A DNA stretch of 64,000 nucleotides from Acidimicrobiia bacterium (GTDB taxonomy: Bacteria; Actinomycetota; Acidimicrobiia; Acidimicrobiales; Aldehydirespiratoraceae). The stretch is taken from NCBI GenBank assembly GCA_022820805.1, contig JAJEEV010000043.1, positions 75,363 to 139,362 on the forward strand, given 5' to 3'. A program made the position numbers and the translations under genes. The number at the start of each line of letters is the position of its first letter. Positions within the stretch are counted from its first letter, which is position 1. Under the pieces are notes generated by a model. It did not search any database and was not told where the DNA came from. It worked only from the letters and a program-made list of their open reading frames with translations. Below, in pieces: positions 1 to 64,000 of the stretch.

Positions 1-1931
<1,931 letters not shown>

Positions 1932-1944
1932 GGGCCGGGCAGGC

Positions 1945-3117
1945 GTGCAAGACTTCTCCGACGATCTGCGCCGCCTGCGGGGCCGCCTGGAGGAGGCCGA
2001 GGCCTACCTGCGGGTGGAGGCGCTGCGGGCCCGGCGCCCCCTGCTGGAGGCCGAGTCGGCCCGGCCCGACCTGTGGGAGGTGCCCGAGCGGGCCCGCGCC
2101 GTCACCTCCGAGCTCGCCTCGATCAGCGAGGACCTGACGATGTTCGAGCGCCTCGCGGCCGACATCTCCGACGTGGAGACCCTCAACCAGCTTGCAGTGG
2201 AGGAGGGTGACGACTCCGAGGAGGCCGAGATCGCCGGGCTGGTGGCCGCCATCGCGGACCGCTTCGACGAGCTGGAGGTGCGCTCGCTGTTCACCGGCGA
2301 GTTCGACGAGCGCGACGCCGTCTGCCAGATCAAGTCGGGCGAGGGCGGCACCGACTCGCAGGACTGGGCCGAGATGCTGCTGCGGATGTACCGCCGCTGG
2401 GCCGAGCGGCGCGGCTTCGACCTGGAGGTCACCGCGCTGTCGGAGGGCACCGAGGCCGGGTACTCGAGCGTGGACTTCCTGGTGCGGGGCCGCGGCGCCT
2501 ACGGCTGGATGCGCTCCGAGCACGGCGTCCACCGCCTGGTGCGGATCTCGCCCTTCAACAACGAGGGCAAGCGCCAGACGGCCTTCACCGCGGTGGACGT
2601 GGCCCCGTTCTTCGAGGACGTGGCCGACGAGGTCGTCATCGACGAGAAGGACCTGCGGGTCGACACCTACCGCTCCTCGGGGGCGGGCGGCCAGCACGTG
2701 AACGTGACCGACTCGGCCGTGCGCATCACCCACCTGCCCACCGGGATCGTCACCAGCTGCCAGAACGAGCGCAGCCAGCACCAGAACAAGGACCGGGCCA
2801 TGCAGATGCTGGCTGCCAAGCTGCTCAACCTGGAGCGAAAGCGCCGTTCCGACGAGATCGCCGGCATCAAGGGCGAGCAGCGCAAGGTGGGCTTCGGCAG
2901 CCAGATCCGCAGCTACGTCATGCAGCCCTACCAGATGGTCAGGGATCAGCGGACCCGCCACGAGACCCCCAACGTGGACGCGGTCCTCGGCGGGGACCTG
3001 GATCCGTTCATGGAGTCGTGGCTGCGGTGGAGCCGGGCCTCGGGTGCCGCAGAACCGGCCGAGGGTGCTGGTACTGTCGCCGAGCGGGGCCCGGTGGCCG
3101 GAGGTGTGTCCGAGTGA
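1945..3117 (+). CDS. prfB: Peptide chain release factor 2
   Basis: RF2 releases peptides at UGA and UAA stop codons. The protein (390 aa, GTG start) has the stop-recognition tripeptide SPF in [10 protein letters not shown] and the catalytic GGQ in [10 protein letters not shown]. No in-frame stop and no CTTTGA-type slippery site interrupts the first 30 codons, so the autoregulatory frameshift of Escherichia coli prfB is absent. The C-terminus carries about 28 extra residues after the conserved FMESWLRW and its stop overlaps the ftsE start (GTGA). Gene order secA-prfB-ftsE-ftsX is typical of Actinobacteria. RF2 would compete with selenocysteine insertion at the UGA proposed at 20125. Confidence 0.97.
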
Positions 3118-3791
3118 TCAAGATGGAGAAGGTCACCAAGGTGTTCAAGGGCGACGTGGTGGCCCTGCGCGACGTGACCATAGACATCGGCAAGGGCGAG
3201 TTCGTGTTCCTGGTGGGTCCGTCGGGCTCGGGGAAGTCGACCTTCATCCGGCTCCTCAACCGCGAGGAGGTGCCCGAGCACGGCCGGATATTCGTGGCCG
3301 GCCGCGACATCGGCGGGCTGAGCTCGTGGAGAGTCCCGTACCTGCGCCGCAACATCGGCTACGTGTTCCAGGACTACAAGCTGCTGCAGAAGAAGACGGT
3401 GGCCGAGAACGTCGCCTTCGCCCTGGAGGCCATCGGCAAGGGCCCCCACGTCATCAAGCGGCAGGTGCCGGCCATCCTGGAGCTCGTCGGGCTGTCCCGC
3501 AAGGTGGACCGGTTCCCGTACGAGCTGTCGGGGGGCGAGCAGCAGCGAGTCTCGATCGCCCGGGCCTTCGTGAACCGGCCCATGATCCTGCTGGCCGACG
3601 AGCCCACCGGGAACCTCGACCCCACCACCTCGGTGGGGATCATGCGCCTGCTGGAGCGGATCAACGAGACCGGCACGACGGTGCTGATGGCCACCCACGA
3701 CAGCAGCATCGTCGACAGCATGCGCCAGCGGGTGGTGGAGCTCGACCGGGGGATGGTCGTGCGCGACCAGGCCCGAGGCGTCTACGAGTAA
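3114..3791 (+). CDS. ftsE: Cell division ATP-binding protein FtsE
   Basis: FtsE is the ABC ATPase partner of FtsX; the pair activates peptidoglycan hydrolases at the septum. The 225-aa protein has Walker A GPSGSGKS, the signature [14 protein letters not shown], and Walker [14 protein letters not shown] followed by the H-loop ATHD. I place the start at the GTG at 3114, which overlaps the prfB stop as GTGA and is preceded by GGAGG about 9 bases upstream; an ATG three codons later is possible. The stop overlaps the ftsX start (TAATG), so the two are translationally coupled. Confidence 0.97.
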
Positions 3792-4684
3792 TGTTCAGCT
3801 TCCGCTACGTGTTGCGCGAGACGGGCCAGAACCTCTGGCGCAACCTGCTGCTGGCGGTGGCCACCGTGATCACGGTGGGCGTGTCCCTGGCCATGTTCGG
3901 CGGCTTCCTGCTGTTCCAGCGGGCCGTGGACAGCGCCACCGCCCGCTGGGAGGACGGCGTCGAGTTCATCGTCTGGATGAACGCCGATGTCGGGTCGGTC
4001 GAGGATGCCGGCATCCGCAACCAGCTCGACGAGAGTCCCGGCGTGCTGGACTGGCAGTACGTCGACCGCCTGGCCTCCTACGAGGAGTTCCGGGCCTTCT
4101 TCGAGGACACTCCCGAGGTTCTCGACATCGCCACCGAGCAGGAGATCCCGCCGTACTACCGGGTGGTGCCGGTCGACCCGGATCCCGACGTGGTGGAGGA
4201 GCTGGGCGACCAGTTCAAGGGCCGGCCCGGAGTGCGGACCGTCACCTTCGCGGGCGACGTGATCCGCGACGTCCAGAACCTGTCGGATCGAGCCGGACGG
4301 GTGCTGTTCATCGGTTCGATCGTCCTGCTGGCGGCGTCCACCCTGCTGATCCTCAACACGCTGGCGGTGGCCATAGGCAACCGCCGCACCGAGATCGAGA
4401 TCATGCGGCTGGTGGGGGCCACGAAGGCGTTCATCCGCATCCCGTTCATGCTCGAGGGCCTGGTGCAGGGCCTGCTCGGGGCGGCCGTGGCCATGACCAG
4501 CAACGCGCTGCTGCGGAACTATGTGATCGACCAGTTCAGCGACGCCGACGGCCTCCGGCTCCTGGCCGGGTTCAAGGTGGACGACGCCGCCATGTTCCAG
4601 GTCAACCTGCTGGTGCTGGTAATCGCGGTCGGCGTGGCGGTCGTAGGGTCGTACCTAGCGGTGGCCATGCACATCAACGACTAG
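3791..4684 (+). CDS. ftsX: Cell division membrane protein FtsX
   Basis: Permease-like partner of FtsE (297 aa). One membrane segment lies near residues 20-42, followed by an extracytoplasmic domain of about 130 residues and then three membrane segments, the FtsX topology. The conserved cytoplasmic turn [21 protein letters not shown] is present. The ATG overlaps the ftsE stop by one base. In many actinobacteria smpB follows directly; here the next gene is ald on the other strand and smpB lies 20 kb away. Confidence 0.95.
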
Positions 4685-4727
4685 CGCCTCCGCCGCGCCG
4701 CAGGCTCGTGGGCTGCCTGGGCGCGAT

Positions 4728-4764
4728 GCCGCCCGCCAGCGTGGGGGTACAACTGGCGGGCGGC
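4728..4764. terminator. Long perfect hairpin between convergent ftsX and ald
   Basis: Positions 4728-4739 (GCCGCCCGCCAG) pair perfectly with 4753-4764 (CTGGCGGGCGGC), a 12-bp stem with a 13-base loop. It sits between two convergent genes and would act on both strands. There is no clear T-tract, as is common in high-GC actinobacteria. Confidence 0.7.
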
Positions 4765-4798
4765 TGAACCAGATCGCGGGCCCCGGCCTGGGCGGGGG

Positions 4799-5914
4799 TC
4801 AGCCCAGGGTGTCGAGGGGCGCGATGTAGGGGAGGTCCAGGGCGTCGGCCACTGCGGGCTCGGTGATCTGTCCCCGGCGCACGCTGAGGCCGTCCTGCAG
4901 GCCCTTGTCGCCGGCGACGGCCTCGACGATGCCCTGGTCTGCGAGCTTGAGCACGTAGGGGAGGGTGGCGTTGTTGAGGGCCTGGGTGGAGGTGCGCGGC
5001 ACCGCGCCCGGCATGTTGGCCACGCAGTAGTGGACAACGTCGTCCACGACGTAGGTGGGCTCGGCGTGGGTGGTGGGCCTGGAGGTCTCGGCACAGCCAC
5101 CCTGGTCGATGGCCACGTCCACGATCACCGTGCCGGGCCGCATGACCTTCACCATCTGTCTCGTGATCAGCCGCGGGGCCCTGGCGCCGGGCAGCAGCAC
5201 GGCCCCGATCACCAGGTCGGCGGTGTAGACCGCCTGGGCCAGCCGGCTCGGGCTGGAGTACAGGGTTCGCAGCGCGGGGCCGAAGCGGGCGGCCAGCGAC
5301 TCCAGCACCCGGGCGTCCCGGTCCAGCACCGTCACGTCGGCCCCGAGCCCGAGGGCCATCTCCACTGCGTTGGTGCCGACCACGCCGCCGCCGATGACCG
5401 TCACGGGCGCGGCGGCCACGCCGGGCACGCCGCCCAGCAGCACCCCCCGGCCGCCCGCGGATGCCTCCAGGCAGCGGGCGCCGGCCTGGATGGCCAGACG
5501 TCCCGCTACCTGGGACATGGGGGCGAGCAGTGGGAGCCGGCCGCTGCCGTCCGTCACCGACTCGTAGGCGATGGCGGTTGCTCCGCTGGCGAGAAGGTCG
5601 CGGGCCTGATCGGGGTCCGGGGCGAGGTGAAGGTAGGTGAACAGCGTGTGGTCGGCCCGTAGCAGGGCCCGCTCGGGGGCCAGCGGCTCCTTGACCTTCA
5701 CGATCAGCTCGGCGACCTCGAACAGGTCGTCGGCGGTGGGGACGATGATGGCCCCGCAGCCCTTGTACTCGTCGTCGTCGAACCCCGCACCGGTGCCGGC
5801 GCCCTGCTCGACGTAGACCTCGTGACCGCGGTCGGTGACCTCGCGCACGCTGTCGGGTGTGAGTCCGACGCGGCGCTCCTCGCTCTTGATCTCGGTTGGT
5901 ACTCCGATTCGCAT
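4799..5914 (-). CDS. ald: Alanine dehydrogenase
   Basis: NAD-dependent interconversion of L-alanine and pyruvate plus ammonia, in the cytosol. The 371-aa protein starts [20 protein letters not shown], the family signature; the catalytic lysine lies in VKVKEPL and the catalytic histidine in [10 protein letters not shown]; the Rossmann motif is [20 protein letters not shown] with the adenine-ribose-binding Asp in TVLDRD. The start ATG at 5914 has a GGAGGGG ribosome site just upstream. The gene diverges from an Lrp/AsnC regulator, as ald and aldR do in mycobacteria, so alanine-responsive control is likely (inference). Confidence 0.96.
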
Positions 5915-6047
5915 GTGAACCCCTCCACCTGCGATTTCCGCCAGAATACACGCGCATGAGCGCAAAAAGCTGGCGAACTTGGTGCAGATACCCGTTTGAG
6001 CGCCATGGTTGTTGCGTCGAAAGCTGTTTTGGCGCACAATATTGCTG
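5915..6047. promoter_or_regulatory. Divergent ald / Lrp control region
   Basis: This 133-base region separates two divergent genes and is less GC-rich than its surroundings. It carries inverted half-sites: GCGCAAAAAGCT at 5960-5971 and AGCTGTTTTGGCGC at 6022-6035, about 60 bases apart. Lrp-family proteins bind several spaced, imperfect inverted sites with an AT-rich core, which fits this arrangement. The operator assignment is inference. Confidence 0.5.
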
Positions 6048-6509
6048 ATGCTGGATATCGACTCGATTGATCGGCTCATCGTCAACGAGCTCCAGACCGA
6101 CGGCCGCGTCTCGCACGCCGAGCTGGCCGACCGGGTGGGGCTGTCGACCTCGGCCTGCCACCGCAGGGTGCGCCGGCTGGAGGCCGACGGTGTGATCTCG
6201 GGCTACGTGATGATCCTCGACACCGAGGCCATCGGCCGCGACCTGGACGTGTTCGTGGAGGTGTCCCTGGTGAGCCAGAGCGAAGAGTCGCTCAGGCACT
6301 TCGAGGAGGAGGTCCGGGCCTGCCCCGAAGTCATGTCGTGCCATCTGGTGGCCGGCGACGCCGACTACCTGGTCCACCTCGCGGTGCAGGACCACCGCGA
6401 CTTCGAGCGGATACACAACGAGCACCTGTCCCGGCTGCCGGGCGTGGCCCGGCTGCGGTCCAACTTCGCGATCCGCACCGTCTACCAGACCACACGCCAC
6501 CTGCTGTAG
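6048..6509 (+). CDS. Lrp/AsnC family regulator, probable AldR
   Basis: The 153-aa protein has an N-terminal winged helix-turn-helix (LIVNELQTDGRVSHAELADR, then STSACHRRVRRLEADGVISG) and a C-terminal ligand-binding RAM domain (VMSCHLVAGDADYLVHLAV). I start at the ATG at 6048; there is no Shine-Dalgarno sequence before it, so the message may be leaderless, and in-frame TTG codons reach back to 6009. Adjacency to ald suggests it is the alanine-sensing activator called AldR in mycobacteria (inference from context). Confidence 0.93.
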   Translation: MLDIDSIDRLIVNELQTDGRVSHAELADRVGLSTSACHRRVRRLEADGVISGYVMILDTEAIGRDLDVFVEVSLVSQSEESLRHFEEEVRACPEVMSCHLVAGDADYLVHLAVQDHRDFERIHNEHLSRLPGVARLRSNFAIRTVYQTTRHLL

Positions 6510-6526
6510 CGGCCGGCCGGGCCGGG
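6510..6526. repeat. GC-rich 17-mer at convergent gene end, copy 1
   Basis: CGGCCGGCCGGGCCGGG lies between the convergent stops of the regulator and the acyl-CoA dehydrogenase. An identical 17-mer lies at 13941-13957, also between convergent stops. It can fold on itself and may serve as a termination or supercoil-related element. Confidence 0.4.
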
Positions 6527-6528
6527 GC

Positions 6529-7755
6529 TCAGCCGGTCTGGGTGCCGACCTTGAGGTCCTTGAAGGCCACGCCCCGATCGACGCTGATGTCGCGGGGCAG
6601 GCCCAGCACCCGGTCGCCGATGATGTTGCGCTGGATCTCGGAGGTCCCGCCGGCGATCCCGGCCTGGAGCGACGTCAGCGCCTGGCGCTGCCAGTGGCCG
6701 TCGGCCTCGTCTTCCCAGGCCACGCCGGATGCTCCCGCGATGGCCATGGACACGTCGGTGTGCAGGTCCGCGATCTGCACGGTGGCGAGCTTGGAGACCG
6801 AGCCGCCCGGTCCGGGGGTGCGTCCCGCCTTGAGCTCGGCCCGGGTGCGCATGGCCACCAGCGACAGGCACGTCTCCAGGATGCGCAGCCGCATCAGCTT
6901 CTGGCGCAGGGCCGGGTCGCGTTCGAGGCCGCGCTTGCGGGCAGCCGAGATGAGGCGGTCGGTGCGGTCGGTGGAGATCCCGCTCGTGGTGCCCGAACCG
7001 ATGGCGACCCGCTCGTACATCAACATGGCGGTGGCCATGCGCCAGCCGTTGTTCAGGTCTCCGACCAGGTTGTCGGCGCTGATGCGAACGTCGGTGAAGA
7101 ACACCTCGTTGAAGTGGGTCCCGCCGTCGATCTGGTGGATGGGGCGGACCTCCACGCCGTCGGAGTCCATGGGCACGATGAACATCGAGATGCCGGCGTG
7201 CTTGGGGACGTCGGGGTCGGTGCGGGCGATGACGATCCCGTAGGCGCACAGGTGGGCCAGGGTGGTCCACACCTTCTGGCCGTTGATGATCCACTCGTCG
7301 CCGTCGCGCTCGGCCCGGGTCTGCAGGCTGGCCACGTCGGAGCCTGCGCCGGGCTCGGAGAACATCTGGCACCACACGTCCTCCGCGGAGATGATGCGGG
7401 CCAGGTGGGCCGACTTCTGGTCGTGGGTGCCGTACTCGGCCAGCATGGGCAGGCACATCCCGTGGGAGATGAGCAGGTCGTAGGTCATGTTGGGGTAGCG
7501 GCTGTACTCCTCGCGCCAGACCTTGTCGTGGGCCTTGGTCAGCCCGGCGCCGCCGTAGGCGGCCGGATAGGTCAGCCCGGCCAGCCCGGCGGCGGCCAGC
7601 GCCTGCTGGAACCGCTGGGCCGCCCGCAGCCGCAGCTCGCCCCGCGGGTCCGGGCGGCCGCCCAGGTCGATGCCGGTGGCGTGCTCGTCGAGGAAGGCCC
7701 GGCAGCGGGCCCGGAACGCCTCGTCCTCCTCGGGCACCAGGACATCGTCGGCCAC
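6529..7755 (-). CDS. Acyl-CoA dehydrogenase family protein
   Basis: FAD enzyme for alpha,beta-dehydrogenation of an acyl-CoA thioester (408 aa, GTG start). The three family regions are present: N-terminal helical domain, middle beta domain (MFSEPGAGSDVASLQTRAE; INGQKVWTTLAH) and C-terminal helical domain with GGTSEIQRNIIGDRVLGLPR. The residue that is the catalytic glutamate in medium-chain enzymes (before GT) is glycine here, as in many mycobacterial FadE proteins, so the base must lie elsewhere. Substrate cannot be told from sequence. Confidence 0.93.
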   Translation of the reverse strand: MADDVLVPEEDEAFRARCRAFLDEHATGIDLGGRPDPRGELRLRAAQRFQQALAAAGLAGLTYPAAYGGAGLTKAHDKVWREEYSRYPNMTYDLLISHGMCLPMLAEYGTHDQKSAHLARIISAEDVWCQMFSEPGAGSDVASLQTRAERDGDEWIINGQKVWTTLAHLCAYGIVIARTDPDVPKHAGISMFIVPMDSDGVEVRPIHQIDGGTHFNEVFFTDVRISADNLVGDLNNGWRMATAMLMYERVAIGSGTTSGISTDRTDRLISAARKRGLERDPALRQKLMRLRILETCLSLVAMRTRAELKAGRTPGPGGSVSKLATVQIADLHTDVSMAIAGASGVAWEDEADGHWQRQALTSLQAGIAGGTSEIQRNIIGDRVLGLPRDISVDRGVAFKDLKVGTQTG

Positions 7756-8033
7756 GTCGGCCAGCGTAGTGGCCGGTGCGCCGTCGGAGTCCCGCCGGCC
7801 GGCCGTCCCCTGAAGGCGGCGACGGCGGCCGCGGCTCCGGTGGATCGAGGATCGCTCGCTCTAAGTCGGTAGGGTTATCCCCAGCTTGGCCGGGATGTCC
7901 GGCCGGCGGTTCGCTGACGGGTGTTGGTTCTTCCGGTCATCGTGAGCCAAACCCAGAGACTGCTGCCCTCATCGCCCCCTTCGAGGCAGCGCCGAACCCA
8001 TGAGACGCCCGCTCGACGCGGGCAAGGAGAACA

Positions 8034-9392
8034 ATGCCCCCCACCTTCGCCCGACTGGGCGTCCCCGAGTCCATATGCCGCGCCCTCGAGGAGCGCGGCA
8101 TCACCCAACCCTTCGACATCCAAGCGGCCGCCATGGCCGACGCCATGGCCGGTCACGACATCTGCGGCCGGGCTCCCACCGGATCGGGCAAGACCCTGGC
8201 CTTCGGGATCCCGCTCGTGGCCAACACGGTTCGGGCCCGGCCCCACCGGCCGACCGCGCTGGTGCTGGCCCCCACCCGAGAGCTCGCAGACCAGATCATG
8301 ACCGAGCTGCGATCCTTCGCCGGTGGCGTGCGGGTCGCGGTCGTCTACGGCGGCGTGGGCTACGGCCGCCAGATTGAGTCCCTCCGCCGGGGCGTCGACA
8401 TCCTGGTGGCATGTCCCGGACGCCTCGAAGACCTGATCGAGCAGGGCGTCGTCAGCCTGGGCGCGGTGGACGCAGTCGTGATCGACGAGGCCGACCGCAT
8501 GGCCGACATGGGATTCGTGCCGGCTGTGCGGCGCCTGCTCGACCAGACCTCGCCCGACCGGCAGACGATGCTGTTCTCGGCCACCCTCGACGGCGACGTG
8601 GCGTCGCTCACCCGCGACTACCAGCACCACCCTGTGCGCTGCGAGGTTGGCGAGGAGACCCCGAACGTGGTTGCAGCCGACCACGTGTTCTGGAACGTGG
8701 CCCGAGCCGAGCGCATCGGGGTCACGGCGGACGCCATCGCCGCGTCCGGCAGCGCGATCGTGTTCTGCCGGACCCGCCACGGCTGCGACCGGCTGGCCCG
8801 TCAGCTTGGTCGGACCGGCATCGCGACCGCGGCGATCCACGGCGGCCGGAGCCAGAACCAGCGCACCCGAGCACTGGGCGAGTTCGCCGCCGGCCGGGTT
8901 CAGGCCCTGATAGCCACCGACGTCGCGGCCCGGGGCATCCACGTCGAGCGTGTCGCAGCGGTCATCCACTACGACGCGCCCGAGGACCACAAGGCCTATC
9001 TGCACCGGTCGGGACGCACCGCCCGAGCCGGCGAGGGCGGCGTTGTTGTGTCGCTCGTGCCGCCCGAGCAGGCCCGAGAGCTGGGCCGGATGCAGCGTCA
9101 GCTCGACATCCGCCAGCCGATCACCGAAGTGGACATGGCCGCGATCACACGGCTCGGCCGGCCCGCGAACTCCGAGCCCGCTGCCGTCGCCGAAGACTCG
9201 AACCCGCCGGGCCGAGAGTCCCAGCCGCGCCGCGGGGCCGAGCCTTCGGGCGCCCGGCGCCAGTCCCGGTCCCGGCGCAACGGCCGGCCGCCACAGTCCG
9301 GCTCCCGGGCCAGCGGCCAGCCGTCACGGTCCCGGTCCCGGAACCGCAGCCGCAATCGCAACCGGCGGCCACCGGCCAAGTCGGCCGCCTGA
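8034..9392 (+). CDS. DEAD-box RNA helicase with basic RS/RN-rich tail
   Basis: ATP-dependent RNA helicase of 452 aa. Motifs: Q-motif region GITQPFDIQ, Walker A APTGSGKT, Ia PTRELADQ, II DEAD in VIDEADRMADMGF, III SAT in LFSATL, V ATDVAARGIH, VI HRSGRTARAG. The last 75 residues are low-complexity and rich in Arg, Ser and Asn (RSRSRNRSRNRNRR), a probable RNA-binding tail as in actinobacterial RhlE/DeaD. Start ATG has AAGGAG six bases upstream. The 278 bases before it hold no other gene, so a long untranslated leader is possible. Confidence 0.95.
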   Translation: MPPTFARLGVPESICRALEERGITQPFDIQAAAMADAMAGHDICGRAPTGSGKTLAFGIPLVANTVRARPHRPTALVLAPTRELADQIMTELRSFAGGVRVAVVYGGVGYGRQIESLRRGVDILVACPGRLEDLIEQGVVSLGAVDAVVIDEADRMADMGFVPAVRRLLDQTSPDRQTMLFSATLDGDVASLTRDYQHHPVRCEVGEETPNVVAADHVFWNVARAERIGVTADAIAASGSAIVFCRTRHGCDRLARQLGRTGIATAAIHGGRSQNQRTRALGEFAAGRVQALIATDVAARGIHVERVAAVIHYDAPEDHKAYLHRSGRTARAGEGGVVVSLVPPEQARELGRMQRQLDIRQPITEVDMAAITRLGRPANSEPAAVAEDSNPPGRESQPRRGAEPSGARRQSRSRRNGRPPQSGSRASGQPSRSRSRNRSRNRNRRPPAKSAA

Positions 9393-9408
9393 GGGGCCGC
9401 TCGGCCTC

Positions 9409-10449
9409 TTAGAACTCCGTCACCACGGCGACGCCGCTGGCACCGAAGCCGGCCATGGTGTCGAAGGCCTCGGGCAGGTCGTCGAGGCCCATGGTGCGGC
9501 TCACCAGCAGGCTGAGGTCCATCCCGGTCCTCGCGATCAGGTGCATCAGCTCGGGGTACTGGCGGGCCGACATCCCCTTGGTGCCGAGCACCTCCAGTTC
9601 CTTCGCGATGATGGTGGCCACCGGCAGTTCCGTGGCCCGGGCCGCTAGCAGCCCGGCCTGGACGTGACGTCCCTGCTTGCGCAGGCAGCGCACCGAGTTG
9701 GCGGCCACCTCGGCGTTGCCGAGCGCGTCGACCGACACGTGGGCGCCCCCGCCGGTGATGTCGCGCACCGCGCCGACGGTGGCCCGGCCGTTGTCGGGGT
9801 CGGCGGTCACGGTGGCGGCCGCGCCCGCGGCTGCGGCCATCTCCAGCGCGCCGCCGTCGATGTCGACGGCCACCACTCGGGCCCCGACGGCTGAGCCGAC
9901 CATCACCATGCACAGCCCCAGCCCCCCGCAGCCGTGCACGGCCAGCCACTCTCCCGAGGAGAGCCGGGCCCGCTCGATCAGGGCCCGGTAGGCGGTGATC
10001 ATGCGGCAGCCCAGCACCGAGCCGTGCTCGAAGGACAGGTCCTCGGGGAGCGAGGCCACGTTCACGTCGGCGTGGGCGATGGCGCAGTAGCGGGCGAAGG
10101 AGCCCCAGTGGGTGAATCCGGGCTGGAAGTAGTTGTCGCAGATCTGCTCGTTGCCGGCGTGGCACTGCTCGCAGGCCCCGCAGCCGCAGCAGAACGGCGC
10201 GGTCACCCGGTCGCCCGCCGACCAGCGCGACACGCCCGGCCCGGTCTCGGCCACCACCCCGGCCAGCTCGTGGCCCGGAACGTGGGGCAGTGCCATGGTG
10301 GGGTCGTGGCCGTGCCAGGCGAACAGGTCGCTGCGGCACAGGCCCGAGGCCCGAATCTCGATCACCACGCCGTCGTCGGGCACGGCCGGGTCGGGCAGGT
10401 CCTCCACGGTGATGGGCCCGTTGAACTCGTGGTAGACGGCGGCACGCAT
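9409..10449 (-). CDS. Zinc-dependent alcohol dehydrogenase
   Basis: Medium-chain dehydrogenase/reductase (346 aa). Catalytic zinc ligands are the Cys of SGLCRSD and the His-Glu of VPGHELAG; the structural zinc lobe is CCGCGACEQCHAGNEQIC. The nucleotide-binding glycine motif is HGCGGLGLCMV with an acidic residue in VAVDIDG, so NAD(H) is expected. Substrate unknown. It ends 16 bases from the convergent helicase stop. Confidence 0.93.
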   Translation of the reverse strand: MRAAVYHEFNGPITVEDLPDPAVPDDGVVIEIRASGLCRSDLFAWHGHDPTMALPHVPGHELAGVVAETGPGVSRWSAGDRVTAPFCCGCGACEQCHAGNEQICDNYFQPGFTHWGSFARYCAIAHADVNVASLPEDLSFEHGSVLGCRMITAYRALIERARLSSGEWLAVHGCGGLGLCMVMVGSAVGARVVAVDIDGGALEMAAAAGAAATVTADPDNGRATVGAVRDITGGGAHVSVDALGNAEVAANSVRCLRKQGRHVQAGLLAARATELPVATIIAKELEVLGTKGMSARQYPELMHLIARTGMDLSLLVSRTMGLDDLPEAFDTMAGFGASGVAVVTEF

Positions 10450-10475
10450 GATGCCGAGGTTATTGGCTCCGCGTC

Positions 10476-10802
10476 TCAGGAATTGAGCAGTTCGATCTGG
10501 ACATCCCGGTAACGGACAGCGCCCTCGTTGATGGCCACCTCGGTGGCGCCCTTGCGCAGGAAGACGCTCCGACCGGGCGTCACCTCCGACGACTTGTAGT
10601 CGGGGTCCAGCACACTGCTGCCGGCCTGCAGCTTCTGGACGGCAACCCGGTCGCCCTCCACGATGACGACGATGTAGTCGTTCTCGTGATGGTGCAGCGG
10701 CGACCTCTCGCCCGGCTCGAGGATCATCTCCCAGATGCGTATGCGCTCGTCCTCGAACAGCACCCGATCGCCGATGGGACCGAGCTCGGCACTGTCAGTC
10801 AT
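10476..10802 (-). CDS. Small cupin-domain protein
   Basis: 108-aa single-domain cupin. The metal-binding motif 1 is seen in PGERSPLHHHENDYIVVIVEG (two or three His followed by Glu/Asp). No other domain is present. Start at the ATG at 10802, with AGGAG five bases upstream. It lies just upstream of, and in the same direction as, the alcohol dehydrogenase (26-base gap to its start), so the two probably form an operon. Function is not predictable beyond metal binding. Confidence 0.85.
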   Translation of the reverse strand: MTDSAELGPIGDRVLFEDERIRIWEMILEPGERSPLHHHENDYIVVIVEGDRVAVQKLQAGSSVLDPDYKSSEVTPGRSVFLRKGATEVAINEGAVRYRDVQIELLNS

Positions 10803-10905
10803 GGCGTCTCCTGGGTGGTGAGGATCGCGACAGTACCGCGCCGGCAAGGGCCACCCTCAAGCGCCGGGGTCGGACCCGCCCGTCCGCTTCTGGCATCGTG
10901 GCGTC

Positions 10906-11703
10906 ATGATCGCGGTGGCGACTACCGCAGACAGGATCGTCGCGGTGTGCAACCGCCTGCGTGCGCTGGGCGTCCGCGGCTTGGACATCGTGGCGCCGAG
11001 CGACACCCGCCGGGTTGTGCTGTCCGCTGTGGACGGCGAGGCCGGCGTGGTGGCGTCGCTGCGGGCCGAGGAGGTGATGGCGGTCATCAGGCCAGACAGG
11101 GGCGCGGCCCTCCACCGGTGGCTCGAAGACGCCCGTCCGCTCACCTTCGGCGGGCGGCTCAGCGTCTGCCGGGTGTGGTCGGAGCATGACCGCGTGGGCC
11201 TGCCGGGGCTGGTGGAGCTCGGACCGGGCGGCTTCGGCGACGGTCGCCATCCCACGACCCGCCTGATGATCGAGGAACTCCTGGAGCGAATCGCCGGTGG
11301 AGAGCGCGTCCTCGACGTCGGGTGCGGCAGCGGCGTCCTCGGACTCTGCGCCCTCCAGCTCGGTGCCGCGGCCGCAGTCGCAGTCGACATCGAAGCGCAT
11401 GCCGTCGAAGCGGTCCGGCGCAATGCCCGGATCAACGCCATGGCCGACCGCATGGAGGCGACCTCGGCTCCTCTCGGCGACATCGAGGGCGCTTTCGATG
11501 CGGTGGTGGCCAACATCGCCAGGGCGGGGATCGTGAAGCTGGCCGCGGAGCTGGTCGCGCGTGTGTCGCCGGGCGGATGGCTCGCGGTCGGGGGGATCTC
11601 GCCGTCGCAGTGCTCGCAGGTCGCCGGCTTCCTCAAACCTCTTGTCGAGGTCGAGCGCCGGTCCTCCGGCGAGTGGGCGACCGTCGTGCTGGCCCGACCC
11701 TGA
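10906..11703 (+). CDS. PrmA-like class I methyltransferase
   Basis: 265-aa S-adenosylmethionine methyltransferase resembling ribosomal protein L11 methyltransferase. The substrate-side signature GFGDGRHPTTRLM corresponds to GTGTHPTT of PrmA, motif I is LDVGCGSGVLGLCAL, motif II acidic VAVDIEAHA, and motif IV VVANIARAGI matches the NI-containing loop of PrmA. The N-terminal part is short and unlike E. coli PrmA. It could be the real PrmA of this organism or a paralog acting on another amine. Confidence 0.85.
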   Translation: MIAVATTADRIVAVCNRLRALGVRGLDIVAPSDTRRVVLSAVDGEAGVVASLRAEEVMAVIRPDRGAALHRWLEDARPLTFGGRLSVCRVWSEHDRVGLPGLVELGPGGFGDGRHPTTRLMIEELLERIAGGERVLDVGCGSGVLGLCALQLGAAAAVAVDIEAHAVEAVRRNARINAMADRMEATSAPLGDIEGAFDAVVANIARAGIVKLAAELVARVSPGGWLAVGGISPSQCSQVAGFLKPLVEVERRSSGEWATVVLARP

Positions 11704-11753
11704 CCGCCCGGCGCGCCGGGGCCGGCGCACCGCGGTGTGCCACGATTGTGGGC

Positions 11754-13088
11754 ATGGTTGATGTCGTGCCGCCGGATGAGAGCGAGGTCCTCGGCACCGC
11801 GGTGACGTCGTCCCCGCTGGCGGCCGATGCCCCGGTGCGGATTCCCGTCGAGCGCTACGTCTCGGCTTCCTTCGCCGAACTGGAGCACGCCCGGCTGTGG
11901 CCCAGGGTGTGGCACGTCGCCTGCACCGTCGACCACGTCGCCAACCCCGGCGACTGGTTCGAGCACCGGTTGGGGCGCTACTCGGTGGTGATCGTGCGGG
12001 GCGACGACGGTGTGCTGCGAGGCTTCCAGAACGTCTGCCGCCACCGCGGCAACACCATCTGTGCAGGCTCGGGCACCGGCGCGAGCGAGCTGCGATGCCC
12101 CTACCACCGCTGGGCGTGGGACCTCGCCGGCCGACTCCGCGAGGTGCCGTCGCGCCGGGGCTTCGGCGTGCTGCGCAACGAGGAGCTGTCGCTCGTGCCG
12201 GTGCGGGTGGACACCTGGGCCCGGCTCGTGTTCGTGAACCTGGACCTCGACGCCGAGCCGCTCGACGACTGGCTGGAGGGCGTCGGTGACGACATCGCCT
12301 GGGCCAACCTGGACGAGTTCCGGGGCGCCTACTCCACGGTCACGCCGGTCAACTGCAACTGGAAGGTGGTCGCCGACGGCTTCTCGGAGACCTATCACGT
12401 GCAGGGGCTGCACCGCGAGATGCTGGCCAGCATCGACGACGTGAACGCCCCCCAGCAGATCTGGGACCGCCACAGCGCGTCCTACCAGGACTACGGCGTG
12501 CCCAGCCCCCGCCTGGGCCGCGACGTGGACGACCAGCAGGTGTGGGACGCCTTCGTCATCACCCAGGGCGGCCGCATGGGACCGGCCCACAAGGACCGGA
12601 GCGACGCCCCCGAAGTGCCCGAGGGCCAGACCCTCCGGGACGTGATCGCCCAGAAGATCAGGGACCATCAGGCGACGGTGGGGGTGGACCTGTCGGGCTA
12701 CGACACCGGCCAGATCACAAGCCTGAGCCAGTACAACCTGTTCCCCAACACCACCGTGCTGGTCAGTGCCGACCTGTTCACCGTGATGACGGCCCGGCCC
12801 GGCCCGAGCCCCGACGAGGCCGAGTTGGCCGTCATCCACTTGAACCGGGTGCCGTCGGCCGACGCGCCGGCGTCGTCGCCGGTCCATGTCACCGTGCCGC
12901 TGGACCAGGCCGACTTCGGATTCGTCCTCAACCAGGACCTGAGCGTGATCCGCACCATGCAGACCGGCCTGCACCAGCCCGGCATCACCCATCTGACCCT
13001 CTCGAGCGAGGAGTGCCGCATCATCAACATGAACCGCCACCTCGAGCGCTTCCTGGGCCTCGAGCCCGGCGGCACCGAGCCGCCATGA
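11754..13088 (+). CDS. Rieske non-heme iron ring-hydroxylating oxygenase, alpha subunit
   Basis: 444-aa oxygenase that uses a Rieske [2Fe-2S] cluster (CRHRG then CPYHRWAWD) to feed a mononuclear iron site in the C-terminal domain (NWKVVADGFSETYHVQGLH, with the HxxxxH ligands). The family hydroxylates or demethylates aromatic and other ring substrates. No beta subunit, ferredoxin or reductase lies next to it, so it must borrow electrons. The ATG at 11754 is the first plausible start downstream of the methyltransferase stop. Its stop overlaps the next gene's ATG (ATGA), so oxygenase and SDR are coupled. Confidence 0.92.
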   Translation: MVDVVPPDESEVLGTAVTSSPLAADAPVRIPVERYVSASFAELEHARLWPRVWHVACTVDHVANPGDWFEHRLGRYSVVIVRGDDGVLRGFQNVCRHRGNTICAGSGTGASELRCPYHRWAWDLAGRLREVPSRRGFGVLRNEELSLVPVRVDTWARLVFVNLDLDAEPLDDWLEGVGDDIAWANLDEFRGAYSTVTPVNCNWKVVADGFSETYHVQGLHREMLASIDDVNAPQQIWDRHSASYQDYGVPSPRLGRDVDDQQVWDAFVITQGGRMGPAHKDRSDAPEVPEGQTLRDVIAQKIRDHQATVGVDLSGYDTGQITSLSQYNLFPNTTVLVSADLFTVMTARPGPSPDEAELAVIHLNRVPSADAPASSPVHVTVPLDQADFGFVLNQDLSVIRTMQTGLHQPGITHLTLSSEECRIINMNRHLERFLGLEPGGTEPP

Positions 13089-13939
13089 CGACCGATCCCT
13101 CCGACGTTCCGCAGATCGACGACTGGAGCCGCCTGCTCGACGGCAAGGTCGCCGCCATCACAGGGGGCGGGGCCGGGATCGGCGCGGCAATCAGCGAGTT
13201 GTTCGCCGAGCATGGGGCCGCAGTGGAGATCGCGGAGATCGACGCCGACCGGGCGCGAGCGGTCGTCGACTCCATCAGCGCGGCCGGCGGGACCGCCCGT
13301 GCCCATGTCGTCGACGTGCGCACCGAGGGCGGCGTGGCGGAGTTCTGCGAAGCGGTGCTCGATACTCAGGGCGGCATCGACGTCCTGGTCAACAACGTCG
13401 GCGACTACCGGCCGCTCGTGCGGTTCCGAGAGTCCGACCCGGAGTCGTGGGAAGCCATGTACCGCGTCAACTTCTGGCATGTGGTGGCGGTCACCCGTGC
13501 CTTCCTGGACTCGATGATCGAGCGCGGCGGCGGATCGATCGTGAACGTGCACTCGGTCGAGGGCATGCGCGGGTTCCCCGGCGAGCCGGTGTACGCGGCC
13601 ATGAAGGCGGCGGTCGCCCACTTCACCACATCGCTGGCGGCCGGCTACGGCCGCCGAGGCATCCGGGCCAACGGGATCGGCACCGACCTGACCCAGACCC
13701 CGCAGGTCGACTACATCAGCGGGTATGGCGAGCACGAGACGCTCTGGGAGTCATGGGCGCCGGTGGGTCGCCTCGGGTGGCCCGCCGACCAGGCCCGGGT
13801 GGCGCTGTTCCTGGCATCGGACATGTCCAGCTTCGTCACCGGCCACAACATCCCCGTCGACGGCGGGACCAAGGCTGGCGGCGGCTGGTTCTACAGCCCG
13901 ACCGCCAAGCGATTCACGAACCGACCGACCACGCTCTGA
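13085..13939 (+). CDS. Short-chain dehydrogenase coupled to the Rieske oxygenase
   Basis: 284-aa SDR. Cofactor motif TGGGAGIG, NNVG in place of the usual NNAG, catalytic Ser in VNVHSVEG and the Tyr-Lys pair in VYAAMKAA. An acidic residue after the second strand (EIDADRA) points to NAD. ATG overlaps the upstream stop by ATGA. A role after the oxygenase, for example oxidising a dihydrodiol or alcohol product, is inference from coupling. Confidence 0.92.
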   Translation: MTTDPSDVPQIDDWSRLLDGKVAAITGGGAGIGAAISELFAEHGAAVEIAEIDADRARAVVDSISAAGGTARAHVVDVRTEGGVAEFCEAVLDTQGGIDVLVNNVGDYRPLVRFRESDPESWEAMYRVNFWHVVAVTRAFLDSMIERGGGSIVNVHSVEGMRGFPGEPVYAAMKAAVAHFTTSLAAGYGRRGIRANGIGTDLTQTPQVDYISGYGEHETLWESWAPVGRLGWPADQARVALFLASDMSSFVTGHNIPVDGGTKAGGGWFYSPTAKRFTNRPTTL

Positions 13940-13940
13940 T

Positions 13941-13957
13941 CGGCCGGCCGGGCCGGG
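13941..13957. repeat. GC-rich 17-mer at convergent gene end, copy 2
   Basis: Identical to the 17-mer at 6510-6526 and, like it, lies exactly between two convergent stops (SDR and luciferase-like oxidoreductase). Confidence 0.4.
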
Positions 13958-15004
13958 TCAGGTGAAGGCGGGCATCACCTCGTCGTGGATTAGCTGGAGC
14001 TGGCCCTGCACGTCGGGGACCTCTATGTCGCGCCCGGTGAACGCGTTGAGCAGGAACGAGTCGGTGATGCAGGCGATGAAGTGGTTGACGCCGCTGGGCT
14101 CGATGTCGGACTTGATCTTCTCGACGACCTCCTCGGGGGTGCCCGCCACCGAGAGCTTCTCGGCGATGTCGATCGTCATGTTGTCGATCGCCCCCTGCAC
14201 GTCGCCGTCGCCGAAGGCGTCGAGGATGGGCTGCACGTCGGACTGCGACACGCCGTGGCGCTCCATCTGCTCCACCGCCATGGCCGGGATGTAGAACGCA
14301 CCGATGGTCTGGGCCGCCTGCTTGGCCTTGGCCGAGTCGGGCCCGATGGCGAACACGTTCCACACCGCGATGTCAAGGTCCTGCCAGTTCTTGTTGGCCC
14401 GCTCGGCACCGATCCGCAGGTGCTCCACCATGTAGTCGCACGCCTCCCGCGAGTACTGGGCGAAGGCGTGGGTGCCGTCGGACAGCTCGCCAGCCGCCTG
14501 GAAGCTCTTCGGGCCCCGCAGGGCGCCGATCAGCAGCGGAAGGTGCTCCTGCACGGGCCGGGCGAACGTGAACAGCCCGGCGTAGTTGAAGAACTCGCCC
14601 TCGTAGGTCAGGGCGCCCTCGTCGAGGAACGTGCGCATCACGTGGTGGGCCTCCTTGACCCTCGACAGCGGCTTGATGCCGGTCCAGTCGGTGGCGTACT
14701 GGGCCAGCAGGCTGAAGTTGCCGCTGGAGATGACGCACTCGGCCCGGCCGCCGGTCAGCTCGTCGAGGGTGGCCACCGCCTGGGCGACCAGGGTCGGCTC
14801 CCGCAACGCGATCGGGGCCAGGCTGGGGCCCATGCGGATCTGGCCGGTCTGCGATGCCGCCGCCGCGAACAGCACATAGAGGTCCTTGTGCCAGGTCTCA
14901 TCGGCGGCGTAGCAACCGTAGAACCCGAGTTCGTCGGCCAGCTTGATGTGCTCTAGGGACTCCTGCAGCGGGTAGTCGGGCAGGGTTACGAAACTGAACC
15001 TCAT
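13958..15004 (-). CDS. LLM-class flavin-dependent oxidoreductase
   Basis: 348-aa luciferase-like monooxygenase-fold protein. N-terminal strand MRFSFVTLPDYPLQESLEHIK, then LADELGFYGCYAADE, and GRAECVISSGNF are family landmarks; actinobacterial members often use F420 or FMN. Two ATG codons are adjacent at 15007 and 15004; AAGGAGG sits too close to the first, so I use the second. Substrate unknown; the Rieske/SDR neighbours suggest a catabolic setting. Confidence 0.88.
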   Translation of the reverse strand: MRFSFVTLPDYPLQESLEHIKLADELGFYGCYAADETWHKDLYVLFAAAASQTGQIRMGPSLAPIALREPTLVAQAVATLDELTGGRAECVISSGNFSLLAQYATDWTGIKPLSRVKEAHHVMRTFLDEGALTYEGEFFNYAGLFTFARPVQEHLPLLIGALRGPKSFQAAGELSDGTHAFAQYSREACDYMVEHLRIGAERANKNWQDLDIAVWNVFAIGPDSAKAKQAAQTIGAFYIPAMAVEQMERHGVSQSDVQPILDAFGDGDVQGAIDNMTIDIAEKLSVAGTPEEVVEKIKSDIEPSGVNHFIACITDSFLLNAFTGRDIEVPDVQGQLQLIHDEVMPAFT

Positions 15005-15132
15005 CATTCCTCCTTGGCGAACCGATGGGGGAGCCGCGAACCTAGACCACAATGGGCCTGCCGTCGAAAGGGACGGTGGCGGCTCGAGCGGGCCCGAGGA
15101 CACCGGAGCGGACAGGGGAGGGGCGTAGCGCC

Positions 15133-16479
15133 ATGATGAGCCCGGAGTCGCTGGCGGCCGCCGACGGCAACATCGTGCGCTGGTTCGAGCGGGACTTCGG
15201 CGGCACGGTCGTCGACCTGGCCCGCCAGACCCGCTGGCGGCCGGTGTGGTTCGCGACCGTCGACCGCGACGGCACCCGCCACGAGTTCGTGGTGCGCGGC
15301 GACCGCACCGACATGCCGCTCATCTTCCCGCTGGAGCACGAGATGACGTTCCAGCGGCTGCTGGGCACCCACGGGATCCCGGTGGCGACGGTGCACGGAT
15401 GGATCGACGAGCCCATGGCATACGTGATGGACCGGGTCGGCGGCGACGAGCACTTCGCAGACACCAGCGACGACGACCGGGCCGCGGCCGTCGACGACTA
15501 CCTGGCCATCCTGGCCCGACTCCACTCCCTGCCGATCGAGCCCTTCGCCGCGGCCGGAATCTGCCGGGCCGGCGACCCCTCCGGGGCCGGGCTGGTGGGG
15601 CTGCGGCGCTACGAGGAGCATTACCGCTCCCTGAAGAAGCACCCCGACCCGTTCCTGGAGTTCTGCCTCGGCTGGCTGCGGCGCAACCCGGTCGACACCG
15701 CCGGACGGGAGGCGCCCGTGGTGTGGGACTCGGGCCAGTTCCACCACGGGGGCGGCCGGGTCCTGGCGGTGCTGGACCTCGAGCTGGGCCACCTCGGCGA
15801 CCCCATGATGGACCTCGCCGCCTGGCGCATGCGCGACACCATCGTCGGCTACGGCGACATGAACAGGCTCTACGCCCGCTACGAGGAGCTGTCGGGCGCC
15901 CCGGTCGACCCCGACGCCATCCGCTGGCACCACATGGCGTTCACCCTGTCCAACCAGCTGGCCTACAGCCACGCCCTGCGGGAGCCGTCGCCGGCCTCGG
16001 ACCTGATGACGAACCTCCAGTGGTGCTGCGAGACCAACCTGTTCGCCAGCGAGGCCTGGGCCGAGCATCTCGGCATCGAGCTGCCCACCGTGGAGATGCC
16101 CGCGCCCCGATTCTCCACCGCCGATGCGGGCCACGGGCACCTGGTGCGGGCGCTGCGGTCGATCTCCACCGAGGACCCGTTCGTCCGCCACGAGCTGCGC
16201 ATCCTGTTCCGGCTGGCCCGCCACCTCCAGCGGCGCGATGAGATCGGCGACGCGGTCGAGCAGGCCGATCTCGACGACCTGGAGCGACTGCTCGGAGCCC
16301 GCCCCCACGACTGGCGCGACGGCGAGTCCAAGCTGGAGGCCTTCGTGCTGGCCGACACCGCCGGACGCCACGACGTCGAGCTGGTCCGGCTGTTCCACAA
16401 GCGCAACCTGAGAGCCCACATGCTCCTGGGCCCGGCCGGTTCGGCCATGACCCACCATCACACCATCCAGAAGTTCTGA
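15133..16479 (+). CDS. Aminoglycoside-phosphotransferase-fold protein with altered catalytic loop
   Basis: 448-aa kinase-fold protein. The C-lobe has the family pattern VLDLELGHLGDPMMDLA (metal Asp and HLGDP), but the catalytic loop that is normally HGDxxxxN reads VWDSGQFH: the Asp remains, the His-Gly and the Asn do not. N-terminal residues WFATVDRDGTRHEFVVRGDR resemble the nucleotide-binding strands. The ATG at 15133 follows a GGGGAGGGG tract by about 9 bases. An acyl-CoA-linked or phosphotransferase role as in ACAD10/11-like proteins is possible; activity is uncertain. Confidence 0.8.
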   Translation: MMSPESLAAADGNIVRWFERDFGGTVVDLARQTRWRPVWFATVDRDGTRHEFVVRGDRTDMPLIFPLEHEMTFQRLLGTHGIPVATVHGWIDEPMAYVMDRVGGDEHFADTSDDDRAAAVDDYLAILARLHSLPIEPFAAAGICRAGDPSGAGLVGLRRYEEHYRSLKKHPDPFLEFCLGWLRRNPVDTAGREAPVVWDSGQFHHGGGRVLAVLDLELGHLGDPMMDLAAWRMRDTIVGYGDMNRLYARYEELSGAPVDPDAIRWHHMAFTLSNQLAYSHALREPSPASDLMTNLQWCCETNLFASEAWAEHLGIELPTVEMPAPRFSTADAGHGHLVRALRSISTEDPFVRHELRILFRLARHLQRRDEIGDAVEQADLDDLERLLGARPHDWRDGESKLEAFVLADTAGRHDVELVRLFHKRNLRAHMLLGPAGSAMTHHHTIQKF

Positions 16480-16509
16480 CCGCCGGCGATCACCCGCGGG
16501 GGTGAAGGT

Positions 16510-17376
16510 CTAGGGCAGGTCGAGGTGGCGGCGGATGGCGGCGGCCATGGCGTCGGGATGGGACGTGGGGGCGCCGTGGCCTGCACCCTCGATGGTCGCG
16601 CCGGAGGCCCGCGGCACCAGTCTCAGCATCTCGGCGGTGGCCGCCGAGAAGGCGGGCAAGGTCCGGCTCCCCACCGAGAACGTGACTGGCCCGTCGAAGG
16701 CGTTGAGCGTGGCCACGTCCATGGCCAGTCGTTCGGGGTCCCGCGACTGGTCCAGCCAGGTGTCGGCGTTGGCCACCATGACGGCCCGGGCCTGGTCGTC
16801 GAACAGCTCGGTCCAGCTGCCGGCGCCGAAGGCCATCTCCTCCACGAAGTAGGCGGTGCCCTCCTCGATGCGGCCGGCGGCCAGCAGGGCGACCGATTGC
16901 TGCGCCACTGCCCGGGCCTGTCCAGCCAGCTCCTCCAGTTCGGGACTGCCGGTGAGAAGGGCGAACGCGGGCGGTTCGTGCAGGTACAACGACGAGACCA
17001 AGTGCGGGTACTTGGCTGCCAGCAGGACCGCCGTGCCGGCCCCGTAGGAATGCCCTACGACGTGCGGCCGGCCCAGCCCGAGCCTCTGGATCAGGTTGGC
17101 CGCGTCGTCGGCGTCCTGGTGGATGGTCCCCTGGCCGGCCACGTCGGTGCTGGCGCTGTGGCCCCTGCGGTCGTAAACGACCATGGTGTGCCCGGTCCCG
17201 GCCAGAGCCCTCGTCAACGGCAGCCAGGTGTGGTGATCGTCGAGGGAGCCGTGGATGAACAGCAGCACCCCGTCGCCGCCCTCCAGCACCCGGGTCGCCA
17301 GCTTGACCTCACCGATGTCGATCCGGGTGAGAGGACTCCCGGTCGCAGGGGACGCAGCCCGGTCGCTCGATGTCAT
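16510..17376 (-). CDS. Alpha/beta hydrolase
   Basis: 288-aa alpha/beta-hydrolase fold protein. Oxyanion region LLFIHGSLDDHHTW, nucleophile elbow VVGHSYGAG with Ser, and the C-terminal His in EGAGHGAPTSHPD. Start ATG at 17376. Substrate cannot be predicted. It converges with the phosphotransferase-like gene. Confidence 0.88.
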   Translation of the reverse strand: MTSSDRAASPATGSPLTRIDIGEVKLATRVLEGGDGVLLFIHGSLDDHHTWLPLTRALAGTGHTMVVYDRRGHSASTDVAGQGTIHQDADDAANLIQRLGLGRPHVVGHSYGAGTAVLLAAKYPHLVSSLYLHEPPAFALLTGSPELEELAGQARAVAQQSVALLAAGRIEEGTAYFVEEMAFGAGSWTELFDDQARAVMVANADTWLDQSRDPERLAMDVATLNAFDGPVTFSVGSRTLPAFSAATAEMLRLVPRASGATIEGAGHGAPTSHPDAMAAAIRRHLDLP

Positions 17377-17405
17377 GTGTCCACCGTAATGGCTGGTCGG
17401 GGGCC

Positions 17406-19310
17406 CTATCCCCCGAACGCGCCGGTGAAGGTCCCGGCGATGACCGCGCCGGGCGTCGCGCCCCCGCTCGACAGCTCCAGCACGCCCTCGGTGAACGGCG
17501 AGAAGCTGTCCGGCGCGGCTGCGCCGGCCGGGATGGTCCACACACCGCCTGCGATGGCGTCGGAGCCGATGACCAGCACGGCTCCCGCGGCCAGGAGTTC
17601 CAGGTCCAGAGCCAGCGTCATCCCGGCGAGGGAGCCGCCCTCGTCGAGGCTCACGACCGTTATAGACACGGGCTTCTCGACGCCCGGAAGCAACGCCGCC
17701 TCCTCCGGGCTGGAGTGGCCGGCGAAGACCCCAGCGTTCTCGACCGATTCGGGCGATCCGTTCAGCAGCAGGTTGCCGAGGGTCCCTTCCGCCAGGGGGT
17801 TGGGACTCAGATTGGTTGCCCAGGTCGTCGCGAACTCGATCTCGAGGGCACCCGACCCGGCGTCGGATGGGATGTAGGCCTCCGGCTCGGGCCAGTCGGG
17901 CGGCTCCGGCGTGAGGTCGGCGAGGATCTCGCCCTCACGCTTGAGGATGAACTTGCGCACCCGCTCGGTGTCGTCAGCGGCGGCCTCCCTGGCCTCCCCG
18001 ACGGCGTGCTGTTGCACGATGGCGGCCATCTCGTCCACCGCGGCCAGCAGCTCGTCGGTGTCCCAGACGGCCTCCAGGATCTCCTTGAGCCGGTCGGCGT
18101 ACGCCATGCGCCAGTCGGGATGGTTGTAGAGGCGGTTCGGGATGGAGGTGAGGGCCAGCACCGACGGGGGAGGGTCGGTGATGTTGTCGAAGGGGTTGGG
18201 GTCGTCCTTGAGGTGGAAGGCGTCGTCGGGGCCCCACGGAATGAACACGAACCGGCCCTCGGGCTCACGGTAGAACTGGTAGTTGTTGCGGTTCCCGGCG
18301 TAGCCGTCCCAGTGGCCGATCAGCACCTCGGTGGCCCAGAACGACAGAAACCGGTCCAGGTCCACGATCTCGTCCAGCGCCTCGAGGCCGGCGTCGGAGG
18401 GGTCCTGGAGGGCGGCCACCACGGCGTCGATGTCGGACCAGTCGTCCTCGTCCTCGTTGGTCTTCTTCTCGATGGTGCCGCGGTACTCCGGCGTGAAGTC
18501 GCTGACCGTGCCCTCGTACAGGTTCCCGTCGTCGCTGTCGAAGTGGCGCCGCAGGAACGGCTTCTTGAGTTCCTCGACGTGGACGTACAGCCCCAGGTCC
18601 TTGCCGTTCACCGACACGGTCGCGAAGTTGCAGCGCGGCGCGGGGCTGCCGGCCGCGGTGAAGACTCGGTACGACAGGCAGGTGTTGACCATGGACGGGT
18701 CCTGGACGCTGTTGTTGAGGGTCATCCGCTTCATGACCCCGCCCAGGATCTGATCGTCCACGTACTTGTCGAAGCGCAGCTTGAGGGACGGCTTGGTGCT
18801 GCTCTGGGAGCCGACGAACCCCTTCTTGCGCACGCCGACCTCGGTGTGGGTCTCGCCGTCCACGGTCACCGTCGCGGCGAACCAGTCGTAGATGCTGGCG
18901 AACGGGCGGGACAGGCCGAACTCCTCGATCTCGGTGAACACGTCCTCGAGGGTGCGGGTCTGGTGGCGCAGGGTGTCCCAGTCCTCGACCGCGATCTCGA
19001 TGCTGATCTCCATCACCCGGTCCAGCGCGAAGTAGGCGTCGCTGGGATCGGCCTCTGTGCCGTCCCGGTCCGGGTCCGACGCGGCGGTCGATTCGCCCGC
19101 GGTCTCTGCCGGGGCGCTGCCGGCGGTGTCCGCGTCGGCCGGTTCGTGTGCCGATTCTGTGCTGTCTGCAGCCGGTTCCGTCGCGGCGGTGCTCGCGTCG
19201 GGGGCTGCCCCGGGAGTCGCGGCCGGGGATCCGTCGCCGCCGGCCCCGCCCCCGCAGCCGGCGGCGATGATCGCGGCCGCCAGCAGTGCCGAAGCCAGGC
19301 GCCAGCGCAT
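17406..19310 (-). CDS. CotH-type kinase-domain lipoprotein
   Basis: 634-aa secreted protein. The N-terminus is a lipoprotein signal (LLAAAIIAAGCGG, lipid-modified Cys about residue 19) followed by a roughly 70-residue Ala/Glu/Asp/Thr-rich linker. The central part matches the CotH family, an atypical secreted kinase fold: GVRKKGFVGSQSSTKPSLKL, LNNSVQDPSMVN, YVHVEELKK and the Asp-containing IPWGPDDAFHL. A C-terminal beta-rich segment of about 150 residues follows. CotH proteins phosphorylate spore-coat or surface proteins in bacilli; here the target is unknown. It follows the selenocysteine-type redoxin on the same strand by 76 bases, so co-transcription is possible. Confidence 0.85.
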   Translation of the reverse strand: MRWRLASALLAAAIIAAGCGGGAGGDGSPAATPGAAPDASTAATEPAADSTESAHEPADADTAGSAPAETAGESTAASDPDRDGTEADPSDAYFALDRVMEISIEIAVEDWDTLRHQTRTLEDVFTEIEEFGLSRPFASIYDWFAATVTVDGETHTEVGVRKKGFVGSQSSTKPSLKLRFDKYVDDQILGGVMKRMTLNNSVQDPSMVNTCLSYRVFTAAGSPAPRCNFATVSVNGKDLGLYVHVEELKKPFLRRHFDSDDGNLYEGTVSDFTPEYRGTIEKKTNEDEDDWSDIDAVVAALQDPSDAGLEALDEIVDLDRFLSFWATEVLIGHWDGYAGNRNNYQFYREPEGRFVFIPWGPDDAFHLKDDPNPFDNITDPPPSVLALTSIPNRLYNHPDWRMAYADRLKEILEAVWDTDELLAAVDEMAAIVQQHAVGEAREAAADDTERVRKFILKREGEILADLTPEPPDWPEPEAYIPSDAGSGALEIEFATTWATNLSPNPLAEGTLGNLLLNGSPESVENAGVFAGHSSPEEAALLPGVEKPVSITVVSLDEGGSLAGMTLALDLELLAAGAVLVIGSDAIAGGVWTIPAGAAAPDSFSPFTEGVLELSSGGATPGAVIAGTFTGAFGG

Positions 19311-19386
19311 GGCCGCAGGATACGGGCCGATCCTCCGGCGCGGTTGTGGCTGAGCCGGGGCGGTGCACCGCCCGCGCCGGGTGGCT

Positions 19387-20541
19387 CTAGCGGCGCAGCA
19401 GTCGCTTGAGGCGCTGCACCGCCGGCGTCCACAGCCACTCGGGTTCGGTGAACCGGCGGTGGTTCTCGCCCGGGAGCCCGGTGGGGTCGTAGAAGCTCTT
19501 GTCGGTGTGCTTGCGCAGGTCGCTCGTCCGCCTCAGTATCTGCAGGGTTGCATAGGTCGTCCCCTTGTGGGTCCAGCCCTGGCGCTGGTAGTTCCAGTTG
19601 TCGGGGGCCAGCTCCTGCGCGGCGGCGAAGTGCTTCAGGGCGCGCTCGCTGTCGCCGGTCGCCTCGAAGTGCAACGCCAGCTTGAAGGTCGCCTCGGCCA
19701 GCCGCTTGTCGTCGTCGACGGGCTTGAGCCGCTCGGCCAGTTCCGTGCTCGACAACACGTGCTCGCTGTCGGCGCCCCGCTCGATCCAGTCGCGGGTCGC
19801 CTCCGCGAACGAGTCGTCGCCCATGCGGACCTTGCCCAGGCCGAACCCGACGGTCGTCTCGGCCGGGTACACCCCCTCGTTGCTGCGAACGATCTGACCG
19901 TCCTCGTCGATCCACGCGGCCGACGGGACGTTCACCCAGCCGAACAGCGAGCTGATCTCATGGGTCGGGTCGACCACGCACCGGTAGGTCGGCGAGGCCC
20001 GGTCGAACCACTTGTCGACCGCCTTGGGGCCGCCCGAGTCCTGGGCCACGCTGATCAGCTCGAACCGGTCCGGTCCGATGGATTGGTAGAACTCCTGCCA
20101 GACCGGCAGGCTGAAGCGGCAGCCTCACCAGGAGGACCAGGTGAACAGCACCACCTTGTGGCCGCGCAGGTCCGAGAGCCGCAGCGTGTCGCCGTTGCGG
20201 TCGGTCACCTCGAAGTCGGGGGCGACTCCGCACTCCAGCCCGACCTGACGGGCGGCGGGCACCGAGCCGAGGCTCCAGACGTCGCCGTCGCGCACGTACT
20301 TCTGGCCGATCATGTCGGCGAACTCCGAGTAGTTGAGCCACACCCAGTCGTCGGCGTCCGCGATCCACTCGCCACGCTTGCTCTCCGGCAGCGGCACGCA
20401 TAGCTCGCCGAGGCACGCGCCCTGCGGCTTCATCTGCCAGCCGGTGGCGGCGGGGAGCTCGCCGAGTCGCACCCACAGAGTCCCGTCGGCGTCGGTCCGC
20501 TGGGCAACCTCGTTCGTCTTGCCGTTGGCGAGGATGATCAC
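19387..20541 (-). CDS. Predicted selenocysteine-containing TlpA/redoxin-like protein
   Basis: Two open segments in the same frame, 20541-20128 and 20124-19387, are separated only by a TGA at 20127-20125. Reading through gives a 384-residue protein with residue 139 in FTWSSW-U-GCRFSLPVW, the place of the redox-active Cys in TlpA/thioredoxin proteins (WC..C). Cys141 would be the partner, a U-x-C motif. Downstream are the typical redoxin strand ELISVAQDSGG, the cis-Pro loop VNVPSAAWIDEDG and a helical TPR-like tail. The N-terminal 95 residues are a separate beta-rich domain. I start at the GTG at 20541, with GGAG six bases upstream; another GTG is at 20577. A SECIS hairpin follows the UGA. The alternative is a nonsense mutation or sequencing error, made unlikely by the hairpin and by intact coding on both sides. 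Confidence 0.85.
20094..20110 (-). promoter_or_regulatory. SECIS element for the in-frame UGA
   Basis: On the minus strand, 14 bases after the UGA, CCTGCC-GGTCT-GGCAGG forms a perfect 6-bp stem with a five-base loop. The two loop guanines are at +21 and +22 from the UGA. The E. coli fdhF SECIS, bound by SelB, likewise has a short stem capped by a loop containing GGUCU with the guanines at about +19/+20. Position, stem length and loop identity all fit a bacterial SECIS. Confidence 0.85.
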
Positions 20542-20705
20542 GATTGCTCCGTCGCGCCGATTGACCCGGCCAAGCACGCGCTTCGCCGCGCGTCCTGTGC
20601 TAGCGGCACCGACCGTAGTGCTCGCAGGCCGCGAGGGCCAGCACGCCCGGAGCCGCTGCCCGCGCTCGGCGGACGCTCAGCAGTCGGCCATGGCCCTTGC
20701 AATGT

Positions 20706-20722
20706 GTGCCCGTTGCGGGCAC
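20706..20722. other. Perfect 7-bp hairpin in divergent intergenic region
   Basis: GTGCCCG-TTG-CGGGCAC lies between the divergent redoxin and M24 genes. It could be an operator or a structured leader; nothing in the sequence decides. The rest of the 20542-20783 interval shows no recognisable gene. Confidence 0.35.
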
Positions 20723-20783
20723 TCTCTCGCGGCCGCGACGGGGACCGACTCGTGCTGGCTCGACCACGGGAGGCTTAGAGATC

Positions 20784-20812
20784 ATGGCAGTGACGAGATT
20801 ATGGCAGTGACG
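20784..20812 (+). repeat. Duplicated start region of the M24 gene
   Basis: ATGGCAGTGACG occurs at 20784-20795 and again at 20801-20812, a 17-base offset. The first ATG opens an eight-codon frame ending at TGA and overlapping the second ATG, which is the one in frame with the protein. The upstream copy may be a translational leader or a recent small duplication. Confidence 0.45.
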
Positions 20813-22030
20813 CTCGACCTGGACCCGGCTCGCCGCAGGCTGGCCGAGTTGCCCGAGGTGGATGTGGAGCGGATGGCTCTGGAACGACTCGGCCGTTTGC
20901 AGGCGGAGATGGCCGAGCGCGACATCGGGGGGATGCTGCTGTACGACCCGGTCAACGTGCGCTACGCCACCGGCACCCGCAACATGCAGGTGTGGGCCAT
21001 GCACAACTCGTCGCGCTACTGCCTGGTGCCGGCCGAGGGCGGGGCGGTGGTGTTCGACTTCGTCCACTGCGAGCACCTGTCGGAGCACCTGCCCACGGTG
21101 GCGGAGTCCCGGCCGGCCAAGATGTGGATCTTCCACATCTCGGGCTCGCGGCGCCAGGAGGTCATGGCGGCCTGGGCCGCGGAGCTGGCCGATGCGGTCG
21201 TTGAGCGCTGCGGCAACCGCCGGCTGGCCGTAGACCGGCTCGACGGCGACCCGAGGCGGGCTCTGGAGGCCCACGGCATCGAGGTGTCCTTCGGTCAGGA
21301 CCTGGTGGAGTACGCCCGCCGCATCAAGACGGTCGACGAGCAGGTGGCCCAGCGTCACGCCGCCGTCATCTGCGCCTCGGCGCTCGCCCAGATGCGCGAC
21401 GCCACCCGACCGGGTGCCACCGAGAACGAGCTGTGGTCGATCCTGATGGGCGTGAACGTCGCCCTCGACGGCGACTACACCGAGAGCCGCATGGTCGTGT
21501 CCGGTCCGCGCACCAATCCCTGGTACACCGAGGCCAGCAACCGGCGGGTCCGGGCGGGCGAGCTGCTGGCCCTCGACACCGACATGGTGGGCCCCCACGG
21601 CTACAGCTGCGACATGTCGCGCACCTGGTTGTGCCATCCGGCCAGACCGACCGCCGAGCAGAAGACGCTCTACGGCCTGGCCTACGAGCAGGTCCATCAC
21701 AACATGGGGCTCCTGCGTCCCGGTCTGACCATGCGGGAGCTGGCCGAGCGGTCGTGGCGGATCCCGGACCGCTACGAGCCCCTCGAGTGCGGGGCGGTGA
21801 TCCACGGGATAGGGCTGTGCAACGAGTACCCGCAGCTGGTGCCCCGGAAATGGTTCGACGACCTGGGGTACGACGCCGTGTTGGAACCGGACATGACAGT
21901 GTGCGTCGAGAGCTATATCGGAGAGCCCGGCGGCCACGAGGGCGTCAAGCTGGAGGAGATGGTCCGCATCACCGAGTCGGGCTCCGATCTGGTCGGCGTG
22001 TTCGACTTCGAGGCCGAACTCCTGTCCTAG
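20801..22030 (+). CDS. M24-family protein resembling DMSP lyase DddP
   Basis: 409-aa pita-bread-fold metalloprotein. Putative metal ligands are Asp259, Asp261 and Asp271 (LALDTDMVGPHGYSCDMS), His335 (VIHGIG), Glu370 (CVES) and Glu385 (KLEEM). Their spacing (2, 10, 64, 35, 15) equals that of the six ligands I recall for the Ruegeria DMSP lyase DddP (Asp295, Asp297, Asp307, His371, Glu406, Glu421). N-terminal LYDPVNVRYATGTRNMQVW and SGPRTNPW also resemble DddP. However, the catalytic Asp of DddP (HGVGLCDEWP) is Asn341 here (HGIGLCNEYP) and the catalytic Tyr position appears to be Cys330. It may therefore be an Xaa-Pro-type peptidase or a DddP relative with a different reaction. Confidence 0.75.
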   Translation: MAVTLDLDPARRRLAELPEVDVERMALERLGRLQAEMAERDIGGMLLYDPVNVRYATGTRNMQVWAMHNSSRYCLVPAEGGAVVFDFVHCEHLSEHLPTVAESRPAKMWIFHISGSRRQEVMAAWAAELADAVVERCGNRRLAVDRLDGDPRRALEAHGIEVSFGQDLVEYARRIKTVDEQVAQRHAAVICASALAQMRDATRPGATENELWSILMGVNVALDGDYTESRMVVSGPRTNPWYTEASNRRVRAGELLALDTDMVGPHGYSCDMSRTWLCHPARPTAEQKTLYGLAYEQVHHNMGLLRPGLTMRELAERSWRIPDRYEPLECGAVIHGIGLCNEYPQLVPRKWFDDLGYDAVLEPDMTVCVESYIGEPGGHEGVKLEEMVRITESGSDLVGVFDFEAELLS

Positions 22031-22072
22031 CCGAGCGTTACGGTGAGCGGGGCCGAACTGCCATGGGGCGAT

Positions 22073-22089
22073 CGGAGGGGAGCCGTTCA
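22073..22089 (+). repeat. Segmental duplication marker, copy 1
   Basis: CGGAGGGGAGCCGTTCA here is identical to 23559-23575. In both places it is followed by a similar start region (AGCGGG, then GGCATCCCG) and then, about 130 bases on, by the 3' end of a coiled-coil gene on the minus strand. The two segments bracket sodC. Confidence 0.6.
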
Positions 22090-22090
22090 C

Positions 22091-22201
22091 ATGAGCGCCG
22101 AGCGGGTCGTCATGGGCATCCCGTCGGTCAACGGCGCCCTCTCGAGCGGCTGCCGCGCTGCAGACGGCGTCGCAGACCTGCTCGCAACTAGTCCTGACTG
22201 A
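22091..22201 (+). CDS. Possible small protein of 36 aa
   Basis: An ATG preceded by a strong GGAGGGGAG ribosome site opens a 36-residue frame (MSAERVVMGIPSVNGALSSG and onward, ending SPD). A related start (NAKRADVHGIIGIPVT, GTG at 23578) follows the duplicated copy of the ribosome site. The good ribosome site suggests translation, but the peptide matches nothing I know and may be the beginning of a lost gene. Confidence 0.3.
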   Translation: MSAERVVMGIPSVNGALSSGCRAADGVADLLATSPD

Positions 22202-22221
22202 ACGGCTTCTGAGCGGGCGGC

Positions 22222-22638
22222 TCAGTATGGGGTCGGGTCGGGGATGCCGATCCCGAGGAAGCCCTCGATGCGGGCCAGCCGCTCACCATTCTCGGCAACC
22301 TGGGCCCGCAGCTTGTCGAACTCGGTGCGCAGTTCCGTGCGCAGTTCCGTGCGCAGTGCGCTGTGGGCGGCGGTGAGCTCGGTGCGCAGTTCGGTGCGCA
22401 GTTCGTTATGGGCGGCGGTGAGCTCGGCCCTCAGCGTGTCGATACTCTGCTGCTGGTTCCAGATGATGGCGAACACGCCCAACACGACGGCCACGAGTTG
22501 AGCGACGGGGATGAGCTGGGGGAACCGCGGCGCCGCGGTGCGGGAGTGTTCCTCGCCGGGTGCTTCCGCGGCGGCTAGGGGACCGGCCTGCGGCACCGGC
22601 AGGTCGTCCGGTGCCGCCAGGGTGTCAGGACTCGCCAT
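22222..22638 (-). CDS. Membrane-anchored coiled-coil protein
   Basis: 138 aa. A Pro/Ala-rich cytosolic N-terminus is followed by one membrane segment (LIPVAQLVAVVLGVFAIIW, about residues 42-60) and a coiled coil made of repeats of ELRTEL and ELTAAHNELRTEL, ending in ARIEGFLGIGIPDP. The DNA repeats (GTGCGCAGTTC-like) are visible. The AT-rich stretch 22643-22700 just upstream probably holds its promoter. Function unknown; a paralog lies at 23674. Confidence 0.7.
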   Translation of the reverse strand: MASPDTLAAPDDLPVPQAGPLAAAEAPGEEHSRTAAPRFPQLIPVAQLVAVVLGVFAIIWNQQQSIDTLRAELTAAHNELRTELRTELTAAHSALRTELRTELRTEFDKLRAQVAENGERLARIEGFLGIGIPDPTPY

Positions 22639-22931
22639 ACCGCTACCTTACATTCCAAATCATGCTGTGCAACATAATATCATGAGATATATGTCACCGC
22701 CGAGAGCGCTGTACTGGGCTATGGGAGTTCAGGCCTGGTTCGACTTGGGTGACCCCCACCCGCTCGTCTCCGACGGGTCGACACTCGAGCAGAGTTGGAG
22801 GTATACGACCCTGCCCTCGCTGATCTCATGCAGGAGATGCTCGGTGAGGCGGTGGTCTCCTCGCCCTGCCACCCCGACGCCACATCTCGGATCCATGAGA
22901 CGGGCCGCATCCAAGCGACTGGTGGGGTGAC

Positions 22932-23474
22932 TCAGCTCCGCTCGATCACGCCGCAGGCGACGCGGTCCCCGGCGCCGGCTTCCGCTCCGTAGGTGTCGGG
23001 CTTGGCGTGGATGATGATCGCCGAACCGTCGGAGTCGAACACCGACGTGTCACCGCTGGCGGCCAGCGTTACCTGGTCGGTGAAGTAGTCCGCTCGGGCG
23101 GTGCCGTCGCCGGCGGCATGTATGTTCGGGAGGTCCCCAGCATGGGCTCCCTCGGTGTGCATGAAGCCGTGGCCGTGCTCGCCGGGAGCGAAATGGCCAC
23201 CGGCCGCGGAGAAGTCCGGTGCGCAGGCACCGACCTCGTGGATGTGGAACCCGTGGGGCCCGGGGGTCAAGCCGTTGACGTCGGCCGACACCAGCACGCC
23301 GTTGGGCCCCTGCTGCAGGGTGACGGTGCCCATGGGCGCGCCGTCGGTTCCCGACATCGTCGCCGACGCGGTCTGTCCCACGCCGGCTATGTCGTCCTCA
23401 CTGCATGCCGCGAGCCCCGCCACCACAAGCAGCCCGACCGCTGCGATGACCATGGACTGTCGATTTCGTAGCAT
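22932..23474 (-). CDS. sodC: Cu/Zn superoxide dismutase, lipoprotein type
   Basis: 180-aa secreted superoxide dismutase. The signal ends in a lipobox VAGLAAC, so the enzyme is anchored outside the membrane. Copper and zinc ligands are seen in GFHIHEVGAC, GGHFAPGEHGHG, MHTEGAHAGDLPN and IIIHAKPD, and the disulfide cysteines in GACAP and VACGV. It removes external superoxide. It is flanked by the two duplicated coiled-coil genes. Confidence 0.95.
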   Translation of the reverse strand: MLRNRQSMVIAAVGLLVVAGLAACSEDDIAGVGQTASATMSGTDGAPMGTVTLQQGPNGVLVSADVNGLTPGPHGFHIHEVGACAPDFSAAGGHFAPGEHGHGFMHTEGAHAGDLPNIHAAGDGTARADYFTDQVTLAASGDTSVFDSDGSAIIIHAKPDTYGAEAGAGDRVACGVIERS

Positions 23475-23558
23475 CCTGCCTCCTGGATCCAGATCTCATT
23501 GAGAGCCCTGCTGCCCGTTTCGTTTACGGTGCGTGCACCCGAACCACAGTATGACTCT

Positions 23559-23575
23559 CGGAGGGGAGCCGTTCA
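23559..23575 (+). repeat. Segmental duplication marker, copy 2
   Basis: Second copy of CGGAGGGGAGCCGTTCA (first at 22073-22089), again upstream of a coiled-coil gene end. Confidence 0.6.
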
Positions 23576-23673
23576 TGTGAATGCCAAGCGGGCAGACGTT
23601 CACGGGATCATCGGCATCCCGGTGACTCGTGCGGGTTCCTGCCCCTGCGTCGGGCGGCTGCTGGACTGGCGGC

Positions 23674-23973
23674 TCACTCTGGGGGCGGGTCGGGGACTCC
23701 GATCCCGAGGAAGCCCTCGATGCGGGCCAGCCGCTGGCCATTGTCGGCTACCTGGGCGCGCAGCTCGTCGAACTCGCTGCGCAGTTCGGTGCGCAGTTCG
23801 TTGTGGGCGGCGGTGAGCTCGGTGCGAAGTTCGGTTCGCAGTTCGTTGTGGGCGGCGGTGAGTTCGGTGCGCAGTTCGTTGTGGGCGGCGGTGAACTCGG
23901 CCCTCAGCGTGCCGGAGCGAGGCGCCAGAACACGATGCGCTTCACTGCCGACATGGACCTTTTCTTCGAGCAC
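23674..23973 (-). CDS. Coiled-coil paralog lacking the membrane segment
   Basis: 99 aa. From residue 22 (TLRAEFTAAHNELRTEL) to the end (ARIEGFLGIGVPDPPPE) it matches the protein at 22222-22638, with one more TAAHNELRTEL repeat, but the membrane segment and N-terminus are replaced by about 20 unrelated residues. It is either a soluble variant or a 5'-truncated pseudogene. On the plus strand opposite its start, 23935-24033 holds an unrelated 32-residue open fragment (MRFTADMDLFFEHADEL and onward) that may be another gene remnant. Confidence 0.5.
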   Translation of the reverse strand: MLEEKVHVGSEAHRVLAPRSGTLRAEFTAAHNELRTELTAAHNELRTELRTELTAAHNELRTELRSEFDELRAQVADNGQRLARIEGFLGIGVPDPPPE

Positions 23974-24069
23974 GCCGACGAGCTCGCCTTCCCCGAGTTC
24001 CTCGTAGAGATCGAGGCCACAGCCACGCGCTAGCGGTCAGCGCAATTTGGACAGCAGGCTGGGTTTGAG

Positions 24070-24462
24070 TGGAGCTGGGGAGAATCGAACTCCCGTCCGT
24101 CAGGCGGATGTCGGGCTTGCTACGACCATTCCCGAGCTTGCGGCTTGCGGCTGCCGCCACGCCGGGTCGTGCGGATCCGAGGATCCGGCCGCCGGATCTT
24201 CCTCCGGTGCCAGCGGTCTTTGCCTGCCGTCAGCGGGTCTCTCCCTGCCGTCCACCGCTGCTTCTGGTGCCAGGCTGCAGCGGTCTGGCCCCGCGTGCCA
24301 TTGCTGGTCGCGATGATTCTCGTTGCTAGATCAGGTCAGATCAGGCGGCGAGAACGAGAACGTCGTCTTCGGCGTCTCTTTGGTTGCCCCGTTTATGGAG
24401 TCTGAGCAACTCCGGTCGCACTCCGCGGCGTCCTGGTCCCGACGTCGAAACCGGTCAGCCCC
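24070..24462 (-). ncRNA. ssrA: Transfer-messenger RNA
   Basis: The 5' end GGGGCTGACCGGTTTCGAC pairs through its first seven bases with CAGCTCC at the 3' end (24071-24077 on the plus strand). The T-arm GGGAG-TTCGATT-CTCCC precedes the acceptor 3' strand. CCA is not encoded (A then CTC). A tag reading frame is present at 24388-24341. With SmpB, tmRNA rescues stalled ribosomes and marks the nascent chain for proteolysis. SmpB is encoded upstream on the same strand. Confidence 0.95.
24341..24388 (-). other. tmRNA proteolysis tag reading frame
   Basis: The frame resuming at GGC reads GNQRDAEDDVLVLAA and then TGA. It ends LVLAA rather than the common ALAA, still with the Leu-Ala-Ala recognised by ClpXP. 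The Gly resume codon is by inspection; Ala is more common. Confidence 0.8.
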
Positions 24463-24531
24463 TTGTGCAGTCTCGCTTTTCAAGCTGCGCCCCCCGAAGG
24501 GGCCAGTCATGATACTCGTCGCGGCTGACGG

Positions 24532-25146
24532 TCAGGCCGGGGAGCTGAGCGCCGTCCGGATGCGGTCTCGGGCTACCCATAGGCGCAGCAGCACGAGCAG
24601 GGCCAGGAGAATGGCGGTCGAGCCGTACACCATGATCGGCACCGCCTCCACCAGCACGCCGTAGAAACCCCACTTCAGGCCCTCCAGCACGGTCAGCAAC
24701 CAGGTCCAGGGCGACACCCCGACCGGCGTGTGCGAGCGCCACGCCGCCACCACCGAGGGCCCGAGATACAGCCCGTTGGACAGGCCCAGCACCGTGCCCA
24801 GCACCGTCCAGCCCGCGGCCTGCTGGATCACCACCGACGCCAGCGCGATCGCGCCGCTCATGAGAAGGCCGGCGCGGATGCGGGCGCCGTTGCGATGAAG
24901 CAGGACCAGCGCCAGCAAGAAGCTGACGACCGCGACGATGATCGACGGGATCGTGACCCAGAACCTCCCCTCGATCACATAGGCGAGCCAGCCCAGGTTG
25001 ATGGTCGCGCCTCCCGCCGCCCATGCCGGCGACACGCCCTCGGTGCGCCCTGTGCGTATCAGCCTCACGATCTGGGGCACGATCTGCACGAACGTCACCG
25101 CGGTGGCCACGATGCCGACCAGGTTGGCGAACTCGGCTCGGCTCAT
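24532..25146 (-). CDS. PQ-loop / SWEET-like membrane protein
   Basis: 204-aa integral membrane protein with about seven hydrophobic segments and two PQ-loop repeats: FVQIVPQIVRLIRTGRTEGVS near residue 18 and a degenerate one, NGLYLGPSVVAAW, near residue 130. This layout is like eukaryotic SWEET or lysosomal PQ-loop transporters and unlike the single-repeat bacterial SemiSWEETs, although the second proline-glutamine is altered. Its ATG overlaps the smpB stop (ATGA), so it is translated with smpB; ssrA follows 69 bases downstream. Substrate unknown. Confidence 0.75.
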   Translation of the reverse strand: MSRAEFANLVGIVATAVTFVQIVPQIVRLIRTGRTEGVSPAWAAGGATINLGWLAYVIEGRFWVTIPSIIVAVVSFLLALVLLHRNGARIRAGLLMSGAIALASVVIQQAAGWTVLGTVLGLSNGLYLGPSVVAAWRSHTPVGVSPWTWLLTVLEGLKWGFYGVLVEAVPIMVYGSTAILLALLVLLRLWVARDRIRTALSSPA

Positions 25147-25655
25147 GGCCGGTCTCTTGAGCGGCGTCGGCGGCCTGCGGCCATCGAGCGGGCCGCCTCG
25201 GCGTCGGCGTCGCGCTGCTGGATGTCGCGGCGCCGGTCGGACCGGGTGCGGCCCCGGGCCAGGGCCAGCGCGATCTTGGCCCGGCCACCGGCGAAGTACA
25301 GGGCCAGCGGCACCAGCGCCAGCCGCTCCTGATCGACGCGGGACTTCAGGCGCAGGATCTCGCGGCGGTGGGCCAGCAGCTTGCGGACCCGGTCGGGGTC
25401 GGAGCGGAACGACTGCGAGGCGTGCGAGTACGGCGAGATGTGCAGGTTGTGCAGCCACAGCTCGCCCCGGTCGACCCGGGCCCAGCTCTCGGCGATCTGC
25501 ACCTGGCCCTCCCGCAGCGACTTGACCTCGCTGCCCTCCAGCACCAGACCGACCTCGAGGGTCTCCAGGACGTCGAAATTCCGACGGGCGCGCCGATTGG
25601 TGGCGACCACCGACGCTCCGTCCGGGACGTCGCGGGGCTTCTGCGACCTGGCCAT
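25143..25655 (-). CDS. smpB: SsrA-binding protein SmpB
   Basis: 170-aa partner of tmRNA. Family landmarks: NRRARRNFDVLETLEVGLVL, GSEVKSLREGQVQIAESW, LHNLHISPY and the basic C-terminal tail LARGRTRSDRRRDIQQRD. I start at the ATG at 25655; a GTG three codons upstream is possible. In other actinobacteria smpB follows ftsX; here it has its own site. Confidence 0.96.
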   Translation of the reverse strand: MARSQKPRDVPDGASVVATNRRARRNFDVLETLEVGLVLEGSEVKSLREGQVQIAESWARVDRGELWLHNLHISPYSHASQSFRSDPDRVRKLLAHRREILRLKSRVDQERLALVPLALYFAGGRAKIALALARGRTRSDRRRDIQQRDADAEAARSMAAGRRRRSRDRP

Positions 25656-25688
25656 CGCAGCCACGGTACCGGTGGCGGTGAGATTGGC

Positions 25689-25811
25689 GGGCGGGAGCCG
25701 CCGGAAGGGGCGCCGGGCGCGGCGTTGAGCCAGCCGGGGCAGGGGAGAAGCGGCGGGGCGGGAGCCGCCGGGCGCGGTGTCGAGCCAGCCAGCGGGCAGG
25801 GGAGAAGCGGC
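25689..25811. repeat. Imperfect direct repeat of about 60 bp
   Basis: Units 25689-25754 and 25756-25811 share GGGCGGGAGCCGCCGG at the start, GAGCCAGCC in the middle and GCAGGGGAGAAGCGGC at the end. They fill the divergent region between smpB and the JAMM gene and may include regulatory sites. Confidence 0.6.
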
Positions 25812-25832
25812 CCGCCGGTATGGTTCGGTGGG

Positions 25833-26276
25833 ATGCTAGAGATGTCAGCGGAGATGCAGGCGACGATGGTGGCCCACGCCATCGCCGGCCTTCCCCACGA
25901 GGCCTGCGGCCTGTTCGCCGGCCGGCCCGGCTCCAACCGCATCGAGCGGTTCTTTCCGATGCGCAACGCGGCCGAGTCCCGCGAGATATACGTGCTCGAC
26001 GGCCTGGAGATGATGGACGTGGAGCGCACCGCCGACGAAGCCGGCCTGACCGTCATGGGCGTGATGCACTCCCACACCCACACCACCAACTACCCGTCGC
26101 CCACCGACATCGCCGACGCGGCCCGCTTCGACCCCTTCGGAGCGTGGCGCTTCATCATCGTGTCGTTGCGCCACCCCGAGCCGTCGCTGCGGTCCTACCG
26201 CATCCTCGACGGCAATGTCGACGAGGAGCCCGTCAGGATCGACGGCTCCCGCCGATCGACGGCGCCCGCTAATTGA
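25833..26276 (+). CDS. JAMM/MPN metalloprotease, Mec-like
   Basis: 147-aa zinc protease. The JAMM motif is MGVMHSHTHTTNYPSPTDI (HxH, then Ser and Asp ten residues on) with the upstream Glu in LPHEACGLFAG. Such proteins (Mec, Rv1334) cut the CysO-cysteine adduct in the CysM cysteine pathway of mycobacteria. A CysM homolog lies 4.4 kb downstream; a CysO gene is not visible in between. Start ATG at 25833. Confidence 0.9.
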   Translation: MLEMSAEMQATMVAHAIAGLPHEACGLFAGRPGSNRIERFFPMRNAAESREIYVLDGLEMMDVERTADEAGLTVMGVMHSHTHTTNYPSPTDIADAARFDPFGAWRFIIVSLRHPEPSLRSYRILDGNVDEEPVRIDGSRRSTAPAN

Positions 26277-26313
26277 CGGCTCCCGCGGATCGGCGGCCGC
26301 TGCTGGCTTCGAG

Positions 26314-27666
26314 CTAGTCGCCGAGCAGCTCGCGAGCAGCCGCGGCGGCAACCACGCCGGGCGCCTCCAGCGGCCCGAAGTGGCCCAGGCTCTCGAAGCT
26401 CAGGAAGCGTCCCTGGGGCAGCGCGTCGGCGACCGCGGGCGCGAAGGCCCCGGGGTTGGGCACACCGGCGACCGTTCCGGCGGCCACCGCCGCGGGCACG
26501 CTGATGCCGGCTGCCTCCTCCGTCGGCAGGCCGCCGCTGGCCTCGAACGTGCGGGCCTCGGTCTCCGCCGAGCACGCCAGGCGCACCCGCCCGTCAGGGA
26601 GTTCCACGAAGCCGCCCTCGACGTAGGCGGCCAGAGCGTCGGCTCGCATGACCCCCAGCGGCGACCGGCTCGAGTACCGGGCCAGAGCCTCGGCGCGGGA
26701 ATTGAAGACCTCGCGGCGGTTGCGGGCCCCCGCGGCCAGCGGGTTGGCGTTCGGAGCGTCGAAGAAGCCTCTCGGCAGCACGATCGGCTCGTACAGGAAC
26801 AGCCCTGCGAACGTTCCCGGCCGCGACTGCTCGGCCATTAGCAGCGCCGCGCCGCCCATCGAGTGGCCGAACCCGTACAACCGCTCAGAACCGATCGCGG
26901 CCGCGCAGGCGGCCACATCGGCGCCCATCCCGCTCCATGCGTAGTCGTCGTCGGGCGCGGGCCCCGAGGAGCCGTGGCCCCGGAAGTCCAGCGCCCAGAC
27001 CCTGAAGTCCTCCTCGAGGCACTTCGCGAGTGGCCGGTAGGCGAGCCCGTGGAAGCCGGTGGCGTGACAAACCAAGAGGTCAGGGCCGGATCCGCCCATC
27101 ATCCTCAACGTCAGCTTCACACCGTCTCCGGATCGGACCTCGACGGTGTCCTCCCGCTTGGAGGTCGCGCCGGCCGGATCCCCGGAAGCAGGGCTCGCAG
27201 CGGTCTCGACGGCGGGGTGGCGGCGGCCGAAGAAGCCCCGACCGTGGGAGGTGAACACGACGCGGCCGTGCTGGTTGGTCATCGTGCAGGCGATGAACAC
27301 CGTGCCCCGGTCGGCGTGGCGCGTCGACGGCCGGGCGTCGATGATCTCCACCGTCGCGCTCAGCGAGTCCCCGGGGCGCACCGGCTCGTGCCAGCGCACC
27401 TCCTGCATTCCCGAGGAGCCCCGGCCGTCGGCATGAGCCATCACGGTGTCGATCCACAGCCGGGCCCACGCCGAGCAGGTGTGCCAGCCGCTGGCGATCA
27501 GCCCCCCGAAGGGGGACTCCAGCGCGGCCTGCGGATCGGTGTGGAAGTACTGCGGGTCGAAGCGGCGACCGAAGTCGATGATCTCGGACTCGGTCATCTC
27601 GTAGGTCCCGAGCTCGATCACATCACCAGGCGTGAAGTCCTCGAAGAACACCGTGGGCTCGCGCAT
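26314..27666 (-). CDS. MaoC-like hotdog domain fused to an alpha/beta hydrolase
   Basis: One 450-aa frame joins two enzymes. Residues 1-150 form a MaoC-type hotdog hydratase with the catalytic Asp-His pair in RRFDPQYFHTDPQAA and the Ser/Gly region LIASGWHTC. After a short linker rich in Ala, Ser and Thr, residues 175-450 form an alpha/beta hydrolase (HATGFHGLAYRP, nucleophile GFGHSMGGAALL, C-terminal His in ESLGHFGPLEAP). MaoC domains hydrate enoyl-CoA; a fused thioesterase-like hydrolase could release the product. No frame break is visible at the junction. The fusion is unusual. Confidence 0.85.
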   Translation of the reverse strand: MREPTVFFEDFTPGDVIELGTYEMTESEIIDFGRRFDPQYFHTDPQAALESPFGGLIASGWHTCSAWARLWIDTVMAHADGRGSSGMQEVRWHEPVRPGDSLSATVEIIDARPSTRHADRGTVFIACTMTNQHGRVVFTSHGRGFFGRRHPAVETAASPASGDPAGATSKREDTVEVRSGDGVKLTLRMMGGSGPDLLVCHATGFHGLAYRPLAKCLEEDFRVWALDFRGHGSSGPAPDDDYAWSGMGADVAACAAAIGSERLYGFGHSMGGAALLMAEQSRPGTFAGLFLYEPIVLPRGFFDAPNANPLAAGARNRREVFNSRAEALARYSSRSPLGVMRADALAAYVEGGFVELPDGRVRLACSAETEARTFEASGGLPTEEAAGISVPAAVAAGTVAGVPNPGAFAPAVADALPQGRFLSFESLGHFGPLEAPGVVAAAAARELLGD

Positions 27667-27707
27667 CGGGCGTATTTCTATCGGCTGGGTTGCGCCGATA
27701 GCTTCGG

Positions 27708-29153
27708 GTGGTGACGCGCGCCGAGGCTTCCGGGCTGCTGAGCCCCAAGTATCGGGCCGCATCACTGGCCCTGATGTCGGCCGTGGCCATGGCCTCCTAC
27801 AACAACCTCTCGGTCACGGCCGCCCTCCCCGCCATCGGCGACGACCTCGGCCGGGTCGCCTTGCTGCCCTGGGTGGTGACGGTCGAGTTGGTGGCGGCCG
27901 CCATCGCGGTGCTCGCCATAGGGCCCTTCATCGACGGGGCCGGTGTGCGGCGGGCGTTCAGGATCACCGTGGTGGCCTTCCTGGCGTCCTCGACGATGTG
28001 CGCGGTCGTCCCCAGCATGGAGCTGCTGATCGTGGCGCGGGTGCTTCAAGGCTTGGCCAGCGGGGCGCTGATCGGAACGGCTCTCACGTCCATCGGGCTG
28101 GTGTTCGACGACGCGGTGCGGCCGTGGGCCTATGCGCTCATGTCCTCGGTCTGGGGGATCATGGGAATCGGCGGTCCGGCCGTGGCCGCGGTCCTGGTGA
28201 GCACGATGGGATGGCGGGCCGTGTTCGCGGCGAACCTGCCGGTGGCCGCGGTCGCGGCTGCGGTGGGGTGGAGCCGGCTCCCGGCCACGGCCCGAGCTGC
28301 CTCCGAGCCCTTCGATCGGCGGGGCTTCCTCGTGCTGAGCGCCCTCACCGTCGTCCTGCTGGTCGCCATGTCCTACCTGGAGTGGTACAGCATCGTGCTG
28401 GTAGCGGCCGGCGCGGTGCTGGTGGTTCTATATGTCGGCCACGCCCGCCGCGACCGCTCCCCGATCGTGCGGCTCTACCACATAGCTGCCAGTCGCTGGC
28501 GCCACATTCACCTCGTCGGGGTGCTGGCGGTGTCGGGCGGCACCGGTGCGAGCGTCTTCCTGCCGCTGTACCTCAAAGCGGCCCGCGGCTCCTCGGTGGC
28601 CTTCGCCGCCTTCGCGGTGGTGTGGCCGACGCTGGGGTGGTCGGTCTCGGCCTGGGTGTCGGGCAAGCTCCAGCAGCACCTCCGGGCCCAGACGGTGACC
28701 GTGATCGGCTCGTGGTTCATGGCGGTCGGAGCGGTGGGCGCCACCGTCGCCGCCGGGGTCGAGGCACCCGTGGCGGTGCTGCTCGCCGCATTCGTCTGCG
28801 CAGGCTGGGGAATCGGCACAGTCTCGACGGCGACCCTCGCGCTGCTGCAAGGGCGGGCCGACGTGCAGGAAATGGGACGGGTGAGCTCGGCGCACCACTT
28901 CATCCGCTCCCTCGGGTTCGCCTACGGGGCCGCGGTCGCCGGCCTGGTGATGTTCTGGGTGGTCGAGCGACGCACCGGCGATGCCGAGCTGGTGCGCGGC
29001 CTGCTCAGCGAGACGCAGGCAGTGGTGGACAGCACGGTGGCCGGAGCGGTGGCCTCGGCCTACACCTGGTCGCTGGGGGCCATGGCGGTGCTCTCAGTGC
29101 TGACCGTGCCCGCCGCTCTGGCCCTGGCCAGAGGGCGAGACCGCTCCGGGTAG
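27708..29153 (+). CDS. MFS transporter, tandem copy 1
   Basis: 481-aa major facilitator with about 12-14 hydrophobic segments and the motif around RVLQGLASGALIGTALTSI. Start is the GTG at 27708. It is about 60% similar by eye to the next gene, with the same landmarks (ALPAIGDDLGRVAL, AIGPFIDGAGVRRA, EMGRVSSAHHFIRSLGFAYG). Drug or metabolite efflux is the usual role; substrate unknown. Confidence 0.88.
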   Translation: MVTRAEASGLLSPKYRAASLALMSAVAMASYNNLSVTAALPAIGDDLGRVALLPWVVTVELVAAAIAVLAIGPFIDGAGVRRAFRITVVAFLASSTMCAVVPSMELLIVARVLQGLASGALIGTALTSIGLVFDDAVRPWAYALMSSVWGIMGIGGPAVAAVLVSTMGWRAVFAANLPVAAVAAAVGWSRLPATARAASEPFDRRGFLVLSALTVVLLVAMSYLEWYSIVLVAAGAVLVVLYVGHARRDRSPIVRLYHIAASRWRHIHLVGVLAVSGGTGASVFLPLYLKAARGSSVAFAAFAVVWPTLGWSVSAWVSGKLQQHLRAQTVTVIGSWFMAVGAVGATVAAGVEAPVAVLLAAFVCAGWGIGTVSTATLALLQGRADVQEMGRVSSAHHFIRSLGFAYGAAVAGLVMFWVVERRTGDAELVRGLLSETQAVVDSTVAGAVASAYTWSLGAMAVLSVLTVPAALALARGRDRSG

Positions 29154-29170
29154 CACCGCAGCCTCGAGCG

Positions 29171-30622
29171 ATGGGACCCCCCGCCAGAGGCCTGCTGGCG
29201 CCCGAGAACCGGGCGGTGTCGCTGGCGGTCATGGCGTCGATGGCGCTGGCCTTCTACAACGCCATCTCGGTCACCGCCGCCCTCCCCGAGATCGGCGCCG
29301 ACCTGGGGCGGGTCGCGCTGACCCAGTGGGTGATCACCGTCGAGCTCCTGGCCGCCGCCATCGCGGTTCTGGCCATCGGACCGTTCATCGACGGGTCCGG
29401 CGTGAGGCGGGCCTACCGGCTGGCCATCGTCGGCTTCGCGGCCACGTCCGCACTGTGCGCGGCCGCGCCGACCATGGAGGTGCTGGTGGCGGCCAGGCTG
29501 CTGCAGGGGCTGGCCACCGGCTCGCTGATCGGCACCGGGGTGACCTGCATCGGCCTGGCCTTCGACTCCTCGCTCAGACCCCGGGCCTACGCCCTGGTGG
29601 CGTCGGTGTGGGGGGTGATGGGCGTGGGCGGACCGGCGCTGGCGGCCGTGCTGGTGACCACCCTCGGCTGGAGGTCGGTCTTCGCGGTCAATCTTCCGGT
29701 CGCCGCGGTGGCCGCCGCGGCCGGCTGGAACCGGGTGCCCGCGGAGGCCATGGCGAAAGCCGAGCCGCTCGACCGGTGGGGTCTGGCCCTCATGGGCGCG
29801 ATGGCGGTGGCCCTGCTGCTGGCCACGTCGACGCTGCAATGGTCCAGCGTCGCCCTGATGGTGCTGGCGGCAGTGCTGTACGGGCTCTATGTGCGCCACG
29901 CCCGGCGCCGGCCGGGCCCGATCGTCCACATCTCGCACATCACCGGGCGCCAGTGGTGGCCGGTGCACGTGGTGGCGATCGCATCCATCGCCGGCGGCAC
30001 CGGCACCAGCGTCTTCCTGCCCCTCTACCTGAAGGGGGCCAGAGGCACGTCGCTGCCGTTCGCGGCGTTCGCCGTGCTGTGGCCGACGGTCGGATGGGCG
30101 GCCGCGTCGTGGGTGGCCAGCAAGCTCCAGGAGCGCATGCGAGCCCAGACCGTCGTCGTGATCGGATCCGTCATCCTCACCGGCGGGGCGGTCGCAGTTA
30201 CCGCGGCCACCGCGGTGACGGCCTCGTTCCCGGTCGTGTTCGCAGCCTTCGTGTGGGTCGGGTGGGGCATCGGGACCATCACGTCCTCGAGCCTGGTGCT
30301 GTTGCAGAGCCGGGCCGACACGGCCGAGATGGGCAGGGTGAGCTCGGCCCACCAGTTCATCCGGTCGCTGGGATGGGCCTACGGGGCCGCGGTCGCGGGA
30401 ATGGTGCTGTTCTGGGTCCTCGAGCGCACCGCGGGCGACGTGGAGGCGGTCCGGGGCCTGCTCGACGACTCGGGCAGTTCGCTGGACACCACGCTGGCGG
30501 CCGACCTGTCCTCGGCCTATGCGTGGTCGCTGGGGGCTCTGGCCGCCATCTCGGCGCTGACGGTGCCCGCCGCTTTGGCCCTGTTCCGCAGTTATAATCC
30601 TGATCTAACTGCTCGGGATTAG
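29171..30622 (+). CDS. MFS transporter, tandem copy 2
   Basis: 483-aa paralog of the preceding transporter, 17 bases downstream, starting at the ATG at 29171 (the frame is open far upstream but that part shadows copy 1). Shared landmarks include ALPEIGADLGRVAL, GPFIDGSGVRRAYR and EMGRVSSAHQFIRSLGWAYG. A local gene duplication is clear. It precedes cysM by 16 bases, so the three genes may share a transcript. Confidence 0.88.
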   Translation: MGPPARGLLAPENRAVSLAVMASMALAFYNAISVTAALPEIGADLGRVALTQWVITVELLAAAIAVLAIGPFIDGSGVRRAYRLAIVGFAATSALCAAAPTMEVLVAARLLQGLATGSLIGTGVTCIGLAFDSSLRPRAYALVASVWGVMGVGGPALAAVLVTTLGWRSVFAVNLPVAAVAAAAGWNRVPAEAMAKAEPLDRWGLALMGAMAVALLLATSTLQWSSVALMVLAAVLYGLYVRHARRRPGPIVHISHITGRQWWPVHVVAIASIAGGTGTSVFLPLYLKGARGTSLPFAAFAVLWPTVGWAAASWVASKLQERMRAQTVVVIGSVILTGGAVAVTAATAVTASFPVVFAAFVWVGWGIGTITSSSLVLLQSRADTAEMGRVSSAHQFIRSLGWAYGAAVAGMVLFWVLERTAGDVEAVRGLLDDSGSSLDTTLAADLSSAYAWSLGALAAISALTVPAALALFRSYNPDLTARD

Positions 30623-30638
30623 AGCACGGGAACTTCGC

Positions 30639-31586
30639 ATGGCTCTCAAGCACGACGCACTCGACCTCATCGGCAACACGCCGGCCGTGGACGTCTCCCA
30701 GCTCAGCCCCAATCCCGATGTGAGGCTGGTGGCCAAGCTCGAGAGCGCCAACCCCACCGGATCGGTCAAGGACCGCATCGCCAAGGCCATGGTCCTCGAG
30801 GCCGAGGCCGACGGCACCCTCGGCCCCGGCAAGCGGCTGCTGGAGCCGTCGTCGGGCAACACCGGCATCGCCCTGGCCATGATCGCCCGGCTCCGGGGCT
30901 ACCCGATCACGGTCGTCATGCCCGAGAACACCTCGGTCGAGCGTCGCCAGATGCTGGAGGTGTTCGGCGCCGAGATCGTCTCGTCCCCCGGGGCCGAGGG
31001 CTCCAACGGCGCGGTGCGCCTGGCCCGCCAGATGATCCTGGAGCACCCCGACTGGGTGTTCCTGTACCAGTACGCCAACGAGGCCAACCCCCGGGTCCAC
31101 TACGAGACGACCGGCCCCGAGATCCTGCGGGACGTGCCCGACGTGACCCATTTCGTGGCCGGCCTGGGCACCAGCGGCACCGTGCTGGGCGTGGGCACCT
31201 ACCTCAGGGAGATGCACCCCGACATCGAGGTCTACGCGGTGGAGCCCCCGGCCGGCGAGATGGTCGACGGCCTGCGCAGCCTCGACGACGGCTTCATCCC
31301 CCCGGTCTACGAGAAGTGGGGCGGCGCCGACCTGCTCAGCGGCAAGCGCATTGTGCGGCCCCGCGAGTCGGTCGAGCACACCCGCCGGCTGGCCGGCGCG
31401 GGGATATTCGCGGGCCTGTCGTCGGGCGCGGCCCTGGCCGGGGCGTGCCGGGTGGCCGAGAGGATCGACACCGGGACGGTGGTGTTCATCGTGTCCGACG
31501 GCGGCTGGAAGTACCTGTCCAGCGAGGCCTGGACCGGCGACCTCGACGACGTCGTCGAGAGGGCCTCGGAGATCATCTACTTCTAG
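30639..31586 (+). CDS. cysM: CysM-type cysteine synthase
   Basis: 315-aa PLP enzyme. The PLP lysine lies in NPTGSVKDR, the phosphate loop in GTSGT, and the substrate loop in [34 protein letters not shown] and [10 protein letters not shown] match the mycobacterial CysM, which uses O-phosphoserine and the sulfur carrier CysO rather than O-acetylserine and sulfide. That specificity here is inference. Confidence 0.92.
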
Positions 31587-31633
31587 TGGAGAGCGGGCAG
31601 TGGCTCGCCGCACCCCGCCAGTGGAGAGCGGGC
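31585..31633 (+). repeat. Direct repeat upstream of rpmB
   Basis: AGTGGAGAGCGGGC occurs at 31585-31598 and 31620-31633, a 35-base spacing between cysM and rpmB. It might be a binding site for a regulator of rpmB-rpmG. No AT-rich Zur-box-like palindrome is visible. Confidence 0.45.
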
Positions 31634-31656
31634 GGCAGGTCGCTACCCTTCTTCGA

Positions 31657-31893
31657 ATGTCCAAGATCTGCCAGGTCACCGGCAAGAAGCCGCGGTTCGG
31701 CAAGCAGCTCTCGCATTCGCATCGTCGCTCCAGCCGGCGCTGGGACCCCAACGTCCAGACCAAGCGCTACTACCTGCCCAGCGAGAAGCGCTGGATCAAG
31801 CTGCGGTTGAGCACCAAGGCCATCAAGACCATCGACAGGCGCGGCATCGAGAGCGTGGTGGCCGAGATGCGCCGCAACGGTCGCAAGATCTAA
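31657..31893 (+). CDS. rpmB: Ribosomal protein L28, zinc-free type
   Basis: 78-aa L28. It begins [20 protein letters not shown] and lacks the paired CxxC motifs of zinc-binding L28. In mycobacteria this type (rpmB2) is paired with zinc-free L33 and controlled by Zur. It is followed by rpmG after 16 bases. Confidence 0.95.
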
Positions 31894-31909
31894 CTGCGAG
31901 GAGAGGGCG

Positions 31910-32071
31910 ATGGCCAGCGACAAGCGTCCCATCATCAAGCTGCGGTCCACCGCCGGCACCGGCTACACCTACGTGACCACAAAGAACAAGACCAACACCC
32001 GGCACCGGATCGAGCTCAAGAAGTACGACCCGGTGATCCGCAAACACGTGGTCTTCAAGGAGGAGCGCTAG
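31910..32071 (+). CDS. rpmG: Ribosomal protein L33, zinc-free type
   Basis: 53-aa L33 ([20 protein letters not shown], ending KHVVFKEER) with no cysteines, so the zinc ribbon is absent. The ribosome site GAGGAG precedes the ATG. It is short and easily missed. It matches the mycobacterial rpmG1 partner of rpmB2. Confidence 0.96.
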
Positions 32072-32111
32072 GCCGTCAGCGCCTGCACCGCCTCGGATCG
32101 AGGAGTCACCG

Positions 32112-32855
32112 GTGTCGCTCACTCTGACGGTCCTGGGCTGTAGCGGCTCCTACGCCGCGCCCGGCAACCCCTGCACCGGCTACCTGGTGCGGAGCGACCG
32201 CGCCGCGGTGGTGCTCGACTGCGGACCGGGCACGCTCGGACCGCTGCAGGAGGCGATCGACCTCGCCGAGGTCACCGCCATCGTCGCCACCCACTGCCAT
32301 CCCGACCACTGGCTGGAGCTGCCGGTGATCCGCAACGTGTTCATCTGGTTCGTGCCCCGGAGCGACGTGCCCGTCTACGGCACCGCCGAGACCCGGGCGA
32401 TGGACCGGGCCATCACCGTGATGCGCTCGGGCAAGACCGATCCGCTGGCGTGGACGGTCATCGACCCGTCGTCGCGGCTGACCATCGGCGACCAGGAATG
32501 GAGCTTCGCCCTCACCGACCATCCGGTGGAGACCCTGGCGGCGCGGGTGGACGCCGGAGGCCGCAGCTTCGCCTTCAGTTCCGACACCGGCCCCGGCTGG
32601 GACTTCCGCTCGCTGGGGGAGGGGATCCATGTGGCCATGTGCGACGCCAGCCACGGCCGAGAGGACGAGGGCAAGGGCAGCCCCCACATGAGCGCCCGCG
32701 AGGCGGCCCGGGCCGCGGCGGTGGCCGGTGCCGAGCGCCTCGTGCTCACCCACCTGGCCCCGGGATGCGATCCCGACGCCCAGCTGGCCGAGGCGAGCCA
32801 GGCGTTCGGCGGAGATATCGAAGTGGCCCGGCCCGGGCTGGTTCTGACGGTCTGA
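32112..32855 (+). CDS. Metallo-beta-lactamase-fold hydrolase, Rv1339-like
   Basis: 247-aa MBL-fold protein (GTG start). Metal motif [12 protein letters not shown] (HxHxDH), later His in LTHLAPG, Asp in SSDTGPGW. Located directly before rph and rdgB, as Rv1339 is in Mycobacterium, where it has cyclic-AMP phosphodiesterase activity. Function by synteny is inference. Confidence 0.88.
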
Positions 32856-32874
32856 TCTGGAGGGTGGTCCTGAC

Positions 32875-33615
32875 GTGAGCGCGATCGATGCCGACGGGCG
32901 CCGGGGCGACGGGCGCCGGATAGACGAGCTCCGGCCGCTGGAGTTCCGCCGCGACTACACGACCATGGCCGACGGCTCCGCGCTGGCCGTGTTCGGCAAC
33001 ACCCGGGTGCTGTGCACCGCGTCGGTCGACACCGACGTCCCCCGATGGCTCCGCGACCGGGGCTCGGGCTGGCTGACGGCCGAGTATTCGATGCTGCCGG
33101 GGTCTTCCCCCGAGCGGGTGGGTCGCCGGGCGGGGGGCCGCACCAAGGAGATCCAGCGCCTGATCGGCCGGTCGCTGCGAACCGTGGTGGACCTCGACGC
33201 GCTGGGCCCGCGCCAGGTGATCGTCGACTGCGACGTGCTCCAGGCCGACGGCGGCACCCGTACTGCGGCCATCTGCGGCGGGTACCTGGCCCTGCACGAC
33301 GCGATCACCCGTCTGGTTCAGGCGGGGCAGCTGCGGTCGTCGCCGATCATCGACGACTGCGCCGCGGTGAGTGTCGGGCTGATCGACGGGGTGGCGCTGC
33401 TGGACCTGCCCTACACCGAGGACTCCGGAGCCGACGTTGACTTCAACGTGGTGATGACCGGCTCGGGCGGGCTGATCGAGGTGCAGGGCACGGCCGAGGG
33501 CAGGCCCTTCGACCGGGTCCAGCTCGACGAGCTGCTCGATCTGGCGGCCAAGGGGATCGCAGAGATCGTCGCCGCCCAGCGGGCCGTGCTCGCTGAGCCG
33601 CCCGCGCCTCGATGA
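32875..33615 (+). CDS. rph: Ribonuclease PH
   Basis: 246-aa phosphorolytic 3'-5' exoribonuclease that trims tRNA 3' ends. Landmarks: [57 protein letters not shown] and [22 protein letters not shown] start at 32875. Confidence 0.96.
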
Positions 33616-33670
33616 ACGGCGCCCGCCTAGTGGCCGCCAGTCCTGTTCCTGCAGGCCGGTGACCGCCTCG

Positions 33671-34264
33671 ATGATCGAGCTGGTCTGCGCCAGCGCCAAC
33701 CCCGACAAGGTGGCCGAGATGGCCGAGGTGCTGGCCGGCCACGCGGTGCTGCTGCCCCGGCCCGAGGGTGTGGGCGACGTGGCCGAGGACGCCGACGACC
33801 TCACCGGCAACGCCCGGCTCAAGGCGCGGGCGGTGTGCCGCTTCGCGGGCGCGGCCGCGCTCGCCGACGACACCGGGCTGGAGGTCGACGCGCTCGGCGG
33901 CGCCCCCGGGGTGCACTCGGCCCGCTACGCCGGTGACGGTGCCGGCTATGCCGACAACCTGGCCCGCCTGATGGCCGACATGAGCAACGTGGCGCCCGGG
34001 CAGCGGACGGCCCGGTTCCGCAGCGTGGTGATGGTGTGCTTCCCCGACGGCACCGAACTGGCCGCCGAGGGCGTGGTCGAGGGCGTGATCACGGTCGAGC
34101 CCCGGGGCGAGGGCGGATTCGGCTACGACCCGGTGTTCGCCCCCGTCGAGGCCGACGGCCAGACCTTCGCGGAGATGGGCGCCGAGGCCAAGAACGCCCT
34201 GAGCCACCGCGGCCGGGCGTTGAGGGCGCTGCTGGAGATACTCAAGGGCCAGCCGCCGCGCTGA
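33671..34264 (+). CDS. rdgB: Non-canonical purine NTP pyrophosphatase RdgB
   Basis: 197-aa house-cleaning enzyme that hydrolyses ITP, dITP and XTP. Landmarks: N-terminal LVCASANPDKVAEM, LADDTGLEVDALGGAPGVHSARYAG, GGFGYDPVF and the C-terminal SHRGRALRAL. I start at the ATG at 33671; a GTG four codons upstream is possible. Neither has a clear ribosome site. Confidence 0.95.
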   Translation: MIELVCASANPDKVAEMAEVLAGHAVLLPRPEGVGDVAEDADDLTGNARLKARAVCRFAGAAALADDTGLEVDALGGAPGVHSARYAGDGAGYADNLARLMADMSNVAPGQRTARFRSVVMVCFPDGTELAAEGVVEGVITVEPRGEGGFGYDPVFAPVEADGQTFAEMGAEAKNALSHRGRALRALLEILKGQPPR

Positions 34265-34289
34265 CCCGGCCAGCGGTCGGCGACCGCGG

Positions 34290-35240
34290 TCAGCCGACCG
34301 CGAGCTGCTGCTCGAGCTGGTGGAGGGCCTCGTAGCAGGGCAGCACCGAGGCCACCCCGGCGACCGGCTCGCGGCCCTCGACGATGGCCGCGATGAAGTC
34401 GCGGTCCTGGAGCTCGATGCCGTTCATCGAGACGTCCACCCCGGACACGTCGATGGGCTCGTCGCTGCCGGTGACGAGGTCGTCGTAGCGGGCGATGTAG
34501 GTGCCGGTGTCACCGATGTAGCGGAAGAACGTCCCGAAGGGCCCCTCGTTGTTGAACGACAGCGCCAGCGTGCACAGCTGGCCGGCCTCGGTCAGCAACT
34601 GAATCGACATGTCCATGGCGATGCCGAGTTCGGGGTGGATCGGCCCCTGCATGGCCTGGGCGGCGACGACGGGGCTGCCGGTCTGGTACTGGAACAGGTC
34701 GACGGTGTGGGCGGCGTGGTGCCACAGCAGGTGGTCGGTCCAGGTGCGGGGCTCGCCCAATGCGTTGGTGTTGGTGCGGCGGAAGAAGAACGTCTGCACG
34801 TCCATGTGCTGGATCGAGAACTCGCCGGACCGGATGCGGTTGCGGACCCACTGGTGGCTGGGGTTGAACCGGCGGGTGTGCCCGCAGGCGGCCACCCTGC
34901 CCGAGCGCTGCTGGGCCTCCACCACGGCCCGCCCGTCGGCCAGGTTGTCGCACAGAGGGATCTCGACCTCGACGTGCTTGCCGGCCTCCAGGCAGGCGAC
35001 GGCCTGCCCGGCGTGCTGGGGCGTGGGGGTGGCCAGGATCACCGCGTCGATGCCGTCGTCGGCCAGCACCGCATCGAGGCTGGTCTCCACCCGCTCGACG
35101 CCGTGTGCGCCGGCCGCCTTGCGGGCCGCGGCCTCCACCGGGTCGACAACCGCCACCACCTCGGCGTCGGGTATCTGCGCCAGCCCGTCGAGATGCTTGT
35201 TCCCGAAGGCACCCACACCCACCATCGCCACCGTCACCAT
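34290..35240 (-). CDS. ligC: 4-carboxy-2-hydroxymuconate-6-semialdehyde dehydrogenase
   Basis: 316-aa Gfo/Idh/MocA-fold oxidoreductase. Rossmann motif VGVGAFGNKHLDGL, catalytic-type region HTRRFNPSHQWVRNRI, FFFRRTNTNALGEPRTWTDH, HHAAHTVDLF and GPIHPELGIAMDMSIQL match my recollection of LigC from Sphingobium, which oxidises the ring-cleavage product of protocatechuate. The divergent ligA and ligB support this. It would give 2-pyrone-4,6-dicarboxylate. Confidence 0.9.
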   Translation of the reverse strand: MVTVAMVGVGAFGNKHLDGLAQIPDAEVVAVVDPVEAAARKAAGAHGVERVETSLDAVLADDGIDAVILATPTPQHAGQAVACLEAGKHVEVEIPLCDNLADGRAVVEAQQRSGRVAACGHTRRFNPSHQWVRNRIRSGEFSIQHMDVQTFFFRRTNTNALGEPRTWTDHLLWHHAAHTVDLFQYQTGSPVVAAQAMQGPIHPELGIAMDMSIQLLTEAGQLCTLALSFNNEGPFGTFFRYIGDTGTYIARYDDLVTGSDEPIDVSGVDVSMNGIELQDRDFIAAIVEGREPVAGVASVLPCYEALHQLEQQLAVG

Positions 35241-35269
35241 CTGCCTTCACTCCCTCGGATGTCGCTGAT

Positions 35270-35307
35270 CCCGGCGGCGCAATTCCGCCGGGCCTCCAGA
35301 ACTCTGG
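35270..35307. promoter_or_regulatory. Palindromes between divergent ligC and ligA
   Basis: CCCGGCGG at 35270-35277 and CCGCCGGG at 35285-35292 form a perfect 8-bp inverted repeat, and CCAGA-AC-TCTGG at 35296-35307 is a second 5-2-5 palindrome. They lie in the 143-base divergent region and could be operators for a regulator encoded elsewhere; none is in the cluster. Confidence 0.45.
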
Positions 35308-35383
35308 CATCCTGGCGATCACGCCCAGCGGGCGTTCGCCGAGCAGTATGTCGGCCTGCCCTACGACTAGCACGCGGAGCACC

Positions 35384-35782
35384 ATGGCACTCGACAAGCC
35401 GTACCTCGACATTCCGGGGACGACCGTCTTCGACACCGACCAGGCGGCCAAGGGCTACCACCTCAACCAGTTCGCCATGTCGCTGATGAAGGCCGACAAC
35501 CGGGCACGCTTCAAAGCCGGCGAGGACGCCTACCTCGACGGGTGGCCCCTGACCGGCGCGCAGAAGCAGGCCGTGCTCCATCGGGACTTCAACCGCATGA
35601 TCGAGCTGGGCGGCAACATCTACTTCCTGGCCAAGATCGGCGCCACCGACGGGCTCAACTACGTGCAGATCGTGAGTTCGATGACCGAGAACGACGCCGA
35701 GGCGCACACCGAGATGATGCTTGCGGGCGGCCGCTCGCCCGACGGCAACCGCTACCTGCACGAGTGGGAAGGCCGGGACTGA
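35384..35782 (+). CDS. ligA: Protocatechuate 4,5-dioxygenase alpha subunit
   Basis: 132-aa small subunit. It shows the LigA pattern: LDIPGTTVFDTDQAAKGYHL, NQFAMSLMKADNRARF, GWPLTGAQKQAVL and ELGGNIYFLAKIGATDG. With LigB it opens protocatechuate between carbons 4 and 5. ATG at 35384 has GGAG upstream; ligB follows after two bases. Confidence 0.95.
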   Translation: MALDKPYLDIPGTTVFDTDQAAKGYHLNQFAMSLMKADNRARFKAGEDAYLDGWPLTGAQKQAVLHRDFNRMIELGGNIYFLAKIGATDGLNYVQIVSSMTENDAEAHTEMMLAGGRSPDGNRYLHEWEGRD

Positions 35783-35784
35783 CC

Positions 35785-36651
35785 GTGGCCAGGATCACCG
35801 CAAGCGTGTACACCAGCCACGTTCCCGCCATCGGCGTGGCCATGGACCTGGGCAAGACCACCGAGCCCTACTACGCGCCGCTGTTCGCCGGTTACGAGCC
35901 CGCACGGGCCTGGATGGCGGACAACACTCCCGACGCGGTGGTGCTGGTGTTCAACGATCACGCCAACGCGTTCAGCCTCGAGATGGTGCCGACGTTCGCG
36001 CTCGGCATGTCGGAGCGGTACGAGCCGGCCGACGAGGGCTGGGGCGCCCGGCCGGTGCCGCCGGTGGTGGGGCACCCGGAGCTGTCGGCGCACATCGCGC
36101 ACTCGGTCATCCGCCAGGACTTCGACCTGACGCTGGTCAACGACATGGCTGTCGACCACGGCTGCACCGTGCCGCTGTCGATCATGTTCGGGCAGCCCGA
36201 CGCATGGCCGTGCAGGGTCGTGCCGCTGGTCGTCAACGTCGTGCAGTACCCCGTCCCGTCGGGGCGGCGCTGCCTGGAGCTCGGCAGGGCGCTCCGGCGC
36301 GCCGTCGAGAGCTTCGACGAGGACCTCGACGTGCAGGTCTGGGGCACAGGCGGCATGAGCCACCAGCTCCAAGGACCGCGGGCCGGTCTGATCAACCAGC
36401 CGTGGGACAACGCGTTCCTGGAGCGGATGATCCACGATCCCGAGGGCCAGGCCGCGGTGGAGCACGTGGAGTACGTGCGGGAGGCCGGATCCGAGGGGAT
36501 CGAGCTCGTGATGTGGCTGGTCGCCCGGGGCGCCATGGCCGACCTCGCCGGCGGCGGCGCCCCCAGCGAGGTTCACCGGCTCTACCACGTGCCCGCCAGC
36601 AACACCGCCGTCGGCCAGCTGATCCTCGAGGACGGGGAGGCCGCGACGTGA
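35785..36651 (+). CDS. ligB: Protocatechuate 4,5-dioxygenase beta subunit
   Basis: 288-aa catalytic subunit of an extradiol type II dioxygenase. Iron ligands are expected at the His of VYTSHVPAIG and the His of FNDHANAF plus a Glu; the catalytic His is in AVDHGCTVPL. The stretches GTGGMSHQLQGPRAG and INQPWDNAFL are typical. GTG start; its stop overlaps the next GTG (GTGA). Confidence 0.95.
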   Translation: MARITASVYTSHVPAIGVAMDLGKTTEPYYAPLFAGYEPARAWMADNTPDAVVLVFNDHANAFSLEMVPTFALGMSERYEPADEGWGARPVPPVVGHPELSAHIAHSVIRQDFDLTLVNDMAVDHGCTVPLSIMFGQPDAWPCRVVPLVVNVVQYPVPSGRRCLELGRALRRAVESFDEDLDVQVWGTGGMSHQLQGPRAGLINQPWDNAFLERMIHDPEGQAAVEHVEYVREAGSEGIELVMWLVARGAMADLAGGGAPSEVHRLYHVPASNTAVGQLILEDGEAAT

Positions 36652-38543
36652 GTGCCGACCCCGGTCGGGCCGCACCGAAACCGGCGTCGGAGACCACCGT
36701 GGCGGCCAACCAGGCGGTGGTGCTGTCGTTCGACGATCCCGGCGACCACGACCGGGCGACGAGAGGGCTGGTCGCACGACTCGACGAGGGCCGGGTGACC
36801 GTCGGCGACCACGCCGTGTTCGATGTCGCCCGCCATGCGTTCGTGGGCGAGTCCGAGACCGCGCCGGACTCGGTGCATCCGGGCCTGTGGCGGCAGGCAC
36901 GGCTCAACACCAATCACGGCCTGTTCGAGGTGGCCGAGGGCATCTGGCAGGTCCGCGGCTACGACATCTCCAACATCACGTTCCTGGCCGGAAGCGACGG
37001 GGGCTGGCTGGTGATCGACCCGCTCACAAACGCGCCGACCGCGGCGGCCGCGCTCGATCTCGCCAACCGCACCCTGGGGGAGCGGCCGGTGACCACGGTC
37101 ATCTACACCCACTCCCACGTCGACCATTTCGGCGGGATCCTGGGCGTGACCGACCAGGACGCCGTGAATCGGGGCGACGTGCGCATCGTGGCCCCGGAGG
37201 GATTCCTGGAGGAGGTCGTGGGCGAGTTCGTGATCGCGGGGCCCGTCATGGCCCGCCGGGCCGCCTACCAGTTCGGCCTGCTGCTGCCGCCCGGACCGCT
37301 CGGACACGTCGACTGCGGCCTCGGCACGGCTCTGGGCCTGTGGCCCTCCGCGCTGGTCGCGCCCACCGACACAGTCGCCGAGACGGGGCTGGAGATGACG
37401 TTGAGCGGCATCCGGGTCGTGTTCCAGAACACCCCCGACGCCGAGGCGCCCGCGGAGATGAACTTCCACTTCCCGGAGCGGCGGGTGCTGTGCATGGCCG
37501 AGAACTGCACCCACACCCTGCACAACCTGTACCCGCTGCGGGGCGCGCAGACCCGCAACGCCCTCGCCTGGAGCAAGTACATCCAGGAGGCCATCGACCT
37601 CTGGGCCGACGACACCGACGTGATGTTCGCCAGCCACCACTGGCCCCGCTTCGGTGCCGGCGACGTCCGGGGGTTCCTGGCCATGCAGCGAGACGTGTAC
37701 CGGTGGATGCATGACCAGACGATGCGCCTCGCCAACCAGGGGTACGGACCCACCGAGATCGCGGCCGGGCTGCGGCTGCCCGACGAGTTCGACCAGTCCC
37801 ATGTCCACGGCTACTACGGCACGGTCTCGCACAACTGCCGCTCGGTCTACAACCGGTACCTCGGCTGGTACGACGGCAACCCGGCCAACCTGGATCCGCT
37901 GCCGCCGGTCGAGGCCGGCGCCAACTACGTGGATTTCATGGGCGGCGCCGACGCCGTGCTCTCGAGGGCCCGCTCGAGCTTCGAGCGCGGCGAGTACCGG
38001 TGGGTGGCCCAGGTGGTCAACCATGTCGTGTTCGCCGATCCGGCCAACCGGGCGGCCCGCGAGCTCCAGGCCGACGCGCTGGAGCAGCTCGGGTACCAGT
38101 CCGAGTCGGCCACCTGGCGCAATGCCTACCTGATGGGGGCCAGGGAGCTCCGCGAGGGCACCCCGAGACGGGGCCCGGTCACCAACCGCTCGATGCACCT
38201 GGCGATGGAGGCCGAGCATCTCTTCGACATCATGGGGGTGCGGTTCGATCCGTCCCGGTTCACGAGGGGCCCGCTGGTGATGAACGTCCACTTCACCGAC
38301 CTGGGCGAGGACCATGTCCTGGGCGTCGGGCGATCGGCGATCCACCATCGGCCCCATGCCGTCGACAGCGCCTCGGTGGCCTCCATCCGCATCGATCGGG
38401 CCACCTTCTCCGACGCGCTGGATGATGCAGCCGCCCTCGCCGGCGCCGACATCGCCGGGGACCGCGACACCGTGACCGAGCTCTTCGCGAGCCTCACCGT
38501 GTTCGGGACCGCGGCCCTGATCGAACCGAACCCCATCGGCTGA
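36648..38543 (+). CDS. Alkyl/aryl sulfatase, metallo-beta-lactamase type
   Basis: 631-aa protein of the SdsA1/BDS1 family. The zinc motif is IYTHSHVDHFGG, further ligands ENCTHTLHNLYPLRGAQ and SHHWPRFG. An all-helical dimerisation domain (GYYGTVSHNCRSVYNRYLGWYDGNPA) and a C-terminal SCP2-like domain follow. These enzymes release sulfate from alkyl sulfates such as SDS. Translational coupling to ligB hints that a sulfated aromatic or detergent could be the natural substrate (inference). No signal peptide is seen. Confidence 0.92.
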   Translation: MSADPGRAAPKPASETTVAANQAVVLSFDDPGDHDRATRGLVARLDEGRVTVGDHAVFDVARHAFVGESETAPDSVHPGLWRQARLNTNHGLFEVAEGIWQVRGYDISNITFLAGSDGGWLVIDPLTNAPTAAAALDLANRTLGERPVTTVIYTHSHVDHFGGILGVTDQDAVNRGDVRIVAPEGFLEEVVGEFVIAGPVMARRAAYQFGLLLPPGPLGHVDCGLGTALGLWPSALVAPTDTVAETGLEMTLSGIRVVFQNTPDAEAPAEMNFHFPERRVLCMAENCTHTLHNLYPLRGAQTRNALAWSKYIQEAIDLWADDTDVMFASHHWPRFGAGDVRGFLAMQRDVYRWMHDQTMRLANQGYGPTEIAAGLRLPDEFDQSHVHGYYGTVSHNCRSVYNRYLGWYDGNPANLDPLPPVEAGANYVDFMGGADAVLSRARSSFERGEYRWVAQVVNHVVFADPANRAARELQADALEQLGYQSESATWRNAYLMGARELREGTPRRGPVTNRSMHLAMEAEHLFDIMGVRFDPSRFTRGPLVMNVHFTDLGEDHVLGVGRSAIHHRPHAVDSASVASIRIDRATFSDALDDAAALAGADIAGDRDTVTELFASLTVFGTAALIEPNPIG

Positions 38544-38571
38544 CCGCCGCCCTCGGCCTCTTGGGGCGGGC

Positions 38572-39306
38572 CTACTGGCAGAAGGCGCCCCCGTTGACGA
38601 CGATGTTCTGGCCGGTGACGAAGTCGGACGCGCTGCCGGCGAGGTACAGGATGGTGCCCACCATGTCCTCGGGCTGCTGGGTGCGCTTGATGGGCCGCCC
38701 GGCCACGACGAACTGGTCGCTGACCTCGTCGGAGGGCCGCAGCGACGGGTTGGGGATCAGGTCGGGGGACACGGTGTTGACCGTTATCCCGTCGGGGCCG
38801 AGCTCCTGGGCCAGGCAGCGGGTCAAGCCGATGATGGCGCTCTTGCTGGCCACGTAGTGGGGGAAGCCGACCGTGCCCTTGAAGCACGTCGTGGAGGAGA
38901 TGTTGATGATCTTGCCCGATCCCTGCGCCTTCATGTAGGGGTGGACTGCGCAGCAGGCGAGCCAGGTGCCTCGGACGTTGACCTCGAAGGTCAGGTCCCA
39001 TTCGTCCTGGGAGATCTCGTGGAACGGGCCGCGGACTATCTGGGAGTAGTAGGCGGCGTTGTTGATCAGCACGTCGATCGTGCCGAACTCGCCGGCTGCG
39101 GTGGCGGCCAGAGCCTCGGTGTCGGCCGCGGAGCTGATGTCGGTGCGGCAGCCGACCGCTCGGCCGCCGGCCGACTCGATCTCATCGACGGCTTCTGCGG
39201 TGTCGAGCAGGTCGGCCACGACGATGTCGAACCCCGCGCCGGCCAGGGCCATGCAGTAGACGCGGCCCAGTCCTCTCGCTCCTCCGGTGACGATCGCAGT
39301 TGGCAC
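38572..39306 (-). CDS. Short-chain dehydrogenase
   Basis: 244-aa SDR. Cofactor motif TGGARGLG, NNAA, catalytic Ser in NISSTTC and YVASK. Asp after the second strand (VADLLD) indicates NAD(H). GTG start at 39306 with GAGGAGG eight bases upstream. Substrate unknown; possibly linked to the aromatic cluster, with which it converges. Confidence 0.9.
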   Translation of the reverse strand: MPTAIVTGGARGLGRVYCMALAGAGFDIVVADLLDTAEAVDEIESAGGRAVGCRTDISSAADTEALAATAAGEFGTIDVLINNAAYYSQIVRGPFHEISQDEWDLTFEVNVRGTWLACCAVHPYMKAQGSGKIINISSTTCFKGTVGFPHYVASKSAIIGLTRCLAQELGPDGITVNTVSPDLIPNPSLRPSDEVSDQFVVAGRPIKRTQQPEDMVGTILYLAGSASDFVTGQNIVVNGGAFCQ

Positions 39307-39344
39307 TTGGCTGCCTCCTCTAGGTGGGCCCGGCCGCCGGGCTG

Positions 39345-39806
39345 TCAGAACCCTTGCCAGCCGGGCAGGGCGGCCGACTGGCGGATCCACGCCTCCATCT
39401 GCTCGGTGTCGAATTCGCCCTCGTAGAGGTCGATCCAGCGTGCATCCTTGTCCTTGCCCGAGCCGGGTGGGGGCGGTTGCAGCGACGCTCCGTTCAGGAA
39501 CGTCACCTTCACGTAGCGGGTGAAGACGTGGGTGCTCGCAAACCACCCCTGACCCTCGACGCCGTAGAAGGGCGAGTTCCACCTCACCGCCTTGCGCACG
39601 TCGGGCACAGTGCGCTCGATCAGCTCGTCGAGGCGGCGCCCGACATCGCTCTTCCAGCCCGGCATGGCCGCGATGTACGCCTGCACCGGTGCGTCCCCGT
39701 CGGCCTTGGCGATCTGGGGGTTGCCGCCCGAGAGGAGCACCGGCTCATCGCCGCCCCGCCCGCTCCCGGCCTTCCTCGCCGATTTCTTGGATGCCTCGTC
39801 CGCCAC
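39345..39806 (-). CDS. DUF1801-type protein
   Basis: About 153 aa. The core VQAYIAAMPGWKSDVGRRLDEL, RWNSPFYGVEGQGWFAS and VKVTFLNGASLQPPP has the YdhG/DUF1801 pattern, a small fold of unknown function found in many bacteria. Two starts are possible: GTG at 39806 and ATG at 39845; I use the shorter. Confidence 0.8.
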   Translation of the reverse strand: MADEASKKSARKAGSGRGGDEPVLLSGGNPQIAKADGDAPVQAYIAAMPGWKSDVGRRLDELIERTVPDVRKAVRWNSPFYGVEGQGWFASTHVFTRYVKVTFLNGASLQPPPPGSGKDKDARWIDLYEGEFDTEQMEAWIRQSAALPGWQGF

Positions 39807-39887
39807 AGCCCCCACTGTATGGATCAGTGGCCAGGAAGTCGGCATCCTCGATCGAGGCGGTCCCTGATGCTGTTATGATGTGGCATC

Positions 39888-40130
39888 ACGCGTACACAGA
39901 TCGACCTTGAGTCCGAGCAGCATGCACTCGTCAAGCGCAAGGCCGCCGACCTGGGCATCAGCATGGCTGAGTACATCCGCCGTCTCGTCGAGCGCGATCT
40001 CGGGCAGGCGGGGCCTAGCTCCGACATCTCTGCCATCTTCGGCATCGGAGACTCCGGCGGCAGCGATATTGCCGTCGATCGCAAGCAGGCCACGGCCGAG
40101 GCGATAGCTGCTCGAGCCGCGCAACGGTGA
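39888..40130 (+). CDS. Ribbon-helix-helix antitoxin without a standard start codon
   Basis: The frame just before the PIN toxin reads xRTQIDLESEQHALVKRKA and then MAEYIRRLVERDL, a ribbon-helix-helix DNA-binding pattern, ending RAAQR and TGA, overlapping the toxin GTG as GTGA. The codon where ATG is expected (39888) is ACG, with ATC before it, and a stop lies at 39876-39878. The only in-frame ATG (39963) would drop the DNA-binding strand. Either ACG/ATC is used, or the start has been lost. Confidence 0.7.
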   Translation, partial: TRTQIDLESEQHALVKRKAADLGISMAEYIRRLVERDLGQAGPSSDISAIFGIGDSGGSDIAVDRKQATAEAIAARAAQR

Positions 40131-40543
40131 GCGTCTTCGTCGACACGTCCGCGTGGTACGCGGCCGCCGACCGCGGCGATGTCCACCACCATCGAGCAGT
40201 CGAGCTGCTCAGCGAGTTCTCCGGAGACTTGTTGACAAGCGACCATGTGCTCGTCGAGACATGGTTCCTGGCCGCCAACCGTCTAGGCGTCGACGTCGCC
40301 GAGACGCTGGTCACCACAATCCGCAGTGGCAACGCCCGCGTCGAGACCGCCACGATCGCCGATCTGGAGGTCGCCGCACAGATCCACGACGCCTTCACGG
40401 ACCAGGAGTTCTCGATCGTCGATCGCACCAGTTGGTCGATCATGCAGCGCCTCGGCGTGCACGAAGCAATCTCGTTCGACCAGGACTACTGGATCTACCG
40501 TTTCGGCCGCGACCGCCGCCAGGCCTTCAGCGTCCACGCATAG
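40127..40543 (+). CDS. PIN-domain toxin, VapC-like
   Basis: 138-aa endoribonuclease of the PIN fold. Acidic residues expected for metal binding: Asp in VFVDTSAWYAA, Glu in LVETWFLA, Asp near FSIVDRTSW, Asp in ISFDQDYWIYRFG. It overlaps the antitoxin stop, the classic toxin-antitoxin layout. Confidence 0.9.
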   Translation: MSVFVDTSAWYAAADRGDVHHHRAVELLSEFSGDLLTSDHVLVETWFLAANRLGVDVAETLVTTIRSGNARVETATIADLEVAAQIHDAFTDQEFSIVDRTSWSIMQRLGVHEAISFDQDYWIYRFGRDRRQAFSVHA

Positions 40544-40747
40544 CGAGTCCAGGTCCGGTCTCTTCGCGATTCCCCGTTCGAGCTAGCGCTGAAGTCCCAT
40601 CTGCACGTTTGGCAGGCGGTACGGCCCCAACGCCTTCACGACGGTGTGGCTGGGATGGTGCCGGACGTTCATCCTGACATACCGCTACCTGAATGGCAGC
40701 GCGCAGACGGAACTGTCGACCCCACCCGCAGGGCACACCAGAGCGTG
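40544..40747. other. Gene-free interval inside the accessory island
   Basis: No gene with family support on either strand. Short open frames here do not continue the IS fragment convincingly. It may hold further decayed mobile DNA. Confidence 0.5.
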
Positions 40748-40961
40748 CTCAGTACCCGGGGAGAGGCGACCGGTGAGGCCGCGGCGACCGGTCCACAAGC
40801 CCGGCCTCGCCCTCGGCGCACCAGCGGCGCCACTACTTCGCCACCGTGCTGCGAGACAGGCCCATCTGGCGGGCCACGTGAGCCTGGGGCATCCCCGCTT
40901 CGATCCGCTGGACCGTCAACAGCCGCCCAGCGGGCGTGGACCGTGCGTTAGCGTTCGACAT
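40748..40961 (-). pseudogene. IS481-family transposase N-terminal remnant
   Basis: From the ATG at 40961 the minus strand reads MSNANARSTPAGRLLTVQRI, then GMPQAHVARQMGLSRSTVAK, TAG, WRRWCAEGEAGLVDRSPRPH and a stop. This is the helix-turn-helix start of IS481-type transposases, interrupted by an internal TAG and lacking the integrase core. Confidence 0.8.
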
Positions 40962-40962
40962 C

Positions 40963-41017
40963 GAGCCTCCTGTGTTCGTTTGAGTTGTCGACAACCCCAC
41001 ACTCGCTCAGGAGGCTC
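40963..41017. mobile_element. Nested inverted repeat, likely IS end(s)
   Basis: GAGCCTCCTG at 40963-40972 pairs with CAGGAGGCTC at 41008-41017, and the centre holds GTTGTCGACAAC (40984-40995). The whole 55 bases form an imperfect palindrome centred at 40990, as expected if two IS481-type terminal repeats meet head to head. It lies just upstream of the transposase remnant. Confidence 0.6.
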
Positions 41018-41056
41018 ACCCAATCGCGCTGCTACCAACCTCTATGCCCAGAACAT

Positions 41057-41320
41057 CTAGATCCCGATACCGAGCCGCGCTGACCGCTTCGCAACGTCGA
41101 TGGGAGCGAGACGCACAACCCCAACAAGCACATCGTCGCGGTCGGCGAACATCCAGTGCGGGCCCGGCCCGAACCGGCGCCCCAACTCGTCAGCGGGGCC
41201 TTGTTCGGTCATGGGCTGGTCTGCGTCAAGATCGTCGCCGAAGCTGCGAGCGATGTCGCGATTGCGTCCCAACACTGCCCGGCGGGCCGTGTCGCTGCCT
41301 CGCAGCGCGCGCAGCCTCAC
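41057..41320 (-). pseudogene. Truncated GNAT acetyltransferase
   Basis: 87 residues match the N-terminal half of a RimJ-like acetyltransferase (MRLRALRGSDTARRAV at the start, VLVGVVRLAPIDVAKRSARL at the end). The frame stops at TAG right after LGIGI, before the acetyl-CoA-binding loop, and the IS-type palindrome begins 40 bases further. An IS-related deletion probably removed the rest. Confidence 0.65.
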
Positions 41321-41409
41321 CCCCGTTGCCGATCAAACTCCGGAAACAGGCCTAACGTGTCACCCAGACCGCTCCCGGCGCGTGAACGCCCGCTACACGA
41401 GATTCCTGA

Positions 41410-41439
41410 GTGACAGACCCTGGCGGTTCAGTGTATCGT
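41410..41439 (+). promoter_or_regulatory. Candidate promoter of the TPR ATPase gene
   Basis: GTGACA at 41410-41415 and TATCGT at 41434-41439 with an 18-base spacer resemble -35 and -10 elements, 55 bases before the start codon. The rest of 41321-41494 shows no gene. Confidence 0.4.
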
Positions 41440-41494
41440 CGGCGCTGTTCGCCGGACGCGAGCGTCGCGATACGAGATGTGGGGAGAAACAGGC

Positions 41495-44400
41495 ATGGTG
41501 GAAGTTGCGCCGTTTGTGGGTTTGAGTCGGCTGCTGTTGGTCACGGGGCTGATCGAGCTCTTTGACAGTGTGAACGATTCAGGCGAGTCCCGTTGGGTGT
41601 CTTTGGAGGCGCCCTCTGGGTCGGGGAAGACCCGCGTGGGTAAGAGGTTTTATGCGCAACTGGCGGCTGAGCGGCAGCCGCCTCCGAAGCATTGGCCGCA
41701 TGAGCGGCAGCCGCCTCCGAAGTACTGGCCGCAGACACTCAGCGAGTCGAGCCATGAAGAGCGAAAGTTCGTTGTGCCTGAGTTCAAACGCGAAAAGGAA
41801 TCGCTACCGCATTTCTATTGGTGGGGGTTGCATTGTAGGAGCGATGGATACTCCAGGACGCAGGCGTTGCGTGAGGGTCTAGAGCAATGGGAGCAGCACG
41901 GACGATATGTGAGCATCGCTTGCAAGCATCGTCAAGGGCTCAAAGAAAAGGTGATTCAGGATTTGGCGCGTGAGCGATGGCCGCTTTTACAGGAAGGCGC
42001 CATGACGGCAACTGCAGAGGTAGCCAGCGCGGTGGGTGCTGCTCTGCCCGGGATGGGATTGGCAATGCTGCTGTCACGTGTGTTGGCGGGCAAGTTTCGA
42101 ACACATTGGAACGATAAGCGCTTGGTGTCTGAAGTGTCTGAGCCGGGAGAAGTCCAATCGGCGCTGATCGCGGAGGTGGTTGACGGCATATGCGAGCTTG
42201 GCCAGTCGAAGTTTCCAGTGGTGTTGTTCGTCGAGGATGTGCACTTCGCGGATGACGCCTTGTTGGCGGCCCTTGATGCGCTGTTGCGTCGCGGCTCTCA
42301 TTTGTTGGTGGTGAGCACGGCCTGGCCAGGAGAAATCGACAGGATTACAGAGTTGTCGAAGCTAGCTGGCGACTTGGGCGAACGGGCGCTACGAATCAGG
42401 CATGACTCGGAAGAAGCGGCACCTGAGCCGTTTGACCCTAAAGCGGGGCTGATGCCACTCGATGGCGGCGCTTGTGAAGCGATCGTGCGTGCTCACTACC
42501 CGCTTGCCGATGACGAGGCGGTAGCTCTGTTGACGCACCGCTACCGCAACCCGAGGGCCCTCGATGAGATGTGCAGAGTGAGACGCTTCAAAAGAAGATC
42601 CGGGGAGGGCGGTAACTTGCACTTTACGCCCGAAGATATTGCCGTGCTTCCCGAATTGGTCGAGGATGTGTACCGGTTCTGTTGGAATCAGTTTCCCGAG
42701 TCGATTCGGATGGAATACGCGGTCGCCGCCGCGATCTCTCCAGCGGCGATCAGCCCCGTTGAAGGCAGCGGGTACCACACCTGGAGCGCCCCGATTCTCG
42801 CCGACATCCTTAGGAGCCTCGATCTGCTCGATGCCGAGGATCTGCGTAGAGCCGACGAGGCCAGAACCGACGCCTACGGGTGGGTGATGCGGGTTGATGA
42901 GTACTTGCGCCAATGGACCGAGCTCGACCAACACCACATCGCTACCAAAGACGGCGGGACTCTGCTCAAACGGGCCGGAAGCGCACACGAAGAGATCCAT
43001 GCCGCGGTCGTGAAGACGGTGGAGCGCGGCGCTGTTCCCAACGAACACGTCGCCCGTCTAGTCATCGCGTTGCAGGCCAAGGGCCTTATCAAGGATATGA
43101 GCCTCGTTGCTAAGTCGGCCGCGGCCGCACTCGCGGATCTCGGCTACGACGACACCGCCATCTCGGAACGATTGCGCCTATACAACCGCTACTTGCAGCT
43201 CGCCCACATCCGCATCGACGCACACACCGACCTTGAGGTGCGCTTCAACGGCGCCGACGCCCTCGCTGCCTCAGGCCGATACGCCCTCGCTGCTGATGCC
43301 TATCGCAAGCTTCACGCGCTAACAGAGAGGATCCCCGAAGTCGACAAGAGCCTCACGTTGAGTTCGCTCCACGAACTGGCTGTGAATTTGCAGAACGCTG
43401 GTGAGGCTCGTGAGGCTGTCACCGTGTTCGAACAGGCTTACGCCGGTCGCCGCGACGTACTCGGCGACAACCACCCCGATACGTTGAGTTCCCGCCTTGG
43501 CCTCGCGGAGGCGTTGACATCAATGGGTGAGTTCCACAAAGCCTCGACGATCTTCGATCAGGTAGTTGATGATCACCGCCGCGAGCGCGGCGAAGCCGAC
43601 CCCTACACAGTGGAAGCGCGCTGGCGCAAGGCTGAGGCATTGAACTTCGCCGGTCGAGGCCACGAGGCCGTTGCCATGTACGAACGGGTGCTTGAGGATC
43701 GCATCGATCAACTCGCTGAAGAGCACCCCGACACCATGAACTCGCGCCATTGCCTAGCCGAGGCGTTGGTGCGTGCAGGATGGACCAGCAGAGGCGTCGC
43801 CATGTTCAAGCGAGTGCTTGATGATCGCACTAGGCGGCTCGGTGGAGACGACCGCGCCACGTTGGACTCGCTGTATGGCCTTGCCGACGCGACTGAGAAA
43901 GTAGGTCGAAGCCATGAAGCCGTCGACATGTTCGAACAGGTGCTAAATCGTCGCGTCGAAACACTCGGTAAGTTCCACCCCGATACGGCGGATGCACGCT
44001 GGCGCTTCGCCTTTTCGTTGATCCTTCTTGATCGGCCTGACGAGGCCATCGCCACCTTTAAGAAGGCAGTCCAAGATAACAACACCCTAGAGACACTAGA
44101 AACGCGCCGGACCCTCGCTGAGGTCTTACGGTATTCGAGTCGATTCGACGAAGCTGCCGATATGTTTGAACTGCTGCTTGAAGATCACAATACAATGTTA
44201 GGCAAGGACCACCCTGACACATTGGATGTGCTCTGGAACATAGCAAAATTGTCAAACGATCCGATTCGGGTCAACGAATACACCGCGCTACTTGAGCGGG
44301 CCCATAACGAAACTGCAGATGTCCTCGGCAAGGGTCACCCCGAGACACTGGAGAAGCGCAGAATGCTTGCTGAGAGGTTGCAGCGGACAGGCCAGGTCGA

Positions 44401-44932
44401 TGACCTCATCGCTGTGTACGAAGAGATGCTGCAAGATCACATCACAATGTTCCAAGAAAACCATCCCGATACCCCAGGAATGCGGACCTACGTCGCGCTG
44501 GAGTTACAATCAACGGGTCACGTCGACAAGGCTGTCAAGGTGTTCGACCAAGTGGTTGCAGAGTCGACTGAACTGCTCGGCGAATACCACCCGGAGACAC
44601 TCCTTTCACGCGAACTCCGCGCCGACGCGTTGCAAGAAGCGAATCAGATCGATAAGGCCATCTACGAGCTCAAGCAGGTGTTGGTGGATCGCATCGAGCG
44701 GCTCGGCGAAGACCACGATGGAACTCTGGATACGTACGGCAGCCTCGCTGACGCGCTATTAGGAGCGGATCAGGTCGATGACGCCATCGACATCCTCGAA
44801 CAGGCGCGCGCTGTCTCAGTCAGGGTGCTCGGCGAAGACAGCATCCACACGAGGAATGTCCGAAGTTACCTCGCAGAAGTTCGACGGGCTGCTGGCCGGG
44901 ACGGCATGTTCAACGAGGCAGGACGAGACTGA
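41495..44932 (+). CDS. Large AAA/STAND-type ATPase with TPR repeats
   Basis: 1145 aa. Residues 39-46 are a Walker A (APSGSGKT); about residue 242 is a Walker B-like VVLFVEDVHFADDALLAAL, followed by sensor-like HLLVVSTAWPG, as in MalT/AfsR-type STAND proteins. From about residue 600 to the end there are roughly twelve 42-residue TPR-like repeats with a recurring LGxDHPDTL signature. A 33-base tandem repeat lies near residue 60. No effector domain (nuclease, TIR, protease, HTH) is recognisable at either end. The codon use is visibly richer in A and T than the flanks, so transfer is likely. ATG at 41495 with GGGGAG nearby; a second ATG six codons upstream. Role could be signalling, regulation or phage defence; not decided. 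Confidence 0.8.
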   Translation: MVEVAPFVGLSRLLLVTGLIELFDSVNDSGESRWVSLEAPSGSGKTRVGKRFYAQLAAERQPPPKHWPHERQPPPKYWPQTLSESSHEERKFVVPEFKREKESLPHFYWWGLHCRSDGYSRTQALREGLEQWEQHGRYVSIACKHRQGLKEKVIQDLARERWPLLQEGAMTATAEVASAVGAALPGMGLAMLLSRVLAGKFRTHWNDKRLVSEVSEPGEVQSALIAEVVDGICELGQSKFPVVLFVEDVHFADDALLAALDALLRRGSHLLVVSTAWPGEIDRITELSKLAGDLGERALRIRHDSEEAAPEPFDPKAGLMPLDGGACEAIVRAHYPLADDEAVALLTHRYRNPRALDEMCRVRRFKRRSGEGGNLHFTPEDIAVLPELVEDVYRFCWNQFPESIRMEYAVAAAISPAAISPVEGSGYHTWSAPILADILRSLDLLDAEDLRRADEARTDAYGWVMRVDEYLRQWTELDQHHIATKDGGTLLKRAGSAHEEIHAAVVKTVERGAVPNEHVARLVIALQAKGLIKDMSLVAKSAAAALADLGYDDTAISERLRLYNRYLQLAHIRIDAHTDLEVRFNGADALAASGRYALAADAYRKLHALTERIPEVDKSLTLSSLHELAVNLQNAGEAREAVTVFEQAYAGRRDVLGDNHPDTLSSRLGLAEALTSMGEFHKASTIFDQVVDDHRRERGEADPYTVEARWRKAEALNFAGRGHEAVAMYERVLEDRIDQLAEEHPDTMNSRHCLAEALVRAGWTSRGVAMFKRVLDDRTRRLGGDDRATLDSLYGLADATEKVGRSHEAVDMFEQVLNRRVETLGKFHPDTADARWRFAFSLILLDRPDEAIATFKKAVQDNNTLETLETRRTLAEVLRYSSRFDEAADMFELLLEDHNTMLGKDHPDTLDVLWNIAKLSNDPIRVNEYTALLERAHNETADVLGKGHPETLEKRRMLAERLQRTGQVDDLIAVYEEMLQDHITMFQENHPDTPGMRTYVALELQSTGHVDKAVKVFDQVVAESTELLGEYHPETLLSRELRADALQEANQIDKAIYELKQVLVDRIERLGEDHDGTLDTYGSLADALLGADQVDDAIDILEQARAVSVRVLGEDSIHTRNVRSYLAEVRRAAGRDGMFNEAGRD
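41668..41733 (+). repeat. 33-base tandem repeat inside the ATPase gene
   Basis: Two copies, 41668-41700 and 41701-41733, encode ERQPPPKHWPH and ERQPPPKYWPQ. In-frame, so it lengthens a Pro-rich loop just after the P-loop region. Copy number may vary among strains. Confidence 0.8.
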
Positions 44933-45232
44933 ACAGCCGGCAACAGAACCATGAGTCAGCAATACAGGGGCCCGGTTGCGGGGTGCTATACCCGGGGCAC
45001 ACTAGGCAGTCAATCTCGACGGGTCGGAAGCACTAGCTGAGCTTCTATGTCAAGCAGGCGGCCGGGTTGAGTCATCGCCGAGCATGGCACCGGACCGTAA
45101 CCCCCTGGCCGAGGGCCCCGGCATCACCCACGGATCGCCAAGTCGGGCTAGTGCTGGAAGCGGCACGCCAAGTGACCACGTCCTCCCTTGGTCCAGTTCA
45201 ATGGGTCTCTGAGGTCAGGATCGGTCCGTGGG
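44933..45232. other. Gene-free interval beside tRNA-Leu
   Basis: About 300 bases between the ATPase and the 3' end of tRNA-Leu. No gene, integrase or obvious copy of the tRNA end is visible. Confidence 0.5.
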
Positions 45233-45317
45233 TGCGGACGGGGGGATTCGAACCCCCACACCCTGGTGGGTACTGGGACCTAAACCCAGCGCGTCTGCCT
45301 GATTCCGCCACGTCCGC
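45233..45317 (-). tRNA. tRNA-Leu (UAG)
   Basis: 85 bases; acceptor GCGGACG (45317-45311) pairs with CGTCCGC (45240-45234). Anticodon stem CTGGG-TTTAGGT-CCCAG gives anticodon UAG; a long variable arm is present, as in class II leucine tRNAs; T-arm GGGGG-TTCGAAT-CCCCC. CCA is not encoded. Its 3' end faces the accessory island. Confidence 0.95.
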
Positions 45318-45351
45318 GAGAACAGTCAGGCTAGCCCGCGGCCGGAGGCCG

Positions 45352-46516
45352 TCAGGTTCGCAGGACGAGGTTGCGCTCCGAGTCCGGTGGCGCGGCCGGA
45401 TCGGGGCCGGGCTCGCTCGGAGGCAGGATCCGGTGGCGGCCATCCTGCTTGCGGAGCTGCCACCCGTCGTCGTGGATGAGGTGGTGGCATCGTTCGCACA
45501 GCAGCGCGAGATTGTCGATGTCGGTGGGGCCGCCCCGGCTGAACCACTCGATGTGGTGGGGCTCGCCCCCTTCTGCGGGTGCCGCGCAGTTGGCGCAGCC
45601 ACCGTCTCGGGCCGCCAGCACGATGCGCTGGCCTGCGCTGGCGCTTCGCTGGGTCCGGCCCAGCCACAGCGGGTCGCCGTCGGCACCGAAGATGGCCGGG
45701 AGGACCTTTGCATCCGCGGCCAGCTTGGCGATCCGGTCGGCGGGGACAGGCATGCCGTCGTCGTAGCGCAGATCGCGCAATTCGCGTGACACGGCGTCGT
45801 AGTCGGCGATGACCAGCAGGGTGACGTCGGGCCGGCGGTGCGGCCCCTCGCCGGTGATGAGCTGGGTCAGGGCGTCGGCTCTACGCTGCTCGGGCGAACG
45901 TGGGCGCGCCCTGCTCGTCGTTGCGCAGCGTGCGCACCATCCGGTTGAACGCCAGGCTGACGCGCTTGCCGTCGTCGTAGCCGAAGTACGCCGACAGCCG
46001 CCAGGATCCGTCGGGATCCTGGACCATCGACGCCCACCGGTTCCGGTGCTGGCGGTTGTGCTCGGCACAGGAGTCGGTCTGGGAGGCGTAGTGGCGGGTC
46101 ATCCTGGCGAACAGGTCGACGGGCACACCCCGGGCCATTTCCAGCAGGGCGGGTTCGTTGGCGTGCTCGGGGTCCAGGCCCACCTTGGCGATCACGCGGG
46201 CATGGCCAGAAGTGATCTCGCCAGCCCGCCAAGCGGCCAGCGTCGCGGGGAAGTCGCCGGCCAGAGATGCGGCCAACTCGACCTCTGCGGTTGCCTGGCG
46301 GGACGAGACCTTGAGCCGTTCCCGGACCGTCGCCGCAGCGGCCCGACCCCCCAGACGCCGATGCATCTCAGCGGCCGCCTGAGCCAGCTGCCCCTCCACC
46401 CGGGACCGTTGCCGACCGAGTTCCGCCATCCGCTCTACCAACTGGACATCGCTGAGAGCTGCTACCGCGACAGGCTCATCGTCCGCCGGTAAGTCCGAAT
46501 CGACCATGAATTCCAT
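45352..46516 (-). pseudogene. DUF222-HNH endonuclease, frameshifted
   Basis: The first part (46516 to about 45885) is a DUF222 domain (DVQLVERMAELGRQRSRVEG, ITSGHARVIAKVGLDP). Its frame ends at a TAG at 45881-45883 after PTFARAA, while the continuation (RRADALTQLI and onward) runs in the +1 frame to 45352 and carries the HNH motif (CANC, then PHHIEWFSRGGPTDIDNL and CERCHH). Skipping one base near 45885 restores the full protein. This 13E12-type selfish family is common in actinobacteria. A sequencing error is the alternative. Confidence 0.8.
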
Positions 46517-46636
46517 GCATGTAACTATATCTGCAGAGTGTGACAAACACACTTGTAAAAACATGAAAACTCACAATAGTCTGAAGCCATTTTCGGCCGG
46601 GCGGGATCGCCCCATCGCACCGGTAGCCTGCGCGGC

Positions 46637-47266
46637 ATGAGCTCGCAATCACTGCCGCCCCAGCTTCGGCCCGACCGGGCCGGAGTCGGATTCGACACGC
46701 CGACCTCCGCCTCCAACCGGCAGAGCGAGGTTTACAACCGGCTGCTCCAAGACCGCATCGTCGTGCTCGGCTCCAACGTCAACGACGAGATCGCCAACTT
46801 CATCATGGCCCAGCTGCTGTACCTGGAGGGCCAGGACGCCAGCAGGCCGATCTGGCTGTACATCAACAGTCCCGGTGGCTCGGTCACCTCCGGCATGGCC
46901 ATCTACGACACCATGCAGTTCATCCAGCCCGAGGTCGGCACGATCTGTATCGGGCTGGGGGCGTCGATGGGGCAGTTCCTGCTGTGCGCCGGCGCCCCGG
47001 GCAAGCGCTACGCCCTGCCCCATGCCCGGATCATGATGCACCAGCCTCTGGGCGGAGTGCGGGGCCAGGCCACCGACATCGCCATCCAGGCCGAGCAGAT
47101 GGCCTACACCAAGAAGCTGCTCCAGGAGCGCATCGCCCACCACACCGGTCAGAGCGTCGAGCAGATCGAGGCCGACTCCGACCGGGACCGCTGGTTCACG
47201 GCCGAGGAGGCCATGGAGTACGGCATCATCGACCACGTGATCGTCAAGCGCGGAGAGATGCTGTAG
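46637..47266 (+). CDS. clpP: ATP-dependent Clp protease proteolytic subunit
   Basis: 209-aa serine protease. Catalytic Ser in [10 protein letters not shown], His in [11 protein letters not shown], Asp in [13 protein letters not shown]. Twelve to twenty N-terminal residues are probably processed. No second clpP and no clpX are adjacent, unlike the clpP1P2 pair of many actinobacteria. Confidence 0.96.
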
Positions 47267-47301
47267 AGCCCGGTGAGCACCGGGCCGGCGGCCGCCGCCC
47301 G

Positions 47302-47958
47302 TCAGACGCTGGCCGAGAGTTCCTTGATGGCTATGGCCGGCCCCTCACGGTGACCGAACACGGCTGACCCCGCGACCAGCACGTTGGCCCCGGCCGCGAC
47401 CGCCGCCGGCGCGGTGGCGGCGGTGATGCCCCCGTCGACCTCCAGGTCGATGTCGCGCCCGGAGGCCTCGATCATGGCCCGCACCGCGGCGATCTTCGAC
47501 TCGACCGGGGCGATGTAGCGCTGGCCCCCGAAGCCGGGGTTGACGGTCATCACCAGCACCTCGTCGATCATTCCGATCACCTCGGAGATGCTCGACGCCG
47601 GGGTGTGCGGGTTGATGACCACGCCGCAGCGGGCGCCGGCCTCGGTGATGGCGGCCAGGCTGCGGTGCAGGTGCGGGCAGGTCTCGGCGTGGATCAGCAC
47701 CGTCTGGCAGCCGGCCTCGACGTAGAGCGGGGCGAGCTCGTCGGGCTTCACCACCATGAGGTGGGCCTCGAAGTGCAGATCGACCAGCGGCCGGCAGGCA
47801 GCCACCACATCGGGACCGAAGGTCAGGTTGGGCACGAACACGCCGTCCATCACGTCCCAGTGGACGCGGTGGGCGCCGGCCTCGGCGATGTTCCGGCACT
47901 CCTCGCCCAGACGGGAGGCGTCGGCGGCCAGCATCGAAGGAGCGATCTCCACGTCCAC
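47302..47958 (-). CDS. rpe: Ribulose-phosphate 3-epimerase
   Basis: 218-aa TIM-barrel enzyme of the pentose phosphate pathway. Landmarks: IAPSMLAADASRL, HWDVMDGVFVPNLTFGP, HLMVVKPDE, MTVNPGFGGQRYI and LEVDGGI. GTG start at 47958; a second GTG lies two codons downstream. Confidence 0.96.
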   Translation of the reverse strand: MDVEIAPSMLAADASRLGEECRNIAEAGAHRVHWDVMDGVFVPNLTFGPDVVAACRPLVDLHFEAHLMVVKPDELAPLYVEAGCQTVLIHAETCPHLHRSLAAITEAGARCGVVINPHTPASSISEVIGMIDEVLVMTVNPGFGGQRYIAPVESKIAAVRAMIEASGRDIDLEVDGGITAATAPAAVAAGANVLVAGSAVFGHREGPAIAIKELSASV

Positions 47959-48084
47959 GCTCGCACGATAGACGCGCCGGGACCGGACGGCGCGGTTGCC
48001 TGCGGCCGGCGGGCCCGATGGCCTAGGACACATGTGTCGGGAAGGTTGGGTCGCTATCGCCGGCAGCGCCGATACCGTCGCGTC

Positions 48085-49263
48085 GTGGAGTTGCGGGTGA
48101 CGGCCACGGCGCGCGACGGCGTCGGTGTGGCGAGGGGCTGCGACGGGCGAGTCGTCTTCGTCGAGGGCGCCCTGCCGGGCGAGTTGGTCACCGCCGAGAT
48201 CCACACCGTCGACCGCCGCTGGGCCCGAGCCAGGGTGATCGACGTGATCGAGGCGTCCGAGGACCGGGTTCCGGTGGCCTGCGAGCATCATCTCGAGGGC
48301 TGCGGCGGCTGCGACATGCTCCACGTCGACGCCCGGGCCCAGATGCGCATGAAGGCCTCGATCGTCGTCGATCAGCTCACCCGCCACGGCGTGGACGCGC
48401 CCACCCCGCAGCTGCGGATGCTGGACGCCGACCGGGGCCGCACCACGGTCCGGGCCAAGGTCGTGGACGGCCGGGCCGGGTTCATGGCCCGCTCCAGCCA
48501 CGATGTGGTGATACCCGACGACTGCGGGGCCGTGAACGACGCGGCCGAGGAACTGCTCGTCGAGGGCCGCTACGGGGAGGCCGACGGGGTGTTCATCCGG
48601 GTGGGGTCCCGCACCGGCGAGCGGATGGTGGTGGTGAACCCCACGGTCGGCGAGGTGTCGGTGCCCGACGATGTGATGGTGGTCGGCACCGACGAGCTCG
48701 ACTCCAGCCGCCGGGCCTGGATCCACGAGGAGGTGTCGGGCCGTCGCTGGAGGATCTCGGCCCGGTCGTTCTTCCAGAACCGGCCTGCGGGCGCGGAGGC
48801 TCTGGTGGCCGAGGTGGACGAGATGCTGGAGGCGCTGGCCGTCGACGGTCCGATGGTCGACGCCTACGCCGGAGTCGGGCTGTTCGCGGGCACGGTGGGC
48901 ACGGGACGCAAGGTCACCGCCATCGAGCGCAGCGCCGACGCCGCGGCCGACGCCAGGGTCAATCTGGGCAACGGGGCCAAGGTGCTGAAGATCCCGGTGG
49001 AGAAGTGGCGGGCATCGCCGGCCAGCATCGTGGTGGCCGACCCCTCCCGTTCAGGGCTGGGCGACCGCGCGGTGCGACCCCTGCTGTCGTGCCGGCCCCA
49101 GCTGGTGGTGCTGGTCAGCTGCGATCCGTCGTCGTTCGCCAAGGACGCCCGCAGCCTGGTCGACTCGGGCTACGCCCTGGATCGCTGGACTGTTGTCGAC
49201 CTGTTCCCTCTCACGTCGCACATCGAGACAGTCGCCGCATTCGTCAACACCGCGGTCCGCTGA
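48085..49263 (+). CDS. TRAM-domain RNA m5U methyltransferase (RumA/TrmA-like)
   Basis: 392 aa. N-terminal TRAM-like beta barrel (ATARDGVGVARGCDGRVVFV), iron-sulfur-type cysteines CEHHLEGCGGCDML, SAM-binding YAGVGLFAG, and the catalytic Cys in VLVSCDPSSFAKDAR. Uridine-5 methylation of rRNA or tRNA is expected; target unknown. GTG start. Confidence 0.88.
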   Translation: MELRVTATARDGVGVARGCDGRVVFVEGALPGELVTAEIHTVDRRWARARVIDVIEASEDRVPVACEHHLEGCGGCDMLHVDARAQMRMKASIVVDQLTRHGVDAPTPQLRMLDADRGRTTVRAKVVDGRAGFMARSSHDVVIPDDCGAVNDAAEELLVEGRYGEADGVFIRVGSRTGERMVVVNPTVGEVSVPDDVMVVGTDELDSSRRAWIHEEVSGRRWRISARSFFQNRPAGAEALVAEVDEMLEALAVDGPMVDAYAGVGLFAGTVGTGRKVTAIERSADAAADARVNLGNGAKVLKIPVEKWRASPASIVVADPSRSGLGDRAVRPLLSCRPQLVVLVSCDPSSFAKDARSLVDSGYALDRWTVVDLFPLTSHIETVAAFVNTAVR

Positions 49264-49275
49264 TCGCGACAAACC

Positions 49276-50394
49276 ATGAGCCTCGACTTCGCCATGCGGC
49301 CCGAGTGGGAGCAGCTGCGGGCGCGGGCCCGGGACGTCGCCGCGCGGGGCGTGGCCGACTACGGACAGTGCCACGACTCGTGGATCAACGGCCATTCCAA
49401 GGAGTTCTCCAAGGTTCTGGCGGCCGAGGGCTTCATCGGCATGACCTGGCCGATCGAATTCGGCGGGGGAGGGCGGCCGGGAATCGAGCGGATCATCATG
49501 GCCGAGGAGATGATCAGCGCCGGGGCGCCGATCGCGGCGAGCTGGTTCGCCGACCGGCAGATGGGCCCGTCGATCTACACCTACGGCACCGACGCCCAGA
49601 AGGAAGAGTTCCTGGGCGGGATGCTGTCGGGCGAGGCCAGCTGGTGCATCGGGATGAGCGAGCCCGACGCCGGGTCGGACCTGGCCTCTCTGAAGACGTC
49701 CGCGGTGCGCGACGGTGACCACTACCTCCTCAACGGCCAGAAGATCTGGACCAGCGGAGCGGCCAGCGCCCAGTACTGCTACGTGATCTGCCGGACCGGC
49801 ACCGACGGTCCGCCCCACCGGGGCCTCAGCGAGCTGATCGTGCCCATGGACCTCGACGGCATCGAGGTGCGGCCGGTGCGCGACATGGTGGGCAGCTCGC
49901 ACTTCTGCGAGATCTTCCTCACCGACGTGCGGGTGCCGGTGGCCAACCTGGTCGGCACCGAGGGCGGGGCGTTCAAGCAGACCATGGTGCAGCTCGGCTA
50001 CGAGCGGGGAGGCATCGATCGGCTGGTGTCCAACCGGCCGCTGTACGACCTCGCCCTCGAGCACGCCGACCTCGCCGATGCGCAGACGCGCCAGGAGGTG
50101 GCGGCCATCGAGACCGGCTACCGGCTGGGACGGCTCATGGTCTACCGGGGCGCCCTCGGTGAGGGCAGCGCCGACTACAGCGCGGGCACCAAGGCGTTCT
50201 GCACCGAGCACGAGCAGCGGGTCGCCCAGTTCGCGGCCCGGGTGCTGGGTCCGGCCGCCACCGTGGGCGACATGGTGCCGAACTCGATCTGCTACGCGCC
50301 CGCCTACACCATCCAGGGCGGCACGTCGGCCATCCTGCGGAACATCCTCGGAGAGCGAGTCCTAGACCTCCCCCGCGAACCCCGCTCCGGCTGA
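49276..50394 (+). CDS. Acyl-CoA dehydrogenase
   Basis: 372-aa acyl-CoA dehydrogenase. GMSEPDAGSDLASLKTSA and LNGQKIWTSGA in the middle domain, QGGTSAILRNILGERVLDLP at the C-terminus. As in the protein at 6529, the residue before GT is Gly. Start ATG 12 bases after the methyltransferase stop. Its substrate is unknown. Confidence 0.92.
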   Translation: MSLDFAMRPEWEQLRARARDVAARGVADYGQCHDSWINGHSKEFSKVLAAEGFIGMTWPIEFGGGGRPGIERIIMAEEMISAGAPIAASWFADRQMGPSIYTYGTDAQKEEFLGGMLSGEASWCIGMSEPDAGSDLASLKTSAVRDGDHYLLNGQKIWTSGAASAQYCYVICRTGTDGPPHRGLSELIVPMDLDGIEVRPVRDMVGSSHFCEIFLTDVRVPVANLVGTEGGAFKQTMVQLGYERGGIDRLVSNRPLYDLALEHADLADAQTRQEVAAIETGYRLGRLMVYRGALGEGSADYSAGTKAFCTEHEQRVAQFAARVLGPAATVGDMVPNSICYAPAYTIQGGTSAILRNILGERVLDLPREPRSG

Positions 50395-50435
50395 GCGCCG
50401 ACGGGCACCGCTCACCCCTCCCCGGCGGGTGGCCA

Positions 50436-50492
50436 CCGGTACTCGCTTGCTCGCACGGGCTTCGCCCTACTCGCTCGCAAGCCGAGCACCGG
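50436..50492. terminator. Long imperfect hairpin between convergent genes
   Basis: CCGGTACTCGCTTGC on the left pairs imperfectly with GCAAGCCGAGCACCGG on the right, around an inner GGGC-TTC-GCCC hairpin. It separates the acyl-CoA dehydrogenase from menB and would end both transcripts. Confidence 0.55.
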
Positions 50493-50543
50493 CGTCTCCC
50501 GCCTATCGGGTCGAACGAACCGGCGCACACCACCCGGTGCCGG

Positions 50544-51446
<903 letters not shown>

Positions 51447-51479
51447 GACCGCACACTACAGTGACCGGCTCAGAGGGCG

Positions 51480-52346
51480 ATGCTGCTGACGATCGGAGAC
51501 TTGGTCGAGGAGCTCACAGTCGAGCTCCCGGCAGGGATGCGCCGGGGCCGTTCCGCGGAGGCCCGCACCATCAGGGTCAGGGGAGGCGCCGCGGCCAACG
51601 TGGCCGCCATCACCTGCGAGCGGGGAGGGGCGTCCCGCTTCCTGGGCCAGGTGGGCGCCGACGCGGTGGGCCGTTCACTGGTCGACGACCTGCGCACGAG
51701 GGGAGTGGACGCCCGGGTGAGTCTCCGCGGGGTGACCGGGGTGACCATCAACCTTCTGCAGGCCGGCTACCGCACCCCGCTGGTGGACCGCGGGGCCTCC
51801 GTCCAGCTCACCGCGGCTGAACCCGACGTGCTCGACGGGGTGATCCAGCTGTTTGTGCCGGCCCGATCACTGCTGGCCGACCCGCTCGCGGCCGTGGTGT
51901 ACGGCGTCGTGATGTCGGCACAGGAGCGGCGGATTCCCATAACCCTCACAGGGCTCGGGGCCGAGGAGGTCGACCACTACGGCGAGGACGCCTTCCTGCA
52001 GCTCGTCCAGGCGCTGCAACCCGACGCGGTGATCTTCACCGCCCGCGACCATGCCCGCCTCGGCCTGGCCGCGGACCAGCACGTCGAAGGCAGCGACAGC
52101 ACCGTGGTGATGGGACCCGAACGCACCGCCGTCGCCACCGGCGACGGCGTCCAGCACCGCCGGCCGAGCCATCCCGTCACCGTCGTCGACCGCACCGGTG
52201 GCGAGGACGGGTTCGTCGCCGGCTACCTCATGTCGCGCCGGGCGGGGGCCACGCCGGTCGCGGCCGTCGATGCCGGCCACCGGGTGATGGGGCTGGTGCT
52301 GGCCCGGCTGGGTCCCACCACGAAGGGAGACCCGGTCGAGACCTAA
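51480..52346 (+). CDS. PfkB-family carbohydrate kinase with altered GAGD motif
   Basis: 288 aa of the ribokinase/PfkB fold. N-terminal Gly-rich VRGGAAANVAAI and FLGQVGADAVGRSL are typical. The catalytic anion-hole motif, normally DTTGAGDAF, reads VDRTGGEDGFVAGYL; the catalytic Asp remains but the neighbouring residues differ. Substrate unknown. ATG at 51480. Confidence 0.85.
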   Translation: MLLTIGDLVEELTVELPAGMRRGRSAEARTIRVRGGAAANVAAITCERGGASRFLGQVGADAVGRSLVDDLRTRGVDARVSLRGVTGVTINLLQAGYRTPLVDRGASVQLTAAEPDVLDGVIQLFVPARSLLADPLAAVVYGVVMSAQERRIPITLTGLGAEEVDHYGEDAFLQLVQALQPDAVIFTARDHARLGLAADQHVEGSDSTVVMGPERTAVATGDGVQHRRPSHPVTVVDRTGGEDGFVAGYLMSRRAGATPVAAVDAGHRVMGLVLARLGPTTKGDPVET

Positions 52347-52421
52347 GGTGAATGGCAGCCCTGGGTGCCAGTTCGGGTGTTGTGGGCTGCTGATTCGGCC
52401 GAAAGCTAGGGTGGCGGCGTT

Positions 52422-53525
52422 GTGAGAGCCGCCCTGCTGTCCGATCCGTCGCGCCCGCTGGAGCTGGTCGACGACCTTGACCTGTCCGACCCTCGTCCCG
52501 GCGAGGTGTGCGTGGCTGTGAGCCACAGCGGCATCTGCCACAGCGACCTCACCATCATCGAGGGCGGCTACCTGTTCCCCGCGGTGCTGGGCCACGAGGC
52601 GGCCGGAGTGGTGGCCGGTGTCGGCGACGGGGTCGCCCATCTGTCCGAGGGCGACAAGGTGATGATCACGCCGCTGGCGCCGTGCGGGCACTGCGACGGC
52701 TGTGCCCGCCAGCAGGCCAGCCGGTGCATCCAGGCCATGAGCTTCGTGGCCGGCACCCGGCCCGACGCCTCATCCCCGTTCTCGCGCCACGGCCGGCTCG
52801 TGCACCGCGGCCTGGGTGTGGGCGCGTTCGCGGAGCACACGGTGGTGCCGGCATCCGGCGTGGTCCGCCTCGATGACGATGTGCCCCTGGAGGTGGCCTG
52901 TCTGATCGGCTGCGCGGTGCAGACCGGCGTGGGGGCGGTGCTCAACACCGCGTCGGTGGAGCGTGGCGCCACAGTGGTGGTCACCGGCCTGGGCGGCGTG
53001 GGGATCGCCGCGGTGCAGGGAGCCCGCATCGCGGGCGCGTCCCGCATCATCGCCTCCGACCCAGTCGAGTCCCGCCAGCAGGCTGCGCTGCGCCTGGGCG
53101 CCACCGACGCCGTGGGCGCAGACCCGGCCGCGCTGAAGGCGGCAGTGGCCGAGGCCACCGGGGGCCGGGGGGCCGACTACGCCTTCGAGACGTCCGGCGT
53201 GCCCGGCCTCGTGAGCCTGGGCGTGGAACTCACCGGGTCCGGCGGCACCACAGTCGTCGTGGGCGCACCACCACCCGAGCACACCACCGACATCGGCTCC
53301 ACCACCGTGTTCATGATCCAGCAGAAGCGCCTGGTCGGCAGCCTCCTGGGCGACTGCTGGCCCAGCCGCGACATCCCACTCCTAGTCGGCCTCTGGCGGC
53401 GCGGCGACCTGGACCTAGAGTCCATGATCTCGCACCGCGTCCCGCTGGAGGCCGTCAACGAAGGCTTCGACCGGCTCCGCAACACCACCGGAGTCCGAAC
53501 CGTCGTAGAAGTATCCCCCAGCTAG
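52422..53525 (+). CDS. Zinc-dependent class III-like alcohol dehydrogenase
   Basis: 367-aa MDR enzyme (GTG start). Catalytic zinc: Cys of SGICHSD and HE of LGHEAAG; structural zinc: PCGHCDGCARQQASRC; nucleotide motif TGLGGVGIAAVQGAR and Asp in IIASDPVE (NAD). It resembles the NDMA/mycothiol-dependent and class III dehydrogenases of actinobacteria. Substrate unknown. Confidence 0.9.
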   Translation: MRAALLSDPSRPLELVDDLDLSDPRPGEVCVAVSHSGICHSDLTIIEGGYLFPAVLGHEAAGVVAGVGDGVAHLSEGDKVMITPLAPCGHCDGCARQQASRCIQAMSFVAGTRPDASSPFSRHGRLVHRGLGVGAFAEHTVVPASGVVRLDDDVPLEVACLIGCAVQTGVGAVLNTASVERGATVVVTGLGGVGIAAVQGARIAGASRIIASDPVESRQQAALRLGATDAVGADPAALKAAVAEATGGRGADYAFETSGVPGLVSLGVELTGSGGTTVVVGAPPPEHTTDIGSTTVFMIQQKRLVGSLLGDCWPSRDIPLLVGLWRRGDLDLESMISHRVPLEAVNEGFDRLRNTTGVRTVVEVSPS

Positions 53526-53580
53526 CAAGGAGCGCCCGCGGCCGCGACCGCCAGGCCGGGGGGTGGCGACGGGTCCGGGC

Positions 53581-53707
53581 GGCCGACAATGGGGCGAAGC
53601 CCCGTCGGCCGGACGGAGCCCGGCGACAGGACCCGCCGGCCGGGAGGGGAATTCCCTTGCCCCGTCGGCCGGACGGAGCCTGCGACAGGACCCGCCGGCC
53701 GGGAAGG
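53581..53707. repeat. Hairpin plus 60-base direct repeat between convergent genes
   Basis: GGCCGAC (53581-53587) pairs with GTCGGCC (53604-53610) around an inner GGGGC-GAA-GCCCC hairpin. Then a unit beginning CCCCGTCGGCCGGACGGAGC is repeated at 53600-53648 and 53660-53707, exactly 60 bases apart. The block lies between the alcohol dehydrogenase and hppA stops and is probably a terminator. Confidence 0.6.
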
Positions 53708-53724
53708 GTTTCTCTGGGACCGCC

Positions 53725-55833
<2,109 letters not shown>

Positions 55834-55886
55834 GAGTCTGCTCCTCTTCTGGAGGCTGGGACAGCCGACGAGCCTACTCTTGGGCG

Positions 55887-56477
55887 ATGCCGTCGCCGCC
55901 GGACGCGAAGGGCCGGATCCGGGCCGACATGCGAGCCCGCCGGGCCGGGCTGGATCCCGCGGCGGTCGCCGCGGCCGGGGTCGCGGCGGCCGGCCGGCTG
56001 GCGTCGTTGCCGGTGATCGCCGGTGCCCGGCGTGTGGCCGCCTACCGGGCCGTGAGGGGCGAGATACCCCTCGACGCGCTACTGGAGGGGGAGCGACGCC
56101 GGGTGTTCACCCTTCCCCGCGTGGTGGGCGACGACCTGGAGTTCGTCGCCTGGTCCGAGGGTCAGTCCTTCGTGCGGGGATCGTTCGGCATCCCCGAGCC
56201 CGCCGGCGGCGAGGTCGTCGGTCTGGAGGAGCACGACGCGGTGCTGGTGCCCTTGACCGCCTTCGACGGGCAGTGCCACCGCGTGGGCCAGGGCGGGGGC
56301 TTCTACGACCGGGCCCTGGCATCGCTCGTCCCCGGCGCCGACAGGCCTGCGGCCATCGGGGTCGCCTACTCGTTCCAGCAGGTCGCCGAAGTCCCCCGTG
56401 ACAGCTGGGACGTGCCGCTGGACGCGGTCGTCACCGACACCGGCATCGTCATTGCCCCCGGCGGATTGCTGGCGTGA
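55887..56477 (+). CDS. 5-formyltetrahydrofolate cyclo-ligase
   Basis: 196 aa. Converts 5-formyl-THF to methenyl-THF using ATP. N-terminal KGRIRADMRARRAGLDPAAV, central LVPLTAFDGQCHRVGQGGGFYDRAL (the family signature) and the C-terminal VPLDAVVTDTGI. Confidence 0.92.
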   Translation: MPSPPDAKGRIRADMRARRAGLDPAAVAAAGVAAAGRLASLPVIAGARRVAAYRAVRGEIPLDALLEGERRRVFTLPRVVGDDLEFVAWSEGQSFVRGSFGIPEPAGGEVVGLEEHDAVLVPLTAFDGQCHRVGQGGGFYDRALASLVPGADRPAAIGVAYSFQQVAEVPRDSWDVPLDAVVTDTGIVIAPGGLLA

Positions 56478-56515
56478 TCGTGCCTGCCGGTGGTCCGAGG
56501 CGCTAGAAAATAGCC

Positions 56516-57868
56516 GTGCATGTCATCGTCGTGGGGGCGGGTGAGGTCGGGTCCTACGTGGCGGCACGCCTCAGCTGGGAACGCCACAACGTCGCCGTGG
56601 TCGACATCGACGCCAACCGCCTCCGCGAGCTCGGGTCCGAGCTGGACGTGCTCACCGTCGAGGGCAGCGGCACTCATCCGAGCGTGCTCTCCGACGCAGG
56701 ACTCGACGACTGCGAGCTGGTGGTGGCCGTCACCAGCAAGGACGAGGTCAACCTGGTGGCCTCGCTGGTGGCCAAGCAGGCCGGTGTGTCCCGCACGATC
56801 GTGCGCATAGAGGCCGAGGAACTGCGCAGCCGGGACTCGGCGGAATTGAGGCAGACGTTCGGCGCCGACTTGGTGATCGATCCGGACCACGAGACCGCCG
56901 AGCGGATCCTCGACCTGCTCGACTACCCGGGTGCGTCGGAGATCGCGGTGATGGCCCACGGCGAGGCCATCGTCATGGGCACCCGCCTCGAGGCCGACGC
57001 GCCGATCGTGGGCCGTCGCCTGTCGGAGCTCGCAGCCGAGTACGAGCCCGACTGGGAGTTCATGGTCGGCTCGATCACGAGGGGCGACAACACCTACATC
57101 CCCCGCGCCGACTACATGCTGATGGAGGACGACCTGGTCCGGGTGGTGTGCAAGCGGGGGGCCCGCCGGCGGGTGGCCAGTCTCCTGGGACTGGGCACCG
57201 GCAGCGCCCGCCATGTGCTGCTGCTCGGCGGTGGCCGGACTGCCGAGATCCTGGCGGCCCGCCTCACGTCGCGGGGCGTGGAGGTCGTGATCGTCGAGCG
57301 TGACCCGGCCCGGGCCCTGGAGCTGGCCGAGGACCTGGCCGACGTGCAGGTGTTCGAGGGCGACATCACCGACGCCGACCTTCTCGAGGAGACCGACATC
57401 GGCCGCTTCGACGCGGTGGCCGCGCTGACCGGCGAGGACGAGGCCAACATCCTGGCCTGCCTCTACGCCAAGTCGGTGGGCGCGTCGGAGACGATCGCGG
57501 TGGTGCACAAGCTGGCCCTGCTGTCGCTGCTCGACTCGGCCGGAGTGGATGTGGCCCTGTCGCCCCGCACCTCCACCGCCGACGGCGTCATGCGCTTCGT
57601 GCGGGGCGACGTGGCCGCGGTGGCGACCTTCCTGCGGTCCGATGCCGAGGTGCTGGAGCTCGAGGTGGCCAAGGACAGCCCCGCCGACGGCGCCCTGGTC
57701 AAGGACCTCAAGCTGCCCAAGGGCGTGCTCGTCGGGGCCATCGTGCGTGACGGCAAGCCCCACATCGGCCGCGGCCGGAGCCGGCTGCGGGGACGCGACC
57801 ACCTGGTCGTCTTCGCCATTCCGGACACGGTGCGGGAGGTCCACCAGCTGTTGACGTGCGACGAGTAG
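56516..57868 (+). CDS. trkA: Trk potassium uptake regulator TrkA
   Basis: 450-aa cytosolic gating subunit with two RCK modules: Rossmann VVGAGEVGSYVAARL near residue 5 and LLLGGGRTAEILAARL near residue 240, each with an acidic ribose contact (VVDIDAN; IVERDPA), then two RCK-C domains. GTG start at 56516. Overlaps the first trkH. Confidence 0.94.
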   Translation: MHVIVVGAGEVGSYVAARLSWERHNVAVVDIDANRLRELGSELDVLTVEGSGTHPSVLSDAGLDDCELVVAVTSKDEVNLVASLVAKQAGVSRTIVRIEAEELRSRDSAELRQTFGADLVIDPDHETAERILDLLDYPGASEIAVMAHGEAIVMGTRLEADAPIVGRRLSELAAEYEPDWEFMVGSITRGDNTYIPRADYMLMEDDLVRVVCKRGARRRVASLLGLGTGSARHVLLLGGGRTAEILAARLTSRGVEVVIVERDPARALELAEDLADVQVFEGDITDADLLEETDIGRFDAVAALTGEDEANILACLYAKSVGASETIAVVHKLALLSLLDSAGVDVALSPRTSTADGVMRFVRGDVAAVATFLRSDAEVLELEVAKDSPADGALVKDLKLPKGVLVGAIVRDGKPHIGRGRSRLRGRDHLVVFAIPDTVREVHQLLTCDE

Positions 57869-59460
57869 CCGGCAGGGAGGGTCGATCGGTTGTCGGCAGG
57901 AGACTTCTTCCCAGACTGAGTCGGGCCCGCCCCCTTCTGGCCGGCACGAAGGAGCAGGCACCGGCCCGGATCGTGTCCTGGGGGCTCGCCACGCTCGTCG
58001 ATGCGGGCCTCGTCGTCGGGGTGGCGACCATGCTGTGCGGCCTGGCCGGCATCGGCGACGACAACCCCGACGCGCTCGCGTTCGGGGGCGTGGGGGCGGC
58101 CCTTGCGCTTGTCGCAGCCGTCGCGCGGCGACGGGTGGCGCCTCCGGAGCGGCCCACTGCCGGGCGCGTGTTCGCCGGCATCGGTCTTCTGTGGACGGTG
58201 CTGGTGCTGTTCGGCGCGGCCCTCTACGCGGGCACCGGATCGGTGAGCCGCTTCGACGACGCCGTGGTGGAGTCGGCCGCCGGTTTCACCACCACCGCGG
58301 TCACCCTCCTCGATGCGGCCGAGGTGTCGCGCACCGTTCTGCTGTTCCGGGCGGCCACCAGCTGGGTGGGTGGTCTGGTCGCGATCGTGATCGCGGTCGT
58401 GACCCTGCCCGTGGTGCTGCGCTCCACCGCGCTCATCGGCTACACCACAGGACGCCGGGGCCAGGACCTCGTGCCCAACGCCACCGTCGGCATCCGCCGG
58501 GTGTTCACCCTCTACTCGAGCTTTACCGCGGTCTGCGCGGCCGCCTACCTCCTCACCGGCCTCGGGCCGGTGGAGGCGCTGGTATTCGGCCTGGGCACGG
58601 CCTCGACCGGCGGGTTCACCGGCCGGGTCGATTCGATGGCCGGCTACGGCGCCGGCACCCAGGCGGTCGCCGCGGCCGGGATGCTCGTGGCCGGCGCCGG
58701 GATCTTCGTGATCTGGTGGGTGGTCCGGGGACGGGTCAGGCCCCTGTGGCGCTCCCAGGAGCTCAGGACCTTCCTGGTGCTCCTGGTGGTGGCAACCCTT
58801 GCCATCGCGGTCCATCGCGGCGTCGGGTGGGGCGAGGCCGGCTTCATGGCGTTATCGATGATGAGCACCACCGGGTTCGCGGTCGCCGACTGGACCGCAT
58901 GGGGCACGTCGGCCACGGTGGTGTTGCTGGTGGCCGCCGGCATAGGAAGCATGCTGGGCTCGCCGGGAGGCGGGATGAAGGTCATGCGGGCTCGCCTGCT
59001 GATGGGCTCCGCCGGGGGAGAGCTGCGCCGCCAGCTCGACCCGTACGCCCTGATCCTGGTGAGGCGCGACGGCGAGACCCTGACGCAGCGCACCCTCGAT
59101 CGCCTCGGCGGGCACCAGATCGCCTTCGTGGTGCTCGTCGGGTCCGGGGCGATGCTGCTGGGGATCTCGGGAGTGTCGTTGCTGGGGAGCGTGTGGGGGT
59201 CGGTGAGCGCGTTCAGCACGGTGGGCCCGTCGATGGGGGAGGTTGGCGCGTACGGCCGCCTCGAGGGCCTCGACTGGCCGAGCCGGCTGGCGCTGGTGCC
59301 GCTGATGATGGGGGGCCGGATGACGATCCCGCCGCTGCTGGCCGGCGTGGGCCTCATACTGCGCTGGTACCGGGTGGCGGTCCGTCAATCCCGCTTCCGG
59401 ACCCGGCTGGCCGAGCGCCGTCGCCAGACTCGCTCGAAGTCCGATCACGACGATGCCTAG
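57856..59460 (+). CDS. trkH: Trk potassium channel subunit TrkH, copy 1
   Basis: 534-aa membrane channel. Four selectivity-filter loops can be seen: SAAGFTTTAVT, GTASTGGFTG, MMSTTGFAVADW and SAFSTVGPSMGE. The GTG start at 57856 lies 13 bases inside trkA. N-terminal 30 residues are basic. Copy 2 follows with an 8-base overlap. Confidence 0.9.
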   Translation: MRRVAGREGRSVVGRRLLPRLSRARPLLAGTKEQAPARIVSWGLATLVDAGLVVGVATMLCGLAGIGDDNPDALAFGGVGAALALVAAVARRRVAPPERPTAGRVFAGIGLLWTVLVLFGAALYAGTGSVSRFDDAVVESAAGFTTTAVTLLDAAEVSRTVLLFRAATSWVGGLVAIVIAVVTLPVVLRSTALIGYTTGRRGQDLVPNATVGIRRVFTLYSSFTAVCAAAYLLTGLGPVEALVFGLGTASTGGFTGRVDSMAGYGAGTQAVAAAGMLVAGAGIFVIWWVVRGRVRPLWRSQELRTFLVLLVVATLAIAVHRGVGWGEAGFMALSMMSTTGFAVADWTAWGTSATVVLLVAAGIGSMLGSPGGGMKVMRARLLMGSAGGELRRQLDPYALILVRRDGETLTQRTLDRLGGHQIAFVVLVGSGAMLLGISGVSLLGSVWGSVSAFSTVGPSMGEVGAYGRLEGLDWPSRLALVPLMMGGRMTIPPLLAGVGLILRWYRVAVRQSRFRTRLAERRRQTRSKSDHDDA

Positions 59461-61018
59461 GGTCCCAGCCTCCGCCACGTCGGGTCTGGACCCAGGCCTG
59501 CGCCGAGGCTGGGTGGCGTCGACCACGCTTCACATCATCGGCATCGCGCTGGCCGCGGTCTCAGTCGGGATGCTGGCATGCGCTCTGCTGGAGGCGCTGA
59601 CATCGCGCCGCGACACAGCCGCGTTGGCGGTCTCGGCCCTGGTGACCGGTGCCGCCGGCGGGGTGCTGTGGTACGTCACCCGTCCCGGCGTGGTCCGCAA
59701 GCGTCACATCTTTGCCACGGTCGCATGGACCTGGGTCGTCATCACCGGCGTGGGGGCGCTGCCGTTCATCCTGGGCGGCACGTTCGACTACGGCGGTGCG
59801 GGCCTCGTCGAGCAGGTCGTCAACAGCCTGTTCGAGTCGGCGTCGGGTTTCTCGGCCAGCGGCTCCACCGTGCTGGCCGACTTCGAGTCCCCCGGCCGCG
59901 GCCTGATGATGTACCGGCAGCTCACCCACTGGTACGGCGGCATGGGCGTGGTGGTGCTGGCGGTCGCGGTGCTCCCGTTCCTCGGCGTCGGCGGTCTCGA
60001 GCTGATCTCGGCCGAGGCGCCGGGACCGTCGTCCGACCGGCTCACCCCCAGGGTCAGCGAGACAGCCCGGCGGCTGTGGATCGTCTATATCGGCTTCACG
60101 GTCTGCGCGGCCCTCGCATTCTTCGGCGCCGACGGGTTCTCCTCGCTCTATGACGCGGTGGCCCACGCCTTCACGGTCGCGGCCACCGGAGGCTTCTCGG
60201 TGCATGCGGACTCGATCGGGCACTACGACAGCGTCGCGGTCGAGACGGTCGCGATCGTGTTCATGATCCTGGGCGGCACCAGCTTCTCGCTGCACTGGCG
60301 GGCGGTGGCCAACCGGACGGTGACTTACCATCGCAACAGCGAGTTCCGGTCGTACCTGACCATGCTGGCAATGGCCTCGATAGTCATTGTGATCCTGCTC
60401 TGGCTGGAGAACGGGCTGTCGCTGGGCTCGTCGATCCGGGGCGGGGTGTTCACGGTGGTGTCGCTGGGCACCAGCACCGGCCTGTCCAACGCCACGGGCC
60501 CGGGCTCACCCGGCGACTACGTGACGTGGGTTGCCGGTGCCCAGCTCGTGCTGCTGTTGCTGATGGTGGTGGGCGGCTGCACGGGATCGACGTCGGGTGG
60601 CATCAAGGTGATGCGGATGCGGGTGCTGGGTCTGACGATGCTGCGCAGCATGCGGCATACCCAGACACCTCGTGCGGTGATCCCGATCCGGCTCGGCCGT
60701 GACGTGATCGGCGAGGGCGTCGTGGCCCGGGTGGCCGGCTTCTTCCTGCTGCACTTCGTGCTGATCATCATGGGCCTGCTGGCGGTCACAGCCCTGGGAG
60801 GGGACCTCGAGTCCTCGCTGGGGGCGGTCGTGTCGGCGCTGGGGAACATGGGCCCGGCCCTCGGCGAGGCCGGCCCCACGTCCAACTACGCGGTGGCCTT
60901 CAGCCAGCCCGCCAGGCTGGTGCTGGCGCTGTTGATGGTGATCGGCCGTCTGGAGATCTTCCCGATGCTGCTGGCGGCCATGGCCCTGGCCGACCGCGGC
61001 AGGACGGCCCTTCGCTGA
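59453..61018 (+). CDS. trkH: Trk potassium channel subunit TrkH, copy 2
   Basis: 521-aa paralog. Filter loops: ESASGFSASGST, AATGGFSVHAD, SLGTSTGLSNA and SALGNMGPALGE. LTHWYGGMGVVVLAVAVLPFLG is a TrkH signature. ATG at 59453. One trkA with two channel genes suggests alternative or mixed dimers. Confidence 0.93.
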   Translation: MPRVPASATSGLDPGLRRGWVASTTLHIIGIALAAVSVGMLACALLEALTSRRDTAALAVSALVTGAAGGVLWYVTRPGVVRKRHIFATVAWTWVVITGVGALPFILGGTFDYGGAGLVEQVVNSLFESASGFSASGSTVLADFESPGRGLMMYRQLTHWYGGMGVVVLAVAVLPFLGVGGLELISAEAPGPSSDRLTPRVSETARRLWIVYIGFTVCAALAFFGADGFSSLYDAVAHAFTVAATGGFSVHADSIGHYDSVAVETVAIVFMILGGTSFSLHWRAVANRTVTYHRNSEFRSYLTMLAMASIVIVILLWLENGLSLGSSIRGGVFTVVSLGTSTGLSNATGPGSPGDYVTWVAGAQLVLLLLMVVGGCTGSTSGGIKVMRMRVLGLTMLRSMRHTQTPRAVIPIRLGRDVIGEGVVARVAGFFLLHFVLIIMGLLAVTALGGDLESSLGAVVSALGNMGPALGEAGPTSNYAVAFSQPARLVLALLMVIGRLEIFPMLLAAMALADRGRTALR

Positions 61019-61198
61019 GAGGCCGAGCGGGTATGCGACTTGCCGCGACCGCGGGAATCTCCGGTAGCTTGGCCTGAGCGTTTCAAGCGGTGACGGGCCA
61101 ATGACGTCCCTGCCGCTGCCGTGCCAGCCGCGGTCCGGGCACAACATTCCGCCCGGGAGACGCCACTCACGACGATCCAGCCTCCCAAGGGGAGACCG

Positions 61199-64000
61199 AT
61201 GGCTGCCGACCCCGCCCAGCGCCAGGGCCTCTACGACCCGCAGAACGAGCACGACTCGTGCGGCGTCAGCTTCGTGTGCGACATCGGTGGCAAGCCCTCC
61301 CACGATGTGGTGTCGCTGGGTGTGCGGGCCCTGTGCAACCTCGAGCACAGGGGCGCGCTGGGAGCGGACCCGCTCACCGGCGACGGCGCCGGCATCTTGA
61401 TCCAGGTACCGGACCGCTACCTGCGCGACGTCGTCGACCACGACCTGCCGCCCGCAGGGCACTACGCCACCGGCATCGGCTTCCTGCCGGCGGCGCGCGA
61501 CGACGCCGAGAAGGCCGCCGCCCAAGTGGAGCGGATCGCGAGCTCCGAGGGCCTGCGGGTGATCGGCTGGCGCGACGTGCCCGTCGACACCTCCGTGCTC
61601 GGGCCAGGCTCTCGGGCCGCCATGCCGAGCTTCCGCCAAGTGTTCATCGAGGGCGACGACCTGGCGGGCATCGACCTGGACCGGCGCATCTACGTCGTGC
61701 GCAAGCGCATAGAGCACGAGATCGGCCCGGGCGGTGCGGGCTACTCGGCGGCCGAGGACGACGAGGCCGCCATGGGCAACGCCGCGCCGCCCCACACCGG
61801 CGTGTACTTCCCGAGCCTCAGCGCCCGGACCATCGTCTACAAGGGGATGCTCATCTCCCGCCAGCTCACGACGTTCTACGCCGACCTGCGCGACGAGCGG
61901 GTCGAGAGCGCGCTGGCACTGGTCCACTCCCGCTTCTCGACCAACACCTTCCCGTCCTGGCCGCTGGCCCACCCCTACCGGATGATCGCCCACAACGGCG
62001 AGATAAACACCATCGCCGGCAACCGCAACTGGATGCGGGCCCGCGAGACCCTGCTGTCGTCGCCGGAGCTGGAGGGCCTGGAGCGGGCCTTCCCGATCTG
62101 CACGCCCGGCGCCAGCGACACCGCCGGCTTCGACGAGGTGCTCGAGCTCCTGACGCTCGGCGGATACTCGATGGCCGAGGCCGTGCTGATGATGATCCCG
62201 GAGCCCTGGGAGCACCACGCCGAGATGAGCGACGATCGCAAGGCGTTCTACCGGTACCACGCCGCCCGCATGGAGCCTTGGGACGGCCCCGCCTCGATCG
62301 CCTTCACCGACGGCACCGTCATCGGTGCGGTGCTGGACCGCAACGGCCTGCGGCCCTCGCGCTATTCGGTCACCAGCGACGGCCTCGTCGTGATGGCGTC
62401 GGAGACGGGCGTGATCGACGTGCCCCAGAGCTCGGTGGTGGAGAAGGGACGCCTGCAGCCCGGCCGGATGTTCCTGATCGACACCGCCGAGGGCCGCATC
62501 GTGCGCGACGACGAGATCAAGGACCGTCTCGCCTCGGCCCGCCCCTACGGCCGCTGGCTGGACCAGAACCTGGTGCGACTGGAGGATCTGCCCCCGCGTG
62601 AGATCCAGCAGCGCTCCGAGGGAACCCTGATCCAGCGCCAGCAGGTGTTCGGGCACACCCACGAGGAGCACCGGCTGCTGCTCGCGCCGATGGCGATCGC
62701 CGGCAAGGAGGCGTTGGGCTCGATGGGCACCGACACGCCGCCGGCGGTGCTGTCGGAGCGCAACCGACCCATCTACGACTTCTTCAAGCAGCTCTTCGCG
62801 CAGGTGACCAACCCCCCGCTGGACGCCATACGCGAGGAGCTGGTCACCTCGCTGTACGCGAGGGTCGGCCCCGAGGGCAACCTCTTCGACCCGCAGCCGT
62901 CGTCGTGCCGGACCGTGCATCTCGACAGCCCGGTCATCACCGACGCCGAGCTGGCCCGGCTGGTCGGGATCGACGGGCCGGGCGGGATCGGCGACTTCCG
63001 CACAGAGGTGCTAGCGGCCCTGTTCCCGGCCGCCGACGGTGGCGACGGTCTGCGCCGGGCGCTGGACGGGCTGTGCGAAGCGGCCTCCGACGCGATCGCG
63101 GCGGGAGCCAGCATCCTGGTCGTGTCGGACCGGGGCAGCGACGAGCGGATGGCCCCCATCCCGTCGCTGCTGGCGGTCTCGGCCGTGCACCAGCACCTGG
63201 TACGGGAGCGCACCCGCACCCGGGTGGGCCTGGTGTCGGAGACCGGCGACGCCCGCGAGGTGCACCATCTGTGCCTGCACTTGGGGTACGGCGCCAACGC
63301 GGTCAACCCCTACCTCGCGTTCGAGACGATCACCCAGATGGTGACCGAGGGGCTGCACGGGCTGGATCCGGCAACCGGGGTCGAGGCCGCCCACCGCAAC
63401 TTCGTCAAGGCGGCCTGCGCGGGGATCCTCAAGGTCATGTCGAAGATGGGGATCTCCACGGTGGCGTCCTACACCGGCGCCCAGATCTTCGAGGCCATCG
63501 GGCTCGGCCCGGAGCTGGTCGACAAGTACTTCACCGGCACGGCCAGCCGCCTCGGCGGGATCGGCATCGACGAGATCGCGGCCGCGGTGGCTGGGCGCCA
63601 CCGGCGAGCCTTCGGTGCAAACCCGACCCGCCGGGCCCACCGCACCATCGAGGCCGGCGGCGAGTACCAGTGGCGGCGCGAGGGCGAGTACCACCTGTTC
63701 AACCCCGAGACGGTGTTCAAGCTGCAGCACGCCACCCGCGACCGGCGCTTCGACATCTTCCGGGAGTACACCCGGCGCGTCGACGACCAGTCGAGCCGCC
63801 TGGGCACGCTGCGGGGCCTGTTCCGGCTCCGCAGCGGGGTGCGGCCGCCGGTGCCCGTCGAGGAGGTCGAGCCGGTCACCGAGATCGTGAAGCGCTTCGC
63901 CACCGGCGCGATGAGCTACGGCTCCATCTCCAAGGAGGCCCACGAGACCCTGGCCATCGCCATGAACCGCATCGGGGGCAAGTCCAACACCGGCGAGGGC
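61199..64000 (+). CDS. gltB: Glutamate synthase large subunit, 5' part
   Basis: 934 codons of a gene that runs past the window. Class II glutamine amidotransferase domain: after a short propeptide, the Cys nucleophile in HDSCGVSFV, then [30 protein letters not shown] and [12 protein letters not shown] central domain ([16 protein letters not shown] and onward) and the start of the FMN synthase barrel ([26 protein letters not shown]) follow. It makes glutamate from glutamine and 2-oxoglutarate. ATG at 61199 with GGGGAG five bases upstream. Confidence 0.96.

What the first reader, a model, noticed from the sequence alone, without database searches (positions are those of the whole stretch)
19387..20541. 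In-frame UGA at the redox site of a TlpA-like protein: likely selenoprotein
Two same-frame open segments are separated only by a TGA located in WSSW-TGA-GCR, exactly where thioredoxin/TlpA proteins have the attacking Cys. The resulting U-x-C pair is rare compared with CxxC. Coding continues intact downstream for 246 codons, including the cis-Pro loop region. Ordinary annotation would give two hypothetical fragments.
Basis: partly seen in the sequence, partly recalled or inferred. Interest (0 to 1): 0.92.

Follow-up and report, generated by a model that had tools for sequence, protein, structure and literature searches.

The report
Known-type selenoprotein, ResA-like UGC family
The gene very probably reads an internal UGA "stop" as the rare amino acid selenocysteine at its redox-active site, but it belongs to a bacterial selenoprotein kind already described in surveys and already modelled at NCBI, so it is a correct find of an ordinary kind.

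Summary
Confirmed: the gene lies on the minus strand, 20541 down to 19387. It has 384 codons, a GTG start behind a GGAG, and one in-frame TGA at 20127-20125 (codon 139), in WSSW-U-GCR at the attacking-Cys position of a ResA/TlpA domain.

Four lines of evidence support selenocysteine. (1) The same genome carries tRNA-Sec(UCA), adjacent selA-selB, and a selD with its own in-frame TGA. (2) All 14 close orthologs keep the TGA; coding constraint is as strong after it (dN/dS 0.21) as before it (0.25). (3) TGA homologs occur in 34 of 49 selA-positive relatives and 0 of 12 selA-negative ones; three of the latter carry full-length Cys (CGC) homologs, as do 78 public loci. (4) A 6-bp stem with a GGUCU loop 20 nt after the UGA fits a bacterial SECIS; it pairs fully in 19 of 19 distinct Sec sequences but 20 of 78 Cys sequences.

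It is not new in kind. UGC-containing Prx-like/TlpA selenoproteins have been reported since 2008, and NCBIfam NF041054 (ResA-like WAxxUGC) models the family. This clade scores 271 against a cut-off of 300, so it is a divergent relative. Function is inferred: a thiol/selenol oxidoreductase, probably cytoplasmic.

The parts
19387..20541 (-). Selenoprotein gene, 384 aa with U139: N-terminal two-repeat beta/alpha domain (about 22-91), ResA/TlpA-like thioredoxin domain (about 106-240), TPR-like helical domain (about 244-344), low-confidence C-terminal tail
20125..20127 (-). In-frame TGA, codon 139, read as selenocysteine; conserved in all 14 close orthologs, Cys codon in homologs of selA-less genomes
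20119..20121 (-). Codon of invariant Cys141, the presumed resolving Cys of the U-G-C motif
20094..20110 (-). Putative bacterial SECIS apical hairpin CCUGCC-GGUCU-GGCAGG, loop beginning 20 nt after the UGA; 6 of 6 pairs in every Sec sequence, one compensatory C-G to U-A change
20398..20415 (-). Codons 43-48, holding the invariant N-terminal Cys pair C43 and C48 (GxCxGxxCVPL)
20539..20550 (-). GGAG Shine-Dalgarno-like sequence and GTG start, conserved among the orthologs inspected

Best explanation
A selenocysteine-containing ResA/TlpA-like oxidoreductase of the 'UGC' (WAxxUGC) selenoprotein kind. UGA codon 139 is decoded by SelB with Sec-tRNA(UCA), helped by a hairpin directly downstream of the UGA [inferred from conservation, not shown biochemically]. 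Sec139 takes the place of the attacking Cys of the WCxxC motif and Cys141 acts as resolving residue after loss of one intervening residue, so the enzyme would cycle through a U139-C141 selenenylsulfide [inferred]. The invariant C43/C48 pair of the N-terminal domain may pass electrons to it, and the TPR-like helices may bind a partner protein [speculative]. No signal peptide is apparent by inspection, so it probably acts in the cytoplasm as a disulfide reductase or peroxidase-type redox enzyme [inferred].
For: Machinery in G000: tRNA-Sec at C25:11657 (68.3 bits, gathering 47; ARAGORN tRNA-SeC, anticodon tca); selA 377 bits (cut-off 268) and selB 279 bits (cut-off 242) side by side on C46; selD 358 bits with its own in-frame TGA in GAG-U-GCK. 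The TGA codon is invariant in 13 codon-aligned orthologs, dN/dS 0.25 upstream and 0.21 downstream. TGA-containing homologs: 34 of 49 selA-positive relatives, 0 of 12 selA-negative; the full-length homologs in selA-negative G038, G058 and G059 read WCGC. Cys at the same codon in 78 named loci found with a WCGC-type pattern: Frankia, Nocardioides, Patulibacter, Myxococcus and others. SECIS stem: 19/19 Sec versus 20/78 Cys sequences fully paired, Fisher p about 1e-9; within LPxWQ-encoding rows only, 18/18 versus 18/39, p about 5e-5. Fold: AF2 pLDDT 85; best PDB matches are ResA/TlpA/DsbE-type. Family: NF041054 271 bits, matched by all 19 aligned members.
Against: The NF041054 score is below its curated cut-off of 300. 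Single-sequence folding of the hairpin region is not exceptional (z -0.35 and -1.1), synonymous suppression over the SECIS region is weak, and true covariation is one compensatory change. Shared ancestry inflates the Fisher tests. One TGA homolog (G057) lies in a genome with only a fragmentary selA match. No biochemistry.
Confidence: 0.96

Rival explanations
1. Pseudogene: an ordinary Cys-type protein whose TGC/TGT codon mutated to a stop.
For: One-base difference TGC/TGT to TGA; Cys homologs exist.
Against: All 14 orthologs keep the same TGA, with strong purifying selection downstream of it; TGA forms are not seen in selA-negative genomes.
Confidence: 0.01
2. Two separate genes (an N-terminal fragment and a C-terminal ORF starting at an internal GTG), as ordinary annotation would give.
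For: A mechanical ORF of 220 aa starts at 20049.
Against: The stretch between the TGA and that GTG is conserved protein (UGCRFSLPVWQE...), and the Cys homologs are single uninterrupted genes.
Confidence: 0.01
3. Genome-wide reassignment of UGA (for example to Trp) or non-specific UGA read-through rather than selenocysteine.
For: UGA is read through in this gene.
Against: The genome has a tRNA-Sec, selA, selB and selD; the homologous residue is Cys in the non-Sec homologs inspected; only one UGA lies in the frame.
Confidence: 0.01

Closest known systems
NCBIfam NF041054, WAxxUGC_long, 'ResA-like WAxxUGC motif-containing protein'
   Same: ResA-like domain with the same U-G-C motif and an upstream domain covered by the model from position 8 on; matches over the cut-off in the phylum nearly all contain one in-frame TGA.
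   Different: Scores 271 of 300 bits; WSSW rather than WAxx before U in this genome; longer, divergent C-terminal tail.
UGC-containing Prx-like / TlpA disulfide reductase family selenoprotein (PMC2398784, PMC9312934, PMC13188914)
   Same: Pfam AhpC-TSA (PF00578) / TlpA-type domain with a UGC motif; reported as Sec and Cys forms in marine and non-marine metagenomes.
   Different: Survey entries are defined by domain and motif only; sequence identity to the listed examples (MDE0950781.1, MBL6689828.1) was not tested.
ResA / TlpA / StoA thiol-disulfide oxidoreductases
   Same: Thioredoxin-like fold, attacking residue after W, cis-Pro region (NVPS); best PDB matches 4nmu, 3kcm, 3gl3, 1su9.
   Different: U-x-C instead of C-x-x-C, extra N- and C-terminal domains, no apparent signal peptide or membrane anchor.

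Membership tests
Bacterial selenoprotein | In-frame UGA conserved among orthologs with coding constraint on both sides | tested here: met
Bacterial selenoprotein | Cys homologs at the position of the UGA | tested here: met
Bacterial selenoprotein | tRNA-Sec, selA, selB and selD in the same genome | tested here: met
Bacterial selenoprotein | SECIS hairpin directly 3' of the UGA | tested here: met
   6-bp stem, GGUCU loop 20 nt after the UGA, 19/19 Sec sequences versus 20/78 Cys; its function is not testable here
Bacterial selenoprotein | Selenocysteine present in the protein | not testable with these tools
   needs mass spectrometry or 75Se labelling
NF041054 (WAxxUGC_long) | Score over the curated cut-off of 300 bits | tested here: not met
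   271 bits, E 1.7e-80, over two stretches: a close relative, not formally a member
NF041054 (WAxxUGC_long) | W-A-x-x-U-G-C motif | tested here: inconclusive
   WSSWUGC here; WASWUGC in several same-genus orthologs; WSSWUTC in G011
UGC-containing TlpA/Prx-like selenoprotein of the reviews | AhpC-TSA/TlpA-type domain with UGC | tested here: met
   PF00578 59 bits, cut-off 26; U139-G-C141
ResA/TlpA membrane-anchored thiol-disulfide oxidoreductase | CxxC active site and signal/anchor sequence | tested here: not met
   U-x-C, and the N-terminus MIILANGKTNEV has no apparent signal by inspection

The most novel reading that the evidence does not exclude
The genus-level clade is a distinct subfamily next to NF041054. 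Its invariant N-terminal Cys pair (C43, C48) would be an in-chain electron relay to the U139-C141 selenenylsulfide, and its own C-terminal extension would give it a different partner.
Probability: 0.25. Interest if true: 0.35.

Novelty: new member of a known kind. Interest (0 to 1): 0.2.

Why it matters
It is a clean example of a selenoprotein that standard gene calling breaks in two, with the complete Sec machinery in the same genome and a natural Sec/Cys series across relatives. It adds a divergent clade beside NF041054, which could be used to lower or split that model. It does not change current understanding of selenoproteins.

Tried and rejected
Neighbourhood: the flanking CotH-kinase gene and M24 peptidase gene were each found beside the selenoprotein gene in only one other relative, though flanks were only 1.5 kb; the recurrent neighbours of the Cys homologs appear to trace mainly to one genus, Nocardioides; no operon partner was found. 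Synonymous-site suppression over the SECIS gave only a weak signal (88 of 371 windows as low). Plasmid search: only generic ResA-like hits. The motif name WAxxUGC gives no paper in the held library, and Haft and Tolstoy 2025 is not held. The antisense ORF 19363-20403 was not tested separately and is taken as a G+C-rich shadow of the real gene.

Full report
Observation. The minus strand from 20541 to 19387 codes for 384 residues interrupted by one TGA at 20127-20125 (codon 139) in FTWSSW-U-GCRFSLPVWQE.

It is not an error or a decayed gene. A search of 60 related genomes found 13 further orthologs with 71-91% identity; each has exactly one stop in the frame, and it is TGA at the same codon. In a codon alignment of 13 of these 14 sequences, mean dN/dS is 0.25 upstream and 0.21 downstream of the TGA, so the part after the TGA is under the same constraint as the part before.

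The genome makes selenocysteine. It holds a tRNA-Sec (68.3 bits; ARAGORN anticodon tca), selA and selB next to each other on contig 46, and a selD that itself carries an in-frame TGA in the GAG-U-GCK site. Across 61 genomes, TGA-containing homologs occur in 34 of the 49 with a selA match and in none of the 12 without. Three selA-less genomes (G038, G058, G059) carry full-length homologs with a Cys codon and the motif WCGC. One TGA homolog (G057) sits in an 88%-complete genome with only a fragment of selA.

Cys homologs are widespread. A pattern search built on the Cys form found 78 loci in Frankia, Nocardioides, Patulibacter, Myxococcus, Acidimicrobiia MAGs and a few other groups; nearly all of those checked read uninterrupted through CGC. 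Over Sec and Cys forms alike the invariant residues include C43, C48, the Sec/Cys at 139, C141, W148 and P206.

SECIS. After a gap of 14 nt behind the UGA the mRNA can form CCUGCC-GGUCU-GGCAGG, with the loop beginning after 20 nt and G at its first two positions; this resembles known bacterial elements such as that of E. coli fdhF (from my own knowledge). All 20 distinct Sec sequences in the alignment pair fully, with one compensatory C-G to U-A change in G004. Comparing distinct 36-nt sequences, 19 of 19 Sec but only 20 of 78 Cys forms have all six pairs; among those that encode the same LPxWQ, 18 of 18 against 18 of 39. Folding energy alone is not remarkable, and relatedness inflates the tests, so the element is likely but not proven.

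Protein. Pfam finds AhpC-TSA/Redoxin and weak TPR matches. AlphaFold2 gives a confident model (mean pLDDT 85.2, pTM 0.84) with an N-terminal two-repeat beta/alpha domain, a thioredoxin-like domain and a C-terminal helical region; Foldseek's best solved matches are ResA, TlpA and StoA-type proteins over about 120 residues. In the alignment to 3kcm, U139 falls on the attacking Cys of WCPPC and C141 on the resolving Cys with one residue missing. The most likely chemistry is a selenenylsulfide U139-C141 cycle in a thiol oxidoreductase. The substrate and the role of the C43/C48 pair are unknown, and no conserved gene neighbour points to them.

Known or new. NCBIfam NF041054, 'ResA-like WAxxUGC motif-containing protein', matches with E 1.7e-80 but 271 bits against a cut-off of 300; in the phylum nearly all matches over its cut-off contain one TGA. 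UGC-containing Prx-like selenoproteins were listed in the 2008 ocean survey (PMC2398784) and recur in the reviews of 2022 and 2026 (PMC9312934, PMC13188914). The finding is therefore a correct, well-supported detection of a divergent member of a known kind.

Many of its Cys homologs come from Acidimicrobiia and other Actinomycetota records, which suggests but does not establish that class.

Noticed in passing
G000:C44:53233-54147 (L049): The genome's selD is itself a selenoprotein gene (in-frame TGA in GAG-U-GCK).
   Followed up: partly
L031 (G011:C27): One ortholog has U-T-C instead of U-G-C at the active site.
   Followed up: no
window 20269-20478 (-), residues 22-91: The N-terminal domain has two beta/alpha repeats with an invariant Cys pair, somewhat like copper-amine-oxidase N-terminal repeats by eye; no Pfam match.
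   Followed up: partly
window 17406-19310 (-): The downstream gene encodes a CotH-kinase family protein with a lipoprotein-like start; probably unrelated.
   Followed up: partly
G001, G002, G003: Three same-genus genomes have selA but no ortholog of this gene was found, so it is dispensable in the genus or missing from those assemblies.
   Followed up: no
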